Source of the DNA: an uncultured Clostridia bacterium
GTDB taxonomy: Bacteria; Bacillota; Clostridia; Christensenellales; UBA1242
Direction of reading: 5' to 3'
Length of the DNA stretch: 43,159 bases
Assembly: GCA_944372505.1 (NCBI GenBank)
Contig: CALVZK010000008.1
Coordinates: 1 to 43,159, forward strand
Shown: positions 1-43,159 of the stretch, piece after piece
Position numbering within the stretch: position 1 is the stretch's first letter
How the letters are laid out: every line of letters starts with the position of its first letter
Notes under the pieces: generated by a model
Seen by the model: the letters and a program-made list of their open reading frames with translations, nothing else
What the model was told of the DNA's origin: nothing
Database searches by the model: none
Position numbers and translations under genes: made by a program

Positions 1-24
1 CATGTTCTCTTTTTTTTGGTATTT

Positions 25-54
25 ATAGTATTATTTAACACTATGTAATACTAT
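25..54. repeat. 9-bp inverted repeat near the integrase-side end
   Basis: ATAGTATTA at 25-33 and its exact complement TAATACTAT at 46-54 are separated by 12 bp. A further direct copy of ATAGTATTA lies at 106-114 and a shorter ATAGTAT at 97-103. Clustered short repeats between the int gene and the element end are what integrase or excisionase binding sites look like; that role is inferred. The repeats are AT-rich, so chance cannot be excluded. Confidence 0.4.
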
Positions 55-138
55 AATTTTTCTAAATAAACTAAGGTCTCAAGAGAATTGAAACATATAG
101 TATATATAGTATTATCATTATTATATATTTTCTACCTT

Positions 139-159
139 TTGCACACAAATTGCACACAA
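139..159. repeat. Candidate integrase arm-type repeats (TTGCACACAA x2)
   Basis: TTGCACACAA occurs at 139-148 and again at 150-159, a direct repeat with an 11-bp period, so both copies face the same side of the helix. It is the most GC-rich patch in the 293 bp downstream of int. Tyrosine integrases of the AP2-like N-domain type bind short direct repeats near the element ends, so this is the best candidate for an arm site. The core crossover site was not identified. The rest of 1-293 holds no gene that I can support. Confidence 0.5.
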
Positions 160-222
160 TGTTATCAATTCATTCTCTTCACTTCAAAATTTAAATTATT
201 ATATAAATTATATAACAAATTG

Positions 223-251
223 ATTATACCATAAAATAAGGTTTTTAACAA
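223..251 (-). promoter_or_regulatory. Strong outward promoter just downstream of int
   Basis: On the minus strand TTGTTA (246-251) and TATAAT (223-228) are separated by exactly 17 bp, and the -10 box is preceded by TGG, an extended -10. It lies 43 bp past the int stop codon and points out of the element. Transcription would begin near 216 and cross the candidate arm repeats. In a circular form it could drive the genes at the other end of the element. Confidence 0.6.
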
Positions 252-293
252 CTTAGGAGGCTGAAAAAATAAAATTTAACTTGTAATTAATAT

Positions 294-1568
294 TCAATAA
301 ATTTGGTATTCAGTAATTTCAGTAATAATATCTGATTGCATCATTTTATCAAATTGTGCTGTTGCGTTTTTCCTTGTCTCACTTATACTAGATACATAAT
401 AATTTTCAGTTGTTTCAATATTTTTATGTCCTAACATATCTGCAACATCTCTTATTTCTACCCCTGAATTTAAAACCCTTGTAGCATAAGTTCCTCTTAA
501 ATCATAAAATCTACATTTTTCGATTCCTAATTCATCATGTATTATTTTAAAAGGATATTTAAGAATTGATGTTCCACTATATTTACCATTACTTTTCGTA
601 AATACTAAATTCAAATTTTTTTTATTCTTGGTAGATTCGTTTTTTTCAACAATTCTTTGTTCTACTACTTTACCATATTGATTTGTTACTTCTTCTAAAT
701 AATAATAAATATACTTGTTGCCATATAGATTTTTTAATTGTTCTTGCTTTTGTTTGTAATTTTTAAGAGCATTTAACAAAGTAGTGCTTATATAAATAGT
801 TCTTTCGCCAGACATAGTTTTGGGGCTACCTAAATACCATCTTCCTTTATTATCTTTCTTCTTATTATACACATTATGTTTAATATTAATTAAACCATTG
901 TCTAAATCTATATCATCCCATGTTAAGGCAAACACTTCTCCTGTTCTCATTCCCGTATAACATGATGTTAAAAAAGAACATGTAAAAGTATCATCATGTC
1001 TAAATCTATATAATATTTTATTTATTTCTTCTTGTGAGTATAAATGTTTCGGATCTTTTTTTGTACACTCAACTCTTGGTAATCTTAATGATAATGCTGG
1101 GTTATATTTTATAAAACCATATAAATTACAAGCATCTCTAAAAGTTCCTTTTAACACTTTTAATATATTTTTAAAATATGATCTAGAAAAAGTGTATTTA
1201 TCGCACACTTCAGTAATAAACATATTTAATCTTACACTTGTTATTGTAGATAATTTATAAAGTCCTAAACTAGGTCTTATATATTTATTAATAATCGTTG
1301 TATATTTATGTATTGTTGTATATTTTAAATTAGATTTACAATAATTATCTAACCAATAATCTAAATAATCACTATAAGATATTTTACATTCTTTAAATGG
1401 AACACCTGCATTTAAATATTCTGCATAAGCTATATTTCCAGCTTCGGTAGCTTCTTGCTTTGTTTTAAAACCAGACTTATTTATAAATTTTCTTTTCCCT
1501 CCTTGTGAGGCTATTTCAAATCTATATTGATATACATTTCCTCTTTTAGAAATTATTAATTGAGACAT
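294..1568 (-). CDS. int: Tyrosine recombinase / ICE integrase
   Basis: Site-specific recombinase that integrates and excises the element. The 424 residues show the usual three parts: an N-terminal AP2-like arm-binding domain (about 1-58), a SAM-like core-binding helical domain (about 63-165, with YTTIHKYTTIINKYIRP), and a catalytic domain (about 175-410). Catalytic residues visible are R208 (TGMRTGE), K250, the D-L-R box with R358 (FYDLRGTYATR), H381 (GHKNIETT) and Y390 or Y391 as nucleophile. The first HxxR residue is Asp, which is common in this family. Length is normal for Tn916-type integrases. The start ATG lies inside the 3' end of the excisionase gene (23-bp overlap), so the two are translationally coupled, the Tn916 xis-int arrangement. 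Confidence 0.95.
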   Translation of the reverse strand: MSQLIISKRGNVYQYRFEIASQGGKRKFINKSGFKTKQEATEAGNIAYAEYLNAGVPFKECKISYSDYLDYWLDNYCKSNLKYTTIHKYTTIINKYIRPSLGLYKLSTITSVRLNMFITEVCDKYTFSRSYFKNILKVLKGTFRDACNLYGFIKYNPALSLRLPRVECTKKDPKHLYSQEEINKILYRFRHDDTFTCSFLTSCYTGMRTGEVFALTWDDIDLDNGLINIKHNVYNKKKDNKGRWYLGSPKTMSGERTIYISTTLLNALKNYKQKQEQLKNLYGNKYIYYYLEEVTNQYGKVVEQRIVEKNESTKNKKNLNLVFTKSNGKYSGTSILKYPFKIIHDELGIEKCRFYDLRGTYATRVLNSGVEIRDVADMLGHKNIETTENYYVSSISETRKNATAQFDKMMQSDIITEITEYQIY

Positions 1569-1797
1569 TTGAATTTCCTAACTCACTATACTTTAATGGT
1601 TTTATATTTTCTAAGTCTGACAAATCATTACCTTGATTTTCAAGCAAGAAAGTTTCTAAAGTAGTTTTAAGTATTTTGATACTTCCTAATTTTATTACAG
1701 GAAGATACCCCTTCTTAATTAATTCATAAACATAATTTGGACTACTATGCAGAATAGTTGCTACTTCTTTAACTGTATATATCATTGTTTCATTCAT
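1546..1797 (-). CDS. xis: Excisionase-like small HTH protein
   Basis: Small DNA-binding protein of the excisionase/HTH_17 (MerR-like) family: residues 5-50 carry the pattern YTVKEVATILHSSPNYVYEL followed by an IKLGS/lysine segment and an aliphatic helix. In ICEs such proteins bend DNA at the ends and direct integrase toward excision. It is 83 aa, a typical length, with a low-complexity tail. It starts at ATG after AAAGGA and ends inside int. A start-stop element with a strong ribosome-binding site sits 28 nt upstream, so translation of xis may be throttled. Position next to int makes the assignment strong even though family similarity is generic. Confidence 0.85.
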   Translation of the reverse strand: MNETMIYTVKEVATILHSSPNYVYELIKKGYLPVIKLGSIKILKTTLETFLLENQGNDLSDLENIKPLKYSELGNSNVSINNF

Positions 1798-1824
1798 ATT
1801 TTTTTCCTTTCTTGTTTAGATTTT

Positions 1825-1841
1825 CTACATAATTACTCCTC
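1825..1841 (-). promoter_or_regulatory. AUG-UAG start-stop element before xis
   Basis: On the minus strand GAGGAG (1836-1841) is followed after 5 nt by ATG (1828-1830) and immediately by TAG (1825-1827). The Shine-Dalgarno and spacing are ideal for an initiation that terminates at the second codon, 28 nt before the xis start. A ribosome-holding or re-initiation control of xis is inferred, not shown. Confidence 0.4.
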
Positions 1842-1855
1842 TAAATTAATTTATT

Positions 1856-2593
1856 TCAACTAATTTTCTTTAAGATTGCATGAATATAATATCTATCATC
1901 TTTTTGTCTATTTGGATCATGAGAGCATGAATACAGTGTTATCATTTTATCTGAATTTGCATCAACAATTATATTTGTATTATAATTGCTTTTCCCTTTT
2001 ATTAATTTAAGATAATCTTTATATTCTTCTAAAGAATCAAAATTTTGATTATAAGATTCTGATTTAGTATCATCGATATAAGCACTAAAAATTTGTGCCT
2101 CATAAACTTCATCTGGTGTATATAAATAAAAAATAGGATGTGATAAGAAGAAATCATAATCCATATATTTATATAATTCTCCAAACATTGTTCCATTTTT
2201 TGTATGATGTCCATATATAAAAGTATTATAATCTGAAAAATTATTTGATGATCTATAGTCAGCAAAAATACTTCCTAAAGAATTCCATTTCTTTTCTACT
2301 GAATGATTTAAATAATAAGAGTTATTTGAGCTTTGAACTATTGGATAATTAATTTGTGTACCTTCAATAATTATCCATCCAATAATATCAGAATTTAATT
2401 TTTTTAATTCGGTAAAATCAACTTGATAATTCTTTTCTTGCGAAGGTATTTCAGGAATATCAATTAATTCTATAAGTTCCTTTTTTATTTCTTCAGATTC
2501 TTTTTTTTCATTATAAATCTTACATACTTGAAATATTGAATATCCGAGTAATCCCAACAATAAAATAAGCAATAACACTTTTATTATTTTCAT
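1856..2593 (-). CDS. srtB: Class B sortase
   Basis: Membrane-anchored cysteine transpeptidase that links sorting-signal proteins to cell wall or pilus partners. The 245 aa have an N-terminal signal anchor (about residues 4-23), then the sortase fold. Visible active-site elements: His in FIYGHHTKNGTMFGEL (H129 or H130), Cys223 in TLYSCSHDP, and Arg in KDDRYYIHA (R234). The TMFGEL segment after the His and the long Cys-Arg spacing are class B features. Its likely substrate is the VQTG-ended adhesin encoded at 37779-41123, at the opposite end of the element. The start ATG overlaps the stop codon of the upstream 92-aa gene (ATGA), so they are co-translated. Sortases are common cargo of Gram-positive ICEs, where they may stabilise mating contacts. 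Confidence 0.93.
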   Translation of the reverse strand: MKIIKVLLLILLLGLLGYSIFQVCKIYNEKKESEEIKKELIELIDIPEIPSQEKNYQVDFTELKKLNSDIIGWIIIEGTQINYPIVQSSNNSYYLNHSVEKKWNSLGSIFADYRSSNNFSDYNTFIYGHHTKNGTMFGELYKYMDYDFFLSHPIFYLYTPDEVYEAQIFSAYIDDTKSESYNQNFDSLEEYKDYLKLIKGKSNYNTNIIVDANSDKMITLYSCSHDPNRQKDDRYYIHAILKKIS

Positions 2594-2868
2594 ATTTCTA
2601 TTTCCTGTTCCTTATCTTTTTCTTGTTCATCATTATTCTGTTCTTGTTCTTCTTGATATTTTTCACGAAGTCTTTCTCTTAAATCTTCATTGTAAATGGA
2701 ATCATATTCATCTTGCAATTGATAAACATATTCTACATCTTCGTACGAAATATCTTTTGAACTAAAACCTAACACATCATACAACAATAAAGCTATATAA
2801 AATTCTTGAGCATTTTTATCATTATTAAAATAATTAATAAGCTCTTTTACTGCATTAATATCTAACAT
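2590..2868 (-). CDS. Small acidic hypothetical protein
   Basis: I do not recognise this 92-aa protein. Residues 1-50 are predicted helical, with a short hydrophobic stretch (FYIALLLYDVLGF) flanked by acidic residues. Residues 55-92 are a highly charged Glu/Gln/Lys run ending EQEIEI, one of several acidic C-terminal tails in this element; here the tail also encodes the AGGA ribosome-binding site of the sortase. It starts at ATG with AAAGGAG and overlaps the sortase by 4 bp. It is the first gene after a terminator-like hairpin (2890-2922) and probably belongs to one transcript with sortase, xis and int. Confidence 0.7.
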   Translation of the reverse strand: MLDINAVKELINYFNNDKNAQEFYIALLLYDVLGFSSKDISYEDVEYVYQLQDEYDSIYNEDLRERLREKYQEEQEQNNDEQEKDKEQEIEI

Positions 2869-2889
2869 TTTTTTCTCCTTTCATTTCAT

Positions 2890-2922
2890 AAAAAAAGATT
2901 AGTATATTTTTCTATACCAATC
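2890..2922 (-). terminator. Rho-independent terminator/attenuator after HU
   Basis: On the minus strand a 10-bp stem (arms 2913-2922 and 2897-2906, one G-U pair, 6-nt loop) is followed by seven T (2890-2896). It lies 37 bp past the HU stop and only about 10 nt before the ribosome-binding site of the next gene. No promoter fits in between, so genes to the left depend on read-through or on a promoter inside the 92-aa gene. Confidence 0.7.
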
Positions 2923-2958
2923 ATTATAAATATCATTTTTACTATTAAATTAAATTTA

Positions 2959-3231
2959 TTAATTTAATTTAGATTTTAATTCTGTTCCAGCTTTAAAACT
3001 TACTGATTTACTAGCATTAATATGAATAGTTTCTCCAGTTTGAGGATTTCTTCCTTCTCTAGCAGCTCTTTCGCTAATTTTAAAAGTCCCAAATCCTGCA
3101 ACAGATACTTTATTACCCTTTGATAATTCATCTTTGAATAATTCAAAAGTTGCATTAAATACTTTTTCAGCATCAGATTTTGTTACACCAGTATTTTCAG
3201 CTATAGCAGCAATCATATCTGATTTTTTCAT
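2959..3231 (-). CDS. hup: DNA-binding protein HU
   Basis: Histone-like DNA-bending protein of the HU/IHF family, 90 aa, full length. It shows the dimerisation helices (1-40), the VAGFGTFKISERAAREGRNP segment and the beta-arm motif with GRNPQTGE (60-67) and a basic C-terminal end. HU-type proteins assist integrase/excisionase nucleoprotein complexes and relaxosomes; a copy next to sortase, xis and int suggests the element carries its own bending factor. It starts at ATG after GGAGGTG, has its own extended -10 promoter, and is followed by a terminator, so it can be expressed alone. It could equally act as a general nucleoid protein in the host. Confidence 0.95.
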   Translation of the reverse strand: MKKSDMIAAIAENTGVTKSDAEKVFNATFELFKDELSKGNKVSVAGFGTFKISERAAREGRNPQTGETIHINASKSVSFKAGTELKSKLN

Positions 3232-3261
3232 TTCTTCACCTCCATAATATTTTTCTTTTTA

Positions 3262-3270
3262 ATTATAGCA
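3262..3270 (-). promoter_or_regulatory. Extended -10 promoter of HU
   Basis: On the minus strand TGC-TATAAT (TATAAT at 3262-3267, TG motif at 3269-3270) lies about 31 bp before the HU start codon. There is no good -35 box, as is usual for extended -10 promoters. Confidence 0.5.
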
Positions 3271-3293
3271 TATTTTATTATATTATCCTATAT

Positions 3294-4016
3294 TTATATA
3301 TCTTTTTCTATATCATCTTCAATTTCTATAATATCTTTTCTTTTATAATCTTTGCAATAATTTGGTCTATTAAAATCTATAGCCAAATCCAAATTGTTTT
3401 TTTCAAAAATATCTAGTAATGCTTCAACTCCATTATCTAGTTTGTAATTTAATTCTTCTTCATACAATGGAATTATTTGATAAAAATTTATTTTGCCTTT
3501 TTCATCAAACTTAAAATTTAATTCTTTGTTATTGCTAGAAGCTGGAATTAATAAGGTCGCACAAAAATTATTATCACGAGATTTATTATAATAAGCCATT
3601 GTATTCCCAAAACCTATGATAGTTCTTTGATCAAGTGGAAATCTTCCAAGAATTTTCATACTACTAATAATCCACCCATATCTTTTATCAATCTTCATAT
3701 TCCAATTTGGAGGAAAATAAGCAATTAATTCCATTCTTTCTAATTCAAATTTTTTTAATTCATTAGGAGTATTCATTTTAAACGCACCAATACCTTCAGT
3801 AATTAATTTATAAAAATTTTGCAGTGGACTAGGTGGAATTATAATTATATCTACATGAATATCTGGAGAATATAATTCGTGATAAACTTTACTTATATTG
3901 CCGAAAGTATTAGTAATATAATTTTCATATTCTTTCATTTCATCTTTAGTATAAACATAAATTGGTTTAATTTTCTTACCTTTAATGTAATAATTATATT
4001 TTTTTATAATACCCAC
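3294..4016 (-). CDS. SUFU (suppressor of fused) domain protein
   Basis: About 240 aa matching the SUFU family pattern: HVDIIIIPPS (near residue 50), a T/EGIGAFKM segment, ELIAYFPPNW, then KRYGWIISSMKILGRFPLDQ, GFGNTMA, and INFYQIIPLYEEELNYKLDNG near the end. In bacteria SUFU-domain proteins are mostly small accessory or immunity proteins in polymorphic-toxin and defence loci. The chosen start is GTG at 4014-4016, preceded by AAAGGAG at 9 nt; an upstream in-frame GTG at 4041 has no ribosome-binding site. It ends with an acidic tail (IEIEDDIEKDI). A terminator separates it from the DUF262-HNH gene upstream. Possible roles are immunity or modulation of that system; this is inference. Confidence 0.8.
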   Translation of the reverse strand: MGIIKKYNYYIKGKKIKPIYVYTKDEMKEYENYITNTFGNISKVYHELYSPDIHVDIIIIPPSPLQNFYKLITEGIGAFKMNTPNELKKFELERMELIAYFPPNWNMKIDKRYGWIISSMKILGRFPLDQRTIIGFGNTMAYYNKSRDNNFCATLLIPASSNNKELNFKFDEKGKINFYQIIPLYEEELNYKLDNGVEALLDIFEKNNLDLAIDFNRPNYCKDYKRKDIIEIEDDIEKDI

Positions 4017-4043
4017 TTTTGTCTTCTCCTTTCTTATTTTCAC

Positions 4044-4070
4044 AAAAAAAGATTACCACTTTGGATAATC
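4044..4070 (-). terminator. Terminator/attenuator between DUF262-HNH and SUFU genes
   Basis: On the minus strand a stem of about 7 bp (arms 4063-4070 and 4051-4057, loop AAAGT) is followed by seven T (4044-4050). It lies 22 bp past the DUF262-HNH stop and just before the ribosome-binding site of the SUFU gene, the same layout and the same AATC-TTTTTTT end as the hairpin at 2890-2922. Confidence 0.65.
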
Positions 4071-4091
4071 TTCCCTTCATAATTTTTTTCA

Positions 4092-5174
4092 CTACCTATC
4101 TGTTTTTCTAGAATTACAATCACTACATAGCATCTGACAATTTTCAGATACAGTTTTTCCTCCTCTAGACCAAGGAATTATATGATCTCCTTCCATTTGT
4201 TCAATTTCAAAATGTTGTTTACAATTAGCACATATTCCCATTTGTCTTTCATAAGCCTCTCTTTTTTGGTTATCTGTAAAAGCTCTTATATTTAAATGGC
4301 GTTCATCATTATCAAATAAATACTCATAAATGCCAGATTTTTTTGTAACATCTTCATCTTGCATTAATTGTTGAATTTTATTTTCAAATTCATTAGAATT
4401 ATATATTTTTCCTTTATAATTATTATATAATTTTCCCCAATCTACATTTTTCATTTCTTTTCTATATCTTGGAAAATTTGTTTTAACCCAATTAATTATA
4501 GAATTAAAATATAACCACAATTCATTAGCGTTTGGATCATGTTGATGTTCTGACATGTATTTTTCAATATTATTATTACTTATCCACCTTAAAACAGTTT
4601 CTAAAAAATCTTGTCTAATGTAATCCCCAGTCATATAATCCTTACCTAAATTATAACCAGCACAATTTGATTTGCTAAAATGTCGTTTAGCATCTGTTAA
4701 CCATTCTCCAGTATAAATAGCATTTCTCAATTCTTGCTCTCTTAAAGGTTCACTTGCAATATTTATTATTTTGAACCACGCTAATTTTTCTTCATCGGTT
4801 CCTTCACAAACATAAATCATTAATTTATAATCCAATATTCTGTTTTGAGCAGTTTGCGTTAAATTATGAAATGCCAAATTGTTTATTGAAAAATTTCCTA
4901 CAACATATTCACAAAAACTAACAGTTCTCTGTTGTCCATCTAATACTTCATATTCATCTTCACCATTTTTCGCCCAATACATTACGTTCAAAGGGAAACC
5001 ATTATTAATTGTATTTATTACTTCATCTCTTTGTTTATCTTTATATACAAATTCTCTTTGATATTTTGGTCTTATATTTAATTTCCCGTCGTAGCCAACT
5101 ACTCCTTCCTCATCATTATTTACATAATTTTTAACAACATCTCTAACTGTGATTTCTTTTAATTTAATTTCCAT
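4092..5174 (-). CDS. DUF262 (ParB-like/GmrS-type) protein with C-terminal HNH nuclease
   Basis: About 360 aa. The N-terminal half is a DUF262 domain: RPKYQREFVYK (35-45) and the nucleotide-binding signature VLDGQQR (DGQQR 79-83), used for NTP binding or hydrolysis in GmrSD/BrxU-like proteins. The C-terminus is a zinc-bound HNH nuclease: CxxC at 315/318, GDHIIPWSRGG with H331, N345, and CxxCN at 350/353. The combination predicts an NTP-regulated DNA endonuclease. Start ATG at 5172-5174 is preferred (AGGAG 9 nt upstream, inside the methyltransferase gene) over the TTG at 5183. It overlaps the second EcoRI-type methyltransferase gene by 11 bp, so the three genes look like one defence operon. Whether it cuts unmodified or modified DNA cannot be told from sequence. 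Confidence 0.88.
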   Translation of the reverse strand: MEIKLKEITVRDVVKNYVNNDEEGVVGYDGKLNIRPKYQREFVYKDKQRDEVINTINNGFPLNVMYWAKNGEDEYEVLDGQQRTVSFCEYVVGNFSINNLAFHNLTQTAQNRILDYKLMIYVCEGTDEEKLAWFKIINIASEPLREQELRNAIYTGEWLTDAKRHFSKSNCAGYNLGKDYMTGDYIRQDFLETVLRWISNNNIEKYMSEHQHDPNANELWLYFNSIINWVKTNFPRYRKEMKNVDWGKLYNNYKGKIYNSNEFENKIQQLMQDEDVTKKSGIYEYLFDNDERHLNIRAFTDNQKREAYERQMGICANCKQHFEIEQMEGDHIIPWSRGGKTVSENCQMLCSDCNSRKTDR

Positions 5175-6249
5175 TTTTATCAACTCCTATGCTTTGTATT
5201 ATAATTCTAAAGTAAGTAGATTTACCATTAATATTGCAAGTATGAGAATGTTTTTTTCTAACCATTTCATTGGTTTTTAATACATCAAATAATGAATATC
5301 TATTTAAAGCATCAACTATTTTAAATTGTTCTGGATTATATTTATCCATAAATGTAATCGGAACACCCATATATTTATCATAATCACATGGTATATCTAC
5401 AACTTTGTTAACATTAATAGCATCGTAATTATCGTATTTTGGGTATTCTTCTGGATTATAATGTTTATACAATATTAAACTTTCATGTCTTTTTGCAATA
5501 TCAAGATTTGTAAACCAACATATATTACCCATACTTCTCCATTTTTGACCACTCTCATCTATCCAAAATCTTGTCGCTTTTTCAGGGTAATATGATGGGA
5601 CTGTAAAAGACATATCTCCAGATTTGTAACCTAACCAAATTTTATTTGATTTTAATAAAGAAAAAATTTCTTGATATGTAATTGCATTTTGACTACCAAT
5701 AATTAAAAAGGATTTTTTAAATTGTATTAATTGTGAAACATATTCTCTAAAAAGACTAAATGGAGGATTAGTAACTACTATATCTGATTGTTTTAAAAGT
5801 TCAATACATTCTTTACTTCTAAAATCTCCATCTTCTTTTAATAAAGTTAATGTATTCTTTTTATTTTTTAATAAATATTCTACATCTGCCAAATCAATTG
5901 CTCCATCATTATTTGAATCATCTACTTCAGTTATAATGATTTTATATGCATTTTTTGAAGACTTTGCTTTTACCTCATAATTTAAATCAAATAACGATAA
6001 TTGCTCACCAGAAATTGGTGAATCAGCGTAACAAGTACATATTAATTTTTTCAATCCTAAATAATTAAAATTCATTGCAAAATATTTAAAAAAATTACTT
6101 TCAAATGGATCATCACAATTACAAAATACAACTTTATCCTTAAAATGATCTTTATAATATTTAACTTCCTTTTCTATATCTGCAAGTTGTGTATAAAATT
6201 CATCTTGTTTAATTTTATTTGCCTTTCTAAGGCTTTCATTCCCTGCCAT
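5164..6249 (-). CDS. EcoRI-type adenine-specific DNA methyltransferase, copy 2
   Basis: S-adenosylmethionine-dependent N6-adenine methyltransferase of the M.EcoRI family, about 361 aa. Motif IV is TNPPFSLFRE (NPPF 161-164); family landmarks KQDEFYTQ, VVFCNCDDPFESNFFKYF and GDFRSKECIELLK are all present. Residues 111-122 (DSNNDGAIDLAD) form a perfect EF-hand/dockerin-like calcium loop in a region where the family has a variable acidic insert. Start ATG at 6247-6249 is chosen because AGGTGA lies 7 nt upstream; a GTG at 6261 is also in frame. It overlaps copy 1 by 14 bp and the DUF262-HNH gene by 11 bp. Two stretches are almost identical to copy 1 at DNA level while the C-terminal specificity region differs. 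Confidence 0.9.
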   Translation of the reverse strand: MAGNESLRKANKIKQDEFYTQLADIEKEVKYYKDHFKDKVVFCNCDDPFESNFFKYFAMNFNYLGLKKLICTCYADSPISGEQLSLFDLNYEVKAKSSKNAYKIIITEVDDSNNDGAIDLADVEYLLKNKKNTLTLLKEDGDFRSKECIELLKQSDIVVTNPPFSLFREYVSQLIQFKKSFLIIGSQNAITYQEIFSLLKSNKIWLGYKSGDMSFTVPSYYPEKATRFWIDESGQKWRSMGNICWFTNLDIAKRHESLILYKHYNPEEYPKYDNYDAINVNKVVDIPCDYDKYMGVPITFMDKYNPEQFKIVDALNRYSLFDVLKTNEMVRKKHSHTCNINGKSTYFRIIIQSIGVDKNGN

Positions 6250-7432
6250 TATTATCTTCACCTATTTCTATATTTTCAATAAATATTCTGCAATATGTAC
6301 TTTGAACACGTATTCCATCTTTGTTTTCATAATAAACATGTTTTTTATCATCTTTAACTAAAATAGGATTATTTCCCATTGTAGCACCAGTTCTGCCATT
6401 ACTCTTTCTATCTTGAGTATATCCATAATAATCGGAATACTTTTTCAATACCATTTCATCAGGATGGCAACCTGTTTGAGAACTTGCTATAATTCTAAAT
6501 TGTTCTGGATTATATTTATCCAAAAATGTAATCGGAACACCCATCAATCCAGAATAATCATAAGGAATATCTGTTACCTTATCTACATTAATAGCATCAT
6601 AATTATCAAATTTTTGAAATTCTTCTGGATTATATTTCTTATAAAGAATAAGTTTTTCATGTCTTTCTTTATAATCTAAATTTGTCCACCAACGAACACC
6701 CTTTACTCTAATATACTTATTCCCTTTTTCATCTATTCTTGTACCACTAGCTTTTAAAGGATAAGTTGAAGGAACTCTAAATTCCCTATCACCACTATGA
6801 ATAGAAGCTCCCATCCAAACTTTGTTATCTTTTATTAAGTGAAAAAAATCTCTATATGCAATAGCATTAACATTACCAATAATTAAAAAATCTTTATTAT
6901 ATTCAATTAATTGTGAAACAAATTCTCTAAATAAACTAAATGGAGGATTAGTAACTACTATATCTGATTGTTTTAAAAGTTCAATACATTCTTTACTTCT
7001 AAAATCTCCATCTTCTTTTAATAAAGTTAATGTATTCTTTTTATTTTTAATTAAATATTCTACATCTGCCAAATCAATTGCTCCATCGTTATTATTATCA
7101 ATCACTTCTGTTATTTCAATTTTATAAGGTTTTTTTGATTCTTCTTTTTTGATTGTTAAACCTTTAACATCAAACAGTGATAGTTGCTCTGTTATGATTG
7201 GTGATCCAGCATAGCAAGTTGAAATTATTTTTTTTAATCCTAAATAATTAAAATTCATTGCAAAATATTTAAAAAAATTACTTTCAAATGGATCATCACA
7301 ATTGCAAAATACAACTTTATCCTTAAAATATGTTTTATAATATTTCATTTCTTTTTCTATATCTTCAAGCGATGTATAAAATTCATCATTCTTATTTTTC
7401 TGAGCATTTCTCATACCATGTATTTCAGGCAT
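6236..7432 (-). CDS. EcoRI-type adenine-specific DNA methyltransferase, copy 1
   Basis: Paralogue of the next gene, 398 aa, with motif IV TNPPFSLFRE (NPPF 162-165), the FCNCDDPFESNFFKYF segment (42-57) and the EF-hand-like loop DNNNDGAIDLAD (112-123). It is longer at the C-terminus (about 330-398), a region rich in polar and aromatic residues that is absent or different in copy 2 and may set target choice. ATG start follows GGAGGTG with good spacing; an extended -10 promoter lies 36 bp upstream, so this is the first gene of the methyltransferase-methyltransferase-DUF262/HNH operon. Two methyltransferases beside one nuclease fits protection of an asymmetric site, one enzyme per strand; this is inference. 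Confidence 0.9.
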   Translation of the reverse strand: MPEIHGMRNAQKNKNDEFYTSLEDIEKEMKYYKTYFKDKVVFCNCDDPFESNFFKYFAMNFNYLGLKKIISTCYAGSPIITEQLSLFDVKGLTIKKEESKKPYKIEITEVIDNNNDGAIDLADVEYLIKNKKNTLTLLKEDGDFRSKECIELLKQSDIVVTNPPFSLFREFVSQLIEYNKDFLIIGNVNAIAYRDFFHLIKDNKVWMGASIHSGDREFRVPSTYPLKASGTRIDEKGNKYIRVKGVRWWTNLDYKERHEKLILYKKYNPEEFQKFDNYDAINVDKVTDIPYDYSGLMGVPITFLDKYNPEQFRIIASSQTGCHPDEMVLKKYSDYYGYTQDRKSNGRTGATMGNNPILVKDDKKHVYYENKDGIRVQSTYCRIFIENIEIGEDNNGRE

Positions 7433-7467
7433 AATACACCTCCAATTTGTATATATCTATACTCATT

Positions 7468-7476
7468 ATTATACCA
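7468..7476 (-). promoter_or_regulatory. Extended -10 promoter of the methyltransferase-nuclease operon
   Basis: TGG-TATAAT on the minus strand (TATAAT at 7468-7473) lies 36 bp before the ATG of copy 1. The -35 region is poor. The -10 type matches that of the HU promoter. Confidence 0.5.
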
Positions 7477-7523
7477 TGAAAACTCAAAATTTTCTTAATT
7501 TAATTTACACCTTTGATTAAAAT

Positions 7524-8678
7524 TTATAATTTTTTATTTATTTTTTCTATATTTTCTTTTATTTTATCTATATCTATATTAACATTTAAATCCTGTAAAA
7601 CTTGAACTCTAAAAATTAAATTTAATTTAGCGAACATAATTACACAATCATGACCATAATACCTATCTTTTTCTTCATCCAAATGATCAAAGTAATTTCT
7701 ATGATTCACTAATTTTGAATTCGTTTTATATTTCTTTCTTTCAATTTTAGTTAAAATTAAATTTGAATATTTTTTTTGAAAATAAAAATATTCTAAAATT
7801 ACATTTAACTCTGGTCTATTATTATTCTTTTTAGTATTATAAATAATTAATTGCATTAATTCCTTCATGTGCATGACTTTACTATAACCCTCTAGGATAT
7901 TAATCATAAATGATAATGAAATATCTTCAAATTGAAAATCAGCAGAAGCAAGCAAATATAAATCGAAAATGGCATGAGTTTGTTTTCTAATTATTAACCA
8001 CTTACTATAGAGAATAGATACATTTGTTTTTTTTAATTTGAATAATACTTGATTAGTAAAAGAATCCTTCTTTTTAACATTAAACTTATTATTTAAATTT
8101 GGATAATATTCTATTTCTTTATCATTAACTTTTAATTTTAAATAATTAATCAAATAATATTGTCCTATGGAAAAAGAAATAAATGTATAAAATTCTAATA
8201 ATCTATGAATCAAATTTTTTACAATCATTTGTCTATTATTATAAATGATTGTAAGTTCATATTCTCTGGGATTAAAATTTAAATTTATTTTATATTCTTT
8301 AGCATTATGTTTAAAGTTTAACTCTTTTCCTAATGATTCTTCAACATCAACCATATTTATCTTTGTGTGATCAAATGACAAAGAGATTTCTGAACATTTA
8401 CTATTTAATAAATCAGGAATTTTTGCACCAATTAATAATGTGTCAAAATATATATATAAATTAGATTCGCTTAAGCCAAATCTACAATTAAATAATGTAT
8501 AAACAGTATTGTCATCTGTAATAAATAAATTATCAACACTTTTTTGATTCCAAAACAATAAAACACAAATATAGTCTTTTTCTTTTGGATTTATTTTAGC
8601 CATGACAGTTTTATTTCTTATATCAATTATAGTTTTTTTAACTAAAATTTTTTCAGTATTAAATTCCAACAAAGTCAT
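7524..8678 (-). CDS. ApeA-like protein with C-terminal HEPN domain
   Basis: About 384 aa. The C-terminal third is a HEPN domain: ISLSFMINILEGYSKVMH helix, then LVNHRNYFDHLDEE containing the Rx4H ribonuclease motif (R327, H332), and a final long helix. The N-terminal 200 residues are a beta-rich region with GxxSxSNLYIYFDTLLIG-type strands, as in ApeA N-terminal domains. ApeA proteins are single-gene abortive-infection effectors that cleave RNA on phage sensing. Start ATG at 8676-8678 follows GGGTGA; an in-frame TTG at 8690 is less likely. It sits directly upstream of the methyltransferase operon, extending the defence block. HEPN and context are clear; ApeA family membership is somewhat less certain. 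The 159 bp upstream, to the relaxase stop, hold no gene or clear terminator. Confidence 0.75.
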   Translation of the reverse strand: MTLLEFNTEKILVKKTIIDIRNKTVMAKINPKEKDYICVLLFWNQKSVDNLFITDDNTVYTLFNCRFGLSESNLYIYFDTLLIGAKIPDLLNSKCSEISLSFDHTKINMVDVEESLGKELNFKHNAKEYKINLNFNPREYELTIIYNNRQMIVKNLIHRLLEFYTFISFSIGQYYLINYLKLKVNDKEIEYYPNLNNKFNVKKKDSFTNQVLFKLKKTNVSILYSKWLIIRKQTHAIFDLYLLASADFQFEDISLSFMINILEGYSKVMHMKELMQLIIYNTKKNNNRPELNVILEYFYFQKKYSNLILTKIERKKYKTNSKLVNHRNYFDHLDEEKDRYYGHDCVIMFAKLNLIFRVQVLQDLNVNIDIDKIKENIEKINKKL

Positions 8679-8837
8679 AATATCACCCAACTTTTAACCA
8701 TTTATAATGCAAAGATACAATTGGTATAAAACATTGGATATATTATATCATCTATACGTACTATTTAATATAATAAAATATATTTTATAAATAATTTTTA
8801 AAAAGTAATTTTATTATAAGTAAAAAATTAGCACGCT

Positions 8838-10514
8838 CTACTTTTCTCTATAATAATCATTTATTTGTTGCTTTTCTTGGTTTGATATATTTTCTATTTC
8901 ATCTCCTGTTCCTTTTCTTTTCACATCATTATTTTTGTCGTACAAAATATATTCTTTATCATCTACTAAATATATGATTCCTCTTTTATCATAACTTATC
9001 CAAGCAACATTTTCTTTAGAAACATAGATATAATATTCACTATAAGGAATTCTAATACAATATTCTAATTTTGTTGAGCGAGATTCATCTATCATTTTTT
9101 TACTAATAGATACACTTTTTATAAACCCTTTTTCATTTTCAAGTGATATGGCTTTAATTTTTTCTAACTCACTTGCTTTATTTTTTAGATAGCTTAAATA
9201 AGCATAGCTTTTATTTACATTTATTTTCATTTTATTTGCTTCAGCAATAATATCTTTTACTTCATCAATCGATTCAACTTCTAATTCTTTCTTAGCATCT
9301 AAAAACATTTTTACTTCCTTTGAAGGTTCTAATTCTATTTGTGATAATTCTTGTTGTTCTATAAATGAATCATATATATCTAAATATTCTAAATATAAAT
9401 TACATAAAGGCACTCTTAATTGTAATGTCTCATTTTCAGAAAATAATTCTTGATATTCTGCTTCTCTATTTGCTATATCACTTTTTATCTTTTCAATTTG
9501 TTCTTCTAATGTTTCATATCCAAAAATCTTGTTTTCATTTAAAAAATTTATTGTATCTACTAATTGATGATAACGCCTTATTTCCATATATCTCGAATTA
9601 TAATATTTAAAATATTCATTATTAGAATCTAAATCTTTCATACTATACAATATTGATTGTTTAGATCTAATCGCTAGTTCATTATATAAAGATAAAATTT
9701 CACTATCAGTATTATCTAAATTATATTTTTCAAAATCTATAACTATATTATTTTTTCTTTTTAATTTAAAAAAATCTTTTAATGACTCTTCACTATATTC
9801 ATCGCCTAAAGTTTTGATACTGACAAATCTTTCTTTTCCGTATGGACGAACACGAATATTTTTACCAGATTTAATTTGATAACCATCATAGGCTAATTGT
9901 TCTAACATTTCATCGAAAGAAAAGCATATAGCCTTTAATTTTTCAATCTTTTCGGTAATTTGCTGTCGCCATGTTTTTGTGGCTTCACTATATAAATACT
10001 TACTTTTACCAAACCTTCCAATCTTGGGAGCATCTTCAATTATTTTTAGTCCATACTCAAGTGCAATCTTATCACTCATATCTCTAAGACCATATAATCC
10101 TTCAATTGGATTAGCAAGTCGATCTTCAAGTTTTCTTCCTTTCATGTTGACTGCATTTATTACATAATGATTATGAATATGTAATCTATCAGTATGTGTT
10201 GCAACAATTACTTGAAAATCAGGATATAATCTTTTAACTAATTCTACCCCCATCTGATGAACCATTTCAGGTGTTAAATTTTTTTCTTTTGGATCAAAAG
10301 ATTGATAACCATGATAACAAGTACGACTATTATTATCTTCTTCAATATGAAATTTATCATTATTAACTTTCATTTCATAAGCAGCAAATTGGGAAGAACA
10401 ATTAATTCCTGTAACTAATGTTCCTCCCTTTGTTTTTTCAGAATCTTTTATATAATTAATACAATCAATTCTACCTTGCACTCCATGTACTGACCATCTA
10501 GCTGTAGTTGGTAT
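8838..10514 (-). CDS. Conjugative relaxase (MOBP type), probable AUA start
   Basis: Nicks oriT and pilots the transferred strand. The metal-binding triad is in ATHTDRLHIHNHYVIN (H112, H114, H116 with the start used here) and the probable nucleophile is Y21 in CINYIKDSEKT. The middle (about 290-470) is coiled coil; the end carries an RIP..YYIYV..W..YDKN module also seen in the primase. The first ordinary start is GTG at 10479-10481, but the frame stays open upstream and adds PTTARWSVHG, matching the family N-terminus (M-x-T-T...). The only usable codon there is ATA at 10512-10514, preceded by AAGAAGGTGAT (10519-10529) at ideal spacing; a stop lies just upstream. With that start it overlaps mobC by 17 bp and has 558 aa. 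Confidence 0.9.
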   Translation of the reverse strand: MPTTARWSVHGVQGRIDCINYIKDSEKTKGGTLVTGINCSSQFAAYEMKVNNDKFHIEEDNNSRTCYHGYQSFDPKEKNLTPEMVHQMGVELVKRLYPDFQVIVATHTDRLHIHNHYVINAVNMKGRKLEDRLANPIEGLYGLRDMSDKIALEYGLKIIEDAPKIGRFGKSKYLYSEATKTWRQQITEKIEKLKAICFSFDEMLEQLAYDGYQIKSGKNIRVRPYGKERFVSIKTLGDEYSEESLKDFFKLKRKNNIVIDFEKYNLDNTDSEILSLYNELAIRSKQSILYSMKDLDSNNEYFKYYNSRYMEIRRYHQLVDTINFLNENKIFGYETLEEQIEKIKSDIANREAEYQELFSENETLQLRVPLCNLYLEYLDIYDSFIEQQELSQIELEPSKEVKMFLDAKKELEVESIDEVKDIIAEANKMKINVNKSYAYLSYLKNKASELEKIKAISLENEKGFIKSVSISKKMIDESRSTKLEYCIRIPYSEYYIYVSKENVAWISYDKRGIIYLVDDKEYILYDKNNDVKRKGTGDEIENISNQEKQQINDYYREK

Positions 10515-11280
10515 TTAAATCACCTTCTTTTAATAAATAATAATTAGAATTAATTTCTTTAGAAAAATCTTTTGCAGAATTTTCATTTTCAAATTCCATA
10601 ACAATCCCAAAATGTAGAATATTATCTTCTCTATAAAAAGATATTAATAATTTCTTTTGCATTGCTATATTTCTACATAGATTCACTTTATTGATAAAAT
10701 CTTCTTTATTAATATCATCTAGTACATAACTATAAGTGTGATTGTTTATATAAACTATATATTTAGGTTTAATGTTAGGTCTATTTAGATTAGATGGTCT
10801 TACTAAATAATGCTGATAATTAGTATTCATTATTCTCGTATAAAAAGAATCATCAATTTTATATTTTTCTATCATACCTAATCGCTGTTGAATTTTTTGT
10901 TCAGTATTAACAGATAAAATTGATATTACAAGATTAGATAATTTTTTTATCATTTTAATTATCTCTATATTTTGTTTACTAATTGTATCAATATCCTTTT
11001 TATTTAGTAAATGATTATTTAATATAACTTTTTGCTCATTTAATATTTCTCTTAAAACTTCAATAAAATTACTTATTGCTTCACACAATTCTTGTTTACC
11101 TTCTATATCTTCAATGTAAATATTTTCATATATACATGCTGCCCTAATATATTCTGCTAAACAATCTCCGAATCCATATTTAATAGCTTTTTCTGTTAAA
11201 ATTTTTCTTTCCTCTTCGTTAAGCATAACATTAATTTTTCTTCTTCTTAATTTATTATATCTTTCTTCTTGAGAGTTCAT
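10498..11280 (-). CDS. MobC-like relaxosome accessory protein with extra C-terminal domain
   Basis: 260 aa. Residues 10-50 (RRRKINVMLNEEERKILTEKA...LAEYIRAA) are a ribbon-helix-helix/MobC-type DNA-binding start, followed by long helices (55-125) with the repeated I..NNHLLNKKDID...I.MIKKLSNLV pattern of plasmid mobilisation MobC proteins. These bind near oriT and help the relaxase melt the nic region. Residues 160-250 form an additional alpha/beta part (KYIVYINNHTYSYVLDDINK... LLISFYREDNILHFGIVMEF) that usual MobC proteins lack and that I do not recognise. Starts at ATG inside the preceding gene (26-bp overlap) and its 3' end contains the relaxase ribosome-binding site. Confidence 0.78.
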   Translation of the reverse strand: MNSQEERYNKLRRRKINVMLNEEERKILTEKAIKYGFGDCLAEYIRAACIYENIYIEDIEGKQELCEAISNFIEVLREILNEQKVILNNHLLNKKDIDTISKQNIEIIKMIKKLSNLVISILSVNTEQKIQQRLGMIEKYKIDDSFYTRIMNTNYQHYLVRPSNLNRPNIKPKYIVYINNHTYSYVLDDINKEDFINKVNLCRNIAMQKKLLISFYREDNILHFGIVMEFENENSAKDFSKEINSNYYLLKEGDLNTNYS

Positions 11281-11818
11281 ATTTTTTTATTTTCCTTTTT
11301 TGTAATTCAATTTTATAAATTTCTAAATTATAAAGATATGCTTTACGAAAATATTTTTCACTTAACCATTTAACTCCATCTTTTTTTATTATAACCTTAC
11401 CATCTCTTACATACTTAAATGTCTTATCATTTCTTTTTTGCATTGTATTAACTGCAACACCTATTGCATTTTTGCTTTTATTAAAATATGAACGCAAGTC
11501 TTTCAATGAAATATCTTCATATTTAAATTCATAATGAGATATATTTAATTCATTCTCAAGCCTTCTTATTTGTTTTTCAAAAAAATCAATTTCTAAATCA
11601 AGATAATATTTTTCTTTGTTAAAATAAACTTCTTTTAACCAACAAACAAATTCTAGTTTTAAATATTCAATTGTGTCACCATTGCTAGATACTCTAAAAT
11701 TAATCCAATCCTCTAAGGGGTGTCTTCTTAATGCTCTTGCTATAACATTTTCCAATTGTACTTCAGTTAAATTTAAATCTTTTTGAACACGCCACTTCTC
11801 CATTGACTTAAATTCCAT
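11255..11818 (-). CDS. Unknown first gene of the mob operon
   Basis: 187 aa, basic, predicted mostly helical; not recognised. N-terminal residues 10-30 (VQKDLNLTEVQLENVIARAL) and a C-terminal arginine/lysine-rich end (QKRKIKKYELSRRK) suggest nucleic-acid contact. It begins 70 bp from the oriT candidate, has ATG with AAAGGAG at 5 nt, a promoter just upstream, and overlaps mobC by 26 bp. Position argues for a relaxosome or oriT-binding role; that is inference from context only. Confidence 0.7.
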   Translation of the reverse strand: MEFKSMEKWRVQKDLNLTEVQLENVIARALRRHPLEDWINFRVSSNGDTIEYLKLEFVCWLKEVYFNKEKYYLDLEIDFFEKQIRRLENELNISHYEFKYEDISLKDLRSYFNKSKNAIGVAVNTMQKRNDKTFKYVRDGKVIIKKDGVKWLSEKYFRKAYLYNLEIYKIELQKRKIKKYELSRRKI

Positions 11819-11856
11819 CTTAACTCCTTTCTAAAATTCAAATTTTTAACTGAGGT

Positions 11857-11884
11857 TATTTAATAGTCTTATTTTTTCTATCAA
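11857..11884 (-). promoter_or_regulatory. Promoter of the mob operon
   Basis: TTGATA (11879-11884) and TAAATA (11857-11862) on the minus strand are 16 bp apart, about 40 bp before the first mob gene. The -35 box abuts the oriT candidate, so relaxosome assembly could repress it, as is known for several mob operons. Confidence 0.45.
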
Positions 11885-11960
11885 GCATGGTGTTTACACA
11901 CCCATTAGCTTGTTAGGACTGACTCCTAAGACCTGCAAAATAGTCTCCGACAGATTACTA
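11885..11960. other. oriT: Candidate origin of transfer (oriT)
   Basis: The 224-bp gap between the mob genes and the long operon contains a patch clearly richer in G and C than its surroundings. It holds two perfect short inverted repeats: GGTGT/ACACC (11889-11893 and 11898-11902, 4-nt loop) and TTAGGA/TCCTAA (11913-11918 and 11924-11929, 5-nt loop), followed by a non-repeated segment with AGTCTCCGACAG (11942-11953). Short hairpins next to a unique nic segment beside relaxase genes are the hallmark of oriT. The nic position is not assigned. Confidence 0.65.
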
Positions 11961-11970
11961 ATTTTTTGCG

Positions 11971-12015
11971 AAAAAAAAGAGAAAAATATTTAATATTTTT
12001 TATAATATTTTTCTC
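11971..12015 (-). terminator. Rho-independent terminator of the long operon
   Basis: A perfect 12-bp stem (12004-12015 with 11979-11990, 13-nt loop) is followed on the minus strand by eight T (11971-11978). It lies 28 bp past the last gene of the operon and directly before oriT, which would keep long transcripts out of the origin. Confidence 0.85.
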
Positions 12016-12042
12016 AGATTTTATCGTTTATTTATTATTTTT

Positions 12043-12378
12043 TTAAAAATGTTCTACTTCTTCTTTGTCATTTAATAGTGGTAAATAATTTAAATTGTCA
12101 TAAAAAACTGCAGAAGTTATTTCCCCTGATGTGGCATTTTTTAATTCTTCCTTAAAAATATTTCCGTTAATATAATGTTCCGTTAAATAATGAGCAATAG
12201 AAAATGGATTAATTTTTTCGTTATCAACTTTAATACATATATCAAAAATAAATTGTGCATCTTCATCAGATATTTCTGGAGAAACTGTAAAAATTCCATC
12301 CATAATAAGATAACTTTTTAAATTTTCTTTATGACATTCAGGCATTGTTTTATATAACATTATTATTTCATTTTTCAT
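12043..12378 (-). CDS. Small hypothetical protein, paralogue of its neighbour's N-terminus
   Basis: 111 aa from ATG at 12376-12378, which has AAGGAGG at 7 nt; an ATG at 12411 is also in frame but lacks a site. Unknown function. Residues about 35-95 align with residues about 38-100 of the next protein upstream: ISDEDAQFIFDIC...EKINPFSIAHYLTE against LSKEEIIKLIDIC...GKLDSFSLARNLTD. It is therefore a free-standing copy of that helical domain. Last gene before the terminator and oriT, thus close to the origin. It overlaps the neighbour by 11 bp. Confidence 0.7.
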   Translation of the reverse strand: MKNEIIMLYKTMPECHKENLKSYLIMDGIFTVSPEISDEDAQFIFDICIKVDNEKINPFSIAHYLTEHYINGNIFKEELKNATSGEITSAVFYDNLNYLPLLNDKEEVEHF

Positions 12379-13246
12379 ATTCTTCCTCCTTTTCCATGTC
12401 TTTTTCATCATATTTTTCTTTATATTCTTTCAAATTCTTATAATCAATTTCATCAATTAGTTCTACTTTTCCATTTTTATCATAAACAAACAACTCATCA
12501 AATAAAAAATCATAAAATTCTTTGCCTACCCAAAAATTCTCATTGTCATAGGCAACTAAAATACCTAAATCATTAATATGTAAATTAATATCGTCTACCT
12601 TATGTTTATATAATATCTTATCAATTAAATTTAATTCCTCTATTTGAATATCTGTTAAATCTTTTGTTGAAAATTTTTCTTCATACATACACTCTAATCT
12701 ATTCAAAACATAATTATCGTCTAATTTAAGATTAAACCAATCTATTTCTTCTACTACATTTTCCCAAAAATCATAAGACATTTTAACACCATATTCTATT
12801 GTTGATTTTCCATTTTGATTATAATGTAATTCTACACTATAGCCATTATCAACAACTCTAGCCACAGTATAAGAGCATCCATATTTTATGTCTTTAATAG
12901 AAGTCACTATTTCAGAATAACTTTCAAAATAATATCTTAATTGACTCATATTTTCATCAAGAAAATAAGTTTGAATTGTATCAGATGAAACTCTTTCTAA
13001 TTGTTCTAAAGTCATATATTTTTTGGTAAAAACAATATCTGTTAAATTTCTAGCTAGACTAAATGAATCTAATTTCCCATCATTTATTGACTTACATATA
13101 TCTATAAGTTTAATAATTTCTTCTTTAGAAAGTTCACTATTATTAACTGTAATTCCTAAATAATATATAAAATCATATATTTTAAAATCAGTTAATTCTT
13201 TTATTGCATTTGTTATAGATTTATAACAATCATATATATTATTCAT
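12368..13246 (-). CDS. Hypothetical two-part protein next to oriT
   Basis: 292 aa, unrecognised. N-terminal helical domain (about 1-100) is paralogous to the whole of the 111-aa neighbour; the C-terminal part (about 105-275) looks alpha/beta, with VARVVDNGYSVELHYNQNGK strands and an IDEID-rich end. Very acidic C-terminus whose codons also supply the ribosome-binding site of the neighbour. Starts at ATG inside the end of the upstream gene (8-bp overlap), so it is part of the tightly coupled run from 15.6 to 12.0 kb. A leading-region accessory or anti-defence role is possible from position only. Confidence 0.7.
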   Translation of the reverse strand: MNNIYDCYKSITNAIKELTDFKIYDFIYYLGITVNNSELSKEEIIKLIDICKSINDGKLDSFSLARNLTDIVFTKKYMTLEQLERVSSDTIQTYFLDENMSQLRYYFESYSEIVTSIKDIKYGCSYTVARVVDNGYSVELHYNQNGKSTIEYGVKMSYDFWENVVEEIDWFNLKLDDNYVLNRLECMYEEKFSTKDLTDIQIEELNLIDKILYKHKVDDINLHINDLGILVAYDNENFWVGKEFYDFLFDELFVYDKNGKVELIDEIDYKNLKEYKEKYDEKDMEKEEEYEK

Positions 13247-14504
13247 ATTCTATCTCCATATCCTCTATAATTTCCTTTTCTTTTATTTCTTTTTCCTCCT
13301 GTTCGTTAAGCATTTCTTTTACTTTATCAAAATCAATTAATTCATTAAGTTTATACCAAAAATTTTGCACATCAGTTTTATTTTCTAAGTCTAATATATT
13401 AAAATCTGAAACTAATTTATTCGAATGAACTTTATAATTCTTACATAAAATATAACTTTCTAATTCGTTAGAATATCGCTTATAAAAGAAAGCTATTTCA
13501 TCTTTATATATCTTTATAGAATACAATTTTATATTGCTTATATCTGGGTTAATAATATTTAATTCATCACAAATATCTATAAATTTCTGTGATTTCTGAT
13601 AGTTATATTTTCTTAATTCTAGCTTTTCATAAGCTGATAAAATATTAAAATTTGGTTTAAAAACACCTTCATTTACTTTTTTTTCAAATTCTTTTAATTC
13701 TAAGGAATAATACTCTTGCCCCAATGGTCTTTTAGAGTCATAAATATCAAAGCAATTATTATTTATACCTAAAACTAATCCAATACAAGTTATATTATCA
13801 TTATTAACTTCATCAGTTATCACTTCATTTAGTCGAAGCATATTTATTTTTTTTCCAATAAAATTATTCACATTTAATTTTCTTTGATTAATTACATTAT
13901 TTATAAATCTTTCTAATCTATCTTTAAATACACTTTTATAATTAAATTTCCCAAAGGCATATTCGTATCTATTATATACTTGTTTACCTTTACCAAAATA
14001 TAATTGATAATGATAAGAAGAACTGGAAGGTATTTTAACAATCTTCCAATTTTCTTCTTTCATTATTTCACAAAATTCTTTTATATTTTTAGTATATTTG
14101 AATTCTTTTAATGCATCAACAATTATCAAATCCTCTTCTGAAATGTTTATTTCTTTTTTTTCTTGTCTTAAAGTTTTTGTAACTTCTTTACCAAGTTTAC
14201 TTTCAAAAAACGATGATATTCCTCTATTGTATAAGGATATATTAGTAGGTTTAGATTTTATCCTTTTCAAACTGCCAGATGACATAGAATTCACATCAAG
14301 ATCAAGATTTTGATAAGATTGATTACAATCTAATTTAATGACTTTTTCTGTTAAAGGATTATAATCATAATAATAAACAGTCATCGAACAATCATATTTA
14401 TTCCAATAATCTTTTAAGTTTTCCCATTGTTTTTTTTCATTATTCTGATTATCTATTCGTAACCAATGGGTATATATATAATGCCTACTATGAATACTAC
14501 GCAT
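13239..14504 (-). CDS. Hypothetical protein in the leading region
   Basis: 421 aa, not recognised. The start MRSIHSRHYIYTHWLRIDNQ and the segments WENLKDYWNKYDCSMTVYYY and IISSFFESKLGKE look like a folded N-terminal domain; LDIYDSKRPLGQEYYSLEL-type strands occur in the middle; the C-terminus is a Glu/Lys run ending EDMEIEYE. No signal peptide or membrane segment. ATG with GGAGGT, overlapping the ArdC-like gene by 8 bp. The end of the reading frame encodes the GGAG of the next gene. Function unknown. Confidence 0.7.
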   Translation of the reverse strand: MRSIHSRHYIYTHWLRIDNQNNEKKQWENLKDYWNKYDCSMTVYYYDYNPLTEKVIKLDCNQSYQNLDLDVNSMSSGSLKRIKSKPTNISLYNRGISSFFESKLGKEVTKTLRQEKKEINISEEDLIIVDALKEFKYTKNIKEFCEIMKEENWKIVKIPSSSSYHYQLYFGKGKQVYNRYEYAFGKFNYKSVFKDRLERFINNVINQRKLNVNNFIGKKINMLRLNEVITDEVNNDNITCIGLVLGINNNCFDIYDSKRPLGQEYYSLELKEFEKKVNEGVFKPNFNILSAYEKLELRKYNYQKSQKFIDICDELNIINPDISNIKLYSIKIYKDEIAFFYKRYSNELESYILCKNYKVHSNKLVSDFNILDLENKTDVQNFWYKLNELIDFDKVKEMLNEQEEKEIKEKEIIEDMEIEYE

Positions 14505-15453
14505 ATTCTACCTCCATATCTATTTCATTAATTTTTTCCTTATTTTTGGATAAACTTTTATCTTCTAAATATGAGGCAATTTTATTTGCATCGGAAATTG
14601 CATTAAACAATTCTTGAGGATTTTGTTTTAATATATCTAACCAATTTTTAACATAGGCTTTATGATTTTTTAAATGTTTTGAATCGGCTTCAAGGTGAAA
14701 CTTTTGCATTAAAAATGAACTACAAATTTCTGCTCTAAGTTCTTCTTTTGCATATTCTTCTGATGCAAATGTTTCTTTGATTTTTCTATTTAATCTTGAC
14801 TCATGACCTGTTGCATGAGCTAACTCGTGCAATTGTGTTGCATAATAAGAATATACTGTTTTAAAACTATTTGATGGTGGTAAAATCACTTCATCTTTTA
14901 TTGGATTATAATATGCTTCATCACCTTTTTCAAAGTAACTGACTTTTAAATTTTTTATAATATTGCTTATATATTCATTGTTAATAATTTCTTTATTTCT
15001 AGTCGGTGGATTATTAATCAAACCATCAATTAAATCGCCATTAAAAACTATATAACTCATTCTTGATAACTTATAATCTTTTTCTTTATCAGGATCTTGT
15101 TCTATAATTTTATTATATTCATTAAAACTAATAATTCTGTTAGTCTCTTTATTTTTCATACCCCAATATTCAACAGGTATCCCTTGACCTTTAGCATCTT
15201 TAATAAAATTCCATTTATTTTTTTTCATTTGATTATAAGTTATCCATCTATTTTCTTTATAGTTTCTTTTTAAAGATATATACGATAAATATAAATTATT
15301 AATTCCATTATACTCAATACCTGTTACTCCATTTATTGGTATATTTGTCATCCACATTTTTTCCCATGGAATATTCCCTTCTTCTAAACATTTAATATAT
15401 TCATTTATTAAATCTTGTCTTGTTTTAGGTAGTTTATTCACTATTTTCACCAT
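14497..15453 (-). CDS. ArdC-like antirestriction protein (ssDNA-binding plus zincin metallopeptidase)
   Basis: 318 aa. N-terminal DUF1738/ArdC-N domain (about 10-140), with the family sequence PWEKMW, GIEYNGINNLYLS, RWITYNQMKK and GQGIPVEYWG. C-terminal zincin domain with QLHELAHATGHESRLNR (H209, E210, H213) and a downstream YAKEELRAE glutamate (E238 or E242). ArdC proteins bind single-stranded DNA and protect incoming DNA from restriction, and are typical of leading regions. The ATG at 15453 lacks a clear ribosome-binding site; GTG at codon 5 has GGTGA 6 nt upstream and may be the true start. Overlaps the coiled-coil gene upstream by 20 bp and the next gene by 8 bp. Confidence 0.9.
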   Translation of the reverse strand: MVKIVNKLPKTRQDLINEYIKCLEEGNIPWEKMWMTNIPINGVTGIEYNGINNLYLSYISLKRNYKENRWITYNQMKKNKWNFIKDAKGQGIPVEYWGMKNKETNRIISFNEYNKIIEQDPDKEKDYKLSRMSYIVFNGDLIDGLINNPPTRNKEIINNEYISNIIKNLKVSYFEKGDEAYYNPIKDEVILPPSNSFKTVYSYYATQLHELAHATGHESRLNRKIKETFASEEYAKEELRAEICSSFLMQKFHLEADSKHLKNHKAYVKNWLDILKQNPQELFNAISDANKIASYLEDKSLSKNKEKINEIDMEVEYA

Positions 15454-15637
15454 TTATTTTTAAATCTAATTCTTGCTGCATTTTATAAATCTTGTCTTGT
15501 TGTTTTTTATAATCATATAATTCTTTAAGTTGACGATCATAATCAGAAATAATATTATTAATTACTTTGATTTTTTCTAATTCTTTGTTTTTTAGATTCT
15601 CTAATTTTTCTATTTTTTTCTCTAATTGTTTATTCAA
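15434..15637 (-). CDS. DUF4315-like small coiled-coil protein
   Basis: About 67 aa from TTG at 15635-15637, which has AAAGGAG at 8 nt (an in-frame TTG at 15655 precedes the ribosome-binding site and is rejected). Nearly the whole protein is a coiled coil (LEKKIEKLENLKNKELEKIK ... DRQLKELYDYKKQQDKI), the pattern of the small DUF4315 proteins found in Tn1549-type elements, where they sit near ssb, ardC and the secretion genes. Function unknown; possibly a structural partner. Confidence 0.7.
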   Translation of the reverse strand: MNKQLEKKIEKLENLKNKELEKIKVINNIISDYDRQLKELYDYKKQQDKIYKMQQELDLKINGENSE

Positions 15638-15666
15638 ACTACTTTCTCCTTTCAAAAAAATTTTAT

Positions 15667-16032
15667 TTATTTTTCTATATCTTGTTCCACATCTTCATTA
15701 GATTTTTCTTGTTCTTTCTGTCTAGATGATAAAAAAGTTACCTTTTCGGCTACTATATTCATAAACTTTTTCTTCTCACCTTCTTTTTCAACTAAATTTG
15801 TTTGAATTCTTCCTTTTATTCCTATAACATCTCCTTTTTTACAGTATTCTGCTGTTCTTTGAGCAACACTATCCCATAGAGTACAATCAATAAAATCCGT
15901 TTCATATACTCCTTCTTTATTTTTATATGGTCTTGGCACAGCAACCGTAATTTTAGATATAACTGTTTCTTCCTCTGTTAATTCTACTGATGGTTCTTCT
16001 ACAATTCTTCCAACAAATATTGCTTGATTCAT
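15667..16032 (-). CDS. ssb: Single-stranded DNA-binding protein
   Basis: OB-fold SSB, 121 aa: MNQAIFVGRIVEEPSV start, ISKITVAVPRPYKN, TDFIDCTLWDSVAQRTAEYCKKGDVIGIKGRIQT and a final strand with VAEKVTFLSS. It would coat the transferred strand in the recipient. It lacks the usual linker and the D-D-D-I-P-F tip that recruits repair and replication partners; instead it ends SNEDVEQDIEK, resembling other acidic tails in this element. ATG with AAAGGAG. Located four genes from oriT, as in many leading regions. Confidence 0.93.
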   Translation of the reverse strand: MNQAIFVGRIVEEPSVELTEEETVISKITVAVPRPYKNKEGVYETDFIDCTLWDSVAQRTAEYCKKGDVIGIKGRIQTNLVEKEGEKKKFMNIVAEKVTFLSSRQKEQEKSNEDVEQDIEK

Positions 16033-16048
16033 AAATCATTTCTCCTTT

Positions 16049-17080
16049 CTATATTTCTAATTCAATATCTTGTTCAGTTTCAATTTCTTTATTATTTAAC
16101 TCATAACTGTATAATTCCTTTTTCCCATAAGTAATAGAAATTATATTTTCAAATTTAAACTCTTCCAAATATCTTCTTTCATTACATTCAATATCATTCA
16201 TTTTTATAAAATCAGAAACAATTTTATATGCAACACCATAGTCGCTACTACCTCGGCTGTCATTTACTAAATCATTAATAAATCTGTGATAATCATATTT
16301 AAATGTTAATGTGTTATCGCCATATTTAATTGTTATATTTAAAGTTTTTGCATCTAAATTTTTTATTGCTTCATATAGTTTTTTATTAATATACAAATCT
16401 TTAAATTCATTATTATAATTATTAACAATACTTTCTAAATACTTAACTTTATCGTAATAAATTAGCAACTGTAATCCTAAATCGGTTTTAAAATTTTCTA
16501 AATTAATAATCTTATTTGCATATTTTTTAATAGTATCTTCGGGATTTTTTAAATATTCTACATATACTCTATAAATTGAATAATCATAACTATTTATAAC
16601 ACTAAATAAAGAATATGAAAGTTCTAATTTAATGATTGGATTGCTTTCTTTAATAAAACTTTTTCTAATTTCATCCATATATCTTTCTTTTTTCCAATGA
16701 TCAATCGTTTCAAACAATTCTAATGAATTTTTCTTCAATTCCAATTCATTTTTAAATGAATATTTTTCTAAATATTTACGAACATCTTGATTAATTTTAT
16801 CTTTTAAATTATGGAAAGACTCTAATTTAAAAGTTTTATTTTCAAATAACAAATCATTTAAATAGTAATCGCAATCATAAATACACTTATCATGCATATC
16901 TAAATAACCACTTGCTTTATATTCATTTTGAAATAAAATATCTGTTGATTCTTTTAAATAAATTACAGTAAATCTATCATTAAACTTTTCTTTATGAATT
17001 TTAAATTTTTTATATTTGCCTTCAAATGCTTTATCATTAATATTTTCATCTAACAAAAATTTTTCAAAATTATTATTCAT
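16049..17080 (-). CDS. Hypothetical protein with acidic tail
   Basis: 343 aa, not recognised. Mostly helical middle (about 100-240), beta-rich start (KKFKIHKEKFNDRFTVIYLK) and a C-terminal alpha/beta stretch (LNITIKYGDNTLTFKYDYHRFINDLVND). Last residues are ETEQDIELEI, outside any ribosome-binding site of the next gene, so this tail is not a by-product of overlapping signals. ATG after AAGGGT. Sits directly upstream of ssb in the operon. No membrane segment or signal peptide. Confidence 0.7.
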   Translation of the reverse strand: MNNNFEKFLLDENINDKAFEGKYKKFKIHKEKFNDRFTVIYLKESTDILFQNEYKASGYLDMHDKCIYDCDYYLNDLLFENKTFKLESFHNLKDKINQDVRKYLEKYSFKNELELKKNSLELFETIDHWKKERYMDEIRKSFIKESNPIIKLELSYSLFSVINSYDYSIYRVYVEYLKNPEDTIKKYANKIINLENFKTDLGLQLLIYYDKVKYLESIVNNYNNEFKDLYINKKLYEAIKNLDAKTLNITIKYGDNTLTFKYDYHRFINDLVNDSRGSSDYGVAYKIVSDFIKMNDIECNERRYLEEFKFENIISITYGKKELYSYELNNKEIETEQDIELEI

Positions 17081-17089
17081 GTTATACCC

Positions 17090-17473
17090 TTACTTTTCTA
17101 ATTCTTCTTCTGCATCAATTTCTAAATCTTCTGCTGTAATTTCATAATCTTCTAAATAATCAGAAACAAAGGTTTGAAGACATCTATCTAAATCTCTTAC
17201 ACAATCACAAAAATACTTATCTTCTTTATTATTAGATACAATTTTCAATATGCTACTTTGTGGATTATAATCAATTGAAATCTGTAGTTTTTCTTTAAGT
17301 GGTTTACTATATAAATTATTAAAAGACTTTTCTACAAAATCACTCGAATCAAGAACAATTTCTTCATTATCATATTTCTCTTCAACTATATTTAAAGCCG
17401 ACTCTATTGAATCGGCTTCTTGTGAAATTACTCTTCTTAATATTTCTTCTATCTCAATATCATATTTTTTCAT
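17090..17473 (-). CDS. DpnD/PcfM-like protein
   Basis: 127 aa. Residues 1-50 match the DpnD/PcfM pattern: YDIEIEEILRRVISQEADSIESALNIVEEKYDNEEIVLD. Such short proteins occur in conjugative plasmids (PcfM of pCF10) and ICEs without a proven role. The remaining 75 residues include ISIDYNPQSSILKIVSN and an acidic C-terminus (EIDAEEELEK). ATG with a strong site; 9 bp from the next gene. Confidence 0.75.
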   Translation of the reverse strand: MKKYDIEIEEILRRVISQEADSIESALNIVEEKYDNEEIVLDSSDFVEKSFNNLYSKPLKEKLQISIDYNPQSSILKIVSNNKEDKYFCDCVRDLDRCLQTFVSDYLEDYEITAEDLEIDAEEELEK

Positions 17474-17481
17474 GTTTCCTC

Positions 17482-18072
17482 CTAATAAGAGTCATAATCC
17501 ATATCTAAATCTTCATCTTCTTCAATTTCTTGATTATAATTAGATGAATTTTTCATCATTTCATCTTGTTGTTTTATAGAATTTAAATCTCTTGTTTCTT
17601 GATTTTCTAAGAAATTTGAAATTTCCATTGCTTCAGCTTGAATGTCAGGATCAGAAATTGCTCTTCTATATTCATTACTAATATCTTGGTTAAAAAATCT
17701 AAATTCTTTTTTCTCAGTAATAGCTTTTTTTGCAATATAATCGCAAGTATGATTTAATGCAATTTGTTCAGAAATTCTTAAATCTTTTGGATTAAGATTA
17801 TTATCAATACATATCAATGCCTTATAAAATAATTCTTTATCTTCTTTCATTAATGAACTCAATTGATTATACATTATTGTTAAAAACTGCCTACTTACTG
17901 TTTGACTTATTGTCCTTTCTATTTCCTGACCTAATTCCTTTTCAAAATGACTTGCAGGAACTTTGGTTGGCTGCTGTGTAGTTGGATTTATATACTTAAA
18001 AGCAATATCCTCTAATGTTTTAGACATTTCTTTTGGTTTTTGTTGTATAAAATCATCATAAAATTTTCTCAT
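17482..18072 (-). CDS. Hypothetical helical protein with acidic tail
   Basis: 196 aa, unrecognised. Helical (about 40-150) with FYDDFIQQKPKEMSKTLEDI at the start and LNPKDLRISEQIALNHTCDYI in the middle, then a disordered end NQEIEEDEDLDMDYDSY. The tail ends before the ribosome-binding site of the next gene. ATG with AAAGGA. Part of the continuous operon; no further clue to function. Confidence 0.7.
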   Translation of the reverse strand: MRKFYDDFIQQKPKEMSKTLEDIAFKYINPTTQQPTKVPASHFEKELGQEIERTISQTVSRQFLTIMYNQLSSLMKEDKELFYKALICIDNNLNPKDLRISEQIALNHTCDYIAKKAITEKKEFRFFNQDISNEYRRAISDPDIQAEAMEISNFLENQETRDLNSIKQQDEMMKNSSNYNQEIEEDEDLDMDYDSY

Positions 18073-18086
18073 ATATTCATTCCTTT

Positions 18087-18434
18087 CTATTTATCAATAT
18101 TTAAATCATAACCATCTTTTGCTTCAGCATTATTTATATATTCATAGATATTTTTTTGATTATTTTTGCTATCTTCCATTTCTATTAAATCTAATAATCC
18201 TTCTGCTTTTTCTCCTTCCAAATACAAATATGGACTACTAAATTTAATAGTATCTTGAAACATTGAAATAATCTCTTTTATTACTAAGTCATTATTAAAT
18301 TTTTCCTTATTACTTTCTAATACTCCACCATCTATACTATGACCTTTTGAATCGTAAAAAGTATAATCAACAGTATAACCTTTATTAAAAACATGAAGAA
18401 TATTTCTTTCTTCACTTATTATTAATGTATCCAT
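18087..18434 (-). CDS. Small hypothetical protein
   Basis: 115 aa. Beta-rich start: LIISEERNILHVFNKGYTVDYTFYDSKGHSIDGGVLES, a type of small domain often seen in Tn1549-like accessory proteins but which I cannot name. The ATG follows the stop of the DUF4314/DUF3846 gene by one nucleotide and has no good ribosome-binding site of its own, so translation depends on coupling. Confidence 0.65.
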   Translation of the reverse strand: MDTLIISEERNILHVFNKGYTVDYTFYDSKGHSIDGGVLESNKEKFNNDLVIKEIISMFQDTIKFSSPYLYLEGEKAEGLLDLIEMEDSKNNQKNIYEYINNAEAKDGYDLNIDK

Positions 18435-19040
18435 TTATCTTTCTATTTCCTCCATTTCCTCTTTATTTAGTTCAAATACATCTCTATACATTGGACATTC
18501 AGCATCCAGTTTATCTAATAAAAAATCTATCTCATAATCTGGTATAGTAATATAATCTCCTTTTTCAATATCGACTTTTGCTAAAATTAAATTACCTGCA
18601 ACAATATCTTTTTTATCATAAATATATCGGTTTAAAGGAAGCCCATCTAATTTTCCTTCTTCATTAACAATAAAGTCATATGAATCTTTATCATCAAAAA
18701 AAGATGGAACAGATTGAATATAGCCTCCAACTAATTCTTGCTTAGCAGATAAAGTATTATATATTTCTTTAACATAAGGTTCTTTTTTTGGTTCAGCAAT
18801 TATTACTTTAATTTTTTCAGGCTTTGAAACTATTTCAAACAAATCTACTTCTTCAATTAAAGCAAGTGTACTTCCATTATCCCATAACATGTGAATGCTT
18901 CCAGCATCATCAATATAATCAACTTCTCCTATTTCACCAGCTTTAATTGGTTGCATATCATCCATAGTTTTCAACAATTTAACTCTTGTTCCATTAGGAT
19001 ATTTATCTCTTAACTCAGCCAACTTTTGTTCAGTTATCAA
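18435..19040 (-). CDS. DUF4314-DUF3846 fusion protein
   Basis: 201 aa with two known domains of unknown function. Residues 5-70 are DUF4314 (LRDKYPNGTRVKLLKTMDDM, EVDYIDDAGSIHMLWDNGS, LALIEEVDLFEI), an SH3-like fold. Residues 75-185 are DUF3846 (IKVIIAEPKKEPYVKEIYNT, ELVGGYIQSV, IVNEEGKLDGLPLNRYIYD, GNLILAKVD). Both domains recur in ICE and phage accessory genes; here they are fused. TTG start with AGAGGT at 8 nt. Ends EEMEEIER. Confidence 0.85.
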   Translation of the reverse strand: MITEQKLAELRDKYPNGTRVKLLKTMDDMQPIKAGEIGEVDYIDDAGSIHMLWDNGSTLALIEEVDLFEIVSKPEKIKVIIAEPKKEPYVKEIYNTLSAKQELVGGYIQSVPSFFDDKDSYDFIVNEEGKLDGLPLNRYIYDKKDIVAGNLILAKVDIEKGDYITIPDYEIDFLLDKLDAECPMYRDVFELNKEEMEEIER

Positions 19041-19052
19041 ATAATTTACCTC

Positions 19053-19406
19053 TTATGATTCAATTTCTAAAATAAAAATGCAATATTCTGTTTCTTCTTT
19101 TTGAACATTGCATGTATCTTTATTATTTTCAAAATCTTTAATATATTCATCTAAATAAATATCCATTTCTTCTTTTTTACATGGCAAATAACCACAAGTT
19201 TTTAATAATTTAACTAAATCTAAATTGAGAATTTCACACATTTTTATTAATGTTGTTAAATTATAATTTTGTCGTTCACCATTCTCAATTCTTGAAACTT
19301 CTGTATCACTTATATCAATTTTTCTAGCAAATTCTCGTTTGCTATAGCCTGAAGTTAATCTTCTCATTTTTAATAATTGTGCTAATAATAAATAATTATA
19401 TTCCAT
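19053..19406 (-). CDS. XRE-family transcriptional regulator
   Basis: 117 aa. Residues 7-62 form a Cro/CI helix-turn-helix: LLKMRRLTSGYSKREFARKI, DISDTEVSRIENGERQNYNL, LIKMCEILNLDLVKLL. The remaining 50 residues are acidic. It lies inside the long operon rather than divergently next to int, so its likely target (the operon promoter at 41.3 kb, the mob promoter or the int-side promoter) cannot be fixed by position. ATG with AAAGGA. Confidence 0.85.
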   Translation of the reverse strand: MEYNYLLLAQLLKMRRLTSGYSKREFARKIDISDTEVSRIENGERQNYNLTTLIKMCEILNLDLVKLLKTCGYLPCKKEEMDIYLDEYIKDFENNKDTCNVQKEETEYCIFILEIES

Positions 19407-19421
19407 ATTAAATCCTTTCTT

Positions 19422-19646
19422 TTAATAAATTTCTTTTTCTAGTTCTTCTTTACTTGAAGACAAAGATACTTCATCATTAAATAAAGTTTTTACATCTATT
19501 TCTATATCAAGATTATTTTCTAAAAAATTTGAAAATTGAAAAACTATTTCATTTTCTAAATCATTTACATCATATATGTCTAAACCCTTATCTATAAAAG
19601 TATTTCTATTTTCTTCAAATATTTTTTTTAAATAACTTTTATTCAA
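19422..19646 (-). CDS. Small hypothetical protein
   Basis: 74 aa, helical and acidic, unrecognised. TTG start (19644-19646) with AAGGGTGA at 9 nt. Ends KEELEKEIY. Three bases separate it from the upstream gene, so the two are coupled. Confidence 0.6.
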   Translation of the reverse strand: MNKSYLKKIFEENRNTFIDKGLDIYDVNDLENEIVFQFSNFLENNLDIEIDVKTLFNDEVSLSSSKEELEKEIY

Positions 19647-19648
19647 AA

Positions 19649-19930
19649 TTATTCACCCTTAAAAGAATTGCAATATTCTTCTTTTAATTTTTCAAAAATA
19701 TTAATGCAATCCTGACTTAAATCTTGCTTTAGCAAATCATAATTAGATAAGAGATCTTGACATCTCCATAAAATTTTAAATTCATTTTCTGTTAATTCAT
19801 AGTTTCTTAAATCTTCATAATCTTCACTTGATATATAATTTGACAAATCATTATAAAAATCTTGTTTTATTTCTTCATTATATTTTTTTATTGCTTCATT
19901 ATACTCTTCTTCTGTAAATATTTCTTTCAT
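19649..19930 (-). CDS. Small hypothetical helical protein
   Basis: 93 aa, acidic, mostly helical (EEEYNEAIKKYNEEIKQDFY, LTENEFKILWRCQDLLSNYD). Not recognised. ATG with AAAGGAG at 6 nt. Located between the secretion genes and the leading-region genes. Confidence 0.6.
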   Translation of the reverse strand: MKEIFTEEEYNEAIKKYNEEIKQDFYNDLSNYISSEDYEDLRNYELTENEFKILWRCQDLLSNYDLLKQDLSQDCINIFEKLKEEYCNSFKGE

Positions 19931-19947
19931 TATTTCTCCTTTCCAAA

Positions 19948-20691
19948 TTAATTAACTTCTAACTTCATTCCCAAATAAATTCCATTATCATCTTTTAATG
20001 GACTACACATTCCTGTACGATTTAATTTTTTTAATTCAGTTGCACAAGCATCTGCAACATTAGTAATTGTATAACCATCTGAAAAAAGAAAATATTTTAC
20101 TATTTTCTCTTGATTATTACTAGGTTCTTCTACAATAGGATTCTTATTAGTTTGATTTTCATTTTGTTCTTCTTGACTATTGTTACCATTATTATTTGGC
20201 TTAGAATTATTATCTTCTGGTTGCTTTTGAATCTCTTCTTCTTTGTCTGTTTCAATAGGCTCTTGGACAATTTCTGGCTCTCTTATAATGACCTTAATTG
20301 CTTCTTGTGAAGTATTTCCTGCCTTATCAGACACAGAATAAATAATAGATTGTTCACCAACTTTGTTAGTATCAATTTTCTCATATTTTAACTTATTAAT
20401 TAAATTTCTGTCTTTATTATCTTCTACACTTTCAACATAACTTAGATAATCAATATCACCTCCCTTCATGATTTCTATTGTACTTACCTTTAGTTTAATA
20501 ATTGGTGAAATTTCATCTTTTTCTTCATCCAAACTTTGATTGTTTTGTAAACTACTATCAGATGAAGTATTATTAAAATTTAAAAATATAAACATCGAAA
20601 TTATTAATAATAATGCTAATATTATTAGTAAAATGATTCTTCTTTTTTTCTTGTATCTTCGATACATTGTCAATAATTCTTCATCATTCAT
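19948..20691 (-). CDS. Membrane-anchored protein with Ig-like (DUF5011) domain
   Basis: 247 aa. Cytoplasmic basic start (YRRYKKKRR), one membrane segment (about 18-38), then an Ig-like DUF5011 domain (about 62-137: SPIIKLKVSTIEIMKGG ... YEKIDTNKVGEQSIIYSVSD), a disordered Glu/Asn/Pro linker (about 140-195) and a C-terminal part with TITNVADACATELKKLNRTG. It probably projects through the wall. The Ig domain is paralogous to that of the neighbouring 138-aa protein. Next to the CHAP hydrolase and VirB4, it is probably a wall-spanning piece of the transfer channel. ATG with GGGAG. Confidence 0.8.
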   Translation of the reverse strand: MNDEELLTMYRRYKKKRRIILLIILALLLIISMFIFLNFNNTSSDSSLQNNQSLDEEKDEISPIIKLKVSTIEIMKGGDIDYLSYVESVEDNKDRNLINKLKYEKIDTNKVGEQSIIYSVSDKAGNTSQEAIKVIIREPEIVQEPIETDKEEEIQKQPEDNNSKPNNNGNNSQEEQNENQTNKNPIVEEPSNNQEKIVKYFLFSDGYTITNVADACATELKKLNRTGMCSPLKDDNGIYLGMKLEVN

Positions 20692-20711
20692 AATTAAACT
20701 CCCTTCTAAAT

Positions 20712-21128
20712 CTAATTTTTAAAATTAAGTTTTTCTTTAACAATTACTTGAAATCTTGCTTTTGTAACATTATTTGCAGTATCACTTACCTCGTAATCAA
20801 TATAATATTCTCCTACTTTATTAGTATCTACTTTTTCATAAGTTACCCTAGATGTTATATCTCCTTCTAAATTATCGGATGCTTCTTTAATAAACGATTC
20901 ATAATCAATCTCATCGCCTTGATAAATGGTAATTTTATCTTGAGTAAGAATCAAAATAGGAGCAACTTCATCTTGCTCTAATATTTCTTGTTGTCTTTCT
21001 TGTTCTTGTTGCTCTTCACTTTTATGCTTTTCAATTCTATTAGCTACATTATAATTTAAGATTAATGGTACTAAACTGCAAAGAACTATTACTACAATTG
21101 CAATAATTATTGTTTTTTTCTTTTTCAT
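20712..21128 (-). CDS. Membrane-anchored single Ig-like (DUF5011) domain protein
   Basis: 138 aa. Signal anchor at about 5-26 (IIIAIVVIVLCSLVPLIL), charged coiled-coil stalk (Glu/Gln-rich, about 33-52), then one Ig-like domain (about 54-132) ending with VDTNKVGEYYIDYEVSDTAN. Very similar to the Ig domain of the following gene (DTNKVGE...VSD), so the pair arose by duplication. ATG with AAAGGAG. Likely a surface component of the mating apparatus. Confidence 0.8.
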   Translation of the reverse strand: MKKKKTIIIAIVVIVLCSLVPLILNYNVANRIEKHKSEEQQEQERQQEILEQDEVAPILILTQDKITIYQGDEIDYESFIKEASDNLEGDITSRVTYEKVDTNKVGEYYIDYEVSDTANNVTKARFQVIVKEKLNFKN

Positions 21129-21141
21129 TATTTCTCCTTTT

Positions 21142-22992
21142 CTAATCTAAATAAATAAATCCTACTATTGTTAAACCACTATTTTTACTTGCTTTTCTAT
21201 ATTCATCAAAAGAATTATAAGTTTTAGTCCTAACCATTTCTTCTGCATGTTCATTTGCATATTCTACTTGACTACAACTATCATCATTACTACATGGATT
21301 TCCAACATTTCCTTCGCTTATTGTTATCGTTTTACCATCATAAGCCTCGACATAAGCAACATGTCCAAATTTTCTTCCCATTAAAACAACTACAGAATTA
21401 TATGAAGGTTGTGTTCCTGTTTCATACCCCATTGCAATTGCCGAAGATAACCAAGTCTGTGCATCACCTGTCGGCATTTTTTTGTTGAAAAGTTCTAATA
21501 CTCTACCAAATGAATACCAAGTGCATTGACCTTTAAAACCTGCTGTTGCCAATGTATTTTTAGAATTATAATATTCACTCTTCAAATTTGCAGAAGTCTT
21601 ATTAAAACCATAAGAAGGAGTTCTTGTTTTAAAGTCATTACCCAATAATTCTGCATAATCATTCGATTGATATAACATTTCTAATAAATCTAGTTGACCC
21701 TTTGAAAACCATGTATCTAATCCATTTGTAACTTTTTTATTTTTATTAAATAAGGCTATTTGATTATAATTATTTTTACACCAATCAATATAGTCTTCAT
21801 AAACTGCGTTTGTTATTACTAAAACAGGTATTTCTTTTTCTATTGTTTGCCTATAATCTTCAACTTCTACAGTTTGGTAAACTACTTCATGTTTTTCAAA
21901 TAAATTGGCTTTTTTAAATTCTTCTAATAAATTTTTTTCATTTTGATCAAAGGTTAATTCTGCACCAGTTGATTGCATTATAGCTAATGGAATACGCCAA
22001 TCTATTTGTCCATAATCTCCTTTTACACCTACCACAATCCCTTCTGGATTTTCAAGTTTCCAATTATCTACTTGTCTATTATATTCTTTTTGAATTGATT
22101 CCATATATGCCGAATAATTATTTAAACTTTCGCTACTAGAACTACTACCAAATATAGAACCAATAGCTATAATTATTAATATTACTAATGCCAACGGAAT
22201 AATAAATTCACCTAAAGCAGCACAAATACTAATTAGTAATTTTAATATTTTAATAACAAGTGTTTTAACTACATCTAAAAATTTTTTACCAATAGTTTGT
22301 TTTAATTTATTTTTTATTGGCTTTGTTGCTTTTGAAGTTATCTTCTTAGCTAATTTCCCTGATTTAGTTTTAACTTTCCTTCCAATTTTACTATTGATGT
22401 ATTCAGTACCTGAACCATCCATACTCATTGCTTTATCTAATTCTCTTGAAGTCCTAGTGATTTTGCCACCAATTTTTGATACACCTTTTCCTGTCTTACC
22501 AATTACAGTAAAAGTTTTTGAAATATTACCTTGATTTTTATTAAATTTAAATACTTTATTAACTGCTTTGGATACACCAGTCTTTAATTTGTTATTATTA
22601 GATTTATCAGAATTTTGTTCTACAGTATTTTCATTTATATATTCTTCATTATTTACATTAGTTTTTATTTTACTAGCATAATTATTAGAGCGATTAAAAT
22701 TTTCATATTCATCATTAACAGATGTTTTTAAACGACTTGTCTGATTTTCTTTTGAATAAGTATCTTGAGATTCATAATTTATGGTTTCTTCTGCTGTTTT
22801 TAGATTTGAATCTAAATTATTTTTTTCTGTATCTAATTGTTTTTTTAAATCGTAATCTTCTTTAATATCTGATAATTTTCTTGCTGATTTATCCACTAAA
22901 TCAAAAGTATGGGAAGAAGATGAAGAGGTTGATATTGATAATCTATCAATTGATTTATTTACATCTTTCTCAACATTGTTTTTCATTTTCAT
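21142..22992 (-). CDS. VirB1-like CHAP-domain peptidoglycan hydrolase
   Basis: 616 aa. A long disordered N-terminus rich in Ser/Asn/Lys (1-225), a membrane segment (about 245-282), an intermediate region (290-480), and a C-terminal CHAP amidase/endopeptidase domain with Cys490 (KGQCTWYSFGR), His544 (FGHVAYVEAY) and SEGN (E560/N562). It opens the wall for the transfer channel, as Orf14/TcpG-type hydrolases do. No VirB1-type lysozyme domain is visible in the middle, so it seems to carry one catalytic domain. Overlaps virB4 by 4 bp. The second ATG (codon 3) is better spaced from AGGTGAG and may be the start. Confidence 0.9.
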   Translation of the reverse strand: MKMKNNVEKDVNKSIDRLSISTSSSSSHTFDLVDKSARKLSDIKEDYDLKKQLDTEKNNLDSNLKTAEETINYESQDTYSKENQTSRLKTSVNDEYENFNRSNNYASKIKTNVNNEEYINENTVEQNSDKSNNNKLKTGVSKAVNKVFKFNKNQGNISKTFTVIGKTGKGVSKIGGKITRTSRELDKAMSMDGSGTEYINSKIGRKVKTKSGKLAKKITSKATKPIKNKLKQTIGKKFLDVVKTLVIKILKLLISICAALGEFIIPLALVILIIIAIGSIFGSSSSSESLNNYSAYMESIQKEYNRQVDNWKLENPEGIVVGVKGDYGQIDWRIPLAIMQSTGAELTFDQNEKNLLEEFKKANLFEKHEVVYQTVEVEDYRQTIEKEIPVLVITNAVYEDYIDWCKNNYNQIALFNKNKKVTNGLDTWFSKGQLDLLEMLYQSNDYAELLGNDFKTRTPSYGFNKTSANLKSEYYNSKNTLATAGFKGQCTWYSFGRVLELFNKKMPTGDAQTWLSSAIAMGYETGTQPSYNSVVVLMGRKFGHVAYVEAYDGKTITISEGNVGNPCSNDDSCSQVEYANEHAEEMVRTKTYNSFDEYRKASKNSGLTIVGFIYLD

Positions 22993-25412
22993 CTCACCTG
23001 TGATTGATTGTCAGTATTGTTTATTTTATAAATAAAAGAATCTGTAGAAATACGATTTGAAAAAGGAATTTTATCTGAACCAAAAACTAATAACCCTTGT
23101 CCAGATGGAGGATCTCCTTCAACATATTTTGCTTCTTCTTCACTAATATTAAAAATATTACATATATGAGGTAAATCTAACGCTTTTTGTTTTAAAATAA
23201 TAGCAAATTCAGAATTAGATAATATCTTTCTTCCTTGTTCATTTTCAAGCATATCAGCAATGTTTTGCGTGATTATAGTATTCATGCAAAAGAACTTTCT
23301 TCCAACTTTATAAAATTTAGCAATATATTGTGCAGAATATGGATTTGCAAGTAAAATATGAACCTCATCAATAAATATCCAAGTATATTTTCCTAATTTT
23401 TTATTAACAGCCATTCTATTTTGGATATGATCTAAAACAACTAAATATCCTGTTGCTTGAAGACTTGAGGATAATTCACTTATATCAAAACAAACAAGCC
23501 TATTCTTTATATCAACATTTGTATCTTTTGAAAAAATATCTAAAGAACCTTTAACATATCTTTCTATAATTAAAGCTAATCTTTTAGCCTCTTCTTCTGG
23601 TTGTGATTTTAGTAATTCATAAAAAGATGGTAAGGTTGGCAACAATGAATCATCAGTAAAATCACTTTGTTCATATCCTTCAAACAACATTTTTGTACAT
23701 CTATCTATAATTGTTTTTTGTCCACCACTTAAACCATTAGCACCAACTATTGATTCCAAGAACGCAATAATATATTCTACTTTACTTTTAACTGGATCAT
23801 TTTTACCTGTTTCATTTAAACCGTAATCCAAAGATAAGTCAAAAGGATTAATATGTGTATTTGAAGTTGTTGAAATCATTATTTTCTGACCTTTAAATAC
23901 ATCTAGTAAAGACCCATATTCATTTTGTGGATCTATTATGACAACAGAATCTTCTGGATACCTTATAAGGATTTGTTCAATTATTGTTTTTACATTAAAG
24001 GATTTTCCTGCACCTGATGTTGCAAGAACACATCCGTTGCCATTTATTAATTTTTTTCTATCACAAAATATTGAATTTTTACTAACTAAATTGATTCCAT
24101 AAAATAAAGACTTCTCGTGTAAGAAGTCTTTTGAATTAAATGGTACATTTACTGCTGTTGCTTCACTTGTTAATGTCCTTTGAAATTGAATGGTATTGTG
24201 TCCAAGTGGAAGAATATTTTGTAACCCTTCTAATTGCTGCCATAATAATGGCTTTATTTCTACCAACATTTCAGCAGCAACTTCTTGAACTTTAACTGTT
24301 TGATCTTCTAAATCTTCAAAACTATTTGCAGAAATACATATTAAAATATTATTTTGAAATATTTTTTGATTATTTTTTTGAAGATCATATTGTAATTGTT
24401 CAGCATTTGAAATTCTAGTTTCAAGTTTTTTGTCTTTTACCCATTCATAGTCAAGATTACTTTTACCAGCTCTTTTAATTTTTTCTAATCTCTCAGTCTC
24501 CATTGCTGATAAACTTTTATCTACTTGTTTCATCATTTTTGCTGCATTCGTTGGAGTAATGTTTATAGTAGTTATTAAATTCACTTCTTCTAAAGTTGTT
24601 AATCGATTATAAAATCTAGGTGTCAAACTTTTTGGCAATTTAGAAACATATAATACTCTAATATATTTCTTTTCATCAATTTCCATAAAGTCTGCTTCTC
24701 TCATAAAAATTTTTTTAGGAGCTAAAGCATCAAAAATAGATAAATTATTACTTTTTGCGTATTCAATAATATTATCTATATTTTTAGTCTCTAAAGTATC
24801 AACATTAAAAAAATTATACAAAAATTTTAATCTATCTTTGATAGAAACAATTGTTACTTTAGATTTTAGTTCTTTAAATTTTTGTTCAGTCTTTAAAAAA
24901 ATATTTAAAAACAAAGCATTTGCTTCAAGAAAATTTTTAGCTTTTAAAGAAATTACAATATATCTTTTTGTTTGCAATGTTTCTTCGTTAGAACCTAGTG
25001 AATTAACAACTATTGTATTTAATTCTTCAGCTATTTGTCTTTGTGCATTATCTTCTAAATGTTCAACATCAAATATAAATTTTTCTTTATATTTTTCTGT
25101 TTTAATAGGCGTACCTGCGTTAATAACAGCAATATGATTATCTTCTCTAAAAGAATGTAAATATTCAAGCCATTTAAAAAAAATATTTTCTGCTTCTTCA
25201 TCGTTTGCTTTTGCAAATGAAACATCAGTATATTCTATACAAATTGAATATTCATCATCACTTATTTTTAAAATATTCGTTTTTTCATCATAATCCTTAA
25301 ACATATACGATATAATTTCCTGTGTATTTTTAGGAATAAATACTTTTTTAAATAATTTAGTCTTTTTATTTTTCACTTTGAATGTCTTTAACTTCTTGTT
25401 CTTTTGTTTCAA
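22989..25412 (-). CDS. VirB4/TraE-type conjugation ATPase
   Basis: 807 aa cytoplasmic ATPase powering the type IV secretion channel. Walker A at 464-472 (ATSGAGKSF), Walker B at 678-685 (WIFIDEVH), plus IIDPQNEYG after Walker A and LSGGQKTII. The N-terminal 250 residues are the VirB4 N-domain (DDEYSICIEYTDVSF). TTG start at 25410-25412 with AGGAGG 12 nt upstream; an ATG-TAG start-stop lies inside that spacer. A GTG at codon 13 is a possible alternative. Overlaps the PrgI gene by 47 bp and the CHAP gene by 4 bp. Confidence 0.95.
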   Translation of the reverse strand: MKQKNKKLKTFKVKNKKTKLFKKVFIPKNTQEIISYMFKDYDEKTNILKISDDEYSICIEYTDVSFAKANDEEAENIFFKWLEYLHSFREDNHIAVINAGTPIKTEKYKEKFIFDVEHLEDNAQRQIAEELNTIVVNSLGSNEETLQTKRYIVISLKAKNFLEANALFLNIFLKTEQKFKELKSKVTIVSIKDRLKFLYNFFNVDTLETKNIDNIIEYAKSNNLSIFDALAPKKIFMREADFMEIDEKKYIRVLYVSKLPKSLTPRFYNRLTTLEEVNLITTINITPTNAAKMMKQVDKSLSAMETERLEKIKRAGKSNLDYEWVKDKKLETRISNAEQLQYDLQKNNQKIFQNNILICISANSFEDLEDQTVKVQEVAAEMLVEIKPLLWQQLEGLQNILPLGHNTIQFQRTLTSEATAVNVPFNSKDFLHEKSLFYGINLVSKNSIFCDRKKLINGNGCVLATSGAGKSFNVKTIIEQILIRYPEDSVVIIDPQNEYGSLLDVFKGQKIMISTTSNTHINPFDLSLDYGLNETGKNDPVKSKVEYIIAFLESIVGANGLSGGQKTIIDRCTKMLFEGYEQSDFTDDSLLPTLPSFYELLKSQPEEEAKRLALIIERYVKGSLDIFSKDTNVDIKNRLVCFDISELSSSLQATGYLVVLDHIQNRMAVNKKLGKYTWIFIDEVHILLANPYSAQYIAKFYKVGRKFFCMNTIITQNIADMLENEQGRKILSNSEFAIILKQKALDLPHICNIFNISEEEAKYVEGDPPSGQGLLVFGSDKIPFSNRISTDSFIYKINNTDNQSQVR

Positions 25413-25989
25413 TAGCTACATTTTCCTCCTTTCCAATAACCTGTTTTGCAAATTTTAATAAAACTTTTGCTTCTTCTGGGCTTAAAGAAAAATTACTTGT
25501 AGTGTTTTCTAAATTATTAATGCCAAATTTCTTTTTTGCTCGTGCCAGTTCTCTTTGTCTCTTTCTTTCTTTTTTTAATGCTTTCTGTTTTTGATTTTCT
25601 AACTTTTGAATATTCTTCTTTTCTTTTTTATTTACTATATCTTTTTTAGAATTCTGTTGTATTATTTGATTTTTATTATTAATATCATCTTCTACATTAT
25701 ACAAAATAGGTTTAGCAAAATTTATATAGTTTCTTTTCCAAAAGAAAATAATTTTTTCAGCATTTAATCCTTGTATAGGAATAAAACCTACAAATCCGAT
25801 TGGAGCTGCAATTAATATTACTATCCATCCAGTTAAATTACTTCCTATTTTAGGACTTAAAAAAAGATATATTGGCACAGTCGTAATTAAAATTAAAATA
25901 CCAAATATCCATTGTCTTAAAGTAAAATTATAAAACTTCTCTTTATAATCCTTTATTTCATCATGTATTCTTGGTTCTATTCTATCCAT
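25366..25989 (-). CDS. PrgI/VirB3-like membrane protein
   Basis: 207 aa. Begins IEPRIHDEIKDYKEKFYNFTLRQW, the PrgI-family signature, followed by two membrane segments (about 29-47 and 53-73) and FFWKRNYINFAKP. This is the VirB3 position, next to VirB4. Residues 95-207 are a long charged coiled-coil extension (QKQKALKKERKRQRELARAK) not needed by the family core. ATG with AGGAGGT. Its 3' end contains the virB4 ribosome-binding site and start. Confidence 0.88.
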   Translation of the reverse strand: MDRIEPRIHDEIKDYKEKFYNFTLRQWIFGILILITTVPIYLFLSPKIGSNLTGWIVILIAAPIGFVGFIPIQGLNAEKIIFFWKRNYINFAKPILYNVEDDINNKNQIIQQNSKKDIVNKKEKKNIQKLENQKQKALKKERKRQRELARAKKKFGINNLENTTSNFSLSPEEAKVLLKFAKQVIGKEENVAIETKEQEVKDIQSEK

Positions 25990-25990
25990 A

Positions 25991-26809
25991 TTAACCTCCT
26001 GTCCATTTTTCTGCCATGTTACTTGTCATTGAAATCATAGCCATTAAGAAACCATTTAAGAACATAATAGCAATCATTGAACTTAAAGAACTTGCATCAG
26101 ACAAAGTTGTAAGTGATAATGAATAAATCGCTGTTGCAACAACTATCATTGATGCTTCAATACCTAGAGCAATAGTTGACATTATAAATCTCTTACAAAC
26201 ATTTTGTCCATCTTCCCATGTTCCTATAGCTATTGGAATTGGAGAAAAAGCAAAACTCAAAATTAATTTTCCAATTCTCAAAAATACTTGAACTAATATT
26301 CCTATCATTGTACCCATAAATGGTATATACAAAATTAATATTATTACACCCATAAATCCTCTATCTATTAATCCTCCAGCATCACGCACTAAATCACCCA
26401 TTTGTGTAGCTAAATCAGGAATAGATGCTGTTGAGGATATTGAACTTGTTACTTTAGACAAAATATCGTTAGTTATAGACATAATAGATGATAGTAATTC
26501 AAATGAATTTTCTATTAACATTTTAAAAATAAAGAATCGAATACAAGTAAAAACTACTCTCTCCCAACTCATTCTTTCATAATCCATAATCTTTTTTGTT
26601 AGATCTAGCAAAAAGAACAGGGTTAATAAAGATAATCCTATTGGAACAATTATAGAATGAATATTGGTTGCTAGATTCCATATTGTAGTTGAGGTTATAG
26701 TATCCCAATTACATAATTTTCGAATAGTTCCTACAAAATCACCAATATCAATTTTAAATCCTAAAATTTTGAAGGATATTTTAAACAGCTTCTCTATTAA
26801 ATCAGCCAA
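25991..26809 (-). CDS. VirB6/TrbL-like polytopic membrane protein
   Basis: 272 aa with about five to six membrane segments (around 50-70, 85-105, 150-195, 210-235, 245-262), and a polar N-terminus. Gene order Maff2 - this - PrgI - VirB4 and the profile match the VirB6/TrbL-type inner channel protein of Tn1549-like elements. TTG start with AGGAGGAGA at good spacing. One base separates it from PrgI. Confidence 0.85.
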   Translation of the reverse strand: MADLIEKLFKISFKILGFKIDIGDFVGTIRKLCNWDTITSTTIWNLATNIHSIIVPIGLSLLTLFFLLDLTKKIMDYERMSWERVVFTCIRFFIFKMLIENSFELLSSIMSITNDILSKVTSSISSTASIPDLATQMGDLVRDAGGLIDRGFMGVIILILYIPFMGTMIGILVQVFLRIGKLILSFAFSPIPIAIGTWEDGQNVCKRFIMSTIALGIEASMIVVATAIYSLSLTTLSDASSLSSMIAIMFLNGFLMAMISMTSNMAEKWTGG

Positions 26810-26834
26810 TTCATCTCCTCCTTAAAATTAATTT

Positions 26835-27161
26835 TTATAGTCCAAATAATCCTTTAGATTGACTTATTGCTATTACCATAAACCCAGCCATCATGGTCAT
26901 TAATCCTCTTGATTTACCTTCTGCATCATCCCTTTGCCAACCTAAAGCAAACATAACACCACCGATTAATGCCACAACGCCTCCAATTTTTAATAACCAA
27001 TCACAAATAAATGTTATAAAACCATCAATACTGCTAGTATTACTTCCTGCTGCATGAACGCTTGTTGTTCCTGCTATTAAACTACACAATACAATATTTA
27101 AACTACATAACACTCTCATTGATAAATTTTTAAATTTTAAAATTACTTTATTATTTTTCAT
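26835..27161 (-). CDS. Maff2-family small membrane protein (VirB2-like)
   Basis: 108 aa. Signal peptide (about 1-38, ending VHAAG), then two hydrophobic segments (about 50-72 and 85-102) around the polar loop GWQRDDAEGKSRG, which is typical of Maff2 proteins. Length and topology after cleavage resemble VirB2 pilin/TcpJ-type subunits. ATG with AAAGGAG. Confidence 0.88.
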   Translation of the reverse strand: MKNNKVILKFKNLSMRVLCSLNIVLCSLIAGTTSVHAAGSNTSSIDGFITFICDWLLKIGGVVALIGGVMFALGWQRDDAEGKSRGLMTMMAGFMVIAISQSKGLFGL

Positions 27162-27180
27162 AAATTTCTCCTTTTCTATT

Positions 27181-29124
27181 TTATAAACTATCTAATAATT
27201 CATCAGTAAAACTTTTTGTAGATAATATTACTTCATCATTCTCAATTGATAATTCTTCAGTTTTTGTTAGTTCTCTAGCTTTAAATGTATTATTAATTTT
27301 AACAAAACCTAATCCTAAATCCTTAAAGAGTTGTTGCTTTCTTCTTATATCTTTAGTTTTCTTTCTTTCTTCAGCATGTTCATATCTGTTTTGAATTGTT
27401 TCTTTTTCGTTCCAAGATTCAAATAATTCTTTATATCGAGGATGCTTAGATAGATCATACATTTTTGAATAAAAAGGTCTTAAACCAGATACGAGTAAAA
27501 TACAATAACCTTTTTCCATTCTTGCTATTTCATCAATAAAAGCCAATTCTCTTCCAACTATATCCCAATTAGTAGATGAAGAACCTTGTTTTGAATATGT
27601 CCTTCCAGAAGATTTTTTGTACCAAGTTTTTTTTCCAAGCATACTAGACATATATTCTAATGTTTCCTTGCTTCTTGAACCCATAAAAAGAATATAATCA
27701 CAACAGTCTAGTGCAGTTTCCCAATTATCCTTATAAACTTTTTTTAACTGAGATAAGCTTTGCAAACAAGTGGTTATACCACAATTTAATCCTCTTACAT
27801 AAGCAAGATTTTCAAGATATCTTGGTATAACACCTAATTGACTCCATTCATCACAAAAAATTTGACAAGGCGTTGCCAATGAACCGTTATTATGACTTGC
27901 GTTATAATCAATAATTGAAAATATTTGAGTGTACATAATACTTGCTATAAAATTAAATGTTGAGTCATTGGGGCTATTAATAATAAAATAAGCAATTCTA
28001 CCTTCATCGCCTTTACCACCAATTCGATTTAATTCCATTGTATCATTTACGGTTATTCCTTCTAATTCAGCAATATTGAATGGTGATAATCTTGCTGAAG
28101 CTGTAATAATAATTGTACTCATCATTTTTGTGGAAGAAGCTGATACTTTAAAATGTTTCCATTGCTTAATGCCAATATTTGTTGGATCTTTTGATTCCCA
28201 TTTTTTAAACATATTTCCTAAAGTAGAATTACCATCTTTATCAGGTTCAGCCAATCTAATTAATTCCAAAACAGTTTTAAAATTCCTATCTTTTTCATCG
28301 TAATTAAAAATAACATAATATATTATTGCTTGTAAAAACATAGATTCGCATCTTTCCCAAAATGGATCTCCAGTATTGCTTTCAATAGTTTCTGACTTAG
28401 TATTAAGCATTAATGTATTGATAAGTGTCATTACATCATCTTCTGCTATCCATTCTTCACCTTCTGAATCTTCCGAAACATACCTGTTTATTTTTTTTAT
28501 ATAAAGTAATGGGTTAAAATGATCTGATTTCCATTTTTCTACTAAATTTAAAACTCTAATATCATAGCCTTTATTTATTAATGACATTCCACAATCACGG
28601 AGCAATTCTCCTTTAGGATCAGTTATGATGATAGTTTCTCCATCAGCATTTAAAATGTTTGGTTTAAAATAATATCTACTTTTCCCAGTCCCAGGTTTTC
28701 CCAAAAGAATAACATTTCTATTTCTTTTAGATACTTTCATATCTTTTGCAAACATTTCTGTAGATGTAAAAATCTGATTTTTTATTAAATCTTTATCCCT
28801 AAATTCCAAAGTGTTTTTAGGTTCTTCCCATTCAGAACTTCCATGCGTATTTTCCTGTATATTTTTTTTATTTTGTGTCATATAAGTATAAATTATCATT
28901 AAAACAAATAACCCCACAAATAGTGAGGTTGTCAATGTTTTAAGATTCAAAATAAGAGGTGTCGTCAGAATATGGAGTTTATTCAATGCTTCAGTTAAAT
29001 ACTCCATTTTAAATTCACCATTCATTTCTACAAGGCTACTTACTCTTAAAGTGTAATAAAAGGCAATTACAAATATTATACAAATAATCCATTTGTTACT
29101 TCCATGATTTCTTTTAACGAGCAA
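27181..29124 (-). CDS. VirD4/TraG type IV coupling protein
   Basis: 647 aa ATPase that links the relaxosome to the secretion channel. Two membrane segments (about 12-30 and 60-81), Walker A at 142-150 (GKPGTGKSR), IITDPKGELLRD after it, and Walker B CQIFCDEWSQLG (D425/E426). The C-terminus (after 560) is helical and acidic. TTG start overlapping the end of the PcfB-like gene by 11 bp. A full-length member. Confidence 0.95.
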   Translation of the reverse strand: MLVKRNHGSNKWIICIIFVIAFYYTLRVSSLVEMNGEFKMEYLTEALNKLHILTTPLILNLKTLTTSLFVGLFVLMIIYTYMTQNKKNIQENTHGSSEWEEPKNTLEFRDKDLIKNQIFTSTEMFAKDMKVSKRNRNVILLGKPGTGKSRYYFKPNILNADGETIIITDPKGELLRDCGMSLINKGYDIRVLNLVEKWKSDHFNPLLYIKKINRYVSEDSEGEEWIAEDDVMTLINTLMLNTKSETIESNTGDPFWERCESMFLQAIIYYVIFNYDEKDRNFKTVLELIRLAEPDKDGNSTLGNMFKKWESKDPTNIGIKQWKHFKVSASSTKMMSTIIITASARLSPFNIAELEGITVNDTMELNRIGGKGDEGRIAYFIINSPNDSTFNFIASIMYTQIFSIIDYNASHNNGSLATPCQIFCDEWSQLGVIPRYLENLAYVRGLNCGITTCLQSLSQLKKVYKDNWETALDCCDYILFMGSRSKETLEYMSSMLGKKTWYKKSSGRTYSKQGSSSTNWDIVGRELAFIDEIARMEKGYCILLVSGLRPFYSKMYDLSKHPRYKELFESWNEKETIQNRYEHAEERKKTKDIRRKQQLFKDLGLGFVKINNTFKARELTKTEELSIENDEVILSTKSFTDELLDSL

Positions 29125-30322
29125 TTTCTGGCTCTTCTTCTTTATCTAAAATATTATCAACAATTGGATTATTTTTTTCTACAAATTCATCTGCCTCTTT
29201 TGCTAAATCCTCTGTTTTGGATTTTTTTTTATTATTATCTACCAAGTTTTTAGCATCCGTTTCTTTTACTAAAACAAGTATCTTACCATTTGGATTATGT
29301 TGAGCAACAAAATCTTTAGTATGATATTTTTCTTTAAATAACTTATAATCGTTAAAATCATTCAATTCTAATTCAATAATGTCATTTGTATTACTATCTG
29401 TTTCAATATCCCTAGCTCCATTTTTACCGTATTCTTTTATTGGTCTATCAAGTGGAGCAAAAGATTTGTATTCTTCTAAGTCATCAGAGTTAATTGCAAT
29501 AATAACTTCTTTATCATTATAAACACAAGCTCCATGACTTCTCAAATCAAATAATTGTTCTCGAATTTCACAGTATTGTTCTTTGGTAATTCTTTGTGTA
29601 CAATAATTATTAACATAATCTTTGACTGCACATGAACCAAAGTCTTCACCAATTCTACTCAAATCTTCAACTTTTAAATTCATTCCTCTTGCTTTCATAT
29701 CGCCATAATCTTTTTCATCAATTATGCCATCTTTATTAATATCTTCTAATTCATTTTTAGCTGCTTGTTTTACTCTATTAGGTGGAATTTTTGCAAGTTG
29801 TTCATTTAAAAAAGATAATTTACTCTTATTAAAAATTAAAACATATCGTTCATCAGGATTGATCCTTTCATCTTGTAATGATAATTTTTTATATTTTTCA
29901 GTTTGACTTTTACAAATTTCGTGAAGAATAGGTACTTTTTTAAATATTTTTCTTCTTTCATCCCATTTTTGATATTTGATTTCATTTTTTGCTAATTTTT
30001 CTTGTTGATGAAGTGATTGATTTCTACCCTGTTCACCATCTGGATTCATCTTTTTAATACCCATCAAAACATTATTTTCTCTACAAGCAGTAATAATTTG
30101 TTTTACTTCAGCTTTTGTTAATGGTGGAGTTACATATAGTTCTTTTGTCGGTCCATCATTGCGTAATGCTTTCATTGATGATGAAAAATGTTTTTGATAA
30201 TATCTATTTGCTCTTACTAATAATTTTCCAAATAATCTAGTGAAAAATTTAGTTGATTTAGTGGATACAACAACAGTTTTTTCGGCAGTATGCTCTAAAT
30301 CGTGCTTTGCATTTCCGTCCAT
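29114..30322 (-). CDS. PcfB-like (DUF3801) protein with EF-hand-type loop
   Basis: 402 aa. The N-terminal 100 residues match PcfB/DUF3801 (VVVSTKSTKFFTRLFGKLLV, PPLTKAEVKQIITACRENNV, LMGIKK), a cytosolic accessory factor that in pCF10 brings the relaxosome to the coupling protein. The remainder (150-402) is much longer than usual PcfB. Residues 194-205 (DINKDGIIDEKD) form a complete calcium-binding EF-hand/dockerin loop. ATG with AAGGAGG, immediately after the primase stop. Confidence 0.82.
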   Translation of the reverse strand: MDGNAKHDLEHTAEKTVVVSTKSTKFFTRLFGKLLVRANRYYQKHFSSSMKALRNDGPTKELYVTPPLTKAEVKQIITACRENNVLMGIKKMNPDGEQGRNQSLHQQEKLAKNEIKYQKWDERRKIFKKVPILHEICKSQTEKYKKLSLQDERINPDERYVLIFNKSKLSFLNEQLAKIPPNRVKQAAKNELEDINKDGIIDEKDYGDMKARGMNLKVEDLSRIGEDFGSCAVKDYVNNYCTQRITKEQYCEIREQLFDLRSHGACVYNDKEVIIAINSDDLEEYKSFAPLDRPIKEYGKNGARDIETDSNTNDIIELELNDFNDYKLFKEKYHTKDFVAQHNPNGKILVLVKETDAKNLVDNNKKKSKTEDLAKEADEFVEKNNPIVDNILDKEEEPEIAR

Positions 30323-33300
30323 TTATGCAGCCTCCTTTTCGTATATCGGAACATTTAAATCTATTTCTTCATTAGATAATAAATTTTCTCTATGTTCAGT
30401 TAAATAATCATATACTTCTTTACTATCAATTTGTTTTATATAGTTATTGCTATTATCGTGAAAGACAAGTTTCTCATCCTTATTCATTTCTAAAATAACA
30501 GAATCTATTGTTATTTTAGTTTTTATGATATTAACACTTATATATCCTTGCTTTTCATCAACCACTATTGGAATATTTATAAAATTTGAATTAAACTGAC
30601 ATTTATTTTTAGGAATTGTAATAGATAAAACTTCTTTTTTATTAGATGATGGATAAAACATTTTCATATATCTTTCTATTTCATTATATTGTAATTTTTT
30701 TATGTAAGTTTTTTTATACCCATCAAGGGAATATTTAGATATTCCAGTATTGAATATGTTTTTTCTAGGACATACAATCAAATAACTTCGATCATCTGTC
30801 CAATTACAAATCTTTTTAGTAGCGAAAATTAATTCAGAAGAATTGAGCGTCTTAATATAAAATCCTTTATCAGTTTCTAAATAAATTTTTGATTTATAGA
30901 CTTTACTAATTGGACTCTTATATTTTGAAATATATGTATTATCGAATATCAAATCATTAGATGTAACACCAATTTTTTCTATATTCTCATCTGGAATAAG
31001 CTTTTCTTTTTTTTTAGTTTTATCTTCCCAATTAATTTTTAATTCATTAAATTCTTTATCACAAATATATTCTCCATTTTTATCATATATTGGATATGTT
31101 TTATTTGGAATTAATTTTGTGTAGAATAGTTCTCCATTATCAACCCAATCACACTTACTTTTATCAATATACATATATTCTTTTGCACCTGTATTTGGAA
31201 TTCTAACAAAGTAAGATTCTTCATTTTCAAATTCTGGTACTAATAAAACTTGATTTACTGAAAAGGAAAACTCTTGCTCTAATTCATTATTATCTTTTTC
31301 TATATTTATACTATTTTTTATTGGTGATTCTTTATCAGTTATTAAATTCTCCTTTTCAAGTTTAATATTGTTATCCAAATTATTATAAAATAAGATTGTC
31401 TTATAATTACCTGTTCTACCTTTAAATTGATTATCAATGAACGATTTATCTTCATTCAAAAAAAGACTTCCAAACTTAAAGAAATCCATTTTGTTTTTAT
31501 TTAAAAACATTCTTTCCTTAATATTTTCTTTTAAAATATCTAAACTCTTATTCTTATATGATAAAATACCATCTATATCGCTTAAATCATTTATTATATA
31601 AAGTTCTTCGACTTCTTCTAATGCCAATTTTTCTTTATCATTTAAACTATTCTCAAATTGCTTTATAACTTGTTGTATTTGAGAATCTTTTAGTTTTACC
31701 TTAGCAGTTCCATGTGAGTTTTTTATATAAGTCTTTTCAAAAACATTTATATATTTAAATCTATTTAATGATTCATAATTATCATAATCTTTATTAGTTT
31801 TCAAAAAATCTTCTAGCAAAATTTTATTATTTAAAATTGACTTATCAGATAAATACTTATTTGCATTTGCATTAAAGAGTGTTATTAATTTTTGTTCTAT
31901 AACATCTTTATTAGTTTCAAAATACATAATCATAACTTTATCATTTGTCATATCTACTTCTTTTTTTAATTCTAAATATAAATAATTAATCATAGCTTTT
32001 GAAGCAAAATTGTCAAAAGCATTTTCCTTTTTTTCTATTTTTTTAGGATACATAATTTCATTTAATTCATGTTTATTAAATTCTGAATTGTTCATTATAT
32101 ATTCTTTAAATAAAGATTCCTCGTAAGTATTGGTTATTAATTTATCATTTTTTAAATTTTTAAATATAGAATAAATGTTTTCGACATTTAAACTTTTATT
32201 TTGAAAATATTTATACTTTAACAAATAATTAAAAGCAGAGACTTTAGATTTCTGAATTTTCATAAAATCTACATTTGCCTCTGCCATATCACCAAAATCT
32301 TTATAATTTCCAATTTGAGAAATATCTAATACATCAACTTTAAAACCTTTTTTTAACAATTTGGGAATAATTCTTAACATTGCATTACGCCCAGCATCAT
32401 CATTATCTAATGCAAGTGTAATTGATGAGTTATTTCTTTTTATTAAATTTAATTGATCATCTGTAAGTGCAACACCCATTGTAGCAATTACATTTTCATA
32501 TCCTACTTTTCTTGCTCCAGCAACATCCATGTATCCTTCCACTATAATCAATTCATTATTATAGGCTAAAGTTTTAGCATTATAAAAGTTATAAAGCAAT
32601 TTACTTTTTTGAAAAAGCACATTTTCAGGAGTATGAAGATATTTAGGCTTTTCATCACCCATTGATCTACCGCAAAATGAAACTATATTTCCTTTTTCAT
32701 CATGTATAGGTATCATTATTCTATCTTGAAAAGTCTCATATAAATTTCCATTATCATCAATTTTTAAATAACCTAGTTCAATCAATGAACTGGTAGGTAT
32801 TTTTTCATTTTTTTCTGCCAGTTTTAATAGTTGACCTTTCATAGAATAACCAAGATTCAAATCTTTTATTTGTTTATCATCTATATTTCTTTTATAAAGA
32901 TAATTTTTTCCTTTTTTATCTAGTGCTGTTAAATTATAATGAAATAATTTTCCTAAATATTCATTAACTTCTAATAGTTTTCTATCTTCATCATTATACT
33001 TTTTATAAACTGTTGTATATTGATTATTATATAAATTATTTTTTATTTTTGAAATATCAATATTTAAATGACAAATTTCCACAACTTTTGCTATAGCTTC
33101 ATTTACAGAAATTTCTTTGCCATTTATCAACTTTTCATATTTTTGAATAAAAGAGATAGCATTTCCTGTTACTCCACATGCAAAACAAGTTGCTATATTT
33201 TTTTTAGGATTAACTATGAAACTAGGGTTATTATCATTATGAAAAGGACACAATGTTTTATTATGATTCAACTTTAATCCATAATAGTTCAAGACTTCTA

Positions 33301-33340
33301 CAATACTCGCTTGTTTAAGAACTTCACTATATAGATTTAT
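30323..33340 (-). CDS. DnaG-type primase, probable AUA start
   Basis: Element-encoded primase for replacement-strand synthesis. CHC2 zinc finger (C31, H34, C52, C55; LCPFHNDNNPSF and ATCFACGVTG), then a Toprim domain (IVEGYMD, E268; ALDNDDAG 312-317). About 650 C-terminal residues are unassigned but include an RIP..EYMYI..W..YDKNG module shared with the relaxase. The first ordinary start (TTG 33290-33292) cuts into the CHC2 fold. The open frame continues as NLYSEVLKQASIVEV, matching the family start, and its best initiator is ATA at 33338-33340, preceded by AGGTAGGTG (33348-33356). No ATG, GTG, TTG or CTG occurs before the upstream stop. With this start it is 1005 aa. Confidence 0.9.
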   Translation of the reverse strand: MNLYSEVLKQASIVEVLNYYGLKLNHNKTLCPFHNDNNPSFIVNPKKNIATCFACGVTGNAISFIQKYEKLINGKEISVNEAIAKVVEICHLNIDISKIKNNLYNNQYTTVYKKYNDEDRKLLEVNEYLGKLFHYNLTALDKKGKNYLYKRNIDDKQIKDLNLGYSMKGQLLKLAEKNEKIPTSSLIELGYLKIDDNGNLYETFQDRIMIPIHDEKGNIVSFCGRSMGDEKPKYLHTPENVLFQKSKLLYNFYNAKTLAYNNELIIVEGYMDVAGARKVGYENVIATMGVALTDDQLNLIKRNNSSITLALDNDDAGRNAMLRIIPKLLKKGFKVDVLDISQIGNYKDFGDMAEANVDFMKIQKSKVSAFNYLLKYKYFQNKSLNVENIYSIFKNLKNDKLITNTYEESLFKEYIMNNSEFNKHELNEIMYPKKIEKKENAFDNFASKAMINYLYLELKKEVDMTNDKVMIMYFETNKDVIEQKLITLFNANANKYLSDKSILNNKILLEDFLKTNKDYDNYESLNRFKYINVFEKTYIKNSHGTAKVKLKDSQIQQVIKQFENSLNDKEKLALEEVEELYIINDLSDIDGILSYKNKSLDILKENIKERMFLNKNKMDFFKFGSLFLNEDKSFIDNQFKGRTGNYKTILFYNNLDNNIKLEKENLITDKESPIKNSINIEKDNNELEQEFSFSVNQVLLVPEFENEESYFVRIPNTGAKEYMYIDKSKCDWVDNGELFYTKLIPNKTYPIYDKNGEYICDKEFNELKINWEDKTKKKEKLIPDENIEKIGVTSNDLIFDNTYISKYKSPISKVYKSKIYLETDKGFYIKTLNSSELIFATKKICNWTDDRSYLIVCPRKNIFNTGISKYSLDGYKKTYIKKLQYNEIERYMKMFYPSSNKKEVLSITIPKNKCQFNSNFINIPIVVDEKQGYISVNIIKTKITIDSVILEMNKDEKLVFHDNSNNYIKQIDSKEVYDYLTEHRENLLSNEEIDLNVPIYEKEAA

Positions 33341-33350
33341 AAAATAACAC

Positions 33351-34220
33351 CTACCTTTCTATTTCTTCTTCTACTTCATTAGTGTAATCATTCATCAATT
33401 CAATAGTAACTTTACATTTATATAATAAACTATCGACCAATTCATTAAGTTTATTTTTAATCAAATTAGAAGATGAAACTATTTCTTGTACTGGAATAGT
33501 TGCTCCTTTGTTAAATGATTTAATAATGTCATTTGCGTATTCATCAACATTAAATTTTTTTGCGTAATTGATTAAACCGTAAATGATAGTTGAGACATTT
33601 CTAGATTCTACTTCAATCAAAAAAACAAACATCTGTTTTTCTTTGAATTTTACCTGTAATTCCCAATCTTTTCCTTTTTCAATTACATTCCAATTACACT
33701 TTTCTATCAATTCTTTTAATTGACTTATTGACAATTTGTTAAGGTCTTCAATCTCTAAGCCACTATAATATTTGCCAATTTTTAATTTTTTAAAAATTCT
33801 ATCAATATCAGAAAATCTTGTATTAATATGTGATTTTGACAAAAATTCAGATTCTAATTTTCTAAAAGAATTACTATAGTAATATCTATAACCAGATATA
33901 TCATAATGTGCAATATCTCCACAAGCATTCATAAAAAAATCATACATATCTTTTGTCAAAAATTCTAATGAATCCTCTTTTTGAAGTTTTCTATATTCTT
34001 TCAATATTTTATTAAATGAATATATTGTATTTCCTTCATATAAAATAGTTGCACCTATTTTATTATCATCAATACATTTTTGAATTGTTAATCTATCAGA
34101 TGTTTCATCTCCATTTAAATCAAGATTTTCAATTAATTTAACTGTCCTATTAATTGTTGCCTGATTACCATATATATTTATTCTTTTATTATTTTTTAAT
34201 ACTTCACTATGATTTTTCAT
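33351..34220 (-). CDS. Hypothetical protein upstream of the primase
   Basis: 289 aa, not recognised. Soluble, mixed alpha/beta: IYGNQATINRTVKLIENLDL, YDISGYRYYYSNSFRKLESE, WELQVKFKEKQMFVFLIEVE. Ends NDYTNEVEEEIER, an acidic tail like those in the leading region. ATG with AGGA. Ten bases from the primase start, with the primase ribosome-binding site overlapping its stop codon. Confidence 0.7.
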   Translation of the reverse strand: MKNHSEVLKNNKRINIYGNQATINRTVKLIENLDLNGDETSDRLTIQKCIDDNKIGATILYEGNTIYSFNKILKEYRKLQKEDSLEFLTKDMYDFFMNACGDIAHYDISGYRYYYSNSFRKLESEFLSKSHINTRFSDIDRIFKKLKIGKYYSGLEIEDLNKLSISQLKELIEKCNWNVIEKGKDWELQVKFKEKQMFVFLIEVESRNVSTIIYGLINYAKKFNVDEYANDIIKSFNKGATIPVQEIVSSSNLIKNKLNELVDSLLYKCKVTIELMNDYTNEVEEEIER

Positions 34221-34255
34221 ATTCTTTCATTCCTTTACATTATATTTTTATAAAA

Positions 34256-34375
34256 CTACCTATTACGTAATTGCTCTTCTCTTGAGCATTTACTTGACAA
34301 AACACAACAAGAATAAAGAAATAACAAAATTATAATTAAAAATATAAGTCCAGCTATAATTATTAGTGTTTTCAA
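34256..34375 (-). CDS. 39-aa single-span membrane protein
   Basis: A short reading frame starting TTG at 34373-34375 with AGGTGG (34382-34387) 6 nt upstream. The product has one hydrophobic span (TLIIIAGLIFLIIILLFLYS) followed by CCV, a Ser/Lys segment and a charged tail (SREEQLRNR). It fills the 168-bp gap between the InlB-repeat gene and the next gene. Small single-span proteins with this layout are common in ICE operons; its function is unknown. Confidence 0.6.
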   Translation of the reverse strand: MKTLIIIAGLIFLIIILLFLYSCCVLSSKCSREEQLRNR

Positions 34376-34388
34376 TTTCAACCACCTG

Positions 34389-37300
34389 CTACCATGATTC
34401 TAATATAGTCCATGTATTACCATTACTATATCTCTTCCAAACTTCTCCATGACCATTATCACATTGAATAGATAGCCAATTTAAATACGGAGTTGCATTA
34501 GCCCATGGAACACTATTTCCAAAAGTTTCTCTTAATCCATCTACCTGAAATCTTGATAGCGAATAATCCGTATATGCACCCCATCCCTGTGAATTTTCAT
34601 ATAACCATGATTTATATCCTACATTAGTAAATATAACCTGTAATCCTTCTGCATTTGCTTTACTTGCTGTTCCTGTAAACAACATACAATAAGATTCAGA
34701 AGTAATAGCTGTTAAGGTTATATCATTTGAAGGCATCTTATTAACCCATCCAGACCAACCTCCAAATTTATGATAATCATCATATCCAGTAGGAGTTAGG
34801 TTTGGAATTTCATCTCCATATCCAACACTTCGAGTTTCCCATAATGTTCCGTCTTTATAATATTTAACTGTATAATAATTTTTAGACCAAATAGCAGTAT
34901 AACTTCTATTACCTGTTTCATTAGAAATAGTAACATTTTTTGAAGTTGAAGTTAGTCCAGTTCCAGTCCATCCAGTAAATGTATATCCAGTTTTTTTAGG
35001 TATAGGTAATGAGAAAGAAGGTGTTTCAATATTATATTGAGTTATAAGTGAGTCTGCATTTCCACCATCTAAATTATAGCTTATTGAATAATTAATAACT
35101 TCCCAATTAGCAATATAATTTTTATTTCCATAACTGCCTTTTGGTATAGTTATATCTTTTTGTGGTGTTAATCCATTTGAACCTGTCCAGCCTGAGAATG
35201 TATAGCCTTCTTTTGTTGGTATTGGTAAACTAAAATCCTCGGATTCTATATTATATTTTGATACTGGTGAGGATAAATTTCCACCTTTTAAATCATAAGT
35301 AATATCATAATCAATTAATTCCCAATTAGCAATCAATTCATGACCTTCGGTTTTATTCATAATAGTTGAATCTAATATTTTATCTTTTCCACTATACCAT
35401 CCTTCAAATGTATAGCCTGTTCTTTCTGGAGTTGGAAGAATTCCATAAAGACTATTATAAGTTGTATTAATAACTGTAGGTTCTACAGTTCCTTTGTTTG
35501 GATTAAGAGTTATTTTATAGGTATTAGCTATCCAATTTGCTTTATAATTTTTATCACCATAACTGCCTTTTGGTATAGTTATATCTTTTTGTGGTGTTAA
35601 TCCATTTGAACCTGTCCAACCTAAGAATGTATAGCCTGTTCGTGTCGGTTTTGGAAGAGTGATTAGTTCTGATTGGACATTATAATTAATAGTTGTTTTA
35701 TCATTTTCCTGTTCACGATTTAAATCATAAATAATATTATAATTATTGATTGAATATTTTGCTTTATAGATTGTATTATCTTTGATTACCTCAATGGTTT
35801 CTGAATCCCATCCTATAAAAGTATAGCCTTCAATAAATGGATTTTCAGGATAATTAGGGTTACTACCATAATCAACAAATTCTTCTTTTAATATCACTCC
35901 AAATAAATCAATATACTGTACTTTTAATGTAATAATTTGCCATTTTGCATATAGATTAACAATAGCACCATCTTCAGATGATAAATTATAAATTTCAGCC
36001 TCATCATTATAAACAACTTCACCATCTGGAACAAGAGACCATCCTTTAAAAATATAGCCTTCTTTCTCAAAAGAATTTTTACTTAGCAAAAGTTTATTAT
36101 TATATTTAACTTTTGTATTTTCCATTGTACCTTCTGCACCTTGAGAATTATAAGATATATAATAAGTAATAGGTTTATAATTGGCTGTTAATTCTATATC
36201 CCCAGTAGTTCCTTTTGGAATTTCATAATCTTTTACATATACATTATTATCTTTTGATGACCATCCTAAAAATATATATCCTTCCTTTGTAGGATTTGGC
36301 AAAACAATATTCTCATTTTCTACATTATAAGATGTTGGATTACCGTCTATATTTCCACCAACTAAGTTATATTTTATTTCATAAGAAATAGTTTCCCAAT
36401 TAGCATTAATAGTTATATCATTAGGTTCATTAAAAATTGTTTCGCCATTTACTTCATTTTGATTTGAATCTATCCAATTAACAAATTTATATCCATTTTT
36501 TGTTATAGATGGCAATTCGCCAAATTTAGTATTAAAATGTATATTTTTGGAAGGTACTTCTTCATTTGCACCATTTGTATTAAATATTAATTTATATGAG
36601 TTCGGTTTATAATTGGCTGTTAATTCTATATCTCCAGTAGTTCCTTTTGGAATTTCATAATCTTTAATAAAATTCTCTATATCCTCATTAATATTCCATC
36701 CAGTAAATGTATAACCTATTTTATTAGGATTAGGGATAATAATATCCTTACTTTCTACATTATAATTTGAAGGTTCATTATCAATATTTCCACCTTCTAA
36801 ATTATAATCTATTTTATAAGTATTAATTTCATATAAAGCTTTTATTACTAAATTATCTGTTGCTAAATCAAAACTATTATCCCAATCAGTGAATGTATAG
36901 CCTACTCTTATTGGATCTTGTGGTGCTTCTATTTTATCTCCATAATTATATTCTGATTCTTGAATTAATGTTTTATCATAGTCTAAAAAAGAAATCTTAT
37001 AACTATTAATATTCCAAATAGCATATAAAATAATTTCATTATTTCTTAATTTATTTTCAATATCAGAAAAAGACAAATCTGTTTTAAATTCTACATCATT
37101 ATTAGTAGTTGTTGACCATCCAACAAAAGTGTACCCTTCCTTTTTAAAAATATTTTCAGGTAAGTTACATTTTTCTTGTTCATTACATGTTATTGATGAC
37201 ATATTACCATATCCACCATTAGAATCAAATTTTACTGTATAAATAATATTCTTTTCTTTTTCAAAGTTATCATTCTTAATTGGCTTTTTATTATTATTTG

Positions 37301-37757
37301 TTTTTTTATCATCTATATCATCTTTGGGCTTTTCATCAACTATTAAATCATTTTCTTTATCTTCTTCATCAATTATTACATTTTTAATTGGTTCTTTATA
37401 TTGTTCAGATGGAATATTATCTTTTGGTTGAAAAATAAAAAAAAGAAGAAAAAATAAAAGAAGAAAGAAAAAAAGAAGAAAAAGAAAGGGGATATATGAT
37501 TTTAAAATGACAAATTCATTATTTCCAACATTAATATATCCCTTTTTAAAACCTAAGATTATTCTTTTTACTTCATAAGTTTTGTTATTATAACTTAATA
37601 AATTAATATCTTTTTTCTCTTCATTTTTATTTTCTTTTAATCTTGTTTTTCCAACTATTATAGCATTATCAATTTCTTTAAATTGTTTTTTCGTTATATA
37701 AGGAACATTCTTATAATATTTTGATTTTTCACTTTCAATAACATCATATTTTTTCAT
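34389..37757 (-). CDS. Giant membrane-anchored InlB-repeat (Listeria-Bacteroides repeat) protein
   Basis: 1122 aa. A cytoplasmic N-terminus (1-87) without signal peptide, one very hydrophobic membrane segment (88-109), a charged linker (112-170), then about 12 InlB B-repeats of 65-80 residues (pattern GYTF.GW...Y.A.W....Y.I.Y...GG) up to about residue 1010, and a C-terminal domain (1020-1122) with LFTGTASKANAEGLQVIFTN and aromatic residues that I do not recognise. It has no sorting signal, so it is held by the membrane and extends through the wall. Several repeats are nearly identical at DNA level. ATG with GGGAG. It lies between adhesin and primase, likely a mating-contact or biofilm factor. 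Confidence 0.85.
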   Translation of the reverse strand: MKKYDVIESEKSKYYKNVPYITKKQFKEIDNAIIVGKTRLKENKNEEKKDINLLSYNNKTYEVKRIILGFKKGYINVGNNEFVILKSYIPFLFLLFFFLLLFFLLFFIFQPKDNIPSEQYKEPIKNVIIDEEDKENDLIVDEKPKDDIDDKKTNNNKKPIKNDNFEKEKNIIYTVKFDSNGGYGNMSSITCNEQEKCNLPENIFKKEGYTFVGWSTTTNNDVEFKTDLSFSDIENKLRNNEIILYAIWNINSYKISFLDYDKTLIQESEYNYGDKIEAPQDPIRVGYTFTDWDNSFDLATDNLVIKALYEINTYKIDYNLEGGNIDNEPSNYNVESKDIIIPNPNKIGYTFTGWNINEDIENFIKDYEIPKGTTGDIELTANYKPNSYKLIFNTNGANEEVPSKNIHFNTKFGELPSITKNGYKFVNWIDSNQNEVNGETIFNEPNDITINANWETISYEIKYNLVGGNIDGNPTSYNVENENIVLPNPTKEGYIFLGWSSKDNNVYVKDYEIPKGTTGDIELTANYKPITYYISYNSQGAEGTMENTKVKYNNKLLLSKNSFEKEGYIFKGWSLVPDGEVVYNDEAEIYNLSSEDGAIVNLYAKWQIITLKVQYIDLFGVILKEEFVDYGSNPNYPENPFIEGYTFIGWDSETIEVIKDNTIYKAKYSINNYNIIYDLNREQENDKTTINYNVQSELITLPKPTRTGYTFLGWTGSNGLTPQKDITIPKGSYGDKNYKANWIANTYKITLNPNKGTVEPTVINTTYNSLYGILPTPERTGYTFEGWYSGKDKILDSTIMNKTEGHELIANWELIDYDITYDLKGGNLSSPVSKYNIESEDFSLPIPTKEGYTFSGWTGSNGLTPQKDITIPKGSYGNKNYIANWEVINYSISYNLDGGNADSLITQYNIETPSFSLPIPKKTGYTFTGWTGTGLTSTSKNVTISNETGNRSYTAIWSKNYYTVKYYKDGTLWETRSVGYGDEIPNLTPTGYDDYHKFGGWSGWVNKMPSNDITLTAITSESYCMLFTGTASKANAEGLQVIFTNVGYKSWLYENSQGWGAYTDYSLSRFQVDGLRETFGNSVPWANATPYLNWLSIQCDNGHGEVWKRYSNGNTWTILESW
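35128..35618. repeat. 62-bp identical DNA repeats inside the InlB-repeat gene
   Basis: 35128-35189 and 35557-35618 are identical over 62 bp; both encode the same part of neighbouring InlB repeats (SNGLTPQKDITIPKGSYG). Confidence 0.85.
36172..36666. repeat. Near-identical 63-bp DNA repeats inside the InlB-repeat gene
   Basis: 36172-36234 and 36604-36666 differ at one position and encode the DYEIPKGTTGDIELTANYKP segment of two repeats. Such copies allow repeat gain or loss by recombination. Confidence 0.8.
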
Positions 37758-37778
37758 TAATTGCTCCCTTCAATTTAT

Positions 37779-40700
37779 TTACTTTTTCTTTTTCCTTTTA
37801 GATAAAGTAATAACTATTGCAGATATTCCTGCTAATGATAAGCTACCTAGTGCTATATATAATCCCATGTTATCATTGTATCCAGTTTGCACACCATCTG
37901 GAACTTCTTGAATAACAGGAAGTAATGAATTTTGATAAATAATACTATATAATAAATCTTCATTTGTTTCTACTAACTTGTCATTAATATATAAACCTGT
38001 ATCATTTAATTCCACTTTAACAATTTCTTTAGAAAGTTCATATCCTTCTGGAGCCTCATATTCGCTAATATACCAAACACCGTAACGAACTGGGACTAAC
38101 GCAGTTCCATTTAAGGTATTTGCACTATAAATTCCTTCTATAGAATTACATTCCTCGTCTTTGCATAATCTAAAAGAAAAATCCTTACTAATTATATTTT
38201 CTTGTGTTAAACTATCTACTTTATTAATTAACACATAGTTTTGAATTGGTTTATTATATATGATTTCTGAATTAGAAATTTTACTAATATTTTGTCCTTT
38301 ATACTTTGTATCTACAGAAACAGTTTCATCTAATTCATAATATCCTTTTATTGATTCTTTTTCTGATATTTCAAAATATTGCTCATCATCAAATGATACT
38401 GGTAAATCTGCTGCAAAAGTATATTTTCCTTCAGCATTTGTAACACCTGTTTCAATAATTTCACCAGCTTTAACTAAAATTTCATTGTCATAAGATAAAA
38501 TATCTTTTGTCGCAGACAAATTAAAAACAACACCTTCTAGTGCTGCATCATTTTCTTCATCTAATTTAGTTAAATCTACTTCTACTTTTTGTCTTTCATT
38601 TGTTATAGATAATGTTTCAAATACAACAGGAGTTTCATTATCTTGAAATTTTAAATCAATTTCATATTTTGTTGTATCAATTATCATACCATTTGGTGCA
38701 GAATATTCATAAGCTATATATTTTCCTAAAGGTAATAATTTTGATAAAGTGTATTCTTCATTTGTTGTAGTAACTATATCAACTATTTCACCTTCATTAT
38801 ATATGATTGAACCATCTGCTGGATCTATAATATCTTCAGCAGCCTGAACATAAACTGTCATTCCTGCTAAACTTCTTTCTTCATAAATAAATTGGATGTT
38901 TCCATTTTCATCTTTATTTATACCAGTTAAAACTTCTCCTTTTTTTGATACTTTTATTTGCCCTTTAACTGCTTGATCATACATAGTAACAGTTAATATA
39001 GGATCTCCATCTTTATCTACTTCTACAATATTAGCATTTGTTACTTTAAAGTTTTGACCATCTTTATTTATAACATAAAAGTCTGGACTCTCTATTTCTT
39101 CTAATATCCAGTTTCCTGCTTTTACTTCTAATGGAAGTTGAACAAATCCTTTATCTGATGTTTTCCATGTATCATAAGTTTTATCAGCTACCTTTTGTGT
39201 TAAGTATTCACCAGTATCAGCATTTTTTATTTTAAATGAAGTGTTAGATAAAGTTATTAACTTATCGGTTTCACTATCTTTCTTTTGCAATTTAACATAA
39301 GAAGTAAAATTACGATTATTAATAATATACTTAACTGTTTCTTGATTTTCTTTAGAAACTGTAAATTCCCAAGTATCAACTGCTTCAGTATCAATTTTGC
39401 CTTTTATTTGTTTAACAACAAATGTTCCATAAGCTAAATCATTTGTTTTATCATATCCTTCAGCATTTGTAATAAGTTTATCATATTCTTTATTTGTGAA
39501 CTCATCTTTGTGTTCCCATGCTTCATCTATGCTTCCATATTTTTCAACATACTTTTTAGCGACAACTAAAAACTCTGCTCCTTTTTCTTTCTCTACAATT
39601 TCAGAATTTTCTCCTGAAGTAATAATCTTTTCTACTTCGAAATTACCTACTATAACCTGTTCTTTTGATGTAGATTTAGATGTTACAACTTTTACATTTT
39701 GATCAGCGTAAGTTAAACTAAAATCAATTTCAGATTTATCTAAAGAATAACCATTACTTGGTGTAATTTCTTTCCAGTAATAATCTCCAAGATATAAATT
39801 ATCCACCATTGCTTGACCATCTTTTATTCTAACCTGTGTTATTTCATCTCCAGCATTATAAATTATAGAAGCATCTGCTGGATCTAAAATATTATTTCTA
39901 GCATATAATCCATATAACGCACCATCTAGTTCTGCTTCATTTTGAGCATATCCAACATCAGCATCCTCTTTATATAATGTAGCTATTCCTGTAACTCTTT
40001 CATTAGTTAAAGATAATGAAATGCTACCACTTCCTGTTGCTGAGTCGCTATCTGTTGTATTATCTGGATTTAACCAATACTTTGTTTTTGTTTTTGTTTC
40101 AATTACACTATATTTATGAGTTTGAGAGGCTTTTTCATTAGCACTCTTTTGAGCTTCAGTATCAGCTGCTGCTTGAGCTTCTGCTCTACTATGATATGCT
40201 CCTCGCTCATCAACACTTGCTTGACCGTCAGGACCCAAATCATTCCAATTTGTTACATAAGTTTTTGGTGATGATGTAGCTGTAAAAGTAGTAACTGATG
40301 TAGCAACTGCTTTTCCGTTTTCATCTGTAACACCTGAAGCAAATTTAACATCATCTCTATAAAAATCCACTTCTACACCAGAAAGAGGCTTTCCAGTATC
40401 AACATCTGTTTTAGAAAAACTAACTTCTACAGTCTCATTTGCTGTTTTTGTAGAATCTAATGTTTCATAAATAGGTTGTGCTTCAGTAAGTCTAAATACT
40501 GTTATATAATCCATAGAATTGACATTAACCGTAATTCCGCGAGTAGATATTCCTGAAAGTGTTGCTAAAACTGCATCTCCAATTCCATTTGGTGTACCAT
40601 TTGCACCATACATAGATATTTTATTTCCATATATATGAATGAAGCCTACATGACCTGATCCTGTATAATTTGCTTTATCTTCTGGTCTTTGAACAACTAA

Positions 40701-41123
40701 ATCACCATTTTTAAATAAACTTGCATTTGCTCCAACATCTTTAACATACCCTTGCCAAATTAATTTCGCATCTTCAGGGTGGTTCATAGCATTTCTGTAT
40801 ATAGCAGATGGAGCATATCTAGCACCAGTCCCTTCAGGCTGAGGTGAATCAATATCATAAGGATGAGTTCCTACTATTGAAGTACCAATTCCTAATTTGT
40901 TCAAAGTTCTTGTTACCAAACCCGTACAAGTTCCAACATTATCATAAGTATATCCTGCTGCTTCATAAGTTTGAGCGACTTCAATTATTTTATCACCAGA
41001 TACACTAGATAACGCATGAACTTGTGTAATAAATGGTGTAATTGGAACAGAAGAAATAAATATACAAACTGCCATTAATGCACTACTAAACTTCTTTAAC
41101 AATTTACCAATTTTCTTTTTCAC
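37779..41123 (-). CDS. SpaA/CnaB adhesin with N-terminal NlpC/P60-like domain and VQTG sorting signal
   Basis: 1114 aa. Signal peptide (1-37, ending VHA). Residues 40-190 form an NlpC/P60 or CHAP-like cysteine-peptidase domain: Cys66 in GTCTGLVTRTLNKLG, His158 in GSGHVGFIHIYGN. Then about eight SpaA/CnaB prealbumin-like domains (230-1060; e.g. GKPLSGVEVDFYRDDVKFAS, ALEGVVFNLSA, YELSKEIVKVEL), many with Lys/Asn/Glu spacing suited to isopeptide bonds. The C-terminus has DGVQTGYND (VQTG 1078-1081), a membrane span and KRKKKK. Class B sortases recognise such Q-T-G type motifs, and the element encodes one at 1856-2593. GTG start with AAAGGAG. First large gene of the transfer operon. Confidence 0.9.
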   Translation of the reverse strand: MKKKIGKLLKKFSSALMAVCIFISSVPITPFITQVHALSSVSGDKIIEVAQTYEAAGYTYDNVGTCTGLVTRTLNKLGIGTSIVGTHPYDIDSPQPEGTGARYAPSAIYRNAMNHPEDAKLIWQGYVKDVGANASLFKNGDLVVQRPEDKANYTGSGHVGFIHIYGNKISMYGANGTPNGIGDAVLATLSGISTRGITVNVNSMDYITVFRLTEAQPIYETLDSTKTANETVEVSFSKTDVDTGKPLSGVEVDFYRDDVKFASGVTDENGKAVATSVTTFTATSSPKTYVTNWNDLGPDGQASVDERGAYHSRAEAQAAADTEAQKSANEKASQTHKYSVIETKTKTKYWLNPDNTTDSDSATGSGSISLSLTNERVTGIATLYKEDADVGYAQNEAELDGALYGLYARNNILDPADASIIYNAGDEITQVRIKDGQAMVDNLYLGDYYWKEITPSNGYSLDKSEIDFSLTYADQNVKVVTSKSTSKEQVIVGNFEVEKIITSGENSEIVEKEKGAEFLVVAKKYVEKYGSIDEAWEHKDEFTNKEYDKLITNAEGYDKTNDLAYGTFVVKQIKGKIDTEAVDTWEFTVSKENQETVKYIINNRNFTSYVKLQKKDSETDKLITLSNTSFKIKNADTGEYLTQKVADKTYDTWKTSDKGFVQLPLEVKAGNWILEEIESPDFYVINKDGQNFKVTNANIVEVDKDGDPILTVTMYDQAVKGQIKVSKKGEVLTGINKDENGNIQFIYEERSLAGMTVYVQAAEDIIDPADGSIIYNEGEIVDIVTTTNEEYTLSKLLPLGKYIAYEYSAPNGMIIDTTKYEIDLKFQDNETPVVFETLSITNERQKVEVDLTKLDEENDAALEGVVFNLSATKDILSYDNEILVKAGEIIETGVTNAEGKYTFAADLPVSFDDEQYFEISEKESIKGYYELDETVSVDTKYKGQNISKISNSEIIYNKPIQNYVLINKVDSLTQENIISKDFSFRLCKDEECNSIEGIYSANTLNGTALVPVRYGVWYISEYEAPEGYELSKEIVKVELNDTGLYINDKLVETNEDLLYSIIYQNSLLPVIQEVPDGVQTGYNDNMGLYIALGSLSLAGISAIVITLSKRKKKK

Positions 41124-41124
41124 A

Positions 41125-41196
41125 CTATTCTCCTTTCAAAAAAATGGTACTGCCAACTACAATTTTAATAGGCTTTTGGCTATCATCCCCTTTCAT
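41125..41196 (-). CDS. Possible 23-aa leader peptide before the adhesin
   Basis: ATG at 41194-41196 opens a 23-codon frame (begins MKGDDSQKPIKIVVG) whose stop TAG lies one nucleotide before the adhesin GTG, and whose last codons are the adhesin ribosome-binding site. It has no visible ribosome-binding site of its own. It lies in the leader RNA after the terminator hairpin. Coupling or leader function is possible; it may also be chance. Confidence 0.25.
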   Translation of the reverse strand: MKGDDSQKPIKIVVGSTIFLKGE

Positions 41197-41198
41197 AT

Positions 41199-41272
41199 AA
41201 TATAGAGAAAAACACACAAAAAAAAGGACAAATAAATGTCCTTTTTTTACTTCCTTACAATTTCTCTATATT
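41199..41272 (-). terminator. Nested hairpin/attenuator in the leader of the transfer operon
   Basis: Inner stem: AAAAAAAGGACA (41219-41230) pairs with TGTCCTTTTTTT (41237-41248), 6-nt loop, a terminator active in both directions. Outer arms: AATATAGAGAAA (41199-41210) and TTTCTCTATATT (41261-41272), a perfect 12-bp inverted repeat enclosing it. A promoter at 41276-41304 would start transcription near 41269, so the whole structure is in the first 70 nt of the RNA. Confidence 0.75.
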
Positions 41273-41275
41273 ACC

Positions 41276-41304
41276 ATAATAGCACATTTTTTTATGCAAG
41301 TCAA
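41276..41304 (-). promoter_or_regulatory. Promoter of the adhesin/conjugation operon
   Basis: TTGACT (41299-41304) and TATTAT (41276-41281) on the minus strand, 17-bp spacer, with a TGC extended -10. It is the best promoter upstream of the ~29 kb operon. The remaining gene-free stretch, 41305-41438, shows no other clear feature; an element end could lie here but no repeat was matched to the int side. Confidence 0.65.
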
Positions 41305-41438
41305 ATGCAAAGTGAAAATTTATTAATTTTTTTATCTATATCATATAACTCAGTTTTAGGAAAAGCAACACTTACTTTTACTTGCACCTTTGAATAAAAT
41401 TATAGCAGCAATCATGTATAAATAAAATTACATCTGTT

Positions 41439-41466
41439 AAAAAAAGTAAGAATTTTTTTCTCACTT
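41439..41466 (-). terminator. Terminator of the ABC transporter operon
   Basis: A 9-bp stem with one G-U pair (41458-41466 with 41444-41452, 5-nt loop) followed on the minus strand by seven T (41439-41445, partly within the stem). It touches the permease stop codon and separates this operon from the transfer operon. Confidence 0.7.
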
Positions 41467-42140
41467 TATTCCTCTTTATTTTTATAAATTTTATATGAAA
41501 TCTTGTAACTAATAAAATATATTATAAAACTTAATAATATAAGAAGAAATAAACCAAAGTTTTTTAATACACTTTCTAATTTTGCAATATCAACTGAAAG
41601 TCCAGATTCTTTTATAAGAAATCCTACTCCTGCTCCTATAAGTGCTAAAACAAATAATACAATAAACATTTGGATTCTACCTTTTTCTGCTCCCCATTTA
41701 AAAATACTAGGAATTTGAATTGCTTGAACAAGTGATACTCCAAATAGCCCACCAATAGTAGTAGCAAGTAATGTATCTATGTTTATATCTATAACATTAT
41801 CTGGTCTTACATAATTCATAATATTACCAATTAGCAAAGTTAATACAAATCCAAGTAAACTTCCTAATATAGTTGCACCAATAGCAAGGATGTATTTTTC
41901 TAAAACTATTTCTTTTCTAGTAACTGGTAAAGTTAATATATATCTATTTGATTTTGCCATTTCATCATAACTAAATGTTGAAAGTGAAATCATACCTACA
42001 ATAATACCAATAACAACTGATCCCCAGTATATAGCATCTGTACCAATAATCGCCATACCACAAAATATCACAATTATAATTAATGTAGTTTTATAACTGG
42101 CTAAATTATATAAATCCTTTTTAAGTAACCCTTTTATCAT
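41466..42140 (-). CDS. ABC-2 type transporter permease
   Basis: 224 aa, six predicted membrane segments (about 15-35, 38-55, 87-110, 125-145, 160-178, 198-218), ABC-2 family of small exporter permeases paired with YtrB/PmtA-like ATPases. The loop TFSYDEMAKSNRYILTLPVTRKEIVLEKY is a family signature. ATG with AAAGGAG, 2 bp after the ATPase stop. Substrate unknown; relatives export antimicrobial or amphipathic peptides. Confidence 0.85.
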   Translation of the reverse strand: MIKGLLKKDLYNLASYKTTLIIIVIFCGMAIIGTDAIYWGSVVIGIIVGMISLSTFSYDEMAKSNRYILTLPVTRKEIVLEKYILAIGATILGSLLGFVLTLLIGNIMNYVRPDNVIDINIDTLLATTIGGLFGVSLVQAIQIPSIFKWGAEKGRIQMFIVLFVLALIGAGVGFLIKESGLSVDIAKLESVLKNFGLFLLILLSFIIYFISYKISYKIYKNKEE

Positions 42141-42142
42141 AA

Positions 42143-42997
42143 TTATCTTTCTCCTTTTATGTAAAATAGCATAATATCATCAATAGATGGTTTATCAATA
42201 GAAGTAATACCATACTTTTTCTTAAAAGTATTTTTATCATTTGTTAAAACTTCATACTGATATTTTCCTTTTTTATAACTTACATAATCTTTTTCATTTA
42301 TTTTAGAAAATTCTTCTTTTGTACATTTAGCAACACCATATTCTTCTAACAGTTCTAAAGTAGGAACATTTAAAACTATTTTTCCTTTATCAATAAATAC
42401 TATGTAATCAGAAATATGTTCTAAGTCTGTTGTAATATGAGTAGATAATAGAATAGATCTTGTTTCATCTTCTTCAATATATTTTCTAAATATATCAAGA
42501 ATCTCGCTTCTTACAACTGGATCAAGTCCACTAGTTGGCTCATCTAATATTAGTAATTTAGGATTGTGAGAGATAGCTGTTGCAATTTTTAATTTCATTT
42601 TCATACCACTTGAAAAATCTTTTACTAATTTATCAGTTGGTAATCCAAATTGTTTTAATAAATCATTATATTTATCTTCATCCCAAGTTTGATAAAAATC
42701 TTTCATAACAGAATTTATATGTTTAGGTGTTAAATATGTTGATAAAAAACTATCATCTAATACAACACCCAAATCTTTTTTTATTTCTTTTTCATATTTT
42801 TTGCTATCTTTCCCTAGTATCTTAACTGTACCTTCCGAATTTATAATATTAAGTATAGATTTTATCGTAGTTGTTTTACCTGCTCCATTTTCTCCAATTA
42901 GCCCAACAATAGCACCACTTGGTACATTAAAACTTATTTTATCTAACAAAAAACCAGCATACTTTTTAGATAAATCTTTAATTTCAATATTGTTCAT
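42143..42997 (-). CDS. ABC transporter ATP-binding protein
   Basis: 284 aa. Walker A GENGAGKTT (35-43), signature loop FSSGMKMKL, Walker B LLILDEPTSGLDP, H-loop LSTH. C-terminal 80 residues are the extra domain of YtrB/BcrA-like ATPases. With the permease gene it forms a two-component exporter. ATG with GGAGG, 0 bp after the GntR-type regulator stop, so all three are one operon. Confidence 0.92.
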   Translation of the reverse strand: MNNIEIKDLSKKYAGFLLDKISFNVPSGAIVGLIGENGAGKTTTIKSILNIINSEGTVKILGKDSKKYEKEIKKDLGVVLDDSFLSTYLTPKHINSVMKDFYQTWDEDKYNDLLKQFGLPTDKLVKDFSSGMKMKLKIATAISHNPKLLILDEPTSGLDPVVRSEILDIFRKYIEEDETRSILLSTHITTDLEHISDYIVFIDKGKIVLNVPTLELLEEYGVAKCTKEEFSKINEKDYVSYKKGKYQYEVLTNDKNTFKKKYGITSIDKPSIDDIMLFYIKGER

Positions 42998-43159
42998 TTA
43001 AAGTTCCTCCTCAAAAATCATTTTAAATAATTCACTTACTTCTTCTTTTGAAATATTAGATAATTTAGATACTTCATAAATTTTTTCTATATAATCTTGA
43101 ATCTCCTTTAATTTTTCTTCTTTAATTAAATCTAAATTTTTAGGAGATACATAACTTCC
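42998..43159 (-). CDS. GntR/YtrA-family regulator, C-terminal part only
   Basis: The window ends inside this gene; 53 residues and the stop are visible, beginning GSYVSPKNLDLIKEEKLKEI and ending LFKMIFEEEL. The G-S-Y-V wing after a GntR winged helix, followed by a short helical tail, is the YtrA subfamily pattern, whose members repress adjacent ABC exporter genes. It adjoins the ATPase start directly. Confidence 0.75.
   Translation of the reverse strand, partial: GSYVSPKNLDLIKEEKLKEIQDYIEKIYEVSKLSNISKEEVSELFKMIFEEEL

Follow-up and report, generated by a model that had tools for sequence, protein, structure and literature searches.

Candidate AUA/AUU start codons behind extended Shine-Dalgarno sequences in the primase and relaxase genes of a putative integrative conjugative element

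The primase gene of a putative integrative conjugative element, carried by an uncultured Clostridia bacterium, appears to be translated from an AUA codon that sits behind an extended Shine-Dalgarno (SD) sequence. Initiation at the AUA itself is inferred, with strong support from comparison with related elements; that comparison also establishes the position of the start, the lack of an ordinary start codon and the conservation of ATA or ATT at the primase start; the pairing of the SD comes from calculation. The reading we favour joins translation from AUA, an extended SD, discrimination by IF3, selection on the primase start and restraint of DNA-processing enzymes, and we consider this combination probable. 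The analysed DNA, a stretch of 43,159 nucleotides referred to here in its entirety as the window, carries an integrase (PF00589), a relaxase (PF03432), a coupling protein (PF02534) and a VirB4-type ATPase (PF19044), and the putative class of the element was read from these genes. Two of them are located as follows.

294 to 1568, minus strand: tyrosine integrase (PF00589, E 1.9e-22)
27181 to 29124, minus strand: VirD4-type coupling protein with a TTG start (PF02534, E 1.2e-47)

The window also encodes, at 14497-15453, an anti-restriction protein of the ArdC type that has a metallopeptidase domain.

The primase start in the window

The primase lies on the minus strand, and the proposed start is surrounded by the following features.

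33338 to 33340, minus strand: ATA, proposed primase start; no ordinary start upstream in frame; ATA or ATT in nine of nine intact copies
33348 to 33359, minus strand: extended SD GAAAGGTAGGTG of the primase, -16.1 kcal/mol; the predicted pairing may include adjacent bases; holds the TAG of the preceding ORF
30323 to 33340, minus strand: primase, 1005 codons and stop as read from the ATA; Pfam Zn_ribbon_DnaG, DNAG_N and Toprim
33290 to 33292, minus strand: TTG, codon 17 of the primase, rejected as the start; weak SD of -3.5; TTT in L026
33351 to 34220, minus strand: preceding ORF of 289 aa; its stop TAG at 33353-33351 lies 10 nt upstream of the ATA; no Pfam match

Across the junction the frame reads TAG AAA GGT AGG TGT TAT TTT and then, from the proposed start, ATA AAT CTA TAT AGT GAA GTT. 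An earlier note on this DNA had placed an AGGTG 7 nt upstream of the ATA and had seen no ATG, GTG, TTG or CTG ahead of it in the frame. The coordinates and the spacing proved correct (AGGTG at 33352-33348, ATA at 33340-33338), and reading the frame from the upstream stop to the ATA returned none of the four codons. Of the 39 window start sites compared, this one has the strongest predicted SD duplex; its energy, like all SD energies given here, was calculated with the usual 16S tail as the anti-SD, the host's own 16S tail not being found in the loci analysed. Predicted RNA structure at the starts was unremarkable (z of -0.29, 1.24 and -1.40). On its own, an ATA or ATT placed behind an SD is no rarity in this genome, with ATA making up 4.0% and ATT 4.8% of triplets in 400 kb of the host. 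What goes beyond chance, judged from the aligned copies, is the absence of an ordinary start combined with an ATA or ATT that is kept in all nine intact primase copies.

The earliest ordinary in-frame start is the TTG at 33292-33290, and translation beginning here would leave the earlier residues untranslated. Codon 17 is also TTG in the related copy L102 and is ATG in L139, as such a start would allow. However, codon 17 of L026 is TTT, and the first ordinary start of that copy is codon 43, past the CPFH zinc-binding motif; the SD of the TTG in the window is also weak. Positions 7-96 of the 98 in Pfam Zn_ribbon_DnaG align to residues 5-97 of the ATA-started primase, which places codons 5-16 inside the primase domain, and the alignments of the solved primases 2au3 and 1d0q begin at residues 6 and 10 of this protein, respectively. 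A start at the TTG appears very unlikely. Gene finders that accept only ATG, GTG and TTG truncate the primase inside the zinc domain and the relaxase at residue 12.

The primase start in related elements

A search of genome contigs identified L025, from a separate assembly and with 98.8% DNA identity over 22.9 kb, and L026, with 63% protein identity. Whole-genome searches, 1975 in all with overlapping sets, added primase copies in G541 (two), G890, G946, G526 and G869. Our count covers the nine copies with an intact start region, the window among them; copies truncated ahead of the start (L101, L138/L154, L141 and L148/L157) and matches to chromosomal dnaG were left out of the comparison. Among viral contigs we found four weak relatives of the Toprim region for the primase and none for the relaxase, and the matches from plasmid searches were all below 60% identity.

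Position 1 of the primase is ATA in four copies (the window, L025, L026 and L103) and ATT in five (L102, L145, L137, L147 and L139), and is ATG in none of the nine. The copies represent five lineages, with L102, L137, L145 and L147 counted as one, and are 49-67% identical to each other in the N-terminal part; the calculated SD duplexes range from -13.3 to -16.1 kcal/mol across all five. No ordinary start lies between the stop and position 1 in eight of these copies. L103 is the exception: eight codons ahead of its primase start stands an in-frame ATG, with an SD of only -1.2. The start of L103 is shifted one codon outward, yet it is ATA and at SD spacing, and we count this as evidence for a start codon, as a conserved internal isoleucine would not predict such a shift. 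The L102-type primase contains two further non-canonical candidates: one is an ATA that lies two codons upstream and has an SD of -8.2, the other is the CTG of codon 3.

To describe the residues behind the start we compared codons 2-16 in six pairs among the window, L026, L102 and L139. Differences at codon positions 1/2/3 number 3/1/4, 1/1/6, 6/2/9, 2/2/4, 6/1/6 and 5/3/5, such that second positions vary least, or tie, and third positions vary most, or tie, in all six. The bias is weak in two of the pairs, L026-L139 (6/1/6) and L102-L139 (5/3/5), and with this qualification the pattern is that of coding sequence, with codons 2-16 conserved as protein. Ahead of the ATA the SD codons are common to the window and L026, and the last three codons read Cys-Tyr-Phe in the window versus Arg-Tyr-Asn in L026; the six codons before the start share no codon in the other five pairs, to which an indel contributes in the pairs with L102. 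The earlier note's proposal that the primase starts at the ATA and not at TTG 33292 is upheld by the ATA or ATT in all nine copies together with the conservation of residues 2-16. That note had also reasoned that an ATA kept in relatives without the residues that follow would speak against the start; we found these residues to be conserved.

From one strain alone it would be conceivable that the ATA was introduced by faulty sequencing or assembly, or that an ATG recently mutated to ATA and so inactivated the gene. The same junction is present, however, in the separate assembly L025, and seven further copies have ATA or ATT. The long primase frames of about 1000 codons are also intact in the window, L025, L026, L137, L139 and L147, which argues against both an error and inactivation. 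Recurrence of the arrangement in relatives bears out the earlier argument that no sequencing error is involved, and we assign this explanation a negligible probability.

A start codon would also be unneeded if a +1 frameshift at AGG TAG joined the preceding ORF to the primase. The primase frame is indeed +1 to the preceding ORF in the window, L025 and L026, and GAAAGGTAGG is conserved in these copies. In L102, L145, L137 and L147, however, the preceding ORF ends at a TAG in the primase frame, and a +1 shift would miss the primase; the shared junction is also absent in L103. A programmed fusion calls for a constant frame relation, and we observed +1 in one type but, in the other, two ORFs in a single frame interrupted by a TAG. 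A conserved frameshift fusion is ruled out because the frame relation differs in the L102 type, and frameshifting as the route to the primase is highly improbable.

The relaxase start and Shine-Dalgarno strength

In this element the relaxase start is arranged like that of the primase, as the earlier note had claimed. On the minus strand an AGGTG is followed after 6 nt by an ATA at 10514-10512, and a TAA at 10517-10515 stands immediately before the ATA.

10512 to 10514, minus strand: ATA, proposed relaxase start; the same in L080, and ATG at the exact position in the G000:C13 copy
10518 to 10527 (to within one or two bases), minus strand: SD region AGAAGGTGAT of the relaxase, -11.9 kcal/mol
8838 to 10514, minus strand: relaxase, 558 codons and stop as read from the ATA; Pfam Relaxase PF03432, E 3.4e-28
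10498 to 11280, minus strand: NikA-like ORF, the 3' end of which overlaps the relaxase start; PF21983 at 24.6 bits, under the cut-off of 27

We counted ten relaxase copies of at least 66% identity, leaving out L082 (33%) and the further matches L083, L084, L086 and L088. Position 1 is ATA in six (the window, L080, L099, L136, L132 and L133), ATT in one (L081) and ATG in three (L134, L135 and L087). Among the seven copies without ATG, a stop stands directly ahead of the start in the window and L080 only. In the remaining five (L099, L136, L132, L133 and L081) a GTG stands in frame three codons ahead of position 1, to which L132 and L133 add an in-frame ATG two codons upstream. These upstream codons fall within the SD and have SD energies of their own of -0.3 to -3.3; the five copies are ambiguous and are by themselves no proof of a non-canonical start. 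The window and L080 have a non-canonical start with no usable ordinary start, and the three ATG copies do not. On this comparison the non-canonical start of the relaxase is real, but less conserved than that of the primase. The host also carries a second relaxase (L087, at G000:C13:3450-5117; also L089), which is 68% identical and has an ordinary ATG; it sits on a 10 kb contig beside other genes resembling those of the element.

The calculated strength of the SD differs between the two kinds of relaxase start, with energies of -3.8 to -6.5 in the ATG copies versus -9.9 to -15.0 in the non-ATG copies. The distant relaxase L082 (33% identity) combines an ATG with a strong SD of -10.3. Because of the ATG copies and L082, the relaxase needs no special codon, and the trade-off between SD and codon is not universal. 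In L105 the element family shows a third such gene, orf132 (L105:4142-4537, on G541:C44), which seems to begin with an ATT that follows a strong SD. Its SD energy is -12.4 with this ATT, -6.8 with the GTG of L026 and -6.7 with the ATG of L106; no match to orf132 was found in the window. Over relaxase and orf132 together, SD energies run from -3.8 to -6.8 in the ATG and GTG copies and from -9.9 to -15.0 in the ATA and ATT copies. This contrast, between nine non-canonical and five canonical lineages, gives an exact p of 0.001, or 0.0008 with L082 added and 0.1 for the relaxase alone; the lineages were hand-chosen and strong SDs are frequent in ordinary ATG genes of the element too, so the contrast is valid among homologous copies only.

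The earlier note had gone on to propose a shared, selected translational control of DNA-processing proteins. Selection for a non-AUG start of the primase is plausible, because ATG occurs in none of its nine copies. The word shared is supported in part at most, as the relaxase has ATG in three of ten copies and the codon is therefore conserved across the family for the primase only. Translational control of these proteins is suggested by analogy.

The host genome and a possible role for IF3

We scanned 400 kb of contig C1, which is 32.5% of the host genome and holds 281 ORFs of at least 120 aa. The laxer of two duplex rules sought an SD-placed ATA, ATT or ATC at least four codons ahead of the first ordinary start. 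Among the 1220 upstream codons of the 281 ORFs, of which 10 had an SD, it returned infC, with ATT, and a doubtful ATC ORF, and no ATA; applied to the 34 ORFs of the window it returned exactly the primase and the relaxase. The strict rule returned one ATC from the 281 ORFs of the 400 kb and missed infC, and in a crude scan of the same 400 kb for exact SD matches (259 ORFs of at least 150 aa) ATA and ATT were not in excess over other codons. The suggestion in the earlier note that the host be scanned for SD-ATA genes thus led to infC and gave no sign, in these 400 kb, of general SD-ATA use, a reading we reject. Within this part of the genome infC, the IF3 gene, is by our scan the only clear other non-canonical case. 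In a host ORF of 168 codons at G000:C1:349005, an ATC is placed behind an SD and no ordinary start precedes codon index 52; this ORF is possibly a gene fragment.

A changed code in which AUA is read as methionine is disfavoured, since primase copies use either ATA or ATT for the internal isoleucine at codon 13, which favours isoleucine. A tRNA scan of the 400 kb gave two tRNA-Met(cat) and one tRNA-Ile(gat), a kind of scan in which an AUA-reading tRNA is not distinguishable.

Genes for IF3, infC, start at AUU, AUA or AUC and are autoregulated. The SD-placed start of infC is non-canonical in all four hosts compared, being ATT in G000, ATC or ATT in G101, ATC in G102 and ATA in G541. In G102 an in-frame ATG lies five codons downstream of the SD-placed start, with an SD of -1.9, and in G101, G102 and G541 an in-frame GTG lies within the SD. 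The likeness of these four genes to the primase and relaxase is a start codon not ending in G together with a strong SD. The element genes differ from infC in that they do not encode IF3, so there would be no autoregulatory loop, and the host could control the element but not the reverse.

In the mechanism we propose, the AUA of the primase, and of this element's relaxase, would be read by the ordinary initiator tRNA, kept in position by an unusually long SD helix. IF3 discriminates against AUA and AUU, so initiation would be slow and would be expected to increase when IF3 runs short in relation to 30S subunits. The excerpted text of PMC4611024 describes discrimination by IF3 against triplets that lack a 3' G and, in addition, against mRNAs in which the SD is too extended, and that of PMC10158994 describes lower yield in vitro at higher IF3 with weak third-base pairs such as AUU/CAU. 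Selection would retain the weak codon on the primase, and the relaxase may reach a comparably weak start through either AUA or AUU with a strong SD or AUG with a weak one. The likely purpose would be to keep DNA-processing enzymes low outside transfer. For the primase start we infer both low output and dependence on IF3; the output of primase and relaxase is probably low or IF3-controlled, because a rare weak codon is combined with a very strong SD, as in the infC gene of the host.

It is also possible that AUA and AUU are a fixed low-level setting without IF3 sensing, in which coupling to the preceding ORF helps translation, and we give this slightly less than an even chance. The stop of the preceding ORF lies inside or beside the SD, 10 nt before the ATA in the window and L026 and 9 nt before the ATT in the L102 type, as coupling would suggest, and the weaker SDs in the ATG and GTG copies of relaxase and orf132 are consistent with a fixed setting. 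It leaves unexplained, however, why a weak SD is combined with ATG in none of the nine primase copies, although a plain low setting permits that combination. More doubtful is the view that the element senses the balance of IF3 to ribosomes in its host, such that a fall in IF3 relative to ribosomes would release the DNA processing needed for transfer. The primase, and in some lineages the relaxase and orf132, would carry both of the features disfavoured by IF3, and release would occur in step with the infC gene of the host.

To our knowledge AUA and AUU starts occur in very few bacterial genes. A mobile-element gene, OrfB of IS911, was reportedly found by Polard et al. in 1991 to initiate at AUU in combination with programmed frameshifting, and in this use of AUU it resembles the primase; the pairing with frameshifting differs, as frameshifting is contradicted for the element primase by its relatives. 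Our literature search, partly judged by title and the start of the abstract, found no report of non-canonical starts in relaxases or conjugative elements. This kind of start is already known, and its use in the primase of a conjugative element appears unreported in the literature searched. In Staphylococcus aureus, according to the excerpted text of PMC13009471, AUA is the start codon of infC and ccpN and AUU that of cvfC1, in each case behind an extended SD motif; in reporters AUA and AUU are weaker than AUG. As Firmicute genes with an extended SD and a conserved non-canonical codon, ccpN and cvfC1 are alike to the genes described here; as presented in that excerpt they are chromosomal, encode a repressor and a small protein, respectively, and were tested by ribosome profiling and reporters, whereas the primase and relaxase belong to a conjugative element and are described from sequence. 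If our reading is true, mobile elements can restrain DNA processing via start-codon discrimination, here in five primase lineages, and the conserved non-AUG start of the primase would offer a direct way to ask whether transfer responds to IF3.

Elsewhere in the element, the VirB4-type ATPase and a 272 aa ORF (window 25412 and 26809) start with TTG in the window and with ATG in L026, and the ATPase start is also ATG in L025. Ordinary starts of the element thus drift between TTG and ATG, whereas the primase codon never turns ATG.
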